NCBI RefSeq assembly: GCF_030142045.1
Contig: NZ_CP126242.1
Span: forward strand, 1,984,001 to 2,048,000
Origin: Arthrobacter sp. zg-Y919
GTDB taxonomy: Bacteria; Actinomycetota; Actinomycetes; Actinomycetales; Micrococcaceae
Reading direction: 5' to 3'
DNA: 64,000 nt
A model generated the notes under the pieces. That model worked only from the letters and a program-made list of their open reading frames with translations. It did no database searches and was not told the origin of the DNA. Within the stretch, counting starts at the first letter, position 1. The number at the start of each line of letters is the position of its first letter. Both the position numbers and the translations under genes were made by a program. This document shows, piece by piece, positions 1-64,000 of the stretch.

Positions 1-1052
1 TTCAGGATGGTCCAGGCGCTTTGCCGTGACAGGCGTCCGCCCCGGGCATTCAGGAACAGGGCGGGGGTGCCCTTGCCCTTGGCCGAGGCCGCCGGGCGTC
101 CGCGCACCAGGTATTCGTCCAGGGCGCGGGCAGCATAGGACCCCAGCGGGACCAGCCGCTCCTTGGACCCCTTGCCGAACAGGCGGACGACATCCGGTCC
201 CTTGGCGGGAATGCGTTCCAGGGACAGGTCATCCACGTCCAGGCCCACGGCCTCGCTGATGCGCGCTCCCGTGGAATACAGGAATTCGAGCAGGGCACGG
301 TCGCGCAGCCCGGAGGGGTTGTCCAGGGAGACCGCTTCCAGGATCCGGGTGACCTCGTTGACGCTGATGGCCTTCGGCAGGCGCTTGCCGGGCATGGGTG
401 GGTGTACGTCCGACGCCGGATCGGCCGCGGTCATACCTTCGAGCGCCCAGAAGCGGTGCAGTCCGCGCACCGCCACGATGGTGCGGGCGGCGGACCGGAC
501 GCTCAGCGCCGAGGCGCCGTCGGACCCTTCGGAAATCGACTGGGCAAACGCCGTGACATCGTGCCGGGAGATGCGGGAAATGTCCTCCACTCCCCTGGCG
601 TCCAGGAAACGGGCATAGCGCAGCAGGTCCCGGCGGTAGGCGTCGAGCGTATTGACCGCCAGACCGCGTTCCACGGCCATGTGCTGCAGGTAGCTGCCGA
701 TGGCCCGGCCTGCAGGTGTGGAACGGAGTTCATCCGCCGCGGATTTCATGGTTGCGGCGCGGGAGCGGGCCGGTGCTGCGCTTCCAGCCGCGGCCTTCGA
801 CCTGCGTTTGGGTGCGGGCTCCGGCACCGCGTCAGGCGGGGTAGCCGGTGCCGCCGAGTCCTGGACTGCGGGCTCCGGCGTAGCGGGCTGCTGGACGGAG
901 CCGGTGCGGTCCAGCTCGGCCAGGTCGGCGTCGCGCAGCCGGCGGGCTTCTTCCGAGTCCAGATCAAGCTTGAGGGTGGGGTTCAGGCCGGGCAGCTTAA
1001 TGGCAATGGTGTCATTGTTCGTCGAGCCGCCATCAGCGTCAGCGCTGGGCAT
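1..1052 (-). CDS. xerD: Tyrosine recombinase XerD, C-terminus cut by window edge
   Basis: Site-specific recombinase that, with XerC, resolves chromosome dimers at dif. The visible part contains the SAM-like N-terminal domain (from about GSYLQHMAVERGLAVNTL) and the start of the catalytic domain, with the first catalytic arginine in STGARISEAVGLDVDDL. The HxxR and tyrosine motifs lie beyond base 1. The reading frame is open back to an ATG at 1052, which adds 101 Pro/Ala-rich residues before the usual XerD start; an internal ATG at 749 (MKSAADEL) gives a family-typical length. Neither start has a clear ribosome site. The longer frame begins 5 bp after the Nudix stop and has coding-like codon use, so I list it, but the start is uncertain. 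Last visible gene of the pyrG-Nudix-xerD operon. Confidence 0.88.
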   Translation of the reverse strand, partial: MPSADADGGSTNNDTIAIKLPGLNPTLKLDLDSEEARRLRDADLAELDRTGSVQQPATPEPAVQDSAAPATPPDAVPEPAPKRRSKAAAGSAAPARSRAATMKSAADELRSTPAGRAIGSYLQHMAVERGLAVNTLDAYRRDLLRYARFLDARGVEDISRISRHDVTAFAQSISEGSDGASALSVRSAARTIVAVRGLHRFWALEGMTAADPASDVHPPMPGKRLPKAISVNEVTRILEAVSLDNPSGLRDRALLEFLYSTGARISEAVGLDVDDLSLERIPAKGPDVVRLFGKGSKERLVPLGSYAARALDEYLVRGRPAASAKGKGTPALFLNARGGRLSRQSAWTIL

Positions 1053-1057
1053 TGGTT

Positions 1058-1726
1058 CTAGCGCACCGGGCCGTTGGCCCAGGTGGAGTGCTGGGAGTGG
1101 TGTTCCGGCCAGGGGGCATCAGCCGGCCGCAGGTCACGGAACCCGTTGCCGCGGGCGACGGCGGCAGCCAGGACGGCGGCTACGGCGGAGGGGCTGTGCA
1201 TACGTCCCTGCAGGGCTGCCTGTACGGCCTCGTCCAGATCCACCCATGCCGTGGTGATTTCGGCTTCCTCGTGGGTCCGGGTGTGCCGGTCCGCCTCGGG
1301 GACCTCGGAAATGCCGCGGGCCAGGTAAATGCGCAGGGCTTCCCGGGAGGAGCCGGGCGAGAGGAACAGGTCCGTGAGGACGTTCCACTCCGACGCCACC
1401 AGGTCGGCCTCCTCCGCGAGTTCGCGGGCGGCACCGACCTGGAAGTCTTCACCGTCCACGTCGAGCAGCCCGGCCGGGATTTCCCACAGGGTCATCCGGA
1501 CCGGATGCCGGTACTGGTTGATCAAAAGCACCTGTCCGGCGTCGTTCATGGCCAGGATGGCCACCGCGCCGGGGTGGGCGATGTAGTCACGGACCAGGGG
1601 TTCGCCGTCGTCGGTCAGGAGGAATTTCTCCTTGACCACGTCCCACACCGGACCGCTGTAAACCGTTTCCGATTCCAGCAGCGGGCGTGGGCTTTGTTCG
1701 TCAGCGAACCCCTCGGTCCGTGCCAC
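1058..1726 (-). CDS. Nudix hydrolase, ADP-ribose pyrophosphatase type
   Basis: 222 residues. Probably hydrolyses ADP-ribose or a related nucleoside diphosphate sugar. The Nudix box is visible as AGLLDVDGE followed by AARELAEEADL; the spacing between the first G and E is one residue longer than the textbook motif, as I recall for the M. tuberculosis homologue Rv1700. The usual G near the end of the box is D here. A GTG start at 1726 lies 4 bp after the pyrG stop and gives the expected N-terminus. It sits between pyrG and xerD as in other actinobacteria, implying one transcript. The exact substrate is inferred from family and context. Confidence 0.88.
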   Translation of the reverse strand: MARTEGFADEQSPRPLLESETVYSGPVWDVVKEKFLLTDDGEPLVRDYIAHPGAVAILAMNDAGQVLLINQYRHPVRMTLWEIPAGLLDVDGEDFQVGAARELAEEADLVASEWNVLTDLFLSPGSSREALRIYLARGISEVPEADRHTRTHEEAEITTAWVDLDEAVQAALQGRMHSPSAVAAVLAAAVARGNGFRDLRPADAPWPEHHSQHSTWANGPVR

Positions 1727-1730
1727 GGGG

Positions 1731-3407
<1,677 letters not shown>

Positions 3408-3471
3408 GGAGTTCGAGCCTATCACCTTTTGTCGTTTCGGGTTTGTCCTGCGTCTGGGTTCTTTCGGAACA

Positions 3472-5193
3472 TCACTGGAGATGCCCCGCCGAATCCAATA
3501 ATTCCTCGGCGTGGGCACGGGCCGACGCCGAGTCCTCCTGCCCTGCGAGCATCCGGGCGAGTTCCTTGATGCGCTCCTCCTGGCCCAGCACCCGGACATC
3601 GCTGGCCGTGACGCCGGTACCGTCGTCGGTGGACGTGGAAGTCTTGATCACGCGGATGTGATGGTCGGCAAACGCCGCCACCTGGGGCAGGTGGGTTACC
3701 ACGATCACCTGCACATGCTTTGCCAGCATGGCGAGCCGGCGGCCGATTTCGACGGCGGCCTTGCCGCCGACGCCTGCATCCACCTCGTCGAAGATGAACG
3801 TGGGCACCGGGTCCACTGCTGCCAGGACCACTTCGATCGCCAGCATAACGCGGGAAAGTTCGCCGCCTGAGGCACCCTTGCCCAGGGGCCGGGCCGGAGC
3901 GCCGGGATGCGGTGCGAGCAGGAAGGAAATGCTGTCGGCACCGTGCGGTCCCGGCTCACCGGTCGGTTCCACCTCGATGACCAGATTGGCGTCCTTCATG
4001 GCCAGCGCCGTCAGTTCGTCGCTGACCCGCTGCGCGAGTTCTGCTGCGGCATCGGTACGGAGTTTGGTCAGGGCCGCTCCCCGGGTGGCCAGGCGTTCGG
4101 CGAGGACGCCTATTTCCGCTTCGAGGGCGTCGATCCGGGAGTCGTCGGAGCTGAGTTCGGCCAGCCGCTTGGCGCTTTCGCCGCTCCACTCCAGGACCCC
4201 GTCGATCGAAGGGGCATACTTGCGGACCAGTCCCGCCAGATCGGCGCGGCGGGATTCCACTTCCGCGAGCCGTTCAGGTCCTTCGGAGTCCAGGGAGGCT
4301 CCGTAGCTGGCCAGCTCGGTGGCTATGTCTGCGAGGATGTACCCCACCTCGGCCAGCCGCTGTCCGGACGCGGCCAGGGCCGGGTCATGCTCCCCTGCGG
4401 ACTCCAGCTGGCGTTTGGCGGCGTCCACCAGCGAGGTGGCGTCGCCGCCGTCGGCAAAGTCGTCGGCGATCAGGGCCGCATGGGCACTCACCGCGGCGGT
4501 GCGCAGCTCCTCGAGGTTGCTCAGGCGCATGGCCTCCGCCTTGAGGGAGTCGTCCTCCCCCGGCTGTGGATCCACCGCCTCGATTTCCTCCAGCGCGGCG
4601 GTCAGGTACTCGGCTTCCCGGAGCCGGTCCCGGGCCTGGTCCCGGAGTTCCGACAGCTCCTTGGCCGCGGCGCGCCAGCGGGCGTAGTCCTCACGGTAGG
4701 CACCGAGTTCGGCGGCCAGCGGGGCACCTGCGTACTTGTCCAGTGCCTCCCGCTGGGCCGCGGCACTCTTGAGGCGCAGCTGATCGGTCTGGCCGTGGAC
4801 CACCACGAGGTGCTCGCCCACTTCCGCCAGGACGCCTACCGGGGCGGACCGTCCGCCCACGTGTGCACGGCTGCGTCCGTCGGCATTGACCGTACGGACC
4901 AGCGTCAGTTCGGCCGCGCCGTCGTACTCTTCAAGCTCCGCTCCCGCTTCGCCCGCGCGGACCGCCGCAGGGCTCCGCGGATCCACGTGCACGAGCGCCT
5001 CAGCGACGGCGGACTTCGCACCGATGCGCACGGCGCCGGCGTCTGACCGGGCACCTAGGAGCAGTCCCAGGGCGGTGATCACCATCGTTTTGCCGGCACC
5101 GGTTTCACCGGTCACCACCGTGAAGCCTGGGCCCAGGTCCAGTGTGGCGTCGGTGATGACACCGAGGTCCCTGATCCGGATTTCCTCAATCAT
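3472..5193 (-). CDS. recN: DNA repair ATPase RecN
   Basis: 573 residues. SMC-like ATPase acting in double-strand break repair. It starts [20 protein letters not shown], with Walker A GETGAGKT near residue 31, a long coiled-coil middle (alanine/glutamate-rich, residues about 150-370), the signature [18 protein letters not shown] and Walker [14 protein letters not shown] in the C-terminal half. The ATG overlaps the nadK stop as ATGA, so nadK and recN are translationally coupled. All expected motifs are intact. Confidence 0.95.
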
Positions 5194-6260
5194 GCGACAA
5201 AGCCTCCGCTGTCCGAAACCGCTGTGTCACCGGTTGATGTGCCGGCAGCTTCCGGGCTGCCGGTTACTGCACCGTTGCCGGCGGAATCCGCGTTCCGGTC
5301 CCCCGGCCCCGGTATGGAGCTGAGCTGGGTTCCGGCAGTGGTCGCCGGGGCCGGACCGCGCCACCCATGGGTGGGGAGCTGGAACTTGCGCACCAGTCGT
5401 TCTGAGAAAGGTGTCAGGTGGGTGCGTGCCAGGCGGACCGGAGTCTTGGAGCGGGTCACTTCCACCCGGGAGCCCGGGGGCAGGTCGATGCTGCGCCGGC
5501 CGTCGCACCACAGCACTCCGGCGGCGTCCGTACGGGTCAGGATCTCCACGGCCAGCACCGAGGTGGGCGATACCACCAGCGGCTTGGCGAACAGGGCGTG
5601 GGCGCTGATGGGCGCCAGCAGCAGGGCTTCAACCTCCGGCCAGACCACCGGGCCGCCAGCGGAGAAGGCGTAGGCGGTGGAGCCGGTGGGTGTTGCCAGC
5701 ACAACGCCGTCGCATCCGAACGAGCTGATGGGGCGGGCATCCACCTCGATGACCACTTCCAGCATCCGCTGGCGGTCGGCCTTTTCGACGGCGGCCTCGT
5801 TGAGGGCCCAGGTGCGGGCCAGGAGTTCGCCGCCGTGCCAGACCTTGACGTCGATGGTCATGCGTTCTTCGACGGTGTAGGCGCGTTCAACCACCCAGTG
5901 CACAGTCTGTGCCAGGTCGGCGCGTTCGCTCTCGGCCAGGAAGCCCACATGGCCGAGGTTGACCCCAAGCAGTGGAACATTCGTTCCGCGCACCAGTTCG
6001 GCTGCCCGCAGGATGGTGCCGTCCCCGCCAAGGACCATGCCCAGGTCCACCTCATCCAGCGCGACGTCTTCATCGAGGATCTCGGTGGGTGCCGTCAGCA
6101 CTCCGTATTCGGCCTGGATGTCTTCAAGGTCACGCCGCCGCATGACCGGAACCAGTCCCGAGGAATGAAGCTGGGTGCAGGCCTCCTGGGCAGCGGTCAT
6201 GGCGGCCCGTCGTCCGGTGTGGGCCAGGACCAGTATCCGTCTGCTCATCTGCGTCTTCAT
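5190..6260 (-). CDS. nadK: NAD kinase
   Basis: About 356 residues. Phosphorylates NAD to NADP using ATP or polyphosphate. Motifs: LGGDGTILRAAEL (the GGDG phosphate-binding loop), NLGHVGFLAE and DGVVLATPTGSTAYAFSAGG. The C-terminal 60 or so residues after the kinase fold are Gly/Thr/Ala-rich and look disordered. Three in-frame ATGs occur at 6269, 6260 and 6248. GGAGG touches the first and is 9 nt from the second, so I chose 6260; the third gives MSRRILVLAHTGR, the conserved start. It follows tlyA by about 40 bp and overlaps recN by 4 bp. Confidence 0.94.
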   Translation of the reverse strand: MKTQMSRRILVLAHTGRRAAMTAAQEACTQLHSSGLVPVMRRRDLEDIQAEYGVLTAPTEILDEDVALDEVDLGMVLGGDGTILRAAELVRGTNVPLLGVNLGHVGFLAESERADLAQTVHWVVERAYTVEERMTIDVKVWHGGELLARTWALNEAAVEKADRQRMLEVVIEVDARPISSFGCDGVVLATPTGSTAYAFSAGGPVVWPEVEALLLAPISAHALFAKPLVVSPTSVLAVEILTRTDAAGVLWCDGRRSIDLPPGSRVEVTRSKTPVRLARTHLTPFSERLVRKFQLPTHGWRGPAPATTAGTQLSSIPGPGDRNADSAGNGAVTGSPEAAGTSTGDTAVSDSGGFVA

Positions 6261-6300
6261 CCTCTTCATCCTCCGGGTGGTGCCTGCGGCATACCCATCG

Positions 6301-7161
6301 TCAGTCTTCTACCGCCGGCAACCGGTCCGCAAACCCGGCGAACGCTTCATCCACCAGCCTGGCGGCGGCGTCTTCGGCCGGAGTTCCCTCACCGTGCCCC
6401 GTTTCCGCAGGCCTTCCGGGTACGGGGCCGGGGACCTGCAGCCACATAAAGAACTCCACGTTGCCGTTCTGGCCGGGAAGCGGGCTCGGGGCAATGCCGC
6501 CGATCTCCAGGCCGGCAGCCATGGCGGCCGTCGCCACCGAGGCCACGGCAGACCGGTGCCGGGCCGGATCGGTAACCACTCCGGTCCGGTCCAGCTTCTC
6601 ACGGCCCACCTCGAACTGGGGTTTCACCATGAGCAGGAGGCTGCCGCCCGGGCGGGTGGCAGCAGCCAGCGGTCCCACCACCTTGGTCAGGGAGATGAAT
6701 GAAAGATCCGCGACCGTGAGATCGACGGTGCCACCTATGTCCTCCGGGTCCAGGTAACGGACGTTCATCCCCTCGTAGACGCTGACCCTGGGATCCCGCC
6801 GAAGCGCTTCCACGAGTTGTCCGTGCCCGACGTCGACGGCGGCGACATGCGTGGCACCAGCGCGGAGCAGGACGTCGGTGAACCCTCCGGTGGAGGCCCC
6901 GGCGTCCAGGCAGCGCAGTCCGACCGGGTTAACGGCGGGGAACGCCGCGAGGGCACCGGCGAGTTTGTGGCCGGCGCGGCTGACGTAGTCGGGCAGACCG
7001 TCGTCGAGCACTTCCAGCCGTTCGCCGGCGTCCACCGGAGCCGAGGGCTTGGCGGCGGGCTTTCCGGCGCGCAGGACCCGTCCTGCGGCGATCAGCTTTG
7101 CTGCCTGGGTGCGCGAGCGTGCCAGCCCGCGCGTGACGAGTTCCTGGTCGAGTCGTGGCAT
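6301..7161 (-). CDS. tlyA: TlyA-family rRNA 2'-O-methyltransferase
   Basis: 286 residues. Members methylate 16S and 23S rRNA ribose positions; loss of TlyA gives capreomycin resistance in mycobacteria. An N-terminal S4 RNA-binding domain (MPRLDQELVTRGLARSRTQA to about residue 60) is followed by VSRAGHKL and an FtsJ-like methyltransferase fold with SAM motif CLDAGASTGGFTDVLL, then VADLSFISL and VKPQFEVGREKL. The C-terminal 40 residues are variable. The ATG is 2 bp from the stop of the small upstream gene. Older annotations call the family hemolysins; the enzyme role is better supported. Confidence 0.94.
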   Translation of the reverse strand: MPRLDQELVTRGLARSRTQAAKLIAAGRVLRAGKPAAKPSAPVDAGERLEVLDDGLPDYVSRAGHKLAGALAAFPAVNPVGLRCLDAGASTGGFTDVLLRAGATHVAAVDVGHGQLVEALRRDPRVSVYEGMNVRYLDPEDIGGTVDLTVADLSFISLTKVVGPLAAATRPGGSLLLMVKPQFEVGREKLDRTGVVTDPARHRSAVASVATAAMAAGLEIGGIAPSPLPGQNGNVEFFMWLQVPGPVPGRPAETGHGEGTPAEDAAARLVDEAFAGFADRLPAVED

Positions 7162-7163
7162 GC

Positions 7164-7412
7164 CTAGTCTGCTGTCCGGGGGAAGATTCCGGGTACCGGC
7201 GCGGGGACAGCATGCCCAGCTTTCGGCTCAGTATTCGGCTCAGTGTTCAGCTCGGTGAGCAGCGCGTCATGCAGTCCTGCGTAAACGGCCGCATGGCCGG
7301 CCACGGGCTGGGCCGCCAGCGGAGGCAGGACATCGAGGAGGGAGTCAACGGCGGCATCATCCGTGGTGGCCGGAGCCTGCGGCCATGGCTGTGCCGGCTG
7401 GGATTCAGGCAT
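7164..7412 (-). CDS. Small conserved protein between HAD phosphatase and tlyA
   Basis: 82 residues, beginning MPESQPAQPWPQ. No domain recognised. The middle (DAAVDSLLDVLPPLAAQPVAGHAAVYAGLHDALLTEL, given here only as the span residues 19-53) could form two helices; the ends are Pro/Thr/Glu-rich and probably disordered. An AGGAGG ribosome site 8 nt before the ATG supports translation. Its position between the phosphatase and tlyA matches the small Rv1693 of M. tuberculosis, also of unknown function, suggesting a conserved slot in this operon. Confidence 0.75.
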   Translation of the reverse strand: MPESQPAQPWPQAPATTDDAAVDSLLDVLPPLAAQPVAGHAAVYAGLHDALLTELNTEPNTEPKAGHAVPAPVPGIFPRTAD

Positions 7413-7475
7413 GTGTCTTCCTCCTGCGGTTGCATGCGGGATGCATTGATAACGGGTGGATCTTCTCTATGAAGC

Positions 7476-8498
7476 CTAGCTGCGGCCGGTGACAGTCCAG
7501 CGGATCTCCGGGGTAAGCGCCGCTGCGGCGTCCGGCCGGGCTGCCCACCATGCGGCACAGCCGGCACGCCAGCTGTCCAGGTCCGAGGAATCCCCGGCTA
7601 TCACGACGACGGTGTCCTCCACCCAGGCCAGTGCCTGGCCGCAGCGGTATTTTCCAGCCTCGGGAACGGGCACCGGATACGGTTCGAAAAGCGCCGCCAG
7701 GTTCTCGATGAGGTAGACCGGCCGCTCCGGTTTCCGCGCCGCCAGTGCAGTCAACGGAGTGTCGACGCCGGTGAGCACCAGTGCGGTGTCAAAGCCGGCG
7801 TTGGTTCCGCCCAGGATGTCGGTGTCCAGCCGGTCCCCCACCACAAGCGGACGGTGGACGTCGAGGTGCCGTGCCGCCGTCGTAAACAGTGGCGCCTCCG
7901 GCTTGCCTGCGACGAAGGGAACCCGGCCCGTGGCTGCGCCGACTGCAGCCACCAGCGTGCCGTTGCCGGGCGCGATGCCGCGGGCCTGCGGGATGGACAG
8001 GTCCGTGTTGGTGGCCACCCACACGGCTCCGCGTCCGACGGCGAATGCGGCTTCGGCCAGATCGGCCCATCCCAGGGATGGGTCGAAGCCCTGGATGACG
8101 GCGTCGGGCGCGTCATCCGCCGAGTAGACCCGCACCAGTCCCTGGGCCTCGACGGCGGCAGCCAGGGTTGCGCTGCCGGTCACCAGCACCTTGGCCCCCG
8201 CGGGAACCTTGGAAGCCAGCAGTTCCGCCCCCGCCTGCGCGGACCCGAAGACATTTTCCGCCGTGGCGGGTGCTCCGAGTTCGCGCAGGTGTGCCGCAAC
8301 CGTCTCCGAAGAGCGTGAGGCGTTGTTGGTGACGTAGGCCAGCTGGACCGATACATCGGCCAGCCGGTCCAGCGCCTCCACGGCCCCCGGTATCGCGTGC
8401 GGTCCGGCGTAGACCACGCCGTCCAGGTCGGAAAAGACCGCGTCGTAGCCGGAGACCAGTGAAGGGTTAGTCGTCAAGACGCTGCGGCCCCGTCTCAT
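7476..8498 (-). CDS. HAD-IIA family phosphatase, glycerol-3-phosphate phosphatase-like
   Basis: 340 residues. Aspartate-nucleophile phosphatase: motif I FSDLDGVVYAG (both catalytic aspartates), a C2-type cap including YVTNNASRS, and motif IV VGDRLDTDILGG. About 60 residues follow the HAD core (from YRCGQALAWVEDTVVV), as in M. tuberculosis Rv1692, reported as a glycerol-3-phosphate phosphatase. The ATG at 8498 overlaps the upstream TPR gene by 32 bp; a TTG at 8477 (LTTNPSL) is an alternative start. Substrate is inferred. Confidence 0.88.
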   Translation of the reverse strand: MRRGRSVLTTNPSLVSGYDAVFSDLDGVVYAGPHAIPGAVEALDRLADVSVQLAYVTNNASRSSETVAAHLRELGAPATAENVFGSAQAGAELLASKVPAGAKVLVTGSATLAAAVEAQGLVRVYSADDAPDAVIQGFDPSLGWADLAEAAFAVGRGAVWVATNTDLSIPQARGIAPGNGTLVAAVGAATGRVPFVAGKPEAPLFTTAARHLDVHRPLVVGDRLDTDILGGTNAGFDTALVLTGVDTPLTALAARKPERPVYLIENLAALFEPYPVPVPEAGKYRCGQALAWVEDTVVVIAGDSSDLDSWRAGCAAWWAARPDAAAALTPEIRWTVTGRS

Positions 8499-10683
8499 CG
8501 GCGTCTTCGCGGGCAGTTTCCTCGTCGTCGTCGTCGTAATTGAAATCGGACACTACGACTTCCACGGCCTCGCCGTCGTCATTTACGTCGCTGTCTTCGG
8601 TGAGGAGGCCTTCCTGCTCATCCGTGGGAAGCGCGTCCACCTCTTCATTTGGATCGAGGTTGTCCTTCGGAGCCTCTTCGGCGGGTGCGAAGTACGCGCC
8701 GGAGCGGTCCTCACGGGCCTCGGGACGACGCTTGGGACGTTCCTCTTCCTCAGGCACGAGGTCGAAGATTTCCGGCTCCGCAAAGTCGCCGAAGCCCAGG
8801 GCTTCGTCAGCGCGCAGGGCCTGCTTCTGCCACTTCTGCGCTTCCTCGCTGCGGCCGGCAACTTCCAGCGCGTCGGCGTAGGCACGGAAGAGGCGCGGGC
8901 TGTAGGAGAAGGCCCGGTTACGGTCCAGCTGCGGGATTTCCAGTGCTGCAACAGCGGCATCAAACTGACCCATGTCCATCCGGGCACCCGAGACGACGAT
9001 GGCCAGATCCACCTGTCCGGCAGTATCCAGGTCCTTGGCGTCATCGGACCGGGCCATGTCCAGGGCCTTTTCCGGATGGCCCAGACCGCGTTCGCAGTCG
9101 GCCATCATCGGCAGGTAGGCATTGGAACCGCTGATCCGGCGGTAGGTGCGGAACTCACGCAGCGCCTCACCGAAGTGCTCGGCTGCGTAGGCGGTCAGGC
9201 CGACAGCCTCGCGGACCACTGCCATGCGTCCGCCACGACGGCTCGCGGCAAGGGCGTGCTGGAATGCCAGCTCCGGTTCGTCGTCAATCAGGCGGCCTGC
9301 CATCACCAGGTGCTTGGCAACCCACTCGCTGTTGACTTCCTCCAGGTTGCGCAGCTGGGCGCGGGTGACCTTGTCCAGTTCCTGCCCGGTGACGTCCTCA
9401 TCGATTTCCGGTGAACGCTCACGGTCGGGGCGGTTGGCGCTACGCAGGTCCTTGGCGTTGCGGGGCCGAGCTGCGGCCGGGGCATCGTCACGGCGGAAAG
9501 ACGGGCGGTCCGAACCGTGTTCGGGCCGGTCGCCGCGGGGCGGACGGCTGTCACGCTGCGGACGGCTGTCACGCTGCGGACGGCGGTCACGCTGCGGACG
9601 GCGGTCATCGCCACCGAAGGACGGCCTACGGTCGCCGCGGTCGCCGAAGGGCTTACGCTCACCGCTGCGCTCCGAGAAAGGCTTACGCTCACCATCACGC
9701 TGCGGACGATCATCACGCGAGAACGGCTTACGATCCCCACGGTCGCCAAAGGGCTTACGCTCACCATCACGGGCCGGACGACGGTCATCGCCACCGAAGG
9801 ACGGTTTACGGTCCCCACGGTCACCGAAGGACTTACGCTCACCATCACGGGCCGGACGGCTGTCACGCTGCGGACGATCATCACGCGAGAACGGCTTACG
9901 ATCCCCACGGTCACCGAAGGACTTACGCTCACCATCACGGGCCGGACGGCTGTCACGCTGCGGACGATCATCACGCGAGAACGGCTTACGATCCCCACGG
10001 TCGCCAAAGGGCTTACGCTCACCATCACGGGCCGGACGACGGTCGTCGCCACCGAAGGACGGTTTACGGTCCCCACGGTCACCGAACGGCTTACGCTCAC
10101 CATCACGCGGCGGACGGCTGTCACGCTGCGGACGATCATCACGCGAGAACGGCTTACGATCCCCACGGTCACCGAAGGACTTACGCTCACCATCACGCGG
10201 CGGACGACGGTCATCGGCGCCGCGGCTGGCGCGGTCATTTCGCTCCGCACGAACCCCGAACGACGGACGACTGTCCCCATCACGGGCGGGACGACGGTCA
10301 TCGCCACCGAACGACGGCTTGCGATCGCCACGGTCGCCGAAAGGCTTCCGCTCACCGCTGCGCTCGGTGAACGGCTTGCGCTCACCATCACGGGCGGGGC
10401 GGCGGTCGTCGCTGCCACGGGCGGGACGATCGCCGAAAGCGGGCTTGCGGTCCTTTGAAAACGGCTTGCGCTCCGAGGAGGCCCCCCGGTCGCCGAAAGA
10501 CTTCCGTTCGCCGTCGCGTGCGGGCCGGCCGCCAAAGGAGGGCTTGCGGTCTTCGAACCGCTTGGGAGCGTTGCGGTCGTTCGTCGCGGGGCGTCCGCGG
10601 TCGTCGCGCCGGTCTGACGAGCTGCCGCTGGAAGAATTGCTTCCTTCGCCGCCGCGGTGATCCCTGTTATTTTGCTCTGACAT
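8467..10683 (-). CDS. TPR protein with long Arg/Gly/Asp-rich repetitive N-terminal region
   Basis: 738 residues. From about residue 45 to 405 it consists of imperfect repeats of 26-30 residues built from GERKPFGDRG, DRKPSFGGDDRRPARD and DRKPFSRDDRPQRDSRP. This is strongly charged, lacks hydrophobic core residues and is surely disordered, resembling eukaryotic RGG/RDR RNA-binding regions. Residues about 430-640 form a helical TPR-like domain (SEWVAKHLVMAGRLI, ALAASRRGGRMAVVREAVGL, GRSEEAQKWQKQAL). The tail is highly acidic. ATG at 10683 has AGAGG about 10 nt upstream. The TPR part matches Rv1691 in position; the repeat region looks like a lineage addition. Function unknown; RNA or ribosome association is inference. 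Confidence 0.85.
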   Translation of the reverse strand: MSEQNNRDHRGGEGSNSSSGSSSDRRDDRGRPATNDRNAPKRFEDRKPSFGGRPARDGERKSFGDRGASSERKPFSKDRKPAFGDRPARGSDDRRPARDGERKPFTERSGERKPFGDRGDRKPSFGGDDRRPARDGDSRPSFGVRAERNDRASRGADDRRPPRDGERKSFGDRGDRKPFSRDDRPQRDSRPPRDGERKPFGDRGDRKPSFGGDDRRPARDGERKPFGDRGDRKPFSRDDRPQRDSRPARDGERKSFGDRGDRKPFSRDDRPQRDSRPARDGERKSFGDRGDRKPSFGGDDRRPARDGERKPFGDRGDRKPFSRDDRPQRDGERKPFSERSGERKPFGDRGDRRPSFGGDDRRPQRDRRPQRDSRPQRDSRPPRGDRPEHGSDRPSFRRDDAPAAARPRNAKDLRSANRPDRERSPEIDEDVTGQELDKVTRAQLRNLEEVNSEWVAKHLVMAGRLIDDEPELAFQHALAASRRGGRMAVVREAVGLTAYAAEHFGEALREFRTYRRISGSNAYLPMMADCERGLGHPEKALDMARSDDAKDLDTAGQVDLAIVVSGARMDMGQFDAAVAALEIPQLDRNRAFSYSPRLFRAYADALEVAGRSEEAQKWQKQALRADEALGFGDFAEPEIFDLVPEEEERPKRRPEAREDRSGAYFAPAEEAPKDNLDPNEEVDALPTDEQEGLLTEDSDVNDDGEAVEVVVSDFNYDDDDEETAREDADETGPQRLDD
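9530..10560 (-). repeat. Imperfect 78/90-bp tandem repeats coding for the Arg/Gly/Asp-rich region
   Basis: Repeat units of about 78 and 90 bp, multiples of three, encode the disordered region of the TPR protein. Bases 9821-9910 and 9911-10000 are two identical adjacent 90-bp copies, showing recent duplication. Other units differ at scattered third positions and by alternation of KPF/KSF, SRP ARD/PPRD and FSRDD/SFGGDD modules. The unit length keeps the frame, so copy number can change without breaking the gene. Confidence 0.9.
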
Positions 10684-10993
10684 GCTGCTGAGTTCCTCTC
10701 GTCGTGAGCCGACCAACGGAATTACTGCAGTCGCTCGTCACTATGTACCTGTAATGAAGATGTAAAAGTCATGGGAGGCGGTCGCGCCTCAGGGTAATTC
10801 TAGTGCAGTGGCAGTCCAGGTGCCGATTCAACAGGGGATCAAAGCGGTCCGATGCAGGTGAGTCTCGACACCACGGGCACCTGAGCGGCCCCAACTCAGG
10901 ACGTTCGAACGCCCGACGGCGGCCAAAGGAACCGGCCAGCAGCTCCCCGAAGGTCAGGCCCGCCCGGGCTATGCCCGGTGGGTTAAAGAGGAA
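10684..10993. other. Intergenic region between TPR gene and rRNA terminator
   Basis: About 310 bp with no gene I can support. On the minus strand a weak promoter-like pair (TTTACA, 17 nt, TAGTGA, near 10743-10771) lies 60-90 bp before the TPR gene and could drive the downstream block. Short open frames here lack ribosome sites and family features. Confidence 0.4.
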
Positions 10994-11021
10994 GAGCCCG
11001 TACCAGCACTGGTACGGGCTC
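10994..11021 (-). terminator. rRNA operon terminator
   Basis: Perfect 13-bp stem (GAGCCCGTACCAG and its complement) with a two-base centre, 20 bp beyond the 5S gene. On the minus strand it is followed by TTCCTCTTT, a pyrimidine-rich tract. It ends the rRNA transcript before the TPR gene. Confidence 0.8.
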
Positions 11022-11041
11022 ATCCTGTTATTCAAATATTG

Positions 11042-11158
11042 TCCGGCGGTGACCTACTCTCCCACATCCTCCCGGATGCAGTACCATCGGCGCTGTGGGT
11101 CTTAGCTTCCGGGTTCGGAATGGGACCGGGCGTTTCCCCCACGCTATGACCGCCGTAA
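11042..11158 (-). rRNA. rrf: 5S ribosomal RNA
   Basis: About 117 nt. On the minus strand it begins TTACGGCGGTCATAGCG and ends GTCACCGCCGG, so the ends pair as in 5S rRNA. The internal CCCGAAC/CCGAACCCGGAAGC box and GGGAGAGTAGG are present. Ends are approximate. Last gene of the rRNA operon. Confidence 0.95.
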
Positions 11159-11437
11159 CCCTGCTACCCGCACCCCCGCAAAGCGGGGTGGGGAAATCTC
11201 TGGTTACAGCACGTCCCGGAACCCCTATCACGCCAAAAGACGCTGCAAGGGTGCCGGCAGTGCGGTAAAAAAGGTGAACCAACCCCCGGACAAGGGGGTG
11301 GGTTCGTGTTCCAGGTACAGCAACAACACGGGTTGTTGTCCGGGAACCACATAGTGGACGCAAGCAGCATGATCTTCAACACCCTTTATACTTTGACGGA
11401 CCGTTTGAAGTCGTGTCCGTCCAGGTGTTGTTGTGGT
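11159..11437 (-). other. 23S-5S spacer with 3' half of 23S processing stem
   Basis: 279 bp without tRNA. Bases 11346-11366 are complementary, with two mismatches, to 14675-14698 in the 16S-23S spacer, so the two flanks of 23S can pair in the precursor. This is the arrangement expected for RNase III cleavage. Confidence 0.75.
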
Positions 11438-16610
<5,173 letters not shown>

Positions 16611-16777
16611 AATGTGTTACAGACACAGTCCGGGGACCAAGGAAAATTGGTCGTCCGTCCTGCACTAAATTCGAAACCGGCTAAAAAAACCGTCCCATAC
16701 CCACGGGGTGGGCGGAAACGGCCTGTTCAACCAATCAATATAAATAAATTGGTATCAATAAACTTGGCACACTATTG

Positions 16778-16792
16778 AGTTCTCAAACAACA
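16778..16792 (-). promoter_or_regulatory. boxA-like element in 16S leader
   Basis: Minus-strand TGTTGTTTGAGAACT followed by CAATAGTGTG, the usual form of the actinobacterial rRNA leader element. An identical 15-mer lies before 23S. Confidence 0.65.
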
Positions 16793-16858
16793 GACGCAAT
16801 CCGAAAATACTCGGGAAAACAAATGTTTTCCTTTTCTTCTTCGCTGCAATGTTTATAT

Positions 16859-16887
16859 ATCTTATTCCATTCCGGCGTTTTCCGCAA
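16859..16887 (-). promoter_or_regulatory. Candidate rRNA promoter, proximal
   Basis: Minus-strand TTGCGG, 17 nt, TAAGAT. Lies about 250 bp before 16S. Found by eye; start site not known. Confidence 0.5.
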
Positions 16888-17068
16888 TTCGCGGTATCCG
16901 TGATCCGGACCACCGTGAAAAGCGTTTCCGCCGTTCCGGACCCAGCACTTACCGGAGTCTTTTCCACCGTCCCCGTGAAGGGCGCACTGGTTGGACTCTG
17001 TTTTGTGATGGGGTTTGGCCGCCATGCTCGGGCGCTTTTCCAGCGTCCCGGCCGCGGCGACTCATGCA

Positions 17069-17097
17069 ACTTTACACACCGGCTCCGGTCCTTGCAA
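17069..17097 (-). promoter_or_regulatory. Candidate rRNA promoter, middle
   Basis: Minus-strand TTGCAA, 17 nt, TAAAGT. Good spacing and hexamers for a housekeeping sigma factor. Confidence 0.5.
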
Positions 17098-17169
17098 ACC
17101 GGATCGAGGTGATCCGCCGCACAACCTCCGGGCCCTTTGAGGAGTCCCGGTCCGGCGGCCGATAGCTTT

Positions 17170-17200
17170 ATTTTAGGACTCCCCCGTGTGCTCGATGCAA
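17170..17200 (-). promoter_or_regulatory. Candidate rRNA promoter, distal
   Basis: Minus-strand TTGCAT, 19 nt, TAAAAT. The spacer is longer than ideal, so this is the weakest of the three. Confidence 0.35.
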
Positions 17201-17260
17201 GCCCCTGGAGGGTTGTCCTCGTCACTGTCCGGCCCGGTGCCGGCTGCTCCGATGTCCGGG

Positions 17261-18055
17261 TTAACCCTCGCCGCGGAGATAAGCCAGCTGCGCGGCCACC
17301 GACAGTTCCGCGGCCCGGCGGACATTCGCCGGCACATCTGAGTAGACCAGATCGGCTATGACTCCTGCCCCGGCGTCCGGTCCGGCCTCATGCAAGGCAG
17401 ACCGGATCTGCTCCAGTCGCTCTTCACGGTGGTCGCGGTAGGTCAGGACGAGTGAACTGAGATCCGGCTGGACCGGTCCGTGCCCGGGCAGCACCACTGC
17501 CGGCCCAAGTCCGGAGAGCATATCCAACGTCCGCAGGTAATCGTCGAGGGTTCCGTCCGGGAAGTCCAGCACTGTGGTGCCCCGGCCCAGAATGGTGTCC
17601 CCCGTCAGGACGGAGCCGTTGGCGCCGTCGTCGGGAAGCAAAAAGCAGACCGAATCCGAAGTGTGGCCGGGCGCTGCCAGCACCCGGATGTCCACGCCGG
17701 CAGCGGAAATCTCTTCATCCGCCGTCAACGGGCTTCCTGCCACACAGAAGGCGGGATCGAATGCCCGCACGGGAGCGCCGGTCAGTTCGGCGAAGCGCCG
17801 GCTTGCCTCCGTGTGGTCGGCGTGCCGGTGGGTAATAAGCACCAGCTCGACCGTGCCGGCTTCCGCCAGGGCCCGCAGGTGCCCCTCATCCTGTGGACCC
17901 GGGTCCACCACCACTGTGCTTTCGGAACCGGGAGCAGCCACAACGTAGCTGTTGGTCCCGTCCAGCGACATGGGTCCCGGGTTCGGCGCGAGGCGTACGC
18001 GGGTCAGGTCGCTGCTGCGGACCAGTCCGGAGTCCGGAAGGTAGGTGGTGGACAT
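17261..18055 (-). CDS. MBL-fold metallo-hydrolase
   Basis: 264 residues. Metallo-beta-lactamase fold of the LACTB2/glyoxalase II-like group. Metal motif THRHADHTEA near residue 78, then PGHTSDSVCF, LTGDTILGRGTTVL and LPGHGPVQPDL supply further ligands. A C-terminal helical part (EERLEQIRSALHEAG) is typical of the LACTB2 type. An ATG at 18055 (MSTTYLPDSG) is preferred; a GTG at 18061 is possible and follows the ilvE stop directly. Likely co-transcribed with ilvE; substrate unknown. Confidence 0.85.
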   Translation of the reverse strand: MSTTYLPDSGLVRSSDLTRVRLAPNPGPMSLDGTNSYVVAAPGSESTVVVDPGPQDEGHLRALAEAGTVELVLITHRHADHTEASRRFAELTGAPVRAFDPAFCVAGSPLTADEEISAAGVDIRVLAAPGHTSDSVCFLLPDDGANGSVLTGDTILGRGTTVLDFPDGTLDDYLRTLDMLSGLGPAVVLPGHGPVQPDLSSLVLTYRDHREERLEQIRSALHEAGPDAGAGVIADLVYSDVPANVRRAAELSVAAQLAYLRGEG

Positions 18056-18061
18056 GGGCAC

Positions 18062-19168
18062 CTAGGCCAGGCGGGTCAGCCAGCCGTGGGTATCCTCCAC
18101 GGTGCCGGTCTGGATGCCGAGCAGCTGCTCGCGGATGGACATGGTCACTTCGCCCGGCTTGGCATCGGCAGAGCCAATCACCTCGTCCTCGGACTTGAGC
18201 TGGCCGATCGGAGTGATGACGGCGGCCGTGCCGCAGGCGAAGACCTCCGTGATATCGCCGGAAGCAATGCCTTCGCGCCATTCGTCCAGGGTGATCTTGC
18301 GTTCCTGGACGTCCATGCCCCGGTCGCGGCCCAGCTGCAGCACCGACGAGCGGGTGATGCCGTGCAGGATGGTGCCGGACAGGGCGGGAGTCACCAGGCG
18401 GCCGTCCTTGAAGACGAAGAACACGTTCATGCCGCCCAGCTCTTCAACGGCGTTGTCATTGAACTCGTCCAGGAACAGGACCTGCTTGCAGCCGTTCGCT
18501 TCGCCTTCCATCTGGGCAATCAGCGACGCCGCGTAGTTGCCGCCGCACTTGGCTTCACCGGTGCCGCCGCGGCCTGCACGGGCGTACTTGGTGGAGAGCC
18601 AGATGGAGACCGGTTTCAGTTCCCCGCCGAAGTAGTTTCCGGCCGGGGAAGCAATGACGCGGTAGGAGACCTCGCGGGCGGGACGCACACCGAGGAAGGG
18701 TTCAGTGGCAATCATGAACGGCCGCAGGTACAGGGCGGCACCTTCTCCGTCCGGAATCCATTCCTTATCCAGGGCCACCAGCTGGCGGATGGACTCCAGG
18801 AACAGTTCCTCGGGCAGCTCCGGCAGGGCAAGCCGGCGGGCGGAAAGGTTCAGACGGGCGGCGTTGGCTTCCGGACGGAAACTCACCACCGATCCATCCG
18901 CGTGGCGGTAGACCTTCAGTCCCTCGAAAATCTCCTGGCCGTAGTGCAGTACGCCGGCGGCCGGGTCAATCGAAATGGGGCCGTAGGGCTCGATGCGGGC
19001 GTTCTGCCATTCCTGCTCCCCCGACTCCCCCGCCTTCCAGTCAATGACGGCGGTGTGGTCGGTGAAGTAGTCGCCGAAACCGGGATTCGCCAGGATGGCG
19101 GCCCGCTCGGCGGCGGACTTGGGACTGGTGGAAAGCTCCTGGGAAAATTCCAGTGCGCTGACGGTCAT
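18062..19168 (-). CDS. ilvE: Branched-chain amino acid aminotransferase
   Basis: 368 residues, class IV PLP aminotransferase. Performs the last step of leucine, isoleucine and valine synthesis. The PLP lysine is in [34 protein letters not shown] and the late cofactor-phosphate motif [12 protein letters not shown] are intact. It follows leuB by 61 bp on the same strand. Length matches the longer bacterial IlvE group used by actinobacteria. Confidence 0.95.
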
Positions 19169-19229
19169 GATTCCTCCACTGTGAACGGCAAAAACCCGTT
19201 CTATGACTACTTATTGGCTACCCACGAGC

Positions 19230-20294
19230 TTATGACACCGCGGCGGCGATGGCATTGCCCACCTCTGCAGTGGAACGCCGGTTTCCGTCCCGGCCCGCAA
19301 GGTCCTTTTCCACTGCCCGTTCCACGCGGCCGGCTTCTTCGCTGAAGCCCAGGTGCTGCAGCAGGAGCGCGGCGGAAAGGATGGCTGCCGTCGGATCGGC
19401 CTTTTGCTGCCCCGCAATATCGGGTGCGGACCCGTGGACCGGCTCGAACATGGAGGGGTAGGTGCGGTCCATGTTGATGTTGCCGGAGGCGGCGAGGCCG
19501 ATCCCGCCGGTGATCGCGGCCGCGAGGTCGGTGATGATGTCACCGAACAGGTTGTCAGTGACAATCACGTCGAAACGTGACGGATCGCTCACCATAAAGA
19601 TGGTGGCGGCGTCCACGTGCAGGTAGTCGTGGGTCACGTCGGGGAACTCCTGCGCCACTTTTTCCACGGTGCGCTTCCACAGCCGGCCGGCGTTCACCAG
19701 GACGTTGTGTTTGTGGACCAGGGTCACGTGCCGGCGTGGCCGGGCTGCGGCACGGTGGAAGGCATCGCGGACCACGCGTTCCACACCGTAGGCGGTGTTC
19801 AGCGATACCTCGGTGGCGATTTCCTGCGGGGTGCCCTCGCGCAGCACTCCCCCGTTTCCGGCGTATGGCCCCTCGGTGCCTTCCCGGACCACGATGAAAT
19901 CCACGTCTCCGGGTGCCGCGAGGGGACTGTCCACCCCGGGGTACAGCCGGGACGGACGCAGGTTGACGTAGTGGTCCAGGCTGAACCGCAGCTTCAGCAG
20001 CAGGTCGCGTTCGATCAGCCCGGAGGGGACGAGCGTGTCACCCGGTGCCGCGCCTACTGCGCCGAACAGAATGGCGTCATGCCCCTTGAGGGCTTCCAGG
20101 GTCTGTTCCGGAAGGGTCTCCCCGGTGCGGAGCCAGTGCTCCGCCCCCAGCGGATACTCAGTCAGGTCAACGGTGACTGGGCTGCCGCTGGTGACCGCCA
20201 GCAGCACCTTCACGGCTTCCGCGGTAACTTCAGGGCCGATTCCGTCTCCGGGGATGACGGCCAGGGAAATGGTCCGGGGTGTTTCATCGCTCAT
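19230..20294 (-). CDS. leuB: 3-isopropylmalate dehydrogenase
   Basis: 354 residues. Oxidatively decarboxylates 3-isopropylmalate in leucine synthesis. Starts [19 protein letters not shown]; substrate and metal motifs [21 protein letters not shown] and [17 protein letters not shown] are present, then [21 protein letters not shown] at 20294 (MSDETPRTI) has an AGGA nearby; ATG at 20303 is an alternative. Short 20-bp direct repeats lie just upstream, perhaps regulatory. Confidence 0.94.
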
Positions 20295-20344
20295 GCTGCC
20301 CATCCTAGGGAGCCGGACCGCCAGCCGGGCAACGCGGGCCGCAT

Positions 20345-20404
20345 GGTGGACACCCGGGGACCACGGTGGACACGCGGGGACAAAGTAGGCACCGGGGACA
20401 GTTG
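20345..20404. repeat. Three imperfect 20-bp direct repeats upstream of leuB
   Basis: GGTGGACACCCGGGGACCAC at 20345, GGTGGACACGCGGGGACAAA at 20365 and a looser copy at 20385, all sharing GGGGAC. They lie between divergent leuB and the histidine kinase gene. Could bind a regulator of either gene; no family assigned. Confidence 0.6.
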
Positions 20405-20477
20405 CCACCCGGGGCAGCTGGAGTTCACCCCGCAGTATGACGCGGAGCCAGCCTTCGGCCCCCTACAGTTGGTATCC

Positions 20478-21683
20478 ATGCTCGTGCATCGAAGATTCTA
20501 TGCCTGGATCCAGGCGAACCCCGGGAAAGTGGATTTCTGGCTGGCCGTGGCTGCCACGCTCCTGTTCGCCCTGCCCTTCCTGCTGATGAGGGGAGGTCAG
20601 TTTGTCGAGTTCGCCCTCTCCGCGGCGATCTGCATGGCGCTGGCGTGGCGGCGGCGCCGTCCGGTGGCCGCTGCCGCGGTCCAGGCTGCCGCCTGCATCC
20701 TCCAGCTGTTCCTCGTACCGGTCACCGCCCTGCCGGCGGACCTCTTTGTGTTTGCCACTGTGTACTCTCTGGCCGCCTTTGCCCCGCGCTGGGCCAGTGT
20801 GGGCGGTCTCATCCTCGCCTCAGTCGGCGGCGTCCTCTTCATCATGCAGTACTCGGTTATACCGTCCATGGAGTCCGGATATTCGCTGGACATCGCGCTG
20901 ACGAGCGATGCGCCTGCATGGGTCGCCCTGGAAGCAGTGCTGCTGGTGGCGTGGATGTTCGGCGATCTGACCCGCACCCGCCGCCTCGCCCTGCGGGCAC
21001 TGCAGGACCGTGCCCATCGTCTCGAAGTAGAACGCCAACAGGAACGTGAACTCGCAGCGGCCGATGAACGCAGCCACATTGCCCGCGAAATGCACGACAT
21101 CGTGGCGCACTCACTCTCCGTGATCATCACCCAGGCCGACGGCGCCCGGTATGCGAGCGCGAAGGACCCGGAAGTCGCGCCGAAGACGCTGGGCGTCATT
21201 GCGGAAACGGGCCGCGGTTCCCTGCGGGAGATGCGCCGCCTGCTCGGGGTGCTCCGCGGCGACGAGGCCGCCTCGACCCGCCCCCTCCCCTCCCTGGCCG
21301 ACGTCGAGGAGCTCCTGGGGACGGTCAAGCGCAGCGGCCTGGAAACCGCGCTCAGCATCACGGGAACACCCCGCCGCCCCCTGCCGCCCGGTGCCGAGCT
21401 GACCGCTTACCGGGTGGTACAGGAATCCCTGACCAACGTACTCAAGCATGCGGGACCGGAGGCGAGCGCCGAGGTCACGCTGCAATGGACTCCGGCGGGA
21501 CTGAAACTCGGTGTCCTCGATAACGGCCTGGGCGCGGCGTCAGCCCTGCACGACGACGGCGCGGGGCAGGGCATCAAGGGCATGGACGAACGGCTCTCGC
21601 TCTACGATGGAACGTTGACGGCCGCCCCTGCGGCCGGCGGAGGATTCCGCGTTGAAGCATTCATCCCCTACACGGAGGCCTAG
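20478..21683 (+). CDS. Sensor histidine kinase, NarL-partner type
   Basis: 401 residues. N-terminal 160 residues hold four to six membrane segments with very short loops, so it senses in or at the membrane. The HisKA_3 phosphoacceptor box is HIAREMHDIVAHSLSVI; the HATPase domain has VVQESLTNVLKHAG (N box), DNGLG and GQGIKGMDERL. This small-sensor layout resembles DesK/LiaS kinases. ATG at 20478 follows a TACAGT 8 nt upstream, perhaps a leaderless start. Pairs with the regulator 5 bp downstream. Signal unknown. Confidence 0.9.
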   Translation: MLVHRRFYAWIQANPGKVDFWLAVAATLLFALPFLLMRGGQFVEFALSAAICMALAWRRRRPVAAAAVQAAACILQLFLVPVTALPADLFVFATVYSLAAFAPRWASVGGLILASVGGVLFIMQYSVIPSMESGYSLDIALTSDAPAWVALEAVLLVAWMFGDLTRTRRLALRALQDRAHRLEVERQQERELAAADERSHIAREMHDIVAHSLSVIITQADGARYASAKDPEVAPKTLGVIAETGRGSLREMRRLLGVLRGDEAASTRPLPSLADVEELLGTVKRSGLETALSITGTPRRPLPPGAELTAYRVVQESLTNVLKHAGPEASAEVTLQWTPAGLKLGVLDNGLGAASALHDDGAGQGIKGMDERLSLYDGTLTAAPAAGGGFRVEAFIPYTEA

Positions 21684-21688
21684 GCACA

Positions 21689-22408
21689 GTGCCGGATTCC
21701 CCCTGGACGGCAGCGTCCGACCCCTCACCCACCGAACCCATCCGGGTGCTCCTGGTGGATGACCAGCAGCTCGTGCGCGGCGGTTTCCGGATGCTGATCA
21801 ATTCCCAGCCGGACCTCACGGTTGTTGCCGAGGCCGGTAACGGACGCGAGGCCCTCGCCGCGCTGGCAGCGGTATCCGCCGACGTCGTGCTCATGGACGT
21901 GCGGATGCCCGGCATGGACGGCATCGAGGCCACATCCCGGATGCTGGACGGAGGAGCCAGCAGCGCCGGACCGAAGGTCGTGGTCCTGACCACCTTCGAC
22001 CTGGACGAATACGCGCTCTCCGCCATCCAGGCCGGAGCCAGCGGTTTCCTGCTCAAGGACGCCCCGCCCGAGGAACTCCTCGAGGCCATTCGGACGGTCT
22101 ACCGCGGGGACGCGGTCATCGCTCCGTCCACCACGCGCCGCCTGCTGGACCACGTCGCTCCCCTGCTGCGCACGGCCGGCGCTCCCGGCAGCCGGCATGC
22201 CGCCGCCGTCGCTTCCCTGACCCCGCGCGAACACGAGGTCTTCACCCTGATTGCGCAGGGCCTGTCCAACCCGGAAATTGCCGCAAAACTGTACCTGTCC
22301 GAGGCCACGGTAAAAACCCATGTGGGACACATCCTGGCCAAGCTTGAGGCGCGGGACCGGGTACAGGCAGTGGTTATTGCCTACGAGACGGGAATTGTCG
22401 CACCCTAG
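21689..22408 (+). CDS. NarL/LuxR-family response regulator
   Basis: 239 residues, GTG start. Receiver domain: VLLVDDQQLVRGGF, phosphoacceptor aspartate in VVLMDVRMPGMDGIEA, the conserved T and K in VVLTTFD and FLLKDAPPEEL. C-terminal LuxR HTH: SLTPREHEVFTLIAQGLSNP and ATVKTHVGHILAKL. Partner of the adjacent kinase. A likely target is the ABC exporter downstream, by proximity only. Confidence 0.92.
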   Translation: MPDSPWTAASDPSPTEPIRVLLVDDQQLVRGGFRMLINSQPDLTVVAEAGNGREALAALAAVSADVVLMDVRMPGMDGIEATSRMLDGGASSAGPKVVVLTTFDLDEYALSAIQAGASGFLLKDAPPEELLEAIRTVYRGDAVIAPSTTRRLLDHVAPLLRTAGAPGSRHAAAVASLTPREHEVFTLIAQGLSNPEIAAKLYLSEATVKTHVGHILAKLEARDRVQAVVIAYETGIVAP

Positions 22409-22412
22409 GGAC

Positions 22413-22727
22413 ATGGCCACGGTCGACGACGTTCGCTCCATCTGTCTCTCCCTCCCCGGCGTGAACGAGCGCCTCAGCTGGAAGCAGCCGGCCTGGTTCG
22501 CCCGTACCCTGATGGCGCGGATGTGGGAGGAAGATGTCCTGACCGTGAAGAGCGCCGAACGCGGGGCGCTGGCAGCGATATCGCCGGACGTGTTCTATTG
22601 GACGCCGCATCACGACCGGTCCCCGTTGCTCCTGCTGGCCCGGCTGGAGCGTCTGCCCCCGGATGAACTGTCCGAGCTGCTCCGCGAGTCCTACCGGCTG
22701 GCCGGCCCCCTTCCACCCACGGTATGA
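22413..22727 (+). CDS. MmcQ/YjbR-family small protein
   Basis: 104 residues. DNA-binding-like fold of the MmcQ/YjbR group (double wing): VRSICLSLPGVNERLSWKQP near the N-terminus, then WEEDVLTVKS and the C-terminal ELSELLRESYRLAG. Biochemical role unknown. Begins 4 bp after the response regulator stop, so is likely on the same transcript. ATG at 22413; the ribosome site is close (AGGGAC). Confidence 0.75.
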   Translation: MATVDDVRSICLSLPGVNERLSWKQPAWFARTLMARMWEEDVLTVKSAERGALAAISPDVFYWTPHHDRSPLLLLARLERLPPDELSELLRESYRLAGPLPPTV

Positions 22728-22760
22728 GACACGGAGGAACAGGACCCACCTGCCCTCCGA

Positions 22761-22789
22761 TGTGACGGCACCCGGCTGGTCCATACGCT
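22761..22789 (+). promoter_or_regulatory. Candidate promoter for ABC exporter genes, leaderless
   Basis: TGTGAC, 17 nt, TACGCT, ending 6 nt before the ATG of the ATP-binding gene. No ribosome site is visible, so the message may start at its ATG, as many actinobacterial messages do. Confidence 0.45.
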
Positions 22790-22795
22790 GGCGGT

Positions 22796-23566
22796 ATGAC
22801 ATCACTTGCACAGCATTCCCCTGCGCCCGGCTCCGGAAAACCGCGTCTCGCCGCAGCAGCCCAGCTCCTGAATAAGACGTACGGAACCGGGGACACCCGC
22901 GTCCACGCCCTGAAGGACGTGGACGTCAGCTTCGAAACCGGTACGTTCACCGCCATTATGGGCCCCTCCGGCTCCGGCAAGTCCACCTTGATGCACTGCC
23001 TCGCGGGCCTCGACACCGCCGGCTCGGGGCGTATCTGGATCGGCGGTACGGAAATCACCGGTTTGAACGACGCCGACCTCACCCGCCTGCGCCGCGACAG
23101 CATCGGCTTTGTGTTCCAGGCCTTCAACCTCGTGCCCACGCTGACCGCGGAACAGAACATTACCCTGCCGGTGGCCCTGGCCAATGGCACTGTGGACCGT
23201 GAATGGCTGGACTTCATAACGGAGACCCTCGGGCTGCGGGACCGGCTGCGGCACCGCCCGCACGAACTTTCCGGCGGACAGCAGCAGCGCGTGGCCGTTG
23301 CCCGCGCCCTGCTGACCCGGCCGCATGTCCTCTTCGGCGACGAACCCACCGGCAACCTGGACTCCAAGTCCGGTGCAGAGGTCCTCTCGCTCCTGCGCCG
23401 CTCCACCAAGGAGTTCGGCCAGAGCATCATCGTGGTCACGCATGACCCCGTGGCCGCTTCCTACGCGGACCGGGTGGTGCTGATGAACGACGGCGAGCTC
23501 GTTGGGGAACTGACGCAGCCGACCCCCGAGTCCGTGCTCGCCGCCCTCACCAAGCTGGGGGCATAA
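22796..23566 (+). CDS. ABC transporter ATP-binding protein, MacB/LolD type
   Basis: 256 residues. Walker [11 protein letters not shown]-loop [13 protein letters not shown], signature [15 protein letters not shown], Walker [14 protein letters not shown] and switch VVTHDP: the MacB/FtsE/LolD pattern. Energises the FtsX-like permease whose ATG is 2 bp downstream. Such pairs export peptides, lipids or antibiotics, or act mechanically on the envelope. Regulation by the upstream two-component system is plausible. Confidence 0.92.
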
Positions 23567-23568
23567 GC

Positions 23569-26085
23569 ATGCTGCAGGTAGCCCTGGCGCAGGTGCGCCT
23601 GAATGCCCGGCGGTTCATCGCCGTTTCCCTGGCGGTGCTGATCGCCGTCGGCTTCCTCACCGCCACCCTCATTATCAATTCCTCATCCAAGGCGTCACTG
23701 ACGCAGAGCGTCGGCGGGGCGTACCGGAACGCCGACCTGCTCATCACCCGCGACATGTACGTCGATGACGCCGCCGTGCTCGATGAGGACACCGCCGCCG
23801 GAGTCCGGGACACCCCCGGAGTGGAAGAGATCTACGCCGCCCAGCAGTCCTTCGTCACTTTCAGCCAGGACCGGGGCTCCGTGTTCGCCCAACTGGGCAA
23901 CACCTCAGACTCCGCGGAACTTTTCCCCGTGGAAGTACTGCAGGGAACGCTGCCCACCTCCGACTCCGAGGTAGCCGTGGACCGGGACACCGCCGAGCGC
24001 TATGACCTGATGGAGGGATCGGTACTGGGCATCACAGCGAGCCTGGCCGACGCTGCGCCGGCGACAGCCCAGCTCACCGTGACGGCGCTGGTCTCCACTT
24101 CCGGCGATCCCCAGGTCCGGGGAACCCCGCAGCTGTACTCCACCGGCGCAACGGTTGCCAGGTTTGCCGAACCAGAGGCGGGTTTGAGGAGCATCCAGGT
24201 GGCAGTGGCCGACGGCGCCGCCGTCGAGGATGTCCGCACAGCCCTGCAAGAAGACCTCAGCGGTCTGGCGGGCATCGACGTCCGCACCCCACAGGAGCAG
24301 ACCGATGACATGGTCGCTTCCTTCACCGGCGGGAACAATATCCTCACCACCATCCTCATGGCCTTTGCCGCCGTGGCGCTGTTGGTGTGCGCATTGGTGG
24401 TCTCCAATACCTTCTCGGTACTGGTGGCCCAGCGCACCCGCGAGCTGGCGTTGCTGCGGTGCATCGGTGCGGCCCGGTCCCAGATCCGGCGTTCGGTCAT
24501 CGTGGAGGCGCTGATCATTGGAATCGTTGCGTCCGCCGCCGGGGTGCTGGCCGCCGTCGGGCTGGTTGGAGGGACCATCGCGTACCTGCGGACCCTGCCC
24601 GACAGCGGTTTCGCGACGCTGTCCGTCTCCCCACTCTCGGTTGTTGCCGGGCTGGTAACCGGCATCCTGCTGACCGTGCTGGCGTCGTTGGTTCCGGCCC
24701 GGGCCGCAACGGCCGTTGCGCCGCTTGCAGCCCTGCGTCCTGCCGAGGACATCCGTGCCGGCACCCGCCGCGGACGCGTCCGGCTCGGCATTGGACTGGT
24801 GCTGCTGGCGGTCGGCAGCGCACTGCTGGGCATCGGTGCCGTCAGATCGGACCTCATCATCGCTTTGCCCGGCGGCATACTCAGTTTCGTGGGTGTGCTC
24901 ATGTGTGCCACCTTGTTTGTCCCCTCCCTGGTGCGCACTGTTGGCAGGATTGCCGCACCACTGGGTGTGCCGGGCAAACTGGCGGCGGTGAACGCCGTCC
25001 GGAACCCGCAGCGCACCTCTGCGACCTCTGCGGCATTGTTGATCGGCGTCACCCTGGTCACCATGATGATGACCGGCGCTGCAACCGTCCGGACCTCCCT
25101 GGACGACGTGCTGACCGCCGAGTACCCGGTGGACATCGCCGTCAGCGGCGGGACGGCGGTTGGCGGTACCGCCGACGCGGCCTCCCCATTCACCTCCGCA
25201 GATGTCGAAGCGGCACTCGCCGTGGACGGCGTGCAGGAGGCCGTTCTGCTGCCCGTTGGCGGCGTGGCCCAGCTCCGCGGCGGACCGTTTGCTGTCTACG
25301 CTGTGGATCCTTCCGACGCGGCGAAGGTCCTACGGGATTCCTCACTGGTGCCTGAGGGGAACACCATCCTGATGCCGGAAGGCATTGACGCCAAAACCCT
25401 TACGGTGCGGGGAGCCGACTCCAGCGTGGAACTGGATGTGGTCGTCTCCGACAGCAGCAACATGCTGCCGCTCATCAGCACCTCCACCGCCGAATCCCTC
25501 GGCGGTCCGCCACTCGACGACCCTAACCAGCCGCTGCCGCAGATGTGGCTGTCCGTAGCGGAAGGTCTCGCCACCAACGCGTTGATCGATCTGCGCACCG
25601 ATGTGGCGGAAGCCCTGGACGTGGACGACTACGCTGTCTCCGGCTCGGCCATTGAGCGGGGTGCTTTCGAACAGGTCATCAATGTCCTGCTGATGGTGGT
25701 CACCGGGTTGCTGGGAGTCGCGGTGGTGATTGCCCTCGTGGGCGTGGCCAACACCCTCTCCCTCTCCGTGTTGGAACGCACCAGGGAATCCTCCCTGCTG
25801 CGCGCCCTCGGTCTCACCCGGGGCCAGCTGCGCGGCATGCTCGCGTTGGAAGCTGTGCTGATTGCCGGCGTCGCGGCCCTGATGGGCAGTGTCCTGGGCT
25901 CGCTCTACGGCTGGCTGGGAGCGCAGTCGGCGCTGGGTTCATTTACCACTGTGGCGCCGTCGCTGCCCTGGCTGCAGCTGCTCGCGGTCCTGGCCGTAGC
26001 GCTCCTGGCCGGACTCGGTGCCTCGGTGCTTCCGGCACGCCGCGCGGCCCGGCTCTCCCCCGTCGCCGGGCTGGCAGCGGACTAG
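23569..26085 (+). CDS. ABC transporter permease, double FtsX type
   Basis: 838 residues with two FtsX-like halves. A first membrane segment ([21 protein letters not shown]) leads to an extracellular domain of about 200 residues, then three segments around 255-400 and two more near 410-450. A second extracellular domain (about 505-690) is followed by three C-terminal segments. Repeated motifs [20 protein letters not shown] and [20 protein letters not shown] mark the coupling helices. Forms an exporter with the ATPase; substrate unknown. Confidence 0.9.
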
Positions 26086-26195
26086 CTCCTCGCGGTCCGG
26101 GCGCCGATCTGCAAGGATACTGATCAGGATGAATTACTAAGCAGGCTGACTTCAGCCGGCACACGAGATGCGTCCCGACGACGTGAGGAGAGCAC

Positions 26196-26693
26196 ATGCA
26201 GCAGTCCCAGACGGAACACGAATCACTGGCCGCCTATCTGGACGACCATCTGGTCGGAGCAGAGACGGGCGTCCGCCTTTTCACCGCCGCGCAGCGCACC
26301 TGGGAGGGATCCCCCTATGAGGAGACCTTCGCGCGGCTCGTGGAGGAGATTTCCGATGAACGCGACGAACTGGAATCCCTGATCCATGCACTGGGCTATT
26401 CGCGCAGCAAGGTGAAGGCGGCTGCCGCCATGGTGGGTGCCGCGGCAGGCAAGCTGGGTCCGCTGAATCCGCTCAGCACCGGCGGCGGCGCCACGGGACA
26501 GCTGGAACTGGAATCCCTGCAGTCGCTGGTGCGGATGAAGGAATCCCTGTGGCGGACCCTGTTGGTGCTTTCCGCCACGGACCACCGGTTCAACACGGCC
26601 CGCCTGCAGGAACTCGCCGAAACCGCCCGCCGTCAGCAGGAAGACGTGGCCGGGGTGATGGAACAGACGGCCGCGCAGCGGTTCCTCGGCTGA
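26196..26693 (+). CDS. Uncharacterised helical protein
   Basis: 165 residues. No family recognised with confidence. Predicted all-helical: a first helical pair (HESLAAYLDDHLVGAETGVR, then FARLVEEISDERDELESLIH), a Gly/Ala-rich linker (AAAMVGAAAGKLGPLNPLST), then two further helices. The His/Glu spacing in helices recalls ferritin-like bundles but no clear di-iron motif is seen. Strong ribosome site GAGGAG before ATG at 26196. Ends at a strong shared terminator. Single-gene unit. Confidence 0.75.
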   Translation: MQQSQTEHESLAAYLDDHLVGAETGVRLFTAAQRTWEGSPYEETFARLVEEISDERDELESLIHALGYSRSKVKAAAAMVGAAAGKLGPLNPLSTGGGATGQLELESLQSLVRMKESLWRTLLVLSATDHRFNTARLQELAETARRQQEDVAGVMEQTAAQRFLG

Positions 26694-26716
26694 GCCGAAT
26701 CCACCTGCGCAGGATC

Positions 26717-26756
26717 CAAAAACACCCCCGGCAATCCGCCGGGGGTGTTTTTTGTT
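26717..26756. terminator. Bidirectional terminator between unknown gene and metG
   Basis: Stem AACACCCCCGGC / complementary arm ending GGGTGTT, loop AATCC or similar, flanked by A and T runs on both sides (GTTTTTTGTTTT on plus). Serves the plus-strand gene and probably metG. Confidence 0.85.
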
Positions 26757-26778
26757 TTGAGATCCGTTGGGCGGGGCC

Positions 26779-28338
26779 CTATTCGGCCGGTTCTTCGTAC
26801 TTCGGGAAGATGGGCGCCGGAGCCGGCAGCTCCGTGCCCGGCACCAACGGAGTGCCGATGGCGCCGAACAGGCGGGCATCGCCGTCGGGCTGGCCCAGGA
26901 CGGTGAGCAGCTTCGCCGCGCTCTGAGGCATCACCGGCTGGATCAGGATCGCGACGATCCGCAGGACCTCCAGGGTCACGTAGAGCACCGTGTTCATACG
27001 CTCGACGTCGGTCTTCCGCAGCACCCAGGGCGCCTGGTCGGCGAAGTATGCGTTGGTGTCGCCGAGGACCTTCCAGGTGGCTTCCAGGGCGCCGTGGAAA
27101 TCCTGGACGTCGTACGCCTCGCGGGAAATCCGCAGCAGGTTCCCGGCGGCTTCCAGCAGTGCCGTGTCCTCGGGGGTGAAGGCGCCCGGCTGCGGCACGG
27201 CCGCGCCGCAGTTCTTCGCCACCATGGACAGGGAACGCTGGGCCAGGTTGCCCAGGTTGTTGGCGAGGTCGGAGTTCATCCGGCCGACGACGGCGTCGTG
27301 GTTGTAGGAGCCGTCCGCGCCAAAGGGCACTTCGCGCAGCAGGAAGAACCGGACCGAGTCCAGCCCGTACTGGTCGGCCCAGGCCTTCGGTGCCACCACG
27401 TTGCCCAGGGACTTGGACATCTTGACGCCCTTGTTGTGCAGGAAGCCGTGGATCATGATGCGTTTCGGCAGTTCCAGCTTCGCGGACATCAGGAACGCGG
27501 GCCAGAAGATGGCGTGGAAGCGGGAGATGTCCTTGCCGATCACGTGCACATCGGCCGGCCAGTACTTCTTGAAGGTTTCGCTTTCGGTATCGGGGAAGCC
27601 GACGCCGGTGAGGTAGTTGGTCAGCGCATCCACCCACACGTACATCACGTGGTCCGGGTTGCCCGGCACCGGGACACCCCAGTCGAAGGTGGTGCGGGAA
27701 ATGGAGAGGTCTTCCAGGCCGCCCTTGACGAAGCTGATGACTTCGTTGAACCGCGAGCGCGGCGCGGCGAAGTCCGGCTGCGACTCGTAGAGGGCCAGCA
27801 GCCGGTCCTGGTAGGCCGAGAGCCGGAAGAAGTAGCTTTCCTCTTCGGTCCAGGTCACCTCGGTGTCTGTCTCCTTGGAGTAGCGGACACCGTCCTCACG
27901 GACTTCGGTTTCGTCTTCGTTGTAGTAGGCCTCGTCCCGGACGGAGTACCAGCCGGAGTACTTGGAGAGGTAAATGTCTCCGTTCTCCTCCATCCGCTTC
28001 CAGATGGCCTGCGCGGCAGCGTAGTGGTCCGCATCGGTGGTCCGGATGAAGCGGTCATAGGAGGTGCCCATGTCCGCTTCCATCTGCTTGAAGGCGGCGG
28101 AGTTGCGGTCCGCGAGTTCCTTGGCGGTCACGCCTTCCTTATCCGCGGACTGCTGCATCTTCAGCCCGTGCTCGTCCGTACCCGTCATAAAGAACACGTC
28201 GTAGCCGTCCAGGCGCTTGAAGCGGGCCATGGCGTCTGTGGCGATGTGCTCGTAGGCGTGCCCAATGTGGGGTTCGCCGTTGGGGTAGGAGATGGCCGTG
28301 GTGATGTAGAACGGGGTCTGGGAATCGGAAGAAGTCAC
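26779..28338 (-). CDS. metG: Methionine-tRNA ligase
   Basis: 519 residues. Charges tRNA-Met and initiator tRNA. HIGH-type signature [18 protein letters not shown], and KMSKS in [14 protein letters not shown]. No CxxC zinc knots are seen in the connective peptide and no C-terminal dimer domain, which fits the short MetRS2 group. GTG start at 28338, with only a distant AGGG. Lies between serA and the shared terminator. Confidence 0.95.
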
Positions 28339-28434
28339 ATAAGAAAATTACCCTGTTTTGCCCGCCGGTGTCGCACTGCAGCGGCGCCGGCCCCGCGGAG
28401 GCGGAACCGGCGCCGGACTGCTGGATGCCTGCTG

Positions 28435-30030
28435 CTAGTCCTGCAGGTCCACTTCCCGGGCCACGGAGGCGCCGATTTCGAGCTTCAGGGCCTCCAGCAC
28501 ATCCTGCGGCACGGAGGAGTCCACGGTCAGCAGGGACAGCGCCTGGCCGCCCTCGGAGTTGCGGGCCACCTGCATGCCGGCAATATTGATGTCCTTTTCC
28601 CCCAGGACCCGGCCGAGTGCGCCGATGACGCCGGGACGGTCCTGGTAAATCAGCACAATGAGGTGTTCGCTGATGGGGATTTCCAGGTCGTAGCCGTTCA
28701 CGCCCACGAGCTTCTGGATCTGTTTGGGACCGGTCAGGGTGCCGGCAACTTCCAGCCGTGTCCCGTCGGACAGGGCACCCCGGATGGTGAGCAGGTTGCG
28801 GTAGTCGTCGACGTCCGGCGTGGTGAGCAGCCGCACCTCGATGCCGCGCTGTTCGGCCAGGACCGGGGCGTTCACGTAGGAGACCTGCTCGGACACGATG
28901 TCCGTGAAGATCCCCTTCAGTGCTGCCAGTTCCAGCGCCTTCACATCCAGGGCCGCAATCTCGCCGGCCACCTCGATGTCGATGGCGGTCACGGAGTCGT
29001 GCGCCAGGGCGGTGAAGATCCGGCCCAGCTTTTCGATCAGCGGGATGCCGGGACGGACGTCCTCGGCAATGATGCCGCCGGCCACGTTCACGGCGTCGGG
29101 CACCAGCTCGCCGGCGAGGGCCAGGCGGACGGACTTGGCCACGGAGATGCCGGCCTTTTCCTGGGCTTCGGCGGTGGACGCGCCCAGGTGCGGGGTGACC
29201 ACCACGTTATCCAGGGCGAAGAAGGGCAGGTCGGTGCTGGGTTCCTTCACAAACACGTCGACGCCGGCGCCGGCAATCGTCCCTGCCTGCAGCGCCTCGT
29301 ACAGGGCGGCTTCGTCCACGAGCCCGCCGCGGGCCACGTTCACCACGTAGGCGGTGTCCTTCATCTTCGCGAAGGCATCGGCTCCGAGCATCCCCAGGGT
29401 TTCCGGGGTCTTCGGCATATGGATGGTCACGAAGTCCGACTCCGCCAGCAGTTCGTCCAGGGACACCAGCCGGACATTCAGCTGTGCGGCGCGGGCCGAG
29501 GTGACGTACGGGTCATAGGCGAGGATCTCGGTGCCGAAGCCCTGCATCCGGGCGGCCACCAGGGCGCCGATGCGGCCCAGGCCGATGATGCCGATCTTCT
29601 TTTCGAACAGTTCCGTACCGCTGTACTTCGAGCGCTTCCATTCGCCGTTCTTCAGGGCGGCGCTGGCCTGCGGGATGTTCCGGGCCAGGGACAGGATGTG
29701 CCCCACGGTCAGTTCCGCTGCGGAGATGATGTTCGACGTCGGCGCGTTGACCACCATCACGCCGGCCTGGGTGGCGGCTTTAATGTCCACGTTGTCCAGA
29801 CCCACGCCGGCCCGGGCAATCACCTTGAGGTTCCTGGCGGCGGCAATCGCCTCGGCATCCACCTGCGTGGCGGAGCGCACGAGGATGGCGTCGACGTCGG
29901 CAATTGCGGACAGGAGCTGGGAGCGGTCGGCGCCGTCGGTCGTGCGGATGTCGAAATCGGGGCCCAGGGCCTCGACGGTGGCGGGCGAGAGTTCCTCCGC
30001 AAGGAGTACGACTGGTTTGGTGGCAGACAC
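28435..30030 (-). CDS. serA: D-3-phosphoglycerate dehydrogenase
   Basis: 531 residues, long actinobacterial type with an intervening domain and ACT domain. First step of serine synthesis. NAD-binding site GIIGLGRIGALVAARM; substrate loop ARAGVGLDNVDIKAATQ; catalytic NVARGGLVDEAAL and TPHLGASTAEAQEKA. C-terminal ACT domain (LIVLIYQDRPGVIGALGRVL) senses serine in this family. GTG start at 30030 with AGAGG 6 nt upstream. A hairpin separates it from ilvC. Confidence 0.95.
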   Translation of the reverse strand: MSATKPVVLLAEELSPATVEALGPDFDIRTTDGADRSQLLSAIADVDAILVRSATQVDAEAIAAARNLKVIARAGVGLDNVDIKAATQAGVMVVNAPTSNIISAAELTVGHILSLARNIPQASAALKNGEWKRSKYSGTELFEKKIGIIGLGRIGALVAARMQGFGTEILAYDPYVTSARAAQLNVRLVSLDELLAESDFVTIHMPKTPETLGMLGADAFAKMKDTAYVVNVARGGLVDEAALYEALQAGTIAGAGVDVFVKEPSTDLPFFALDNVVVTPHLGASTAEAQEKAGISVAKSVRLALAGELVPDAVNVAGGIIAEDVRPGIPLIEKLGRIFTALAHDSVTAIDIEVAGEIAALDVKALELAALKGIFTDIVSEQVSYVNAPVLAEQRGIEVRLLTTPDVDDYRNLLTIRGALSDGTRLEVAGTLTGPKQIQKLVGVNGYDLEIPISEHLIVLIYQDRPGVIGALGRVLGEKDINIAGMQVARNSEGGQALSLLTVDSSVPQDVLEALKLEIGASVAREVDLQD

Positions 30031-30093
30031 CGGTGACCTCTTTACACTGGACTATTTCTTTACGCAGGACAGTTGACTGGGGCTTTTCGTGCA

Positions 30094-30124
30094 GGAGGCC
30101 GGACCCGTTGCGGGTCCGGCCTCC
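30094..30124 (-). terminator. Hairpin after ilvC
   Basis: Perfect 13-bp stem GGAGGCCGGACCC with 5-base loop, 70-100 bp beyond the ilvC stop. No strong T-run follows on the minus strand, so it may be partial; serA probably has its own start. Confidence 0.6.
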
Positions 30125-30192
30125 TTGCCGTTACGTGCCTTTCGAGCCTATCGCGCAGGCAGCGGCAGAAGACGTATCGGCGCCGGAGATTA

Positions 30193-31230
<1,038 letters not shown>

Positions 31231-31267
31231 CTACTGGTTTCTGAGGCTAAGGGTCTGGGGGTGGAAC

Positions 31268-31780
31268 TCAGGCGCTGCGCAGCGCGCGGTCGCTCATGGA
31301 CTTTGAGCCGCGGGCAACGGCCAGGGTTCCGGACTGGACTATTTCGCGGATGCCGAAGGGCTCAAGCACCGAAAGCAGTGCGTTGAGCTTCTCGGCGGTG
31401 CCGGTGGCCTCGACGATGAGCGAGTCGGTGGAAACATCCACTACCGAAGCGCGGAACAGCTCGGCTGCCTGGGTTACCTGCAGCCGGGTTGCGGCATCCG
31501 CACGGACCTTGACCAGGATGTGGTCCCGCTGTACGGAGGAATCGGGAACCAGCTCGACAATCTTGATGACGTTGATGAGCTTGTTCAGCTGTTTGGTGAC
31601 CTGCTCGAGCAGGTCGCCTTCGGCGTCGACCACCACGGTGATGCGGGACATGCCCGGAACTTCCGAGGGACCCACGGCCAGGGAATTGATGTTGAAGGCC
31701 CGGCGGGCAAACAGCGACGCCACCCGGGTCAGCACGCCGGGAACGTCTTCCACCAGCACGGAAAGGGTATGACGGGCCAT
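31268..31780 (-). CDS. ilvN: Acetolactate synthase small subunit
   Basis: 170 residues. Regulatory subunit with an N-terminal ACT domain (HTLSVLVEDVPGVLTRVASL, residues 3-75), which binds valine, and a C-terminal ferredoxin-like domain (VRADAATRLQVTQAAELFRA). Stimulates and confers feedback inhibition on IlvB. ATG 3 bp after the ilvB stop. Confidence 0.95.
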   Translation of the reverse strand: MARHTLSVLVEDVPGVLTRVASLFARRAFNINSLAVGPSEVPGMSRITVVVDAEGDLLEQVTKQLNKLINVIKIVELVPDSSVQRDHILVKVRADAATRLQVTQAAELFRASVVDVSTDSLIVEATGTAEKLNALLSVLEPFGIREIVQSGTLAVARGSKSMSDRALRSA

Positions 31781-31783
31781 GTC

Positions 31784-33688
31784 CTAGTCCTCCTCTTCCC
31801 ATTTGGGGGTCATATTGCGGGCAATCTGGATCAGGTCGTTGCTGACCCCGGTCGGAACCATCGGCCACACCATGGAGTCGCGGCTGACCACGAAGTCGAT
31901 GACGACGGGGCGGTCGTTGATCTCCAGGGCCTTCGCAATGGTCGCGTCGATGTCCTCATCGCGTTCACAGCGCAGGCCCACGCAGCCGTAGGCTTCGGCG
32001 AGCTTGACGAAGTCCGGCACCCGTACGGTGTCATGCCCGGTGTTGAGGTCCGTGTTGGAGTAGCGGGACTCGTAGAAGAGGGTCTGCCACTGCCGGACCA
32101 TGCCCAGCGAGGAGTTGTTGATGATGGCAACCTTGATCGGGATGTTGTTGATCAGGCAGGTGGCCAGTTCCTGGTTGGTCATCTGGAAACAGCCGTCACC
32201 ATCGATGGCCCAGACCACCCGGTCCGGTGCACCCACCTTGGCGCCCATGGCTGCCGGTACGGAGTAGCCCATGGTGCCGAGGCCGCCGGAGTTGAGCCAC
32301 GCGCGGGGGCGTTCGTACTTGATGAACTGGGCGGACCACATCTGGTGCTGGCCCACACCGGCTACATAGACACCCTCGGGGCCGGTCATGGCACCGATGC
32401 GTTCGATCACCTTCTGCGGGGCGATCAACCCGTCTTCGGGAGTGGCATAGCCGATCGGATAGGTTTCGCGCAGCCGGTCCAGCACCGCCCACCAGGCGGA
32501 AATATCCGGCTTCCCCGCTTCAAACTGTCCGCGCAGGGCGTCGGCCAGCTCGGGCATGATTTCCTTCACCGAGCCGACAATCGGCACATCCGCCGGCCGG
32601 TTCTTGGAGATTTCCGCCGGGTCGATGTCCGCATGGATGACCTTGGCGGCGGGTGCGAAGGAGCTCAGTACACCGGTGACCCGGTCGTCGAAGCGGGCGC
32701 CGAGGGTGATGAGCAGGTCCGACTGCTGCAGGGCGGTCACCGCCGACACCGCGCCGTGCATTCCCGGCATTCCGACGTGCTGCGGGTGCGAATCGGGGAA
32801 CACACCACGGGCCATCAAAGTGGTGACCACAGGAGCGCCCACCAGTTCGGCCAGTTCGAGCAGCTCTTCCGAGGCATTGGCCTTCAGCACGCCGCCGCCC
32901 ACGTAGAACACCGGCCGCTGCGAAGCGGCAATCAGGCGGGCAGCTTCACGGACCTGCTTGGAATGGCCGCGGACCACCGTGCGGTAGCCCTGCAGGTCAA
33001 TCTTCGGCGGCCAGGAGAACGTGGTCTTCGCCTGCTGGGCGTCCTTGGCGATGTCCACGAGGACCGGTCCGGGGCGTCCCGACGTCGCAATGTGGAAGGC
33101 CTCGGCCAGCACCCGGGGAATGTCGGCGGCGTCCGTCAGGAGGTAGGAGTGCTTGGTGATGGGCATCGTGATGCCCACGATGTCGGCTTCCTGGAAGGCG
33201 TCTGAACCAATGAAGGCGCTGGAGACCTGGCCGGTGATGGCGACCATCGGCACCGAGTCCATGTGGGCATCGGCGATGGCGGTGACGAGGTTGGTGGCTC
33301 CGGGTCCCGAGGTCACGATGCAGACACCGGCACGCCCGGTCACCATCGCGTAGCCCTCGGCTGCGTGCCCGGCACCCTGTTCGTGGCGCACGAGGATGTG
33401 CCGGATCTTTTTGGAATCCATCAGGGGATCGTAGGTGGGCAGGATGGCGCCGCCGGGCAGGCCGAAGACTTCGTCGACGCCGAGTTCCTCCAGCGAACGG
33501 ACGATGGCGGAGGAACCTGTCATTTCGGTGGGCGGAACAATGTTGTTGGGCCCCTGGATACGCTCATCCGCTTCCGTGGAGGAGGCCACGGAACTGGCTA
33601 CGTCTTTGGTTTTGGCCGCCGCCGCGCGTGCAGCGGCATTTGCCTTTGAGGCCATCAGCGAAGGGCTGATTGGCGATCCCTTACTCAT
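31784..33688 (-). CDS. ilvB: Acetolactate synthase large subunit
   Basis: 634 residues, ThDP enzyme making acetolactate or acetohydroxybutyrate. Catalytic glutamate in [18 protein letters not shown] domain around [16 protein letters not shown], and ThDP motif [18 protein letters not shown] to [12 protein letters not shown]. An Ala-rich N-terminal extension of about 50 residues ([19 protein letters not shown]) precedes the fold. Good GGAAG site before the ATG. First gene of ilvBNC, under a leader attenuator. Confidence 0.95.
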
Positions 33689-33802
33689 CGGAACTTCCTT
33701 TGCGGATGCTAATCCATGGTCAATGCGGTCAAGCGGCGGCCGGCCCGGGTGGTACCCGGTACGGCTTCTGTGTTCAGCGAAGCCAAAACTGACGATGCCA
33801 AT

Positions 33803-33840
33803 AAAAAAACCCCTCGTGCCTGTTGGCTCCGTAGGGGTTC
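33803..33840 (-). terminator. Intrinsic terminator of the ilvBNC leader (attenuator)
   Basis: Minus-strand stem AACCCCT/AGGGGTT with a small inner hairpin and a run of seven T after it. It stands 115 bp before ilvB and directly follows the leader peptide region. A 7-bp stem (33841-33847 with 33876-33882) can form just before it and includes leader codons, suiting ribosome-dependent switching. Confidence 0.75.
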
Positions 33841-33869
33841 GCGCGTGACGTCTTAGACAAGTCGGGCTG

Positions 33870-33911
33870 TTACGCCACGCGCTTGATAAGGACGACGGGT
33901 ACGATCTGCAT
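33870..33911 (-). CDS. ilvBNC leader peptide
   Basis: 13 residues, [13 protein letters not shown], with 2 Ile, 4 Val and 1 Leu. Its ATG lies 7 nt after the promoter -10 (GAGACT), so it is nearly leaderless. It precedes a terminator, the layout of transcription attenuation; ilvBNC attenuation is established in Corynebacterium glutamicum. Shortage of charged branched-chain tRNAs would stall the ribosome and prevent the terminator, raising ilvBNC expression. Conservation in relatives would confirm it. Confidence 0.72.
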
Positions 33912-33918
33912 ACCGTTC

Positions 33919-33947
33919 AGTCTCGCGTTCCCCTGCGGGGGTGTCAA
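33919..33947 (-). promoter_or_regulatory. ilvBNC promoter
   Basis: Minus-strand consensus -35 TTGACA, 17 nt, -10 GAGACT. The -10 is weak, but the -35 is perfect. It sits directly beside a 20-bp palindrome. Confidence 0.65.
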
Positions 33948-33950
33948 TCA

Positions 33951-33970
33951 TATGAGACCTCAGTCTCATA
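33951..33970. promoter_or_regulatory. Perfect palindrome TATGAGAC-N4-GTCTCATA, operator candidate
   Basis: 20 bp, 8-base arms, 4-base centre, starting 4 bp upstream of the ilvB -35. Likely a dimeric regulator site. IclR-type LtbR/NdgR regulators control branched-chain genes in actinobacteria; assignment to them is inference from context. Confidence 0.65.
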
Positions 33971-34032
33971 ATGTGGACCTGGGCGACCCGGGTTTGGATT
34001 CCCTTCCCACTCAGGGCGGCAGGGCTTAATAA

Positions 34033-34102
34033 GGGTGAAACCCTTTAGGGGCCCCATACGTCAGGCGCTCCAGCGCCTGACGTATGGGGAAGGGTTTCAC
34101 CC
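34033..34102 (-). terminator. Very long inverted repeat overlapping the end of ilvD
   Basis: Inner arms 34052-34069 and 34072-34089 are perfect over 18 bp (CCCCATACGTCAGGCGCT). Outer arms 34033-34045 and 34090-34102 pair over 13 bp and contain the ilvD stop codon (34097-34099). A six-base bulge on one side separates them. Probably the ilvD terminator; unusually long, so it may have another role. Confidence 0.7.
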
Positions 34103-35800
34103 GCAGTACGCCCCGGTGGAAGCCGAGTTGACCAGCTTGGTGTACTTGCCCAGGACGCCGGTGGTGAACTTGCCCGGCAGCGGCTGCCAGCCGACCTTGC
34201 GGGCCTCGAGTTCCTCCGGGTCCACCAGCAGGTCGAAGCTGCGGGCGGCAATGTCCACCCGGATCCGGTCACCGTCGTGCACAAAGGCGATGGGGCCGCC
34301 GTCGACCGCTTCCGGTGCCACGTGGCCGATGCACAGCCCGGTGGTGCCGCCGGAGAACCGGCCGTCGGTGAGCAGCAGGACATCCTTGCCCAGCCCGGCA
34401 CCCTTGATGGCTCCGGTGATCGCCAGCATTTCGCGCATGCCCGGTCCGCCCTTGGGGCCTTCGTAGCGGATGACGACGACGTCGCCGGCATGGATCTGCC
34501 CGGCGTCGAGCGCGTCGAGGGCGCCCTGCTCACGCTCGAACACGCGGGCGGTGCCTTCGAAGACGTCGGCGTCGAAGCCGGCGCTCTTGACCACGGCACC
34601 TTCCGGAGCCATGGAGCCGTGCAGGATGGTGATGCCGCCGGTCCTGTGGATCGGATTGTCCATCGCGCGCAGGACCTTGCCGTCGGGGTCCGGCGGGTTG
34701 ATGGCCGCCAGGTTCTCCGCCACGGTCTTGCCGGTGACGGTGAGGCAGTCGCCGTGGATCAGGCCGGCGTCGAGCAGTGCCTTCATGATGACCGGAACGC
34801 CGCCGATCTTGTCGACGTCGTGCATCACGTAGCGGCCGAACGGCTTCAGGTCGCCCAGGTGCGGGATGCGGTCGCCGATGCGGTTGAAGTCTTCCAGCGT
34901 GAGGTCCACGTGCGCCTCGCGGGCAATGGCCAGCAGGTGCAGCACGGCGTTGGTGGAGCCGCCGAAGGCCATCGTGACCGCGATGGCGTTTTCGAAGGCC
35001 TTCTTCGTCATGATGTCGCGGGCGGTGATGCCCTTGCGGAGCAGGTTGACCACGGCTTCGCCGGATTTGCGGGCGAAATCGTCGCGGCGGCGGTCGGCGG
35101 AGGGCGGCGCGGCGGAGCCGGGAAGGGACATGCCCAGCGCCTCGCCGATGCAGGCCATGGTGTTGGCGGTGTACATGCCGCCGCAGGCGCCTTCGCCGGG
35201 GCAGATGGCCCGCTCGATGGTGTCCAGGTCCTTGAGGCTCATCTTGCCCGCGGCGCAGGCGCCGACGGCTTCGAAGGCGTCGATGAGCGTGACTTCGCGC
35301 TCCGTGCCGTCTTCCATCCTGGCGAAGCCGGGCATGATCGAACCGGCGTAGAGGAAGACGCTGGCGAGGTCCAGCCGTGCCGCGGCCATCAGCATGCCCG
35401 GCAGGGACTTGTCGCAGCCGGCCAGCAGGATGGAGCCGTCCAGGCGCTCGGCCATCATCACGGTTTCCACCGAATCGGCAATGACCTCGCGGGAGACGAG
35501 GGAGAAGTGCATGCCCTCGTGGCCCATGGAGATGCCGTCGGAAACGGAGATGGTGCCGAACTGCATGGGGAACCCACCGCCGGCGTGCACCCCTTCCTTG
35601 GCACCCTGGGCCAGCCGGTTCAGTGACAGGTTGCAGGGAGTGATCTCGTTCCAGGAACTGGCGACGCCGATCTGCGGCTTCGCGAAGTCGTCGTCTCCCA
35701 TCCCTACGGCACGGAACATGCCGCGGGCAGGTGCCGCGTGGATGCCGTCAGTGACTACTCGACTGCGGGGCTTGATGTCCGGTGTGTTGTCTCCGCTCAT
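34097..35800 (-). CDS. ilvD: Dihydroxy-acid dehydratase
   Basis: 567 residues, Fe-S dehydratase, third common step of valine and isoleucine synthesis. Cluster cysteines are in [27 protein letters not shown] and the later [18 protein letters not shown]. The start ATG at 35800 ([16 protein letters not shown]) has no strong ribosome site; TACGAT about 10 nt upstream could make it leaderless. Own transcript, 400 bp from ilvB. The 3' end runs into a long inverted repeat. Confidence 0.94.
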
Positions 35801-35949
35801 GGGTAGATCGTAGGACTTAAGGCCAGTTGCTTCGCCCTTGTGACGGACAGAGGCACCGGTTGTTACGGCCTGTGAACAGCGGATGAAGTTCTGGGTCACG
35901 GCCGCAGCGGGCTTCCCCGATCGGGGGACAGTGTTCATAGACTGGGGGT

Positions 35950-36411
35950 ATGACAACAGGATCCATGGGTCCGGACGCAGACACTGCGCCGGAGGCCCCC
36001 ACCAGTGATCACCTGAAGCTGGTGCTGCGCCGCGTCTTCGAATCCCAGATTCCCAACTATGGGGACTACAACCTGGTGTTGGCCACGCCGGCACTCGACG
36101 GGGAAACCGGTTTCTATGTGCTTGGCTACCGCTGGCGTCCAGCCGAGGTGGTGTTCGCTCCGTTCGACGTCGACTCCCTCGCCGCGCTGGAAGCACCCAC
36201 CTCGGTGAACACGACCAACCTCAGCCACACGGACGAGCTGGACACGGACGCCTACGAGGTGGGCACAAGCACCGGCCGCGTTTTCCAGTTCGCCGTCGAA
36301 CCGCAGGCCGCGCTGCCGGCCACCGCAACAGAGAGCGAGCGCCTGCTGGAGCAGGCCGCGGACTGGGAGGATTTCTGCTCCTTCGTGGACTCCTACCTGG
36401 AACTGGCGTAA
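35950..36411 (+). CDS. Uncharacterised protein
   Basis: 153 residues, family not recognised. A single compact alpha/beta domain is likely: [20 protein letters not shown], then beta strands with GFYVLGYRW, then an acidic segment and a final helix ([18 protein letters not shown]). Short hydrophobic strands but no membrane segment. Divergent from ilvD across 149 bp, with TAGACT 6 nt before the ATG (possible leaderless start). Convergent with the next gene. Confidence 0.75.
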
Positions 36412-36427
36412 CGCCCCAGGTCTTCTC

Positions 36428-37393
36428 CTAGCCCCAGGGGCCGGGGCGGACCAGGTTCAGCGGCTCCTGTCCTTCCGCCAGCCGGCGTACCTGCTTCCGC
36501 AGGAGCGCCTTGATCCGCGGCTCGAACGCCGCAGTGTTCCCGCCCCAGTGCGGGGTAATGATGGCCCCGGGCGCCTGCCGCAGGGGATGGTCCGCCGGCA
36601 GGGGTTCCGGATCGAAGACATCGAGAGCCGCGCGCAGCCTTCCGGATACCACTTCCTTGGTCAGGGCCCCGCTGTCCACGACGGCACCGCGGGCAACATT
36701 GACCACCAAGGCCCCGTCCGGCAGGGCGGCCAGGACGCGGGCGTCGATTAGGTGGCGGGTCTGCCCGTCCAGCGGCGTGATGACCACCAGGATCTCCGCC
36801 CGGGCCGCCAGATCGACCAGTTCGTCCGTCCCGTGCACGGCGCCGTCGTCGTCCGTCCGGGCCGTGCGGCCCACTCGGGTGAGTTCGACGTCGAAGGGGT
36901 TCAGGCGTGCGGCGATCTCACGGCCGATGCCGCCCGCCCCCACCAGGAGCACCCGCCGGTCGGCCAGGCCCGGGTACCGGACCGCCTCCCAGCGGCCCTC
37001 ATGCTGGGCAGCCAATGCATCGTCGATGCCCCGCTGTGCGGTCAGGATCAGGGTCAGTGCCATCTCGGCAGTGGCTGCGGCATGGACCCCGGCGGCGCTG
37101 GCGATTGCGGTCTGCTCCCCCACGAGTTCGGGCAGCCCGTCGTAGCCCGTGGACTGCGCCTGCAGGAGCAGCAGGTGGGGTACCCGCTGCAGCGCTTCGC
37201 CATAGTCGGATCCGTTGGCGTAGGGCAGGACTACGGCGTCGATCTCCGGGTACTCCAGCCCCTCGGGCTCGTGGATCAGGTCCCACACGGCCGCGCGCAT
37301 GCCCTCGGGCAGCGGCTGCAGGGCATCAAGCAGTTCGGGGGTAGGTACGGTCAGGGTCCGCACCGGGACGCTGCGGGGAGTCGAATCGGACAT
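36428..37393 (-). CDS. D-isomer-specific 2-hydroxyacid dehydrogenase
   Basis: 321 residues. NAD(P)-binding motif VLLVGAGGIGREIAARL, catalytic arginine region VVNVARGAVVDSGAL and late ITPHWGG; the usual HxxW-like catalytic histidine is in TPHWGGNT. No ACT domain, so not SerA. Substrate unknown: candidates are glyoxylate/hydroxypyruvate or phosphonate-type acids. ATG at 37393 (MSDSTPRSVPV). Confidence 0.88.
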   Translation of the reverse strand: MSDSTPRSVPVRTLTVPTPELLDALQPLPEGMRAAVWDLIHEPEGLEYPEIDAVVLPYANGSDYGEALQRVPHLLLLQAQSTGYDGLPELVGEQTAIASAAGVHAAATAEMALTLILTAQRGIDDALAAQHEGRWEAVRYPGLADRRVLLVGAGGIGREIAARLNPFDVELTRVGRTARTDDDGAVHGTDELVDLAARAEILVVITPLDGQTRHLIDARVLAALPDGALVVNVARGAVVDSGALTKEVVSGRLRAALDVFDPEPLPADHPLRQAPGAIITPHWGGNTAAFEPRIKALLRKQVRRLAEGQEPLNLVRPGPWG

Positions 37394-37517
37394 GCCAGAC
37401 AGCGTAGCGGCTGGGACGGCGGACGGCAGGCCAGCAGCCGCTATCCCGGCTATGGACAGCGGCAGGCGCCCGCCGTAACGTGAAAAACGTGCCGTCCGCC
37501 GACCAAAGGATGCCGCC

Positions 37518-37856
37518 GTGCCTCGGAAATCACTTCTCTTCACAGCATTGGGGATCGGCTCCGCTGCGGCGGTCTGGGCGGCCCGAACGGTGGTGCGGAT
37601 GCTGGACCGGCGTCCGCTCCGGCTGGCGGCGGGTCTGGACACTGCCGGACTGGCCGAACCCGATCTGCCGGTTACCCCGGTGCCGCGCGATGCCGTCACC
37701 ACGGTGACCACCGGTGACCCCGCGTCGGACCTGCCCGACCGGACCTGGGTGGTGGACGAGGGAACCGGCTGGGACGGGAATCCGGGTGAACTGGTGGTCC
37801 TCCCCCACTCCCGGCAGCCGCCGGAAGGGGAGCCGCCGGAACGGGATAAACAGTGA
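37518..37856 (+). CDS. Small membrane-anchored protein
   Basis: 112 residues. N-terminal segment SLLFTALGIGSAAAVWAA is one membrane helix or uncleaved signal; the rest is Pro/Asp/Thr-rich and disordered. GTG start with AAAGGA 8 nt upstream supports translation. No family recognised. Isolated on the plus strand before the tRNA genes. Confidence 0.6.
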   Translation: MPRKSLLFTALGIGSAAAVWAARTVVRMLDRRPLRLAAGLDTAGLAEPDLPVTPVPRDAVTTVTTGDPASDLPDRTWVVDEGTGWDGNPGELVVLPHSRQPPEGEPPERDKQ

Positions 37857-37973
37857 GACGGGACACATATGCCGCCGGGATTTCGTTCTCCGGCGGAACT
37901 GCTGGTAATGTTTCATGTCGTTGCTGATGGCGGCTGCGGAAGAAAAACCGCCGGTATCCATCGCTTCGAATGC

Positions 37974-38046
37974 GCACCTCTAGCTCAATTGGCAGAGCAA
38001 TTGACTCTTAATCAATGGGTTCCGGGTTCAAGTCCCGGGGGGTGCA
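37974..38046 (+). tRNA. tRNA-Lys(CTT), copy 1
   Basis: Complete cloverleaf: acceptor GCACCTC/GGGGTGC, D-arm, anticodon loop CTCTTAA (CTT), T-arm CCGGG/CCCGG with TTCAAGT. CCA is encoded at 38047-38049. Followed by a terminator. Confidence 0.97.
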
Positions 38047-38051
38047 CCAAC

Positions 38052-38095
38052 AACCCCGTCCGCTCAGGCTCAACGCCTGGCCGGGCGGGGTTTTT
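38052..38095 (+). terminator. tRNA-Lys copy 1 terminator
   Basis: Stem of AACCCCGTCCG with CGGGCGGGGTT, then TTTTTCG. Confidence 0.8.
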
Positions 38096-38222
38096 CGTTG
38101 TCCGGAGGCCGCCGCGGCAGGCGGTGCCGTTTCGCGCCGGGGCGCCGGACATGGTAGTGTTTCATGTCGTTGCGGAGAACGAACGGTGCCTCACGGCGCA
38201 GGTCTTCCGTCCAGCAAAGCAC

Positions 38223-38295
38223 GCACCTCTAGCTCAATTGGCAGAGCAATTGACTCTTAATCAATGGGTTCCGGGTTCAAGTCCCGGGGGGTGCA
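38223..38295 (+). tRNA. tRNA-Lys(CTT), copy 2
   Basis: Identical in sequence to copy 1, with CCA encoded. The upstream 20 bp (GGTARTGTTTCATGTCGTTG) also match copy 1, so promoter and gene were duplicated together. Confidence 0.97.
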
Positions 38296-38301
38296 CCAAC
38301 G

Positions 38302-38350
38302 AAAGACCCCGTCCGATCCGGCTGTTTGCCGGTCAGGGCGGGGTCTTTTG
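38302..38350. terminator. tRNA-Lys copy 2 terminator, possibly shared with acetyltransferase
   Basis: Stem AAAGACCCCGTCC / GGGCGGGGTCTTT with T-run; symmetrical ends suggest use from both sides. Confidence 0.75.
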
Positions 38351-38364
38351 CTGTCTCCCCCGGG

Positions 38365-39162
38365 CTACGCAGCCTCAGCACGCCAGAGATACGGCGTTGT
38401 GGTGGACACTTTGCGGAAGCCTGAACGCTCCAGGATGGGACGGGAGTACTCCGTTGAATCGCTGTTGATCAGGGTCTTACCCGCGGCCAGGGCAGAACGG
38501 GCACGGGCTGCGGTGAGGGCACGGTAGATCCCCCGGCCCCGCCAGCCCTCCCGGGTTGCGCCGCCCCAGATACCGGCGAACTCCGTACCCTGCACCGGTT
38601 CCAGCCGTCCGGTGCTGATAATCGTTCCGCCGCTTTCCGCCACCCAGAGTTCCATCCCGTCACCGCGGGACAACCGGTGAAGGAGGGAGTCTGCCGTCGC
38701 CGGGGACACCGGATCTCCAAACACCTCATCCGCCATGGCACTCATCGCACGGACATCCTCCTCCTCCGTCACCCGCCGGAGGGCGACGCCGGCGGGCAGC
38801 TCGACGTCCACCGCGAGATCGGCGGCGCGCCCGATCATGATCGATTCGGGTTCCCCCGGCTCAAAGCCGTTCCGGACGAGGGCCCTGTGCAGGCCGGGCG
38901 CCCGGTCATGGCCCCGGGTCTTCCACTCCACCTGGTTGATCTCCGGATTGCTCCGGAAGTGCGCGAGTGCCGCGGCGACCCAGCCTGCAATGGTTCCGGC
39001 GTCCGCCCCGTCCAGATCGGCGTAGGTGATGAAGCCCCGGCCGCCGCCGAACGTCACCAGGCGCAGCGGTCCCAGCCGGTCGACGGCGGCTGCGCCCGGT
39101 GTTTCGGCGTCGGTGCGCAGCTGGGAGTCGTAGGCGGCAAGGAGATCCGTGGATGAGGGCAT
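38365..39162 (-). CDS. GNAT-family acetyltransferase
   Basis: 265 residues. The C-terminal half is a GNAT domain with acetyl-CoA loop GGATREGWRGRGIYRALTAARAR and later strand SGFRKVSTTTPYLW. The N-terminal half (residues 1-120) may be a degenerate second GNAT-like fold. Substrate unknown. Ends 15 bp from the tRNA-Lys terminator; 35 bp after the rtcB-like gene on the same strand, possibly co-transcribed. Confidence 0.85.
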   Translation of the reverse strand: MPSSTDLLAAYDSQLRTDAETPGAAAVDRLGPLRLVTFGGGRGFITYADLDGADAGTIAGWVAAALAHFRSNPEINQVEWKTRGHDRAPGLHRALVRNGFEPGEPESIMIGRAADLAVDVELPAGVALRRVTEEEDVRAMSAMADEVFGDPVSPATADSLLHRLSRGDGMELWVAESGGTIISTGRLEPVQGTEFAGIWGGATREGWRGRGIYRALTAARARSALAAGKTLINSDSTEYSRPILERSGFRKVSTTTPYLWRAEAA

Positions 39163-39197
39163 GGGACCACAGCCTACCGCCGGTGCGGGAACTCCCC

Positions 39198-40370
39198 TTA
39201 GTTTCCCTTGACGTTCACGATCTGGCGGAGCACATGCTTTACCGTGACCAGGTCCTTGGCGTCCGCCATTACGGCGTCAATGTCCTTGTACGCGGCGGGA
39301 ATCTCATCAATGAAGGCCGGAGTGTCCCGGAACTCAATCCCCTTCATGGCCTTCCGCAGCTGCTTCTGGCTGAATGTCTTCCGCGCCTTGTTCCGTGAAT
39401 ACTCACGGCCCGCGCCGTGGGGCGCGGAGTTCAGCGACGGCGCGTAGCCCTTGCCTTCCACCACGTACGACGCCGTGCCCATGGATCCGGGAATCAGCCC
39501 GGGGCGCCCCGGTGAAGCGTCGATGGCGCCCTTGCGGGAAAGCCAGACGTCCCGGCCGTAGTGGTGCTCCACCTCGGTGTAGTTGTGGTGGCAGTTAATC
39601 CGCTCCCGCTCCTGCACCGGCTCACTGGTCCACGCGCTGAAACACCCGATGACGCGGTCCATCATTTCCTCGCGGTTGAGCAGGGCGAACTTCTGCGCCC
39701 ACATCAGTTCCGCAATGTACCGGTCGAATTCCGCGGTCCCCTCCTGAAGATAGGCCAGGTCCCGGTCGGGCAGGTCGATGGAGCGCTTCCCACAGTAGTT
39801 CTGTGCCGCCCAGATATGCTGCTGTGCGATCTTGTTTCCGACGCCGCGCGAGCCCGAATGGAGGAACAGCCAGACGGCGTCCTCTTCGTCCAGGGAGACT
39901 TCGATGAAGTGGTTTCCCGAGCCCAGGGTGCCCAGCTGCAGCCGCCAGCCTTTGAGATAGGACGCGGGGTCAAAGCCGGCGGCAGCGGCGTCGTCGGCCA
40001 ATTCCTCGACCCGCGGACGTGCCGACCGTGTGAGGCTGCGGTTGTTGTTCCCTGCCGAGAGCGGAATGGCGTGCTCTATCGCTTCACGGAGCACCCGCCG
40101 GTTTTTCCCGGCAATGTCCCCAGCCGAATGCTGGGTGCGGACGGCGATCATGCCGCAGCCGATATCGACGCCGACGGCCGCGGGGATGATGGCCCCCAGT
40201 GTGGGGATCACTGATCCGACAGCCGCCCCTTTCCCCAAATGGGCGTCCGGCATGGAGGCCAGATGCGGATAGATAAACGGCATCCGGGACGTTTTCTGAT
40301 TCTGCTCCAGGGTTCCGTCATCAATGACGCTCGCGAAGTTGATGTACTTTCCGTTGACCTTCTGCTCCAC
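39198..40370 (-). CDS. rtcB: RtcB-family RNA ligase
   Basis: 390 residues. RtcB joins 2',3'-cyclic phosphate and 5'-OH RNA ends using GTP. Metal-binding motifs: SMPDAHLGKGAAVGSVIP, GVDIGCGM, LGSGNHFIEVS, HSGSRGVGNKIAQQ; the guanylylated histidine lies in NSAPHGAGREYSR. The segment usually written HRKGA appears as LSRKGAI, with serine instead of histidine. Shorter than E. coli RtcB, of the RtcB2/3 class. GTG start with GGAGGG. No RtcA, RtcR or archease nearby. Confidence 0.9.
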   Translation of the reverse strand: MEQKVNGKYINFASVIDDGTLEQNQKTSRMPFIYPHLASMPDAHLGKGAAVGSVIPTLGAIIPAAVGVDIGCGMIAVRTQHSAGDIAGKNRRVLREAIEHAIPLSAGNNNRSLTRSARPRVEELADDAAAAGFDPASYLKGWRLQLGTLGSGNHFIEVSLDEEDAVWLFLHSGSRGVGNKIAQQHIWAAQNYCGKRSIDLPDRDLAYLQEGTAEFDRYIAELMWAQKFALLNREEMMDRVIGCFSAWTSEPVQERERINCHHNYTEVEHHYGRDVWLSRKGAIDASPGRPGLIPGSMGTASYVVEGKGYAPSLNSAPHGAGREYSRNKARKTFSQKQLRKAMKGIEFRDTPAFIDEIPAAYKDIDAVMADAKDLVTVKHVLRQIVNVKGN

Positions 40371-40420
40371 TGCCGCCCTCCCCTACCTTGCCCACCTTTG
40401 ACGCCGGCGGGCAGAACGGA

Positions 40421-40454
40421 AGAGGAGGCACATCCGGGTGGATGTGCCTCCTCT
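40421..40454 (-). terminator. Terminator after MarR-like gene
   Basis: Perfect 15-bp stem AGAGGAGGCACATCC with 4-base loop, between the MarR stop (40482) and rtcB. Confidence 0.75.
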
Positions 40455-40481
40455 TTACATGTCCTACGTTTCGCGCTGCGG

Positions 40482-41006
40482 TCAGCGGCTGTCTGCCGTG
40501 GCTTCCGTAGCTTCCGTGGCTTCCGGCAGGATCACCAGCCCGCTTTCGGGCGGGACCGGGAGCCCGGGCACGTCGACTCCGACCTGCCACCGCGGGTTGC
40601 CCAGTTCGGTGATGACGTTCCGCAGCTGGCCGCGGAGCGCATCGGACAACAGTTCGCCACCCTCCAGCAGGGTGCGCTCAATGTTCTGGGCTTCGCGCAG
40701 GGCCTCTACACCCTGGGCGGTGATGGTCACCATATGGCTGCGCTTGTCGAGGTCATTGCGCACACGGCTGACATGGCCATGGGTCTCGAGGCGGGCCAGG
40801 GTCTTACCCATGGTCTGGGCCTGTACGCGCACCAGCTGCGCCAGGCGGGCCTGGGTCATCGGTCCCTGAGAATCCAGAACGCCCAGGGCGATAACACCCG
40901 CATGGGTCAGTCCAATGCTGACGAGCCGCTCGTTCCAGGCATGCTCTACCAGGCGGGCTGCTGTCGACAGCAGACGACCGGTGGGCCAACGCTCCATATC
41001 CGGCAT
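40482..41006 (-). CDS. MarR-family transcriptional regulator
   Basis: 174 residues. Winged-helix: LTHAGVIALGVLDSQGPMTQARLAQLVRVQAQTMGKTLARL (helix-turn-helix, residues about 35-75) and wing DLDKRSHMVTITAQGVEAL. C-terminal part beyond about 140 is unusual and contains TEATEATA from short repeats. ATG at 41006 with AGAGGAAG upstream. Target unknown; nearest genes are bcp and the RtcB-like gene. Confidence 0.85.
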   Translation of the reverse strand: MPDMERWPTGRLLSTAARLVEHAWNERLVSIGLTHAGVIALGVLDSQGPMTQARLAQLVRVQAQTMGKTLARLETHGHVSRVRNDLDKRSHMVTITAQGVEALREAQNIERTLLEGGELLSDALRGQLRNVITELGNPRWQVGVDVPGLPVPPESGLVILPEATEATEATADSR

Positions 41007-41197
41007 AAAATAAAACTCTTCCTCTCGGCGACGGATCCGTCCGCACCAATCAGCTGGGGAAAGGTGCTGTGCAGAAATTGCAGGGCAACAGTCAGTTTGC
41101 TGATTATGGACCGATCCACAGTCTAGGATAGCCACCGCGCGTTGGAATGTCGCCTTACGACACCCCACCGGCGAAATCGATACCAAGGAGACACCTC

Positions 41198-41665
41198 ATG
41201 CCACGCCTCAGCCCGGACGAAACCGCCCCGGAATTCGCTCTCCCTGCCGCCGACGGCACCACCGTTTCCCTGGCGGACCTGCGCGGCAGCAGCACCATTG
41301 TGTATTTCTATCCGGCCGCGGCCACTCCCGGCTGCACCAAGGAGGCCTGCGACTTCCGTGACAACCTGAACAGCCTCAAAGGCGCCGGTTACACCGTCCT
41401 GGGCATCTCCCCCGACCCGGTCGGGAAGCTGGAAAAGTTTGCAGCATCCGAGGACCTGAACTTTCCGCTGCTCTCCGACGCCGACCACGCTGTGGCCGAA
41501 GCCTATGGCGCTTGGGGCGAGAAGAAGAACTACGGCCGCACCTATGAGGGGCTGATCCGGTCCACCGTGGTGGTGGATCCCGAAGGCAAGGTCGCTCTGG
41601 CCCAGTACAACGTCAAAGCCACCGGCCACGTTGCCAAGCTCCGGCGCGATCTGGGGCTCGACTAA
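41198..41665 (+). CDS. bcp: Peroxiredoxin, Bcp type
   Basis: 155 residues. Thiol peroxidase reducing peroxides and lipid hydroperoxides. Peroxidatic cysteine in TPGCTKEACDFRD with the resolving cysteine five residues on, typical of atypical 2-Cys Bcp. AAGGAG 8 nt before the ATG. Divergent from MarR gene. Confidence 0.92.
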   Translation: MPRLSPDETAPEFALPAADGTTVSLADLRGSSTIVYFYPAAATPGCTKEACDFRDNLNSLKGAGYTVLGISPDPVGKLEKFAASEDLNFPLLSDADHAVAEAYGAWGEKKNYGRTYEGLIRSTVVVDPEGKVALAQYNVKATGHVAKLRRDLGLD

Positions 41666-41722
41666 CCTCGGGTAGACTAAAACCGGTTTCCCGGCGGCGC
41701 GTAACGCCTGCAGGGAAAATCG

Positions 41723-41804
<82 letters not shown>

Positions 41805-41814
41805 CTAAACATCA

Positions 41815-41845
41815 AAGCCCCGGTCTTCGGACCGGGGCTTTTTGT
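41815..41845 (+). terminator. tRNA-Leu terminator
   Basis: Stem AAAGCCCCGGTC/GACCGGGGCTTT with TTCG tetraloop and T-run. Confidence 0.9.
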
Positions 41846-41952
41846 ATGTCCGGGTAAACTCCTCCGGCCGGACGTGACCGAATCGTGACCACGCCGACGG
41901 TGATGAATGTCACGTAACAGAAACACTTCCCCATTAGGCTCTGTCCATACGT

Positions 41953-41970
41953 TTGTGTCCGAGGACACAA
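41953..41970. promoter_or_regulatory. Palindrome TTGTGTCC-GA-GGACACAA upstream of peptide-binding protein
   Basis: Perfect 8-2-8 palindrome 70 bp before the binding-protein ATG, followed by a short GGCCGG/CCGGCC hairpin at 41974-41989. Operator-like; regulator unknown. Confidence 0.55.
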
Positions 41971-42039
41971 GCGGGCCGGCTTTCCGGCCGCAGGCACCAC
42001 TCGCTTAGCGTTCATCCGCCCATGAGGAGTACCCAAAAC

Positions 42040-43734
42040 ATGTTCCCAGCAGACAGCGTCCGGAAAGGCCGGTCCGCGAAGAAGCGCGCGTCCACCCTTA
42101 CCGCCGGCCTTGCCCTGAGCGCCCTCGTGCTCTCGGGCTGCGCCCAAAGCAACCGCGAAGAAGGCGACGCCGGTGCTTCCGGTGACGTAGACGGCACCTT
42201 CGTCTTCGCAGCCTCGTCCGATCCCAAGTCCCTCGATCCGGCCTTCGCCTCCGACGGCGAATCCTTCCGCGTCAGCCGCCAGATATTCGAAGGCCTTGTC
42301 GGCGTCGAACCCGGCACCGCGGACCCGGCACCGCTGCTGGCCAAGTCCTGGGAAGCCTCCGACGACGGCATGACCTACACCTTCGATCTCGAGGAAGGCG
42401 TCAAGTTCCACGACGGCACCGACTTCAACGCCGAAGCGGTCTGCGCGAACTTTGACCGCTGGTACAACTTCACCGGCATCCAGCAGGCCGAAAGCCAGGC
42501 TTACTACTACGGCATGCTGTTCAAGGGCTTCTCCGACTCCCCTGACACCGCGACCTACAAGTCCTGCGAAGCCTCCTCGGACTCCGAAGCCGTGGTGAGC
42601 CTGAACAAGCCCTTCGCCGGTTTCGTTGCCGCCCTCTCCCTGCCCGCGTTCAGCATGCAGAGCCCGGCGGCCCTGGAGGAGTTCGGTGCCAACAACTCGT
42701 CCGGAACGGCCGAGGCTCCTGAGTTGACCGAATACGCCAAGGCCCACCCCACCGGCACCGGCCCCTACAAGTTCGACGGGTGGGACGTGGGCAACCAGCT
42801 CACCCTGTCCCTGAACGAGGATTACTGGGGCGGCGGCGAACCCCAGGTCACCGACATCATCTTCCGCGTGATCGACGATCCGCAGGCCCGCCGCCAGTCG
42901 CTGGAGTCCGGCGACATCGACGGCTACGACCTCGTGGCCCCCGCCGACACTGAGTCACTGGCCGCCGCCGGTTTCAACGTGGTCCCGCGCGATCCCTTCA
43001 CCATCCTGTACTTGGGCATGAACCAGCAGGTGCCCGAACTGGCCGACCCCAAGGTCCGCCAGGCAATCTCGCACGCCATCGACAAGGAAGCACTGGTCAG
43101 CCAGACGCTTCCCGAGGGCACCAAGGTCGCCACCCAGTTCATCCCCGACGTGGTCAACGGCTACAACGAAGACGTCACCACGTACGAGTACGACCCCGAG
43201 AAGGCCAAGTCCCTGCTCGCCGAAGCCGGCTACCCGGACGGTTTCAGCGTGGACTTCAACTACCCGACCGGCGTCTCCCGGCCGTACATGCCCACCCCTG
43301 AGCAGGTCTTCACCAACCTGAGCGCCCAGCTGGCCGAAGTTGGCATCACCGTCAACCCGCAGCCCGACAAGTGGTCCCCGGACTACCTGGACCGCGTGCA
43401 GGCCGGCTCCGACCACGGTCTGCACCTTTTGGGCTGGACCGGCGACTACAACGACACGGACAACTTCGTGGGTGTGTTCTTCGGTCAGGAGAAGCCGGAG
43501 TTCGGCTTCAACAACCCGGACATCTTCGCTGCCCTGGAAGAGGCACGCCAGGTGTCCACCCTCGAGGAGCAGACACCGCTCTACGAGCAGATCAATGAAG
43601 ACATTGCCGAGTTCGCACCGGCCGTCCCGCTGGCCCACCCGGCGCCGTCGCTCGCGTTCTCCGAGCGGGTCGAGTCCTACCCGGCCAGCCCGGTGAACGA
43701 CGAGGTCTTCAGCGACATCAAGCTCAAAAAGTAA
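42040..43734 (+). CDS. Peptide ABC transporter binding lipoprotein 1
   Basis: 564 residues, SBP family 5 (DppA/OppA). Signal sequence with lipobox LSGC near residue 27 (ALSALVLSGCAQ). Hallmarks FVFAASSDPKSLDPAFASDG, FRVSRQIFEGLVGV, and LNEDYWGGGEPQV. ATG at 42040 follows GAGGAG by 10 nt. Followed by two permeases. Ligand is presumably oligopeptide. Close paralogue of the protein at 48320. Confidence 0.9.
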   Translation: MFPADSVRKGRSAKKRASTLTAGLALSALVLSGCAQSNREEGDAGASGDVDGTFVFAASSDPKSLDPAFASDGESFRVSRQIFEGLVGVEPGTADPAPLLAKSWEASDDGMTYTFDLEEGVKFHDGTDFNAEAVCANFDRWYNFTGIQQAESQAYYYGMLFKGFSDSPDTATYKSCEASSDSEAVVSLNKPFAGFVAALSLPAFSMQSPAALEEFGANNSSGTAEAPELTEYAKAHPTGTGPYKFDGWDVGNQLTLSLNEDYWGGGEPQVTDIIFRVIDDPQARRQSLESGDIDGYDLVAPADTESLAAAGFNVVPRDPFTILYLGMNQQVPELADPKVRQAISHAIDKEALVSQTLPEGTKVATQFIPDVVNGYNEDVTTYEYDPEKAKSLLAEAGYPDGFSVDFNYPTGVSRPYMPTPEQVFTNLSAQLAEVGITVNPQPDKWSPDYLDRVQAGSDHGLHLLGWTGDYNDTDNFVGVFFGQEKPEFGFNNPDIFAALEEARQVSTLEEQTPLYEQINEDIAEFAPAVPLAHPAPSLAFSERVESYPASPVNDEVFSDIKLKK

Positions 43735-43833
43735 CACCTTAGAGGAGGCCGGGGACCCGCGGGTCCCCGGCCTCCTCCGCGCCTCGTCTTTTCCTCCCAG
43801 ATCCTCCAGCCCCACAGCTGGGAAAGGACACTC

Positions 43834-44838
43834 GTGCTACGAGTCATCGGCAAACGCCTTCTTATGCTGATCCCCACCCTGATCGGCCTTTCGATCCTGC
43901 TGTTCCTCTGGGTGCGCAACCTGCCCGGAGGTCCGGCCACTGCCCTGCTGGGCGACAAGGCCTCCCCCGAAGCCATTGCCAACATCAATAAGGCCTACGG
44001 GTTCGACCGCCCGCTGATCGAGCAGTACTTCACCTATGTCGGCAAGCTCCTGCAGGGCGACTTCGGAACGTCCATCGTCACCGGACGCCCCGTGCTGGAG
44101 GAATTCGCCACCCGCTTCCCCGCCACGGTGGAACTGGCTGTCGTCGCCCTCATCTTCGCCATCGGCATCGGCATTCCGCTGGGCTACCTGGCGGCCAGCC
44201 ACTACGGGCGTTTCTGGGACCACTCCTCCGTGGTCCTGTCCCTGATCGGCATTACTGTCCCCGTGTTTTTCCTCGCCTTCATCCTCAAGTGGGTGCTGGC
44301 CATCCAGTTGGGTTGGTTCCCCACCGACGGACGCCAGGATCCACGTATCGACGCCACGCACGTGACCGATTTCTATGTACTGGACGGTCTGCTCACCCGG
44401 GAATGGGACGCGTCCTGGGACGCCATCCTGCACCTGGTGCTTCCGGCCATCGCACTGGGCACCATTCCCCTGGCGATCATCGTGCGCATCACGCGGGCGT
44501 CGGTCCTGGAAGTCCAAGGTGCGGACTACGTGCGCACCGCCCGCGCCAAGGGCCTGATGGAGAAAACCATCCGCGGCCGCTTTGTGCTGCGCAACGCCAT
44601 GCTGCCGGTGACCACCACCATCGGCCTGCAGACCGGGCTGCTGATCTCCGGCGCCGTTCTGACGGAAACGGTGTTTGCCTTCAGCGGTATCGGCAGGTTC
44701 CTGAGGGATGCAATCTTCGCCCTCGACTATCCCGTCCTGCAGGGATTCATCGTGTTCATCGCCGTGGCGTATTCACTGATCAACCTGCTGGTTGATGTGT
44801 CCTACGGCTTCATCGATCCAAGGGTGCGTGTCCAGTGA
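43834..44838 (+). CDS. Peptide ABC transporter permease 1, DppB type
   Basis: 334 residues, six membrane segments. N-terminal RVIGKRLLMLIPTLIGLSIL, EAA loop VLEVQGADYVRTARAKGL, typical GSAVLTE-like ISGAVLTETVFAFSGIG. GTG start. 100 bp after the binding protein. Confidence 0.93.
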   Translation: MLRVIGKRLLMLIPTLIGLSILLFLWVRNLPGGPATALLGDKASPEAIANINKAYGFDRPLIEQYFTYVGKLLQGDFGTSIVTGRPVLEEFATRFPATVELAVVALIFAIGIGIPLGYLAASHYGRFWDHSSVVLSLIGITVPVFFLAFILKWVLAIQLGWFPTDGRQDPRIDATHVTDFYVLDGLLTREWDASWDAILHLVLPAIALGTIPLAIIVRITRASVLEVQGADYVRTARAKGLMEKTIRGRFVLRNAMLPVTTTIGLQTGLLISGAVLTETVFAFSGIGRFLRDAIFALDYPVLQGFIVFIAVAYSLINLLVDVSYGFIDPRVRVQ

Positions 44839-45779
44839 GTACTACTCTGCCTCCCGCTGCCGGCGGGTCCGTCCTTCCGGAAGGCGCACCGACGGCCAAG
44901 CCCGCCACCGGCAGCGGCATGTGGAAAGACGCGTTCCGCCGCCTGCGCCGCAACCCGGCTGCCGTCACCGGCGCCGTCATCGTTGGCCTGTTCATCCTGG
45001 TCGCCATCCTGGCTCCGCTGCTGGCGCCCTACGGCGGCAATGACCTGCCGGGCCGCACGGATATCACCCCCACCCGCATTCCGGGGCCGGGAGACCTGGA
45101 CGGCTACCCCCTGGGCCTGGACCGTTTCGGCGGCGATGTCCTCTCCAAGCTCATCTGGGGCGCCCGCGCGTCGCTGATCATCGGCGTGGTCTCCACGGCG
45201 CTTGGCCTTGCGGGCGGGGTGCTGCTCGGTGTGATCGCAGGCGGCCTCGGCGGCTGGGTGGACAGCGTGATCATGCGCTTCGTCGACATCCTGCTCTCCG
45301 TGCCGAACCTGCTGCTGGCAGTAAGTATCGCCGCCCTCCTGGGACAGAGTTCGCTGGCAATCATGATTGCCATCGGCGTCTCGCAGGTGCCCATCTTTGC
45401 CCGGCTGCTGCGCTCGTCGATGATCTCCCAGCGCAGCGCCGACTACATTTTGTCGGCGCAGACGCTGGGGCTGAGCCGGCGCACCATCACCATGAGCCAC
45501 CTGCTGCCGAACAGCATGGGACCGGTGATCGTGCAGGCGACCCTGACTCTGGCAACAGCGGTCATCGACGCCGCGGCGCTGTCCTTCCTGGGCCTCGGCG
45601 GCGGCCTGCCGCAGACCGCCGAATGGGGCCGGATGCTTACCTACGCGCAGGCCGAACTGGCCGTGGCTCCGCAGCTGGCCTTCCTCCCGGGTATCTGCAT
45701 TGCAGTCACCGCACTTGGTTTCACGCTGCTGGGCGAGTCCCTCCGCGAGGCGCTGGACCCCAAGACCCGGAGAAAATAG
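44835..45779 (+). CDS. Peptide ABC transporter permease 2, DppC type
   Basis: 314 residues, six segments; cytoplasmic N-terminus contains DAFRRLRRNPAAVTGAVIVG, the DppC-type sequence. EAA loop ISQRSADYILSAQTLGLSRR. GTG overlaps the previous stop (GTGA), so the two are coupled. Pairs with DppB and the ATPase at 46454. Confidence 0.93.
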   Translation: MSTTLPPAAGGSVLPEGAPTAKPATGSGMWKDAFRRLRRNPAAVTGAVIVGLFILVAILAPLLAPYGGNDLPGRTDITPTRIPGPGDLDGYPLGLDRFGGDVLSKLIWGARASLIIGVVSTALGLAGGVLLGVIAGGLGGWVDSVIMRFVDILLSVPNLLLAVSIAALLGQSSLAIMIAIGVSQVPIFARLLRSSMISQRSADYILSAQTLGLSRRTITMSHLLPNSMGPVIVQATLTLATAVIDAAALSFLGLGGGLPQTAEWGRMLTYAQAELAVAPQLAFLPGICIAVTALGFTLLGESLREALDPKTRRK

Positions 45780-45849
45780 CCACTTGGAACGTGGCCCCCG
45801 GAACCAGGTGTCCCGCATCAAGACAGCATTAGAACAGCATCAAGCGAAC

Positions 45850-45880
45850 GGAAGGGCCCTCCCACCGGGAGGGCCCTTCC
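45850..45880. terminator. Terminator after permease 2, shared by convergent genes
   Basis: Stem GGAAGGGCCCTCCC with 3-base loop, then TTTGT. Lies between convergent transcripts. Confidence 0.8.
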
Positions 45881-45902
45881 GTTTGTCCGCTGTCCGCTGT
45901 CC

Positions 45903-46451
45903 TCAGGCGCCCTGACCGGCCCCGGCTCCTGCCACCGCGTCAAGCGAGGCGAGATACCCGGCATTGCCGTGCAGCGCCGGCAGGTACCGTTCCAGCTCCT
46001 CCGCGGAGACATTCTCCGCAAGCAGGACCAGGAGCCCTGCGAGCGCGGCGTTCACCTTGCCCGCCGCATGCAGCGTCAGGGCCTCGAAGGCGCCGAGGGA
46101 CACCGAGCCGGGAAAGGCCTGCCGGGCACGGGCAAAAACCACCAGCGATTCCTCCGTGCGGCCAAGGATCCTTAAGGTGCTGCCGTACTGCAGGTAGCAG
46201 CGGCGCAGCACATCGCCTTCCAGGCCCCGGGCCAGGGCCCGCTCATAGAATCCCGCCGCCGTCGACTCTTCACCGGCGGTGTCATAGGCACCGCCGACTT
46301 CATACAGGACCCGGGCGTTGCCCGGATACCGGCGGTGGACGCCGAGCAGCGCCGCAATGGTTGGCGCCATGTCCTCACGGTTCCGGGCTGAAAGCAGCGC
46401 CTCCAGCTCGGCCTCCAGTTCCCTCCCGGCGGTATCCGGTGTTTGCTCCAC
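45903..46451 (-). CDS. TPR-repeat protein downstream of dipeptide ATPase
   Basis: 182 residues, tandem helices with TPR pattern (ARVLYEVGGAYDTAGEESTA, GSTLRILGRTEESLVVFARA). Probably a scaffold; no enzyme motif. GTG start at 46451, 2 bp after the ATPase stop, so co-transcribed. Role with the transporter is unknown. Confidence 0.8.
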   Translation of the reverse strand: MEQTPDTAGRELEAELEALLSARNREDMAPTIAALLGVHRRYPGNARVLYEVGGAYDTAGEESTAAGFYERALARGLEGDVLRRCYLQYGSTLRILGRTEESLVVFARARQAFPGSVSLGAFEALTLHAAGKVNAALAGLLVLLAENVSAEELERYLPALHGNAGYLASLDAVAGAGAGQGA

Positions 46452-46453
46452 TG

Positions 46454-48193
46454 CTAGGAAGCCAGCTCGTCGTCGACGGTCAGTCCGCCGTCAATGTTCA
46501 GCTCATTGCCGGGTATCGAGGCCAGGAGCTTCCGGGTGTAGGGATGGCGGGGATTGGAGAAGACTTCCTCGGAGCTCGCCGCTTCCACCAGTTCGCCGTC
46601 CTTCATCACGCACACGTAGTCGGAGATGAGGCGGACAACCGCCAGGTCGTGGGAGATGAAGAGGTAGCTGAGGCCGAACTCGCGCTGCAGGTCCCCCAGC
46701 AGCTGCAGGATCTGGGCCTGCACCAGGACGTCCAGTGCCGAGACCGGTTCATCACAGACGATCAGCTCCGGCTGCAGTGCCAGGGCGCGCGCAATCGCCA
46801 CGCGCTGCCGCTGCCCGCCGGAAAGCTCGGCCGGATAGCGGTGCAGCATCTCCTTGGGCAGCGCCACCTGGTCCATCAGTTCCAGCACGCGCCGGTGGCG
46901 CTCGGCCTTATCCCCGCGGCGGTAGGTCTTGAGCGGCTCTTCCAGGATGCGTTCGATGGTGTACATCGGGTCCAGCGAGGAATAGGGGTCCTGGAAAATC
47001 GGCTGCACCCGCTGGCGGAAGCTCCGCAGCTGGGCCTTGTCCAGGGTGCCGACATCCATGCCGTCGAAGGTCATGGTTCCGCTGGTGGGTTCAATCAGTT
47101 TCAACAGCATCCGCGCGGTCGTGGTCTTGCCCGACCCCGACTCCCCCACAATGGCCACGGTGCGTCCGCGCGGGATGTCCAGCGTGACGTTCTTCGCGGC
47201 GTAGAAATCGTCGGCACGGCCGCGGATCTTGAAAACCTTGGTCAGGTCACGGAATTCCACGATGTTGTCCGGCGCGGTTTCGGTCCCGGCGGGGGCGGCA
47301 TCGCGGTCGCCCGCTGCGGACGGCGCCGCTGCTGTCCCGCTCTTCGGTGCGGCATGCCCGGCAAAGGCACCGGGGCTCAGCCGCACCGCAGCGACGCTGG
47401 GCGCTGCGCGGACCAGGGCCTGGGTGTACGGGTGCTGCGGATCCTCCAGGAGTTGCCGGGCTGGGCCCGTTTCGACGACCTCGCCGCGGTGCATCACCAC
47501 GAGTTCGGAGGCACGTTCGGCCGCCAGCCCCAGGTCATGGGTGATCAGCAGGACGGATGAGCCCAGTTCCTCGGTCATCCGGTCGATCTGGTCCAGGATG
47601 GTCCGCTGGACCGTGACGTCCAGGGCGCTGGTGGGTTCGTCCGCGATCAGCAGGCGGGGACGGCAGGCCAGGCCGATGGCAATCAGGGCCCGCTGGCGCA
47701 TGCCGCCGGAGAATTCATGGGGGTACTGCTTGGCCCGCTCCGCGGCGTTGGGCAGACCGGCAGCGGTCAGGACCTCCACGACCTTCCGGTCCACGTCCTT
47801 CGACGTCGCCATGCCGTGCACCAGCAGGGTTTCGGCAACCTGGGTCCCGATCTTCGTCACGGGATTGAGGTTGGACATCGGGTCCTGCGGCACCAGTCCA
47901 ATGGACCGTCCACGGATGGCCCGCATCTTCGACTCGGGAAGGCCTACCAGCTCCTGCCCATCAAAGCGGATGCTGCCCGAAGCCACGGTGCCGTTGCCCG
48001 GCAGCAGGCCGATGACGGCCATGGCGGTAGTGGATTTACCGGAGCCGGACTCCCCGACGATGGCCAGGGTCTTCCCTGCCGGGAGGGAAAAACCGGCGTT
48101 GCGCACGGCAGCAACTTCTCCGTCCATGGTCCGGAAGTTAACGGCGAGGTTGCTCACCTCGAGCAGGGGCGAAGCAGTGGTCAAATCAGTCAT
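46454..48193 (-). CDS. Peptide ABC transporter ATPase, two fused ATPase domains
   Basis: 579 residues. Two DppD/DppF-type domains in one chain: Walker A GESGSGKST (residue about 40) with SGGMRQRALIAIGLA and LLIADEPTSALDV; second Walker A GESGSGKTT (about 350) with LSGGQRQRVAIARALAL and IVCDEPVSALDV. An Ala/Pro linker joins them. ATG at 48193 (AGGA 7 nt upstream); GTG at 48211 also possible. Supplies energy for the permeases at 43834-45779 on the opposite strand. Confidence 0.93.
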   Translation of the reverse strand: MTDLTTASPLLEVSNLAVNFRTMDGEVAAVRNAGFSLPAGKTLAIVGESGSGKSTTAMAVIGLLPGNGTVASGSIRFDGQELVGLPESKMRAIRGRSIGLVPQDPMSNLNPVTKIGTQVAETLLVHGMATSKDVDRKVVEVLTAAGLPNAAERAKQYPHEFSGGMRQRALIAIGLACRPRLLIADEPTSALDVTVQRTILDQIDRMTEELGSSVLLITHDLGLAAERASELVVMHRGEVVETGPARQLLEDPQHPYTQALVRAAPSVAAVRLSPGAFAGHAAPKSGTAAAPSAAGDRDAAPAGTETAPDNIVEFRDLTKVFKIRGRADDFYAAKNVTLDIPRGRTVAIVGESGSGKTTTARMLLKLIEPTSGTMTFDGMDVGTLDKAQLRSFRQRVQPIFQDPYSSLDPMYTIERILEEPLKTYRRGDKAERHRRVLELMDQVALPKEMLHRYPAELSGGQRQRVAIARALALQPELIVCDEPVSALDVLVQAQILQLLGDLQREFGLSYLFISHDLAVVRLISDYVCVMKDGELVEAASSEEVFSNPRHPYTRKLLASIPGNELNIDGGLTVDDELAS

Positions 48194-48319
48194 TTCCCCA
48201 TCCTGCCCCACTCACGCCCCTTGTGACGCGTGTCTCACAGCTGTTTACCGGTTTTTAATCATTTAGAATGGAAAATCATCGATTTATGAGGGATGGAGCG
48301 TCCCGGAGGAGTATTCACC

Positions 48320-50017
48320 GTGGCGAATGCCGGCACTGCAAAACCCGGAACCGGCAGTTCTGCCCTGTCCCGCCGCACACTTATCGGCGCCGCAGCGGCG
48401 GCTTTTATGCTTGCCGGCTGCAAGGCAGCGGCAGATGAAACCCCGACCCCGGCGCCCAGCCCGACCGCAACCGGACCGGCCGGCCCGAACGGGCGGTTCA
48501 CCATGGCCACCGCCGCCAATCCGGTAACCCTGGACCCCGCGCTGGCCGTCGACACTGAGTCCTTCCGGGTGACCCGGCAGGTCTTTGAAGGCCTCGTCGG
48601 CGTCGATCCCCTGACCTCCGCCCCGACACCGCTGCTGGCGAAGAGCTGGACGAAGTCGGAGGACCGCAGGACGTACACCTTTGAACTGCGCCGCGATGTC
48701 ACGTTCCACGACGGTGAACCCTTCAACGCGGAGGCCGTCCGCCGGAACTTCGAACGCTGGTTCAACCTGCCCGAATCCGCGCGCAGCGATTCCCTCATGT
48801 ACCGGTCGGTCTTCCGCGGGTTCTCGGATACCCCCCAGACCGCGGTCTACAAGGAATGCACGGCGGTCGATGAATACACGGTACGGGTGCAGCTGACGGA
48901 GCCGCTGGACAGCTTCATCCCCGCACTCGCCGCCCCGGCCTTCGGCATGTCCTCGCCGAAGGCCCTGGCTGACGGCAGCGCCGACGACCTCACCCAGGAA
49001 CGCAACGGGCGGAGGGTTTCCGCCTACGGCGTGCAGCCTGTCGGCACCGGCCCGTTCCGCTTCGTCGGCTGGGACGGCGACACCGTCGAGCTGGCTGCCT
49101 ACCCGGAGTACTGGGGCGAACCAGGCCAGATCGGCACCGTGGTCTTCAAGACGATTTCCAGCCCTGAGGGCCGGCTGCGGGCGCTGAAGAAGGAACAGGT
49201 GGACGGCTACGACCTGGTGACCGTCAACGACGTCGGCGACCTGGCGCGCAACGGCCAGCAGATCCAGCAGCGTGACCCCTACTCCATCCTCTACCTGGGC
49301 ATCAACTCGAATTTCCCCGGCCTGGACAACGTCCTGATGCGCCGGGCCGTAGCCCACGCCATCGACAAGCCCGCGGTTCTGGACGGCCTGTTCCTCAACG
49401 GCACCAAGCCGGCCAACCAGTTCCTCCCAGAAAAGCTGGGGCTGACCTCCGACTCCGCCACAGGTTACGGGTATGACACCGACAAGGCCCGGGAACTGCT
49501 CCTGGAAGCCGGCTACGACGGCCGGGAGCTCCCCTTCTACTACCCCCGCCACGTCACCCGCACGTACCTGCCCACACCGGAGAAGGTCTACGCCAGGCTG
49601 AGCAGCCAGCTCACCGCAGCGGGGTTCAACATCCGTCCGGTCCCGGTGGACTGGTCGGAGGGGTACCTCGAAAGGGTGCAGGGCAAGGAGGACCGGGCGT
49701 TCCACCTGCTGGGACTTGCGGGCACCTACGAAGCCGGGGACAACTTCGTCGGAACACTTTTTGGCCGCTATACCGAGGAATTCGCTTTCAACGACCCCGA
49801 GGTATTCCTCGGTGTCGACAAGGCACGGGCCTTCCCGGAAGGCCAGGAACAAACCGATGCCTACCACGCGATCACCGACCGCATTTCGGAACGCGTGCCG
49901 GCGGTCCCGCTCGCCTTCCCGATCTCCGCCCTCGCCCTCTCCCCCCGTGTTTCCTCCTATCCCACCAGCCCGGTCCTGCACGAAATCTTCAACCGGATTA
50001 CGCTCACGGAACGCTGA
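48320..50017 (+). CDS. Peptide ABC transporter binding lipoprotein 2
   Basis: 565 residues, SBP family 5. Twin-arginine-like signal SRRTLIGAAAAAFMLAGC with lipobox LAGC at about residue 36, then a Pro/Thr linker. Core motifs NGRFTMATAANPVTLDPALA, FRVTRQVFEGLVGV, YWGEPGQIGTV. GTG preceded by GGAGGAG at 9 nt. It is divergent from the ATPase gene and paralogous to protein 1, giving the transporter two receptors. Confidence 0.92.
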   Translation: MANAGTAKPGTGSSALSRRTLIGAAAAAFMLAGCKAAADETPTPAPSPTATGPAGPNGRFTMATAANPVTLDPALAVDTESFRVTRQVFEGLVGVDPLTSAPTPLLAKSWTKSEDRRTYTFELRRDVTFHDGEPFNAEAVRRNFERWFNLPESARSDSLMYRSVFRGFSDTPQTAVYKECTAVDEYTVRVQLTEPLDSFIPALAAPAFGMSSPKALADGSADDLTQERNGRRVSAYGVQPVGTGPFRFVGWDGDTVELAAYPEYWGEPGQIGTVVFKTISSPEGRLRALKKEQVDGYDLVTVNDVGDLARNGQQIQQRDPYSILYLGINSNFPGLDNVLMRRAVAHAIDKPAVLDGLFLNGTKPANQFLPEKLGLTSDSATGYGYDTDKARELLLEAGYDGRELPFYYPRHVTRTYLPTPEKVYARLSSQLTAAGFNIRPVPVDWSEGYLERVQGKEDRAFHLLGLAGTYEAGDNFVGTLFGRYTEEFAFNDPEVFLGVDKARAFPEGQEQTDAYHAITDRISERVPAVPLAFPISALALSPRVSSYPTSPVLHEIFNRITLTER

Positions 50018-50146
50018 GTCCGCGCGGCACCCCTCCACCGCAATAGGCGCACCCTCTCCCGCTGACGGATTACCTGCGGCAATAATTTTAGGAAGGCACC
50101 TGATCGGGATACGCTTCTATGGCTAGCGCCCACGCGACTGGAGAAG

Positions 50147-51640
50147 ATGTTGACTGCTAATAGCCCGGCGGATAATTCCGCAACGAAAACTGATGTACTG
50201 CTGATCGGCGGCGGCATCATGAGCGCAACCCTTGGGGCGTTCCTGAAGCAGCTTCAGCCGGATTGGGACATTTCCCTCTACGAGCGCCTCGACCGCGCAG
50301 GCCTGGAGAGTTCCGACCCCTGGAACAACGCCGGAACCGGCCACGCCGCCCTCTGCGAACTGAACTACAGCCCGGCCGCGGCCGACGGATCGGTTGACCC
50401 GGCCAAGGCAGTGGGTATCAACGAGCAGTTCCAGGTTTCCCGTCAGTTCTGGGCGCACCTCGTCTCCGCAGGCCACATCTCCAACACCTTCATCAATCCG
50501 CTGCCGCACATGAGCTTTGTCTGGGGTGACGCACACTCCGAGTACCTGCGCCGCCGCTACGAGTCCCTGAGCGCACAGCCCCTGTTCAAGACCATGGAGT
50601 TCTCCGAGGACCCGGCCAAGCTGGCGGAATGGGCTCCCCTGATCATGGAAGGGCGCGACCCGTCACAGCGCGTCGCCGCCTCACGCGTCGCCGGCGGCAC
50701 CGACGTCGACTTCGGTGCGCTTACCCGTGAACTGACGAACTACCTCGGCGCCAACGGCGTGAACATGCACTTCGGCCACGAGGTCGGCAACGTGTCGCGT
50801 TCCTCCACCGGCGGCTGGGACGTCAAGGTCAAGGACCGCGCCAGCGGCACCACCAGCACCGTCTCCGCCCGCTTCGTCTTCATTGGCGGCGGCGGCGGAG
50901 CCCTGCACCTGCTCCAGGCCTCCGGCATTCCCGAGGGCAAGGGCTTCGGCGGCTTCCCGGTATCCGGCCAGTTCCTGCGCTCCACGGACGAATCCATCAT
51001 CTCCCGCCACAACGCCAAGGTGTACGGACAGGCCTCGGTGGGTGCGCCGCCCATGTCTGTGCCGCATTTGGACACGCGCTTCGTCAACGGCCAGCGGTCA
51101 CTGCTGTTCGGGCCGTACGGCGGTTTCTCCCCGAAGTTCCTGAAAACCGGTTCATACCTGGACCTTCCGCTTTCGGTCCGCCCGTCCAACCTCGTCCCCA
51201 TGCTGGGCGTGGCCAAGGACAACATGAGCCTGGTCAAGTACCTCGTCACCGAGGTGATGAAGACTCGCGAGGGCAAGACGCAGGCGCTGCAGGAATTCAT
51301 GCCGTCCGCACAGACCGAAGGCTGGGACCTCATCACTGCGGGCCAGCGCGTGCAGGTGATCAAGAAGGATCCGAAGAAGGGCGGCGTGCTGCAGTTCGGC
51401 ACCGAACTCATCACCGCCGCCGACGGGTCCATCGGCGCCCTGCTCGGTGCTTCCCCCGGTGCCTCCACGGCGCCGCCCATCATGATCAACCTCCTCAAGC
51501 GTGCCTTCCCCCGCCAGTTCGATGGCTGGGAGCCGAAGATCAAGGAAATGATCCCGGGCTACGGGGTCAAGCTCAACGAAAACGAGCACCTCGCCGAAGA
51601 GATCGAAACCGACACCAATAAGGTCCTGGGGCTCTCCTAG
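50147..51640 (+). CDS. mqo: Malate:quinone oxidoreductase
   Basis: 497 residues. Membrane-associated FAD enzyme oxidising malate to oxaloacetate and reducing quinone. FAD motif [17 protein letters not shown]; typical [45 protein letters not shown] and C-terminal [13 protein letters not shown] near GGAGA. Alternative TTG follows directly. Confidence 0.95.
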
Positions 51641-51655
51641 CCCCGGCCGCGCCCG

Positions 51656-51691
51656 CGGCGCAGCCCTTCCCTCCCGGGTGGGGCTGCGCCG
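51656..51691 (+). terminator. Hairpin after mqo
   Basis: Stem CGGCGCAGCCC/GGGCTGCGCCG with 14-base loop; only a weak T-run. Likely terminator. Confidence 0.55.
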
Positions 51692-51759
51692 CGAAGCGTT
51701 TCCCGGCCCCGGAACGTCGGCGCCGTCCAACTCCAGTTCGCCCTTCCTAAGGCAGGATC

Positions 51760-54700
51760 ATGGACCGATTGGCCAGGCTGTCCCTTTCCAACCGGGCGCT
51801 CATTGCCCTGATCACGGTGTTCGTGGCCGTTTTCGGGGTCATCTCGATGGGCTCGCTGAAGCAGGAACTGATCCCGTCGCTGGAGTTTCCCCAGATCAGC
51901 GTGATCACGGCCCTGCCGGGGGCTTCCCCGGAGGTGGTGGACGCCCAGGTCAGCGAACCGCTCGAAGGCGCCCTGACCGCTGTGGAAGAGCTCGAGGAAT
52001 CCACCGCCACGTCCCGTTCCGGCATTTCCACCATCAGCCTCACCTTCGCCTACGGCACGGACCTGGACCGGGCGCGCGGGCAGGTGGACCGGGCCATTTC
52101 CAACGCCCGCCAGCTGCTTCCCGAGGACGCCAATCCCCAGTCCCTGGCCGGAAGCATCAGCGATTTCCCGATCGTCTACCTTGCGGTGTCCTCGGATGAA
52201 CCACTGGCGGAGCTCAACGCGGACCTGCAGCGCCTGACCGTTCCCCGCCTGCAGAAGATCGAGGGGGTCCGCACGGCCGAAGTCACCGGCGGTGCAACCC
52301 GGCACGTCGCCATCCTGCCCGACAACGCGGCCCTTGCCGCTTCCGGGGTCACCCCCGCGGCCATCGTCGACGCCCTTGAGAACAGCGGAGACCTGCTGCC
52401 GGCCGGCACGGTCCAGGAAGACGGCCGCACCCTGTCGATCCAGGTGGGCGCACCCCTGGACAGTCTCGAAAAGATATCGGGCCTGCCGGTCGAATCCAGC
52501 TCCCCTACGGCGGACAGCACCCCGGTGACCATCGGCGACGTGGCATCGGTGGACATCACCGAGGACGAGTCCAGTTCCATCACCCGCACCAACGGTGAAG
52601 CCACCCTGGCAGTGTCGATCACCAAGACCCCGGCCGGGGACACTGTGGGCATCTCGCACCAGGTCATGGACCTGCTGCCGTCGCTTCAGGATGAGCTGGG
52701 CGGAGGCGCGGTCTTCACCGTCATTTTCGATCAGGCCCCCTTCATTGAAAAGTCCATTTCGGACCTCACCACCGAAGGGCTGCTCGGCCTCGGCTTCGCT
52801 GTCCTGGTGATCCTGGTCTTCCTGCTCTCCCTCCGCTCCACGCTCGTCACCGCGGTTTCCATCCCGCTTTCGCTGCTGGTGACCTTCATCGGGCTGCTGG
52901 CGTTCGGGTACTCCCTGAACATCCTGACCCTCGGGGCCCTGACCATCGCCATCGGCCGGGTGGTGGATGACTCGATTGTGGTGATCGAGAACATCAAGCG
53001 GCATCTGGGGTACGGCGAGGACAAAACCGCCGCCATCCTCACGGCCGTCCGTGAGGTCGCCGGTGCGGTCACGGCCTCCACCCTCACCACAGTGGCCGTG
53101 TTCGCTCCCATCGCCTTTGTCGGAGGGCTGGCCGGAGAGCTGTTCCGGCCGTTCGCGGTGACCACTTCCCTGGCGCTCCTCGCCTCGCTCCTGGTCTCCC
53201 TGACCATCGTGCCGGTACTCGCCTACTGGTTCCTGAAGTCGTCCCCGCCGGTTGCCGATCCGGCCGCCTACCGGGCCCAGGCTGAGGAACGCGAGTCGCG
53301 GACCATCCTGCAGCGCGGCTACCTGCCGATCCTGCGCACCACCCAGCGCCACCCGGTGTTCACGGTTGGCGCCGGCGTGGTCATCCTGGCGGCTACGGCT
53401 GCCATGACTCCGCTGCTGCCGACCAACCTCCTGGGCGACACCGGCCAGAACACCTTCAGCGTGCGGCAGGAGCTGCCCGCCGGAAGCTCGCTGGAACGCA
53501 CATCGGAGGCGGCCGGAGAGGTCGAGGAGATCCTGGGCGGCATCGAGGGCGTTAAGGATGTCCAGGTCACCATGGGCACTTCCACCTCCGGCCTGGCGGC
53601 CTTCACTGCAGGCGGTTCCTCGGTGGCCAACTTCACCGTGATCACCGAGGAAGGAGTGGATCAGGAGGCCCTGCGGGAAGACGTGCGGTCCGCACTCGAT
53701 GAGGCCGACGACGCCGGCGAGGTCACGCTGGGCAGCACCGGCGGCGGTTTCGGAACCTCCAACACCGTCGAAATCTCGCTGTCCGCCGGTGACCCCGCGG
53801 AACTGCAGCCGGCCAGTGACGCCGTCGTCGACGCCATGTCCGATCTGCCCGGGGTCGCCCAGGCCAGCTCCAACCTCTCCGCCTCCCAGCCCCAGGTCCA
53901 GGTCACCATCGACCGCGCCAAGGCGGTGGCTGCGGGCCTGAACGAGCAGCAGATTGCCGGCCTGGTGGCCTCCACCATCAGCCCCCTGCCCGCCGGAACG
54001 GTCCGGCTGGGCACCGACGACCTGCCGGTGCTCATCGGTGAAGGAACCCCGGTCACCTCGCTGGAACAGCTCAACGGCATTTCCGTGCCGGCCGGGAGCG
54101 GGACCGTGCCGCTGAGTGCGCTGGCAACCATCGAGGAGGTGGAGGTGCCGACGTCGGTCTCCTCCTCCGGCGGCGAACGCACCGCCGTCGTCTCCGTCTC
54201 CCCCGACGGAGATAATCTGGGCGGCACCATTACCGAGGTCCAGGCCAGGCTGGGCGACGTTGACCTGCCGGCCAGCGTCACCGCCGAGCTCAGCGGCGCC
54301 GCGACACAGCAGAACGAGTCCTTCACGCAGCTGGGATTGGCCCTGTTGATAGCCATCGCGATTGTCTACGTGATCATGGTGGCCACCTTCAAGTCCCTGC
54401 TGCAGCCCCTGATCCTGCTGGTCTCCATCCCGTTCGCGGCTACGGGAGCCATCCTGCTGCTGCTGATCACCGGTGTGCCCCTGGGGCTGGCGTCACTGGT
54501 CGGCATGCTGATGCTGGTGGGCATTGTGGTGACGAACGCCATTGTCCTGATGGACCTGATCAACCAGTACCGGCAGCCGCGGGGGGACGAGCCGGCCATG
54601 AACGTGGAGGACGCCGTCTTCCGCGGTTCCCGGCAGCGGCTGCGTCCCATCCTCATGACCGCCCTGGCCACCGTTTTCGCCCTGACCCCGATGGCCCTGG

Positions 54701-54897
54701 GCGTGACCGGTGAGGGCAGCTTTATCTCGCGCCCGCTGGCCATCGTGGTGATCGGCGGCCTGATCTCCTCCACCGCCCTGACCCTGATCCTGGTGCCGGT
54801 GCTCTACCGCCTGCTGGAGGGTTCCCGCGAGAAGCGCCGGCAGCGGAAGCAGGACACCGGGGCAACCGCCGCAGCCCGGGTAAAGACCGGCGTCTAG
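51760..54897 (+). CDS. RND-family efflux transporter (HAE1/AcrB-like)
   Basis: 1045 residues. Twelve membrane segments in two halves, each with a large extracellular domain. First half begins SLSNRALIALITVFVAVFGV; key membrane aspartates occur in TIAIGRVVDDSIVVIENI, and LTIVPVLAYWFL, RPILMTALATVFALTPMAL are present. C-terminal tail basic. No membrane-fusion or outer-membrane partner is nearby. Substrate unknown. Confidence 0.9.
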   Translation: MDRLARLSLSNRALIALITVFVAVFGVISMGSLKQELIPSLEFPQISVITALPGASPEVVDAQVSEPLEGALTAVEELEESTATSRSGISTISLTFAYGTDLDRARGQVDRAISNARQLLPEDANPQSLAGSISDFPIVYLAVSSDEPLAELNADLQRLTVPRLQKIEGVRTAEVTGGATRHVAILPDNAALAASGVTPAAIVDALENSGDLLPAGTVQEDGRTLSIQVGAPLDSLEKISGLPVESSSPTADSTPVTIGDVASVDITEDESSSITRTNGEATLAVSITKTPAGDTVGISHQVMDLLPSLQDELGGGAVFTVIFDQAPFIEKSISDLTTEGLLGLGFAVLVILVFLLSLRSTLVTAVSIPLSLLVTFIGLLAFGYSLNILTLGALTIAIGRVVDDSIVVIENIKRHLGYGEDKTAAILTAVREVAGAVTASTLTTVAVFAPIAFVGGLAGELFRPFAVTTSLALLASLLVSLTIVPVLAYWFLKSSPPVADPAAYRAQAEERESRTILQRGYLPILRTTQRHPVFTVGAGVVILAATAAMTPLLPTNLLGDTGQNTFSVRQELPAGSSLERTSEAAGEVEEILGGIEGVKDVQVTMGTSTSGLAAFTAGGSSVANFTVITEEGVDQEALREDVRSALDEADDAGEVTLGSTGGGFGTSNTVEISLSAGDPAELQPASDAVVDAMSDLPGVAQASSNLSASQPQVQVTIDRAKAVAAGLNEQQIAGLVASTISPLPAGTVRLGTDDLPVLIGEGTPVTSLEQLNGISVPAGSGTVPLSALATIEEVEVPTSVSSSGGERTAVVSVSPDGDNLGGTITEVQARLGDVDLPASVTAELSGAATQQNESFTQLGLALLIAIAIVYVIMVATFKSLLQPLILLVSIPFAATGAILLLLITGVPLGLASLVGMLMLVGIVVTNAIVLMDLINQYRQPRGDEPAMNVEDAVFRGSRQRLRPILMTALATVFALTPMALGVTGEGSFISRPLAIVVIGGLISSTALTLILVPVLYRLLEGSREKRRQRKQDTGATAAARVKTGV

Positions 54898-54960
54898 CCG
54901 GACGGCCCCTTCCGGGAGGCTGTGCCGGGAATGAACCTCCGCCGCCGGCGGTTAGGGAAG

Positions 54961-54980
54961 GTATATGCATTTGCATATAC
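54961..54980. promoter_or_regulatory. Perfect palindrome GTATATGCA-TT-TGCATATAC, MarR operator candidate
   Basis: 9-2-9 palindrome 36 bp before the flavin monooxygenase ATG, whose operon encodes a MarR protein. Shape and AT-rich arms match MarR-family operators; the pairing is inferred. Confidence 0.7.
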
Positions 54981-55015
54981 TTGAAGAAACTTCCAACCCC
55001 CCTCCGGAGGCCAGC

Positions 55016-56128
55016 ATGCAGATCGGTGTCTTCAGCGTCAGCGATATCACCCGGGATCCCGTCACCGGGCTCGTCCCCACCGAGGCTGAGCGGATCAAGG
55101 CCGCGGTGGCCATTGCCCGCAAGGTCGAAGAGATCGGCATGGACGTCTATGCCACCGGCGAGCACCACAACCCGCCCTTCTATGCCAGCTCCCCCACCAC
55201 GCTGCTGGGCTACATTGCCGCCCAGACCGAGCGCATCATCCTCTCCACCACCACCACGCTGATCACGACCAATGATCCGGTCAAGATCGCCGAGGACTTC
55301 GCCATGCTCCAGCACCTGGCGGACGGCCGCGTGGACCTGGTCCTGGGCCGGGGCAACACTGCACCGGTGTATCCCTGGTTCGGCAAGGATCCGCAGGACT
55401 CGGTGGAACTGACCGTGGAGAACTACAACCTGCTCCGCCAGCTCTGGGACAAGGACACCGTGAACTGGGAGGGCAAGTTCCGCACTCCCCTGCGCAACTT
55501 CACGGCTACGCCGCGGCCGCTCGACGGCGTCGCCCCGTTCGTCTGGCATGGCTCCATCCGTACGCCGCAGGTCGCCGAGATCGCCGCCTACTTCGGCGAC
55601 GGGTTCTTCGCCAACAACATCTTCTGGCCGAAGGAGCACTACATGCAGCTCATCGGCCTGTACCGCGAGCGTTACGAGCACTACGGGCACGGCCGCGCGG
55701 ACCAGGCCATAGTGGGCCTGGGCGGCCAGTTCTTTATGCGGAAAAACTCCCAGGACGCCGTCAACGAGTTCCGCCCGTACTTCGACAATGCGCCCGTCTA
55801 CGGACACGGTCCGTCCATGGAGGACTTCACGGCGCAGACTCCGCTGACCGTGGGAAGCCCGCAGGAAGTGCTGGAGAAGACCCTGAGTTTCCAGGAGTAC
55901 TTCGGTGACTACCAGCGCCAGCTTTTCCTTATCGACCACGCCGGGCTGCCGCTCAAGACCGTCCTCGAGCAGCTGGACCTCTTCGGCGAATACGTGCTGC
56001 CCGAGCTTCGGAAGGAATTCGATTCGCGCCGCCCGCAGGACGTTCCGGAGGGTCCCACCCATGCAGCGCGCGTCGCCGCCCGCGCTGCGGCGGCCGGCAC
56101 GGCGTCGGCCTCCGCTGCGGTTCAGTAG
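55016..56128 (+). CDS. LLM-class flavin-dependent oxidoreductase
   Basis: 370 residues, luciferase-like fold. N-terminal strand MQIGVFSVSDITRDP, GEHHNPPFYASSP loop typical of this class, LADGRVDLVLGRGNTAPVY and HGPSMEDF. ATG at 55016 with GGAGG 5 nt upstream; an earlier in-frame ATG at 54965 would sit inside the operator. Expected to use reduced FMN or F420; cofactor not settled. Co-transcribed with the MarR gene. Ala-rich tail. Confidence 0.9.
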   Translation: MQIGVFSVSDITRDPVTGLVPTEAERIKAAVAIARKVEEIGMDVYATGEHHNPPFYASSPTTLLGYIAAQTERIILSTTTTLITTNDPVKIAEDFAMLQHLADGRVDLVLGRGNTAPVYPWFGKDPQDSVELTVENYNLLRQLWDKDTVNWEGKFRTPLRNFTATPRPLDGVAPFVWHGSIRTPQVAEIAAYFGDGFFANNIFWPKEHYMQLIGLYRERYEHYGHGRADQAIVGLGGQFFMRKNSQDAVNEFRPYFDNAPVYGHGPSMEDFTAQTPLTVGSPQEVLEKTLSFQEYFGDYQRQLFLIDHAGLPLKTVLEQLDLFGEYVLPELRKEFDSRRPQDVPEGPTHAARVAARAAAAGTASASAAVQ

Positions 56129-56137
56129 GCTGGAACG

Positions 56138-56605
56138 ATGCACCCCACAGACGACGTCACCGCGAAACAGGCCGCCGAAACATGGGAGTCGCTGTTCCGC
56201 GTCCAGGTGGGCGTGATGCGGCGCCTGCAGCGGGACCCGGAATTCCGGGAACTCACCATGCGGGAGTACGACGTCCTGTTTAACCTGACCCGTTGCCCCG
56301 GGGGCTGGACCCGGCTGAACGAGCTCAATGAACATCTGCTCATCAGCCAGCCCAGCCTGAGCCGGATGGTGGACCGGCTCCAGGCCCGGGGACTGGTGCA
56401 GCGCCGCCCGGCCGAGCAGGACCAGCGCGGCGTGGAACTCTCGCTCACCGATGAGGGACGGGCCGTCCAGCGCCGCCTGGGCCGTATCCACGTACGCGGC
56501 ATCCAGAAACTGCTGGCACCGGCCCTGGACAGTGCGGAACTGGCGCAGCTGAAGGAACTTACGGACAAGGTCCTGGCGAGCCTGGCGGACCCGAGCGGGG
56601 ACTAG
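56138..56605 (+). CDS. MarR-family regulator of flavin monooxygenase operon
   Basis: 155 residues. Winged-helix with EYDVLFNLTRCPGGWTRL, recognition helix LNEHLLISQPSLSRMVDRLQ and wing QDQRGVELSLTDEGRAV. Starts 9 bp after the oxidoreductase. Probably binds the palindrome at 54961 and represses its own operon. Overlaps the convergent MFS gene by 4 bp. Confidence 0.9.
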   Translation: MHPTDDVTAKQAAETWESLFRVQVGVMRRLQRDPEFRELTMREYDVLFNLTRCPGGWTRLNELNEHLLISQPSLSRMVDRLQARGLVQRRPAEQDQRGVELSLTDEGRAVQRRLGRIHVRGIQKLLAPALDSAELAQLKELTDKVLASLADPSGD

Positions 56606-58065
56606 GCAGCCGCCTCCGTCAGCGGTGGGTCGGCAAACGCGAGCCTGGGCACCAGCAGCAGGACAGCCGCCGCGATAAACGCCGTCACGGAACACACGGC
56701 CCAGACCGTCAGGTAACCCTGCAGCGGGGCCACCGTCCCGGCGTCCGCGGCTCCGCCCGAGAGCGCGTCAGCTGCCGCGCCGGCCAGCGCGATCCCGAAG
56801 ACCGCCGAGGCGAAGGACCCGCCGATGGTCTTGGTGGTGTTGGTCAGCCCGGTCGCCATGCCGGTCCGGTTCAAAGGCGCCGCGGCGGCAGCAGCCGAGG
56901 GAAGCGCGGCCACCAGCGCCCCGGAACCGAGCCCGGCCACCACCATGTTCACCAGGGCCTGCGGCAGCGTGTCGTGGAAGGGCAGGAAGAGGCCGTACCC
57001 GATGCCCACCAGGAGCGATGCCCCCACCAGCGTGTTCCGCGGAGTGGTCCGCCGGGCCGCCAGGGGGAAGAGCAGCGCACCTAGAAGCAGGGCGAAGACG
57101 TAGGTACCGATGATGATGGACACCTGCGAGGCCGCCAGTCCCAGCCCGTAGCCGTGCAGTCCCGGATCGGTGCGGGCAAACGTGGACATGGGCGCCTGGG
57201 CACCAAGGACCGAAATGCCGAACAGCCCCGCGGTGAGCTGGACCGGCCACATGGACGGGCTCCGCAGCATCCGGAAGTCCACCAGCGGGTCCTTCTGCCC
57301 CAGTTCATACCGGACAAAGGGAATGAACGCTGCGGCACCGACGGCCAGGACGGCCCATACCCACCAGGTCTCCGGGCCGTTGATCCGCAGGAAGGTCAAG
57401 CCGGAGGTCAGCAGCAGCAGCCCGGCAGCCAGCAGCACGAACCCGGTGCGGTCCACGGTGCCGCCGTCCAAAGCGGTGGATTCGGGTACCCCGAAGTACA
57501 CCGCGAAGATGCACAGGGTCACCGCGGCCGCGGGCAGGCACAGCGTCAGCCACAGCGGGAGGTGCTCCACCAGGACCCCGCCCAGCAGGGCTCCGCCGAT
57601 CACCCCCAGCTCAAGGGCGCCGACCAGCAGGCCCGCCGCCTTGCGGGTGAGGACCGCACGGTCCGGCGCGTGCCGCAGCCGGCTGAAGATCAGGGCGATC
57701 TCCATCGGCAGCCAGACCACGTAGAAGCCCTGGAACGACCACGCCGCCAGGAAGGTCCAGAAATCCGGGGCGAAGGCCACCCCCCAGGACGCTGCAGCCG
57801 TCAGGACCGTAGCGGCCAGCAGGATGCGTTTGTGCCCGTAGATGTCGCCGAGTTTAGCCAGGATCGGTACTGCCAGCGCACTGAGCATCAGCTGGGCGGA
57901 TTCAAACCAGTTGACGTCGCCGTCGTCGATCTCCAGGTGCCGGGCAATGTCGGTGAGCAGCGGCGTGTAGTAGCCCTGCAGGATACCGCTGGTGATTTCC
58001 ACCAGCACCAGGAACCACACGAGGGGACCGATCATGCGTAGCCCGGACGCGGAGGGCGCGGGCAT
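56602..58065 (-). CDS. MFS transporter
   Basis: 487 residues, 12-14 membrane segments. Motif A-like AKLGDIYGHKRILL after segment 2 identifies the Major Facilitator family; the gene resembles the DHA2 drug/H+ group. Acidic patch EIDDGDVNWFESAQ is near the N-terminus. Start 1 bp overlaps the M20 peptidase stop, so the two are coupled. Substrate unknown. Confidence 0.88.
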   Translation of the reverse strand: MPAPSASGLRMIGPLVWFLVLVEITSGILQGYYTPLLTDIARHLEIDDGDVNWFESAQLMLSALAVPILAKLGDIYGHKRILLAATVLTAAASWGVAFAPDFWTFLAAWSFQGFYVVWLPMEIALIFSRLRHAPDRAVLTRKAAGLLVGALELGVIGGALLGGVLVEHLPLWLTLCLPAAAVTLCIFAVYFGVPESTALDGGTVDRTGFVLLAAGLLLLTSGLTFLRINGPETWWVWAVLAVGAAAFIPFVRYELGQKDPLVDFRMLRSPSMWPVQLTAGLFGISVLGAQAPMSTFARTDPGLHGYGLGLAASQVSIIIGTYVFALLLGALLFPLAARRTTPRNTLVGASLLVGIGYGLFLPFHDTLPQALVNMVVAGLGSGALVAALPSAAAAAAPLNRTGMATGLTNTTKTIGGSFASAVFGIALAGAAADALSGGAADAGTVAPLQGYLTVWAVCSVTAFIAAAVLLLVPRLAFADPPLTEAAA

Positions 58066-59447
58066 CAGAGCCCACCCATCAGCGACTTGTAGAAGAGGAT
58101 GCCTTCGCCGAAGGTCTCAATGCCGAGCCGTTCGTTGTCGGCGTGGATGCTGGCCCGGTCCGCAGCACTCATACGGAACGGGGCGAACCGGTACACGGCG
58201 TCGCAGATGGAGGTGAAGCGGCGCGCGTCGGTTCCGCCCAGCATGATGTACGGCACCGGAACAGCGTCCGGGAAGCAGCCCTTGATGGTGTCCGAGAGCA
58301 GGGCGAACTGGGCGTTGTCCGTCGCGGAGACCGGAGAAGGCTCGTTGCCCTCGACCACGCGCAGGCTCACCTTGGGGTCACGGATAATCGACCGCAGACG
58401 CGCCACCGTCGATTCCACCGTCTCCCCCACGGCCACCCGGATATTGGCGTTGGCAGTGGCCCGCGTGGCCAGGACGTTGGATCCCTTGCTCCCCCGCAGC
58501 TGGGTCACGGCGACGGTGGTGCGGGTCATCGCATTGGGTTCCCCGCCAAGGAGGCCGAACACCCGGGTCAGCACACCCCGCAGACGGGCTGCGTTGCCCA
58601 GCACCAGGCGCGGCAGCAGCGGCGCTGCCGCGGACAGCCGCTGGATCATGTCCACGCTGACGTCCGGCAGGGATGCCGGGAACGGGCGTTGGTCCAGGCG
58701 GACAACCGCACGGGCCAGCCGCGCCGTCGCGCCCATCCGGTGCGGCGTGGACGCATGCCCGCCGGCGTCCTCCACCGCCAGTTCGACGTCGAGGATGCCT
58801 TTTTCGGAAACGCCGACGACGGCGAGCGGTACAGAGACGAAGGGGAACGCGCCGGAGGCCACCGCACCCCCTTCGTCCAGCACCAGCCAGGGACGGATGC
58901 CGCGTTCAGCGAGCAGGGCAGCCGCAGCAGCAGCCGTGTCGCCGGCCGTCTCCTCGTTGTCGCCGAAGGAAAAGTAGATATCCGCCGCCGGTGCGAACCC
59001 CTCGGCGAGGAGCTGTTCGGCCGCTTCCATGACGGCGGCCAGTGCGCCCTTGTCATCGAGGGCGCCGCGGCCCTCGATGGTGGTCTCCGTGACCGTGCCG
59101 GCGAACGGCGGATAGTCCCACCGGTCCGGGTCCTCCACGGGGACCACGTCATAGTGGGCCATCAGCACCGTGGGACCCCGGCCGTCCGCCGCGCCCGCGG
59201 CAGGCTCCGCCGCGGCTTGCCCGGGCCAGCGGTACAGCAGCCCGAAGCCGTTGACCCGTTCCAGCTGCAGGGCAGCGGAAACACGTGGAAAGAGTTCAGG
59301 CAGCGCGGCGATGAAGGCCTCGAACTGGTCCGTCTCCACCTCCCCGGGCACCCGCGAAGAGACAGTGCGGCAGGTCAGGAGCCGGGCAAGCTTGGGGGCG
59401 GCCATCCGGCCAAGGAGGGCCGCGGACGGCGCGGGGGTGGTAAGCAT
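58065..59447 (-). CDS. M20-family metallopeptidase
   Basis: 460 residues. Zinc motifs: MAHYDVVPVEDPDRW (first His and Asp), GRGALDDKGALAAV (bridging Asp), and FGDNEETAG (catalytic Glu pair), LGGTDARRF and late HADNERLGIETF. Insert dimerisation domain around GHASTPHRMGATARLA. Typical for aminoacylases or dipeptidases, close to the DapE/CPG2 type; substrate unknown. Upstream partner of the MFS gene. Confidence 0.9.
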   Translation of the reverse strand: MLTTPAPSAALLGRMAAPKLARLLTCRTVSSRVPGEVETDQFEAFIAALPELFPRVSAALQLERVNGFGLLYRWPGQAAAEPAAGAADGRGPTVLMAHYDVVPVEDPDRWDYPPFAGTVTETTIEGRGALDDKGALAAVMEAAEQLLAEGFAPAADIYFSFGDNEETAGDTAAAAAALLAERGIRPWLVLDEGGAVASGAFPFVSVPLAVVGVSEKGILDVELAVEDAGGHASTPHRMGATARLARAVVRLDQRPFPASLPDVSVDMIQRLSAAAPLLPRLVLGNAARLRGVLTRVFGLLGGEPNAMTRTTVAVTQLRGSKGSNVLATRATANANIRVAVGETVESTVARLRSIIRDPKVSLRVVEGNEPSPVSATDNAQFALLSDTIKGCFPDAVPVPYIMLGGTDARRFTSICDAVYRFAPFRMSAADRASIHADNERLGIETFGEGILFYKSLMGGL

Positions 59448-59528
59448 GGGGCGAGTGTAACCGGAGTGCCGTGGGTCACAGTCAGCCGTGGAAGGAATGT
59501 TACTGAGGAGTAACCAACTCGTGGCGGG

Positions 59529-60005
59529 TCAGGCCTCCGGGGCTGCCGCAGCGTGCAGCAGCGGCAGCATCCGCCCCTGGAAGTGCGTGTTCAGCACAAT
59601 GACCGAGGAGGTCCGCAGGACGGTGTTGGTGGCCACGATCGCGTCGATCACCCGCTGCAGGTCCGAATTGGACCGCGCGGCAACCCGGGCCAGCAGGTCG
59701 CTCTCCCCCGACACGGTATGCACCTCCTGGATTTCCGGAATCCGGGACAGCGCCGCGACCACGGCGTCATGGCCGGTGTCCTGGCGGATGGTGAGCGAGC
59801 AGTAGGCGACGACGTCGTAGCCCAGCGCCTCGGCGTCGATCCGCGGACCCCAGCCGGCGATGACGCCTGTTTCCTGCATCCGGTCCAGGCGTGCCTGCAC
59901 CGTGGCCCGGGCGACTGAGAGCCGGCGCGAGGCCTCCAGCACCGACATCCGGGGGTTGTCGGTGAACAGGGTGACGATACGGGCGTCCAGCGCGTCGGTG
60001 GGCAT
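59529..60005 (-). CDS. Lrp/AsnC-family regulator
   Basis: 158 residues. HTH: LDARIVTLFTDNPRMSVLEAS, then ARATVQARLDRMQETGVI; C-terminal RAM ligand domain with TVSGESDLLARVAARSNSDL. ATG at 60005 with AAAGGA. Divergent from the amino-acid permease over 186 bp holding two TGTACA-type sites. Ligand likely a branched-chain or other amino acid; inference. Confidence 0.92.
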   Translation of the reverse strand: MPTDALDARIVTLFTDNPRMSVLEASRRLSVARATVQARLDRMQETGVIAGWGPRIDAEALGYDVVAYCSLTIRQDTGHDAVVAALSRIPEIQEVHTVSGESDLLARVAARSNSDLQRVIDAIVATNTVLRTSSVIVLNTHFQGRMLPLLHAAAAPEA

Positions 60006-60035
60006 GGGGTCCTTTCCGGGACTAAGCACAGGCAG

Positions 60036-60044
60036 TGTACAAAT
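60036..60044. promoter_or_regulatory. TGTACAAAT motif 1
   Basis: In the Lrp-permease gap: TGTACAAAT followed by TGTAG. Same 9-mer on the other strand at 61688-61696. Candidate Lrp site. Confidence 0.45.
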
Positions 60045-60110
60045 TGTAGAGGCAGCACGGATGTCCACCGGAACCGGGCACACACAAAGCGGCCTTAAGA
60101 TGGAATCAGG

Positions 60111-60119
60111 TGTACATTT
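60111..60119. promoter_or_regulatory. TGTACATTT motif 2
   Basis: Variant TGTACATTT, 75 bp from motif 1, near the permease start. Possible second Lrp site, one helical face apart. Confidence 0.4.
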
Positions 60120-60191
60120 CCGCAGCGGCTTCCCCGGCCTGCCGGCGGACCCACCGGCAGCCAATCCGTTCGTTCTAAGGCCTCTCCCGTT

Positions 60192-61619
60192 ATGCCCAGT
60201 TCCACCCGCCCGTCCAGCGCTGATACTGCACTTCCGGCGGGGGAACCGTCCGGTACGCGGAAGATGCAGCCGAGGCACCTCGTCCTGATGAGCCTGGGCA
60301 GTGCCATCGGCACCGGCCTCTTCGTGGGCTCCGGGGAAGGCATTGCAGCAGCCGGTCCCGCCGTGCTGATCTCCTTCCTGATCGCCGGAACCATGGTGAT
60401 TCTCATCATGCGCATGATGGGCGAGATGGCTGCGGCCGACCCCAGCAGCGGGGCGTTTTCCGTGTATGCGGAGAAAGCCCTGGGACGTACGGCCGGCACC
60501 ACTGTCGGGTGGATGTGGTGGTTCCAGATCGTGATCGTCATAGCCGCGGAGGCCACGGCCGCTGCCGCCATCGTCGCCTCCCTGGTTCCCGGCGTCGAAC
60601 AGTGGGTGCTGGCCCTTGCCTTCATCATCGTGTTTACCGCCGTCAACCTGGCCGGGGCTGCCAGCCTGGGTGAATTCGAGTACTGGTTCGCGATCCTCAA
60701 GGTTGCGGCAATCATTATCTTCCTGGGCGTCGGCGTTGCCTTCGTGGCCGGCCTGCTGCCCGGTGTCCCGTCACCGGGCACCTCCAACCTCTTCGGCAAC
60801 GGCGGCTTTATGCCCAACGGGCTGACCGGCGTGGCCTCGGGCCTGCTGCTGGTGGTGTTCGCCTTCGGCGGCACCGAGATCATCACCATCGCGGCGGCGG
60901 ACACCGAAGAGCCGTCCAAGAACATTGCCGGGGCCATCAACTCGGTCATCTGGCGGATCCTGGTCTTCTACATCGGCTCCGTCCTGGTGATGGTCACCGT
61001 GCTGCCCTGGGACAGCGAAGCCCTCAGCACCGGCCCCTTCGTGGCCGTCCTGCACGCCGCCCAGGTACCCGGCGCGGACACGGTCATGGCCGTCGTGATC
61101 GTCATTGCGCTGCTGTCCGCCATGAATGCGAACCTGTACGGCGCGTCCCGGATGATCTACTCCCTGGGCGAGCGCGGCCGGGCACCGGCAGCCCTGGGCC
61201 GGCTCGGGTCCGGAGGGGTGCCGCGCCGCGCGGTGCTGGCGTCAGTGGTCTTCGGCTTTATTGCCGTGGTGCTGAACTACCTTTACCCCGAGACGGTGCT
61301 GATGATCCTGCTCAACACCGTCGGTTCCACCTGCCTGGTGGTCTGGGGCATCTCCATCGTTTCGCAGATCATCCTGCGCAAGCGCGCGGAAGCGGCCGGC
61401 GTCGAACTCAGCTTCAAGATGTGGGCCTTCCCCTGGCTCTCCTACTTCGCCCTCGCCCTGCTGGCGGGCATTGTCATTCTCGGGTTCTTCGATCCCGACG
61501 TCCGCGTCCAGCTCCTGGCGACGGCGGCGCTGAGCGCGCTGCTGGTGCTGCTGGCCTGGTCCTTCGAGCGCCGAAGCGCCGCCAAGGCCCGCACCTCGCC
61601 CCGCAACCCGGCGGCATAG
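60192..61619 (+). CDS. Amino-acid permease, APC superfamily
   Basis: 475 residues, 12 membrane segments. N-terminal MSLGSAIGTGLFVGSGEGIAAAGPAVLIS, with TSSAGFFG-like ADPSSGAFSVYAEKALG after it, and FAFGGTEIITIAAADTEEPSKNI. Amino-acid transporter of the AAT family (proline/GABA/arginine-type permeases); substrate not fixed. Divergent from Lrp, likely its target. Confidence 0.9.
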   Translation: MPSSTRPSSADTALPAGEPSGTRKMQPRHLVLMSLGSAIGTGLFVGSGEGIAAAGPAVLISFLIAGTMVILIMRMMGEMAAADPSSGAFSVYAEKALGRTAGTTVGWMWWFQIVIVIAAEATAAAAIVASLVPGVEQWVLALAFIIVFTAVNLAGAASLGEFEYWFAILKVAAIIIFLGVGVAFVAGLLPGVPSPGTSNLFGNGGFMPNGLTGVASGLLLVVFAFGGTEIITIAAADTEEPSKNIAGAINSVIWRILVFYIGSVLVMVTVLPWDSEALSTGPFVAVLHAAQVPGADTVMAVVIVIALLSAMNANLYGASRMIYSLGERGRAPAALGRLGSGGVPRRAVLASVVFGFIAVVLNYLYPETVLMILLNTVGSTCLVVWGISIVSQIILRKRAEAAGVELSFKMWAFPWLSYFALALLAGIVILGFFDPDVRVQLLATAALSALLVLLAWSFERRSAAKARTSPRNPAA

Positions 61620-61687
61620 CCGGGCGGGGTCCGGCCCGGAGCATGCCTTAGGCAAACTGCCAAGCCCAGGTGCCGGCTGACCGACAC

Positions 61688-61696
61688 ATTTGTACA
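61688..61696. promoter_or_regulatory. ATTTGTACA motif 3 (reverse of TGTACAAAT)
   Basis: About 60 bp before the E1-alpha ATG and just upstream of its promoter; identical to motif 1 in inverse orientation. Candidate site for the nearby Lrp regulator. Confidence 0.45.
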
Positions 61697-61721
61697 GACT
61701 GTGTCATGTTCCTGATGCTGT

Positions 61722-61750
61722 TTGCCCACTGTGGCGCAAGGCACTAGGTT
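61722..61750 (+). promoter_or_regulatory. Promoter of 2-oxoacid dehydrogenase operon, leaderless
   Basis: TTGCCC, 17 nt, TAGGTT, ending 7 nt before the ATG. The message may be leaderless. Confidence 0.5.
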
Positions 61751-61757
61751 GCGGACT

Positions 61758-62777
61758 ATGGACAATAATCTGCAACCTGCGGCCCTGCCCGCGGAGGAAC
61801 TCCGGCAGCTTTACCGCCTGGTCACCGCCGTCCGGCAGCTGGACCTCGCCGCAATCGCCTGGCAGCGCCAGGGCATCATCCCCGGCTACGCCCCGGAACT
61901 GGGCCAGGAAGCCGCCCAGGTGGGCAGCGCTTTCGCCATGGACCCCGAACTGGACTTCGTTTTCCCCACCTACCGGGAAATGGGGGTTGCCCTGACCATG
62001 GGCGTGGACATGACCGCCTATATGTCCACCCACAAGGCCAGCTGGCACGGCGGCCTTTACGATCCGGTGCAGACCCGGCTTGCTCCGATCCAGGCAGTGG
62101 TCGGCGGATCAGTGCTGCACGCCGTGGGCTGGGCACACGGCCAGACCCTCTCCGGCACGCGCGGCGTCGCCCTGACCTATTTCGGCGACGGCGCGAGCTC
62201 GCAGGGCGATGTCCATGAAGCGATGAACTTCGCCGGCGTGCTGAAAGCACCGGTCATTTTCTTTGTCCAGAACAACTGCTGGGCCATTTCGCTGCCCACC
62301 GAGGCCCAGGTGGCCGGCGGCACCGTCGCCGCCCGTGCCGCCGGGTACGGCATCAAAGCCATCACGGTGGACGGCAACGACGCCGCCGCCGTCGTCCTCG
62401 CCACCCGCGAGGCCGCCGCGCATGCCCGCGCGGGGCACGGACCCGTGCTGATCGAGGCCATGACCTACCGCCGCGGCCCGCACTCCACCAGTGACGACCC
62501 GGGCAGGTACCGCAGCCTGGAGGAGGAGCGCCGCGACGCCGGCGCCGACCCGGTCCAGCTGCTCGCCGACCGGCTCCTGGCCGAGGGAATCGCGGACCGC
62601 GGCTTCCTCGACACCGCGCTGCAGGACGCCAACGCCAATGCCGACCGCGTCCGCGAAGGGGTTATGCAGCTGGGAACCAGGCCCGGATCCGAAATGTTCG
62701 ACTTCGTTTTCGCCGAACCCACCGAAGCACTGAAGGCCCAGGCCCGCGCCTGGCGGGAGGAATCCGAACATGTCTGA
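61758..62777 (+). CDS. 2-oxoacid dehydrogenase E1 alpha (branched-chain or pyruvate type)
   Basis: 339 residues. ThDP-binding motif YFGDGASSQGDVHEAMNF to FVQNN, and MTYRRGPHSTSDDPGRYR, where HSTSDD resembles the branched-chain BkdA group more than PDH. Forms E1 with the beta subunit and acts with E2 and E3. Lrp context and the neighbouring permease support branched-chain oxoacids; PDH remains possible. ATG at 61758. Overlaps E1 beta by 8 bp. Confidence 0.88.
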   Translation: MDNNLQPAALPAEELRQLYRLVTAVRQLDLAAIAWQRQGIIPGYAPELGQEAAQVGSAFAMDPELDFVFPTYREMGVALTMGVDMTAYMSTHKASWHGGLYDPVQTRLAPIQAVVGGSVLHAVGWAHGQTLSGTRGVALTYFGDGASSQGDVHEAMNFAGVLKAPVIFFVQNNCWAISLPTEAQVAGGTVAARAAGYGIKAITVDGNDAAAVVLATREAAAHARAGHGPVLIEAMTYRRGPHSTSDDPGRYRSLEEERRDAGADPVQLLADRLLAEGIADRGFLDTALQDANANADRVREGVMQLGTRPGSEMFDFVFAEPTEALKAQARAWREESEHV

Positions 62778-63876
62778 TCAGCAAAGCACCACGGCGGTCG
62801 ACGCCGTCCCCTCCTCTGACCTGGAAGCCGCCGCGCGGAACGCCGGGCAGGCCCGGTCCGGTCCGGTCCCCTCCCCCGCGGACGGCGCAGGACGGGTGGA
62901 AAACCTGTCGATGCAGGCGGCCCTGAACCGCGCCCTGGCCGAAATCCTGGCGGAGGATCCCAAAGCCGTGGTCCTGGGTGAGGACGTGGGACGGCTCGGC
63001 GGCGTCTTCCGCATCACCGACGGCCTGCAGCAGCGCTTCGGCGCCGACCGCGTCTTTGACACCCCGTTAGCTGAATCCGGCATCCTCGGCATGTCGGTGG
63101 GACTGGCGATGGCCGGTTTCCGCCCCATTCCCGAAGTGCAGTTCGACGGCTTCGCCTACCCGGCCGTGAACCAGATCATCACCCAGCTGGCCCGGATGAA
63201 CTACCGCAGCCGCGGCACCCTGCCGATGCCGGTGACCCTGCGGGTGCCCAGCTTCGGCGGCATCCGCGCCCCCGAACACCACGGCGAATCCCTCGAAGCG
63301 CTGTTCGCCCATGTGCCGGGACTCAAGGTGGTCTCACCGTCCAGCCCGCATGAGGCCTACCACCTGCTGAAGCACTCCGTGGCACGTCCGGACCCGGTCA
63401 TCTTCATGGAACCGAAGTCCCGGTACTGGCAGAAGGGCGACGTGGCCCTTGACGACGCCGGCCCCCTGGAGGGCGCCAAGGTGGTCCGCCCGGGCAAACA
63501 CGTCACGCTGGTGGCGTGGGGTGCCATGGTGGCCCGCTGCCTCGCCGTGGCCGAACTGGCTGCCGAGGACGGGATCGAGGTGGAGGTCCTGGACCTGCGC
63601 TGGCTGAAGCCGATCGACGCCGACGGACTGGCGGCCTCGGTGGCACGGACCCGGCGCGCCGTCGTCGTCCATGAAGCGCCGCTGACCTCCGGCCTGGGCG
63701 CCGAGGTGGCCGCCCTGATCACCGAACGCTGCTTCGACACCCTGCGCGCACCGGTTGGGCGGGTCACGGGATTCGACGTACCGTATCCCTCAGGCGATCT
63801 TGAAGACGAATACATTCCGAACATCGACCGCATCCTGTTCGGAATCCAGCGAGTATTGGAGTACCGGCGTGGCTGA
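62770..63876 (+). CDS. 2-oxoacid dehydrogenase E1 beta
   Basis: 368 residues, transketolase-like. Has [56 protein letters not shown] and [15 protein letters not shown]. An N-terminal stretch of about 45 disordered residues precedes the fold. ATG overlaps E1 alpha; next, E2's GTG overlaps its stop. Confidence 0.92.
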
Positions 63877-64000
63877 AATCCCCTTCCCCCTTCCCGACCT
63901 CGGCGAAGGCCTCATCGAAGCGACCGTGCTGGAATGGCTGGTGGCCGAGGGCGATCAGGTGGAACGCAACCAGCCGCTCGTGGAGGTGGAAACCTCCAAA
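63869..64000 (+). CDS. E2 dihydrolipoamide acyltransferase, truncated by window edge
   Basis: First 44 codons only: GTG start, [20 protein letters not shown] and a lipoyl domain ending at ETSK. That last lysine is the lipoyl attachment site. Overlaps the E1 beta stop by 8 bp, so the operon is coupled. Acyl specificity cannot be read from this part. Confidence 0.9.

Follow-up and report, generated by a model that had tools for sequence, protein, structure and literature searches.

A conserved actinobacterial TPR protein with an arginine-rich tail, often encoded behind the rRNA operon: a predicted RNA-binding factor

INTRODUCTION

The closest described relatives of the protein reported here are Rv1691 and MSMEG_3754 of mycobacteria. 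MSMEG_3754 was picked out of the high-confidence set that came down with RNA polymerase, in a pull-down that used formaldehyde and an RNase A-treated lysate and gave 275 proteins, metabolic ones included (PMC7092591). In the same report FLAG-MSMEG_3754 brought down no DNA, while HupB and three other proteins did; its authors caution that a small amount of DNA could have escaped, and consider that the protein may be RNA-associated. MSMEG_3754 is also tabulated among ClpC1 interactors (PMC10433963), and may therefore be a frequent guest in pull-downs, and Rv1691 is named once in PMC11754781. The passages of PMC7092591 and PMC10433963 that concern these proteins assign no function to either. The mycobacterial lprJ-recN (tlyA) operon (PMC3072309) has the same gene order, from the TPR gene to recN, as the cluster described below.

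A literature search found no functional study of the family, and no RNA-binding datum for any member. A sequence-only reading of this locus had proposed an undescribed factor. This holds in that no assigned function was found, but the mycobacterial proteins do appear in the two interaction datasets above.

TPR domains usually bind proteins. Disordered tails that are rich in Arg and Gly, contain Phe, are net positive and are built from repeats characterize the eukaryotic RGG/RG-rich RNA-binding proteins, and the RG-rich nucleolar proteins of eukaryotes are the class with which the present protein is compared.

RESULTS

The gene and its reading frame

The window (the whole stretch of DNA analysed, 64,000 nucleotides from Arthrobacter sp. 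zg-Y919) contains the features listed in Table 1. The gene of interest starts with ATG at 10683 and encodes 738 residues. It had been described from its sequence as an RGG/RDR-like disordered protein with a TPR domain and an acidic tail, and the ORF, its composition, the TPR match and the charge of the tail bear this observation out.

Table 1. Features of the locus, with coordinates in the window
Feature	Position	Strand	Basis or remark
Gene for 738-aa protein with predicted disordered tail and TPR domain	8467..10683	-	ORF list, composition, third-position bias versus ten relatives
Arg-rich N-terminal tail, residues 1-430	9394..10683	-	Composition and tandem repeats; disorder predicted from composition
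TPR solenoid region, residues 420-648 (modelled)	8740..9426	-	Pfam, AlphaFold2, structure comparisons
Acidic C-terminal tail, residues 649-738, net charge -24	8470..8739	-	Composition
Near-invariant leader in genus, with possible GAGCGACU/GGUCgGCUC hairpin	10684..10745	-	
Promoter-like site	10797..10826	-	TAGAAT box in 11/11 aligned genus sequences
Terminator-like hairpin behind 5S rRNA	10994..11021	-	
5S rRNA	11041..11157	-	
23S rRNA	11433..14567	-	
16S rRNA	15086..16612	-	
HAD-IIA hydrolase	7476..8498	-	32-nt overlap with TPR gene end, from its ATG
82-aa ORF with Shine-Dalgarno-like site	7164..7412	-	At place of Rv1693 (by position only)
TlyA-family rRNA (cytidine-2'-O)-methyltransferase	6301..7161	-	TIGR00478, 196.2 bits (cut-off 185.8)
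NAD kinase	5190..6269	-	Profile match
RecN-like SMC-type ATPase	3472..5193	-	Named from SMC_N match and position

A 478-residue ORF lies on the opposite (plus) strand at 9224-10660. When the repeat part was compared with each of ten relatives, the majority of differences fell at third codon positions of the minus-strand frame (for example 26/14/93 for the three positions), which indicates that this frame is translated and constrained, and rules out a spurious ORF or an antisense gene.

The arginine-rich tail

Residues 1-395 consist of 24% R, 17% D, 13% G and 11% P, and lack I, L, W, C and Y altogether. The 430-residue tail has a net charge of +35 and contains 11 GERKxF, 9 GDRG and 6 DDRRP motifs, and its DNA is a tandem array with a period of 258 nt (2.0 copies, 96% matches) and a second period of 90 nt (4.7 copies, 85%). 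With 14 RG pairs but only one RGG triplet, it does not amount to a canonical RGG domain in this species, which corrects the earlier RGG-like label. RGG triplets range from 0 to 29 in nine counted relatives, and two Streptomyces-like members (L052 and L055) have 15 and 20.

The tail was set against a background sample of 389 ORFs from 464 kb of this genome, with a Pfam check on the top three after the window protein. Arg-rich, hydrophobic-poor windows of 60 residues number 397 in the window protein and 86 in the next. A comparable Arg-rich part was found in a DEAD-box helicase from the sample, and such parts also occur in Rho and, more weakly, in RNase E, two proteins that were deliberately looked up. 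A ThrE-family exporter has a shorter Arg-rich N-terminal tail (36 windows), so such tails are not restricted to RNA enzymes. An ORF for OTC (79 windows) was taken as a start-site artefact, its domains starting at residue 194.

Conservation

The TPR core is present in 131 of 148 genomes of the class, mostly in single copy, and in 119 of the 127 that are of good quality. Within the family of the host it is found in 80 of 80, one of them as a partial match, and across the class even in genomes of 1.3-1.4 Mb. The 17 of 148 genomes in which it was missed include 8 good-quality ones, and among the core-negative genomes are small ones, namely one of 1.2 Mb and four of genus g166 (1.0-1.7 Mb). The window protein is not a one-genome oddity.

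Among readable proteins, 150 of 151 have an N-terminal tail with at least 15% Arg, and the same proportion have one that is net positive. Neither sequence nor length is conserved in this tail (41-959 residues among relatives). Because the relatives' start codons were assigned with a simple Shine-Dalgarno score, individual lengths may be in error, and those of L145, L154, L170 and L230 seem too short. The earlier reading would have counted a repeat region missing from relatives against its proposal. The letter of this applies, the repeats being free to change in both length and sequence, but not the sense, as the Arg-rich tail itself is kept. The C-terminal tail is acidic in many lineages. Between it and the N-terminal tail net charge is anticorrelated (rho -0.63, n 100; no correction for relatedness).

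These data bear on the suggestion that the repeats of the tail arose by neutral expansion in GC-rich DNA and serve no function. The strong variation in repeat number and sequence would fit this, as would the weak third-position bias among the repeat copies within the window (14/12/21, 10/7/12 and 12/12/19) and the comparison with the relative L093, where 71 non-synonymous codons exceed 67 synonymous ones in the repeat part. Set against them are the retained composition and the preference for third positions in the repeat part against all ten relatives, for example L098 (74 synonymous and 34 non-synonymous codons). The suggestion is already disfavoured, and we regard it as hardly credible.

The TPR core and the acidic tail

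Pfam TPR_15 scores 25.8 bits against the whole protein, slightly missing its cut-off of 26.2, and 30.9 bits against the core alone. The AlphaFold2 model of the core was confident (pLDDT 91.8), with 12 helices, and TPR structures came top of both structure comparisons. As modelled, the core is a TPR fold, a paired antiparallel helix array that matches TPR profiles. Fold neighbours in the PDB are the TPR proteins MamA, YrrB (which binds peptides) and TTC0263, at 8-17% identity, as for a generic repeat fold. Such comparisons inform on fold, not on function. No solved relative was found by single sequence (three chance-level matches, E 0.31 or worse), and a profile search brought up chiefly TPR and PPR chains that are designed or generic. 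In NCBIfam the whole protein had no match at E≤0.1 and the core none at 0.001. Among 60 members, others match generic TPR models such as PEP_TPR_lipo (30 of 60; cut-offs not displayed with these matches), and no dedicated family model was found.

The protein could instead be a scaffold or chaperone adaptor between proteins, whose basic tail meets acidic proteins such as Clp complexes and has no business with RNA. The usual role of TPR domains, the neighbours MamA and YrrB, the protein's own acidic tail, the ThrE exporter tail and the ClpC1 table can all be read in this way. However, the longest comparable tails of this genome, within the sample, are on RNA enzymes, and MSMEG_3754 is reported to associate with the RNA polymerase fraction. 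We consider such a scaffold unlikely.

The rRNA-operon neighbourhood

A 16S-23S-5S operon lies upstream, and the gene begins about 360 bp beyond the end of its 5S gene. At L061 and L081 the spacer from 5S to start is short, about 66 and 63 nt. Its position right after the rRNA operon had been remarked on before and is confirmed, and is common in relatives. The class sample comprises 54 loci, 12 of them from the same genus, and 45 of the 54 have a same-strand 5S gene no more than 1 kb upstream; these loci are not independent because the neighbourhood is inherited gene order. The same is seen at 4 of 6 loci outside the class and at 52 of the 80 named loci; a further 23 have no 5S within less than 2 kb of upstream sequence. 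More than 1 kb of upstream sequence holds no 5S at 17 of 39 readable loci of the same family, and likewise at L056, L079, L104, L105 and the Nonomuraea loci L142 and L148. Where at least 600 nt of sequence 5' of the 16S gene is available (33 loci), a tyrS fragment lies there in 22. One genus has two genomes in which the gene and the whole rRNA operon are duplicated at 99% identity, the homology stopping at the stop codon or about 20 nt before it. The neighbourhood is widespread, not universal, and dispensable; it is probably ancestral.

The leader hairpin is paired in 97% of cells, with no changes on both sides. The predicted fold of the window leader is only a little better than those of its shuffled versions (z -1.66, 8/200 as good), and the leader matches no Rfam family at gathering score. 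With no compensatory changes, it is unsupported as a proven structured RNA.

Alternatively, the protein could be a general RNP or RNA-decay adaptor. Here tail and TPR would bind mRNA or complexes of Rho, RNase E or helicase, and the rRNA neighbourhood would merely be inherited order. This would agree with the Arg-rich regions that the DEAD-box helicase, Rho and RNase E of this genome have in common with the protein, with the reported recovery of MSMEG_3754 with RNA polymerase, and with the persistence of the gene in the many family members that lost the neighbourhood. On the other hand, the neighbourhood survives outside the class, gene and operon were duplicated together in one genus, and contact with decay enzymes is not mentioned in the passages on MSMEG_3754. 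It is a possible explanation, and one to be held only tentatively.

The downstream cluster

The order of the cluster is TPR-HAD-small ORF-tlyA-nadK-recN. The HAD gene has an alternative TTG start at 8477, with which the overlap remains. The TlyA ORF scores 168.8 bits against the equivalog NF049952, below its cut-off of 250. The earlier reading had linked the protein to a neighbouring rRNA methyltransferase gene; the two do share the HAD-tlyA-nadK-recN cluster, but tlyA is not adjacent, because the HAD gene and the small ORF lie between.

The place of the gene matches the Rv1691/MSMEG_3754-type order TPR-HAD-small ORF-tlyA-ppnK-recN, the small ORF by position alone. By tblastn the core is 39-45% identical to L034-L037 (genus label g20; E 3e-49 to 5e-37), of which L036 is Mycolicibacterium rutilum (100% identical protein). 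The window protein is the Arthrobacter member of the actinobacterial Rv1691/MSMEG_3754 group, MSMEG_3754 being identified by gene order and product name.

The RecN-like gene in the cluster might point to a nucleoid or DNA-binding protein, and any polyanion would be a ligand for a tail that is basic and disordered. This is very unlikely in view of the FLAG-MSMEG_3754 result, with the authors' caution noted above.

DISCUSSION

The protein is probably an RNA-binding factor, and is perhaps linked to ribosome production. The explanation we favour, to which we give an even chance, is an RNP adaptor that uses its basic tail for RNA binding, with rRNA or nascent transcripts as the probable targets, and its TPR domain as a protein scaffold. 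The tail would provide multivalent RNA binding without sequence specificity and may form condensates, the TPR domain would grip a conserved protein partner, and the acidic tail, by competing against RNA for the basic one, would tune binding. The old position directly behind the rRNA operon suggests action on rRNA, which could be at transcription, processing or early ribosome assembly. Expression may come from the promoter-like site conserved in the genus, and possibly by read-through from the rRNA operon in others.

A more far-reaching version, speculative and rather improbable, would be a dedicated TPR factor of Actinobacteria bound to the rRNA operon. The gene would travel with the operon, and the basic tail, collecting on nascent rRNA, would form an assembly zone similar to a nucleolus, together with RNA polymerase and modification enzymes. 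The condensate would be tuned by the oppositely charged ends, with tail length as an evolvable dial.

The protein is nearly core to a large bacterial class and is retained by genomes as small as 1.3-1.4 Mb. No assigned function was found for it, and its gene lies behind the rRNA operon in most of the low-contig class genomes examined. If the tail binds rRNA, the protein would be a bacterial counterpart of the eukaryotic RG-rich nucleolar proteins, and its relatives a natural experiment in disordered-tail evolution, with the same composition, free sequence, and length from 41 to 959 residues.

Compared with known systems, the nearest is the Rv1691/MSMEG_3754 type, which shares the gene order, a homologous TPR core (Mycolicibacterium rutilum) and an Arg-rich N-terminal tail, and has the rrn operon directly upstream in the mycobacterial-type loci L053 and L054. 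Their tails are only 57 and 41 residues long, with a short C-terminal tail, whereas the Arthrobacter protein has about 430 residues with repeats and an acidic tail of 90, so the MSMEG_3754 report may not apply to the long tail. Rho, RNase E and the DEAD-box helicase of this genome likewise have an Arg-rich, hydrophobic-poor region, but the window protein has no catalytic domain, and its GERKPFGDRG repeats differ from the N/D/R runs of Rho. With the eukaryotic RGG/RG-rich RNA-binding proteins it shares a net-positive, repeated, Arg/Gly-rich tail containing Phe, built here mainly from DR, RD and GDRG instead of RGG, a likeness in class that is set by composition and not by homology.

Composition and domains of the window protein

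Up to about residue 430, the window protein consists of low-complexity repeats built from R, D, G, P, S, K and F, which contain 104 Arg and 25 Phe and carry a net charge of +35; I, L, W, C and Y are absent from the first 395 residues. The DNA of the gene contains a tandem array with periods of 258, 168 and 90 nt. C-terminal to the repeats lies a TPR region, which matches Pfam TPR_15 with 30.9 bits when the core is searched alone and with 25.8 bits, 0.4 below the cut-off, when the query is the whole protein. The AlphaFold2 model of this region, made with a 60-sequence alignment, has 12 helices (pLDDT 91.8, pTM 0.86), and structure comparison gives other TPR structures as its best matches, namely MamA and consensus TPRs, with YrrB lower. 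The last 90 residues have a net charge of −24. Both tails would be disordered, to judge from their composition.

The repeat part (residues 61–400) was compared with ten relatives, and its substitutions mark it as genuine coding sequence. For L098, which is among the two closest, codon positions 1/2/3 differ 26/14/93 times; synonymous codons number 74 and non-synonymous ones 34. Third positions differ most against 10/10 relatives, but L093 has a slight excess of non-synonymous (71) over synonymous (67) codons. Between repeat copies inside the window the third-position bias is only weak. All these counts are rough, since the repeats align imperfectly.

Segments of 60 aa that are rich in Arg and poor in hydrophobic residues were also counted in 464 kb of the genome (the window and 20 stretches, 389 ORFs). 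The window protein has 397 of them, followed by the C-tail of a DEAD-box helicase (86), an OTC ORF (79, probably a start-site artefact) and the N-tail of a ThrE-family exporter (36). Rho and RNase E of the same genome, both chosen deliberately and outside this ranking, have 159 and 36. In Rho (L191), a segment of ~270 aa is rich in Arg, Asn and Asp and contains short repeats of RENNRDRDNN type.

Conservation of the tails and the core

N-tails were surveyed at 179 loci (140 + 39), leaving n = 151 after omission of 21 where the contig ends within the gene and 7 with <30 residues before the core. Arg makes up at least 15% of 150/151 N-tails, 150/151 are net positive, and I/L/V/M/W/C/F/Y amount to at most 15% in 146/151. 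The median length is 287 aa; the N-tails of two loci of mycobacterial type measure 41 and 57 aa. The sequence is unconserved, being GERKPFGDRG in the window, RRDDRGG-type in Streptomyces and PSSGRPSS-type in 1.3-Mb genomes. All 72 C-tails of at least 30 aa (100 loci surveyed) are net negative. N-tail and C-tail charge are anticorrelated (rho −0.63, n = 100, kinship ignored; −0.57, n = 52, with one locus per N-terminal tetrapeptide and kinship otherwise ignored). At one locus (L097) the tail is encoded upstream but seems to lie in a different reading frame from the TPR core, owing to a frameshift that is either real or an assembly error.

All counts for the core are within the phylum. It was found in 37/39 genomes when relatives were searched (this genome included), 80/80 of the family (one match partial), 131/148 of the class (119/127 of good-quality ones) and, with a single-sequence query alone, 77/198 of the phylum. 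In the class search, several 1.3–1.4-Mb genomes of one genus retain it, and no match was found in one 1.2-Mb genome and four genomes of another genus (g166; 1.0–1.7 Mb). In three genomes there (G257, G323, G265) the gene occurs twice, both matches being strong and full-length; other second matches are weak. Among the matches listed, the nearest proteins are from Arthrobacter, other organisms include Knoellia, Janibacter, Streptomyces, Nonomuraea and Mycolicibacterium rutilum, and a distant member is from Actinomycetota MAGs.

Genomic context and the rRNA operon

A 16S-23S-5S operon lies upstream of the TPR gene on the same strand. The HAD hydrolase gene overlaps the 3′ end of the TPR gene, and is followed by an 82-aa ORF, tlyA, NAD kinase and a RecN-like gene. 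Among 11 aligned sequences of the genus, the TAGAAT box and ~60 nt 5′ of the ATG are nearly invariant. The leader contains a GAGCGRCU...RGUCnGCUC element, also carried by some other genera of the family; its pairing is putative, and it is possibly autoregulatory.

Features of the window discussed in the text
Feature	Position	Strand	Remarks
Terminator-like hairpin closing rRNA operon	11021–10994	−	
Promoter-like site 5′ of TPR gene	10826–10797	−	
Leader before ATG of TPR gene	10684–10745	−	almost invariant within genus
TPR gene	8467–10683	−	ATG at 10683, stop at 8467, 738 aa
82-aa ORF between HAD gene and tlyA	7164–7412	−	Shine-Dalgarno-like site; position of Rv1693
tRNA-Lys(CTT), first of tandem pair	37974–38049	+	Rfam score equal to second
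tRNA-Lys(CTT), second of tandem pair	38223–38298	+	Rfam score equal to first

In 60 loci from 58 genomes with few contigs, a same-strand 5S gene lies within 1 kb upstream of the start in 49, further away in 7 and is absent in 4; the 49 comprise 45/54 class loci (12 of the 54 from the window's own genus) and 4/6 beyond the class. Among 80 named loci, 5S is within 1 kb in 52 and further in 3, 23 lack it with <2 kb of upstream sequence, and two (Nonomuraea) have none. The median spacer is 128 nt among loci with 5S within 1 kb. Downstream, the available DNA contains HAD in 40/54 class loci and TlyA in 38/54, and none of the four downstream genes in 6/54. Since tyrS is upstream of 16S in 22/33 loci with at least 600 nt of sequence there, the ancestral order was probably tyrS-rrn-TPR-HAD-tlyA-nadK-recN. 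At L104 tyrS adjoins the TPR gene and rrn is absent. The mycobacterial operon rrnB is described as sitting behind tyrS (PMC10218544).

In two genomes of one genus (L061/L062, L076/L077) the TPR gene is duplicated together with a complete rRNA operon, as a 6.7-kb unit whose copies are 99% identical and whose homology stops at, or ~20 nt before, the TPR stop codon. The spacer from 5S end to ATG is ~66 nt in L061 and ~63 nt in L081, with a terminator-like hairpin inside. This leaves little room for a separate promoter, which leads to the prediction that in these lineages the gene would be transcribed by read-through from rrn.

From the 80 family genomes in which the core was found, 40 loci were also taken, selected by their upstream DNA, and 39 of them were readable. 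Here 5S is within 1 kb in 17, further in 1, and 4 have too little DNA; the other 17 have >1 kb upstream with neither 5S nor tyrS or tRNA. These 17 loci count against a strict rRNA link. A general RNP adaptor is a rival explanation, which we consider rather unlikely beside a factor tied to rRNA.

Interpretation and comparison with mycobacteria

The retention of tail composition while sequence is free points to an N-tail that would act by multivalent, charge-driven binding. Most Arg-rich-tail companions found in this genome are RNA enzymes. For the mycobacterial counterpart, Rv1691/MSMEG_3754, no functional study was found in the main texts of the open-access papers covered. In PMC7092591, MSMEG_3754 was picked from the high-confidence proteins that came down with RNA polymerase in a pull-down following treatment with formaldehyde; no DNA was obtained with the FLAG-tagged protein, and the authors raise a possible association with RNA. 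It is also listed in a table of a ClpC1 interaction study (PMC10433963). Taking together the tail composition, the RNA-enzyme companions, the gene position and the report of RNA polymerase without DNA, the best reading, held with moderate confidence, is that the window protein is an RNP factor that binds RNA and is linked to rRNA.

The mycobacterial gene order is given as lprJ, Rv1691, Rv1692, Rv1693, tlyA, ppnK, recN (PMC3072309), and the order in the window matches it.
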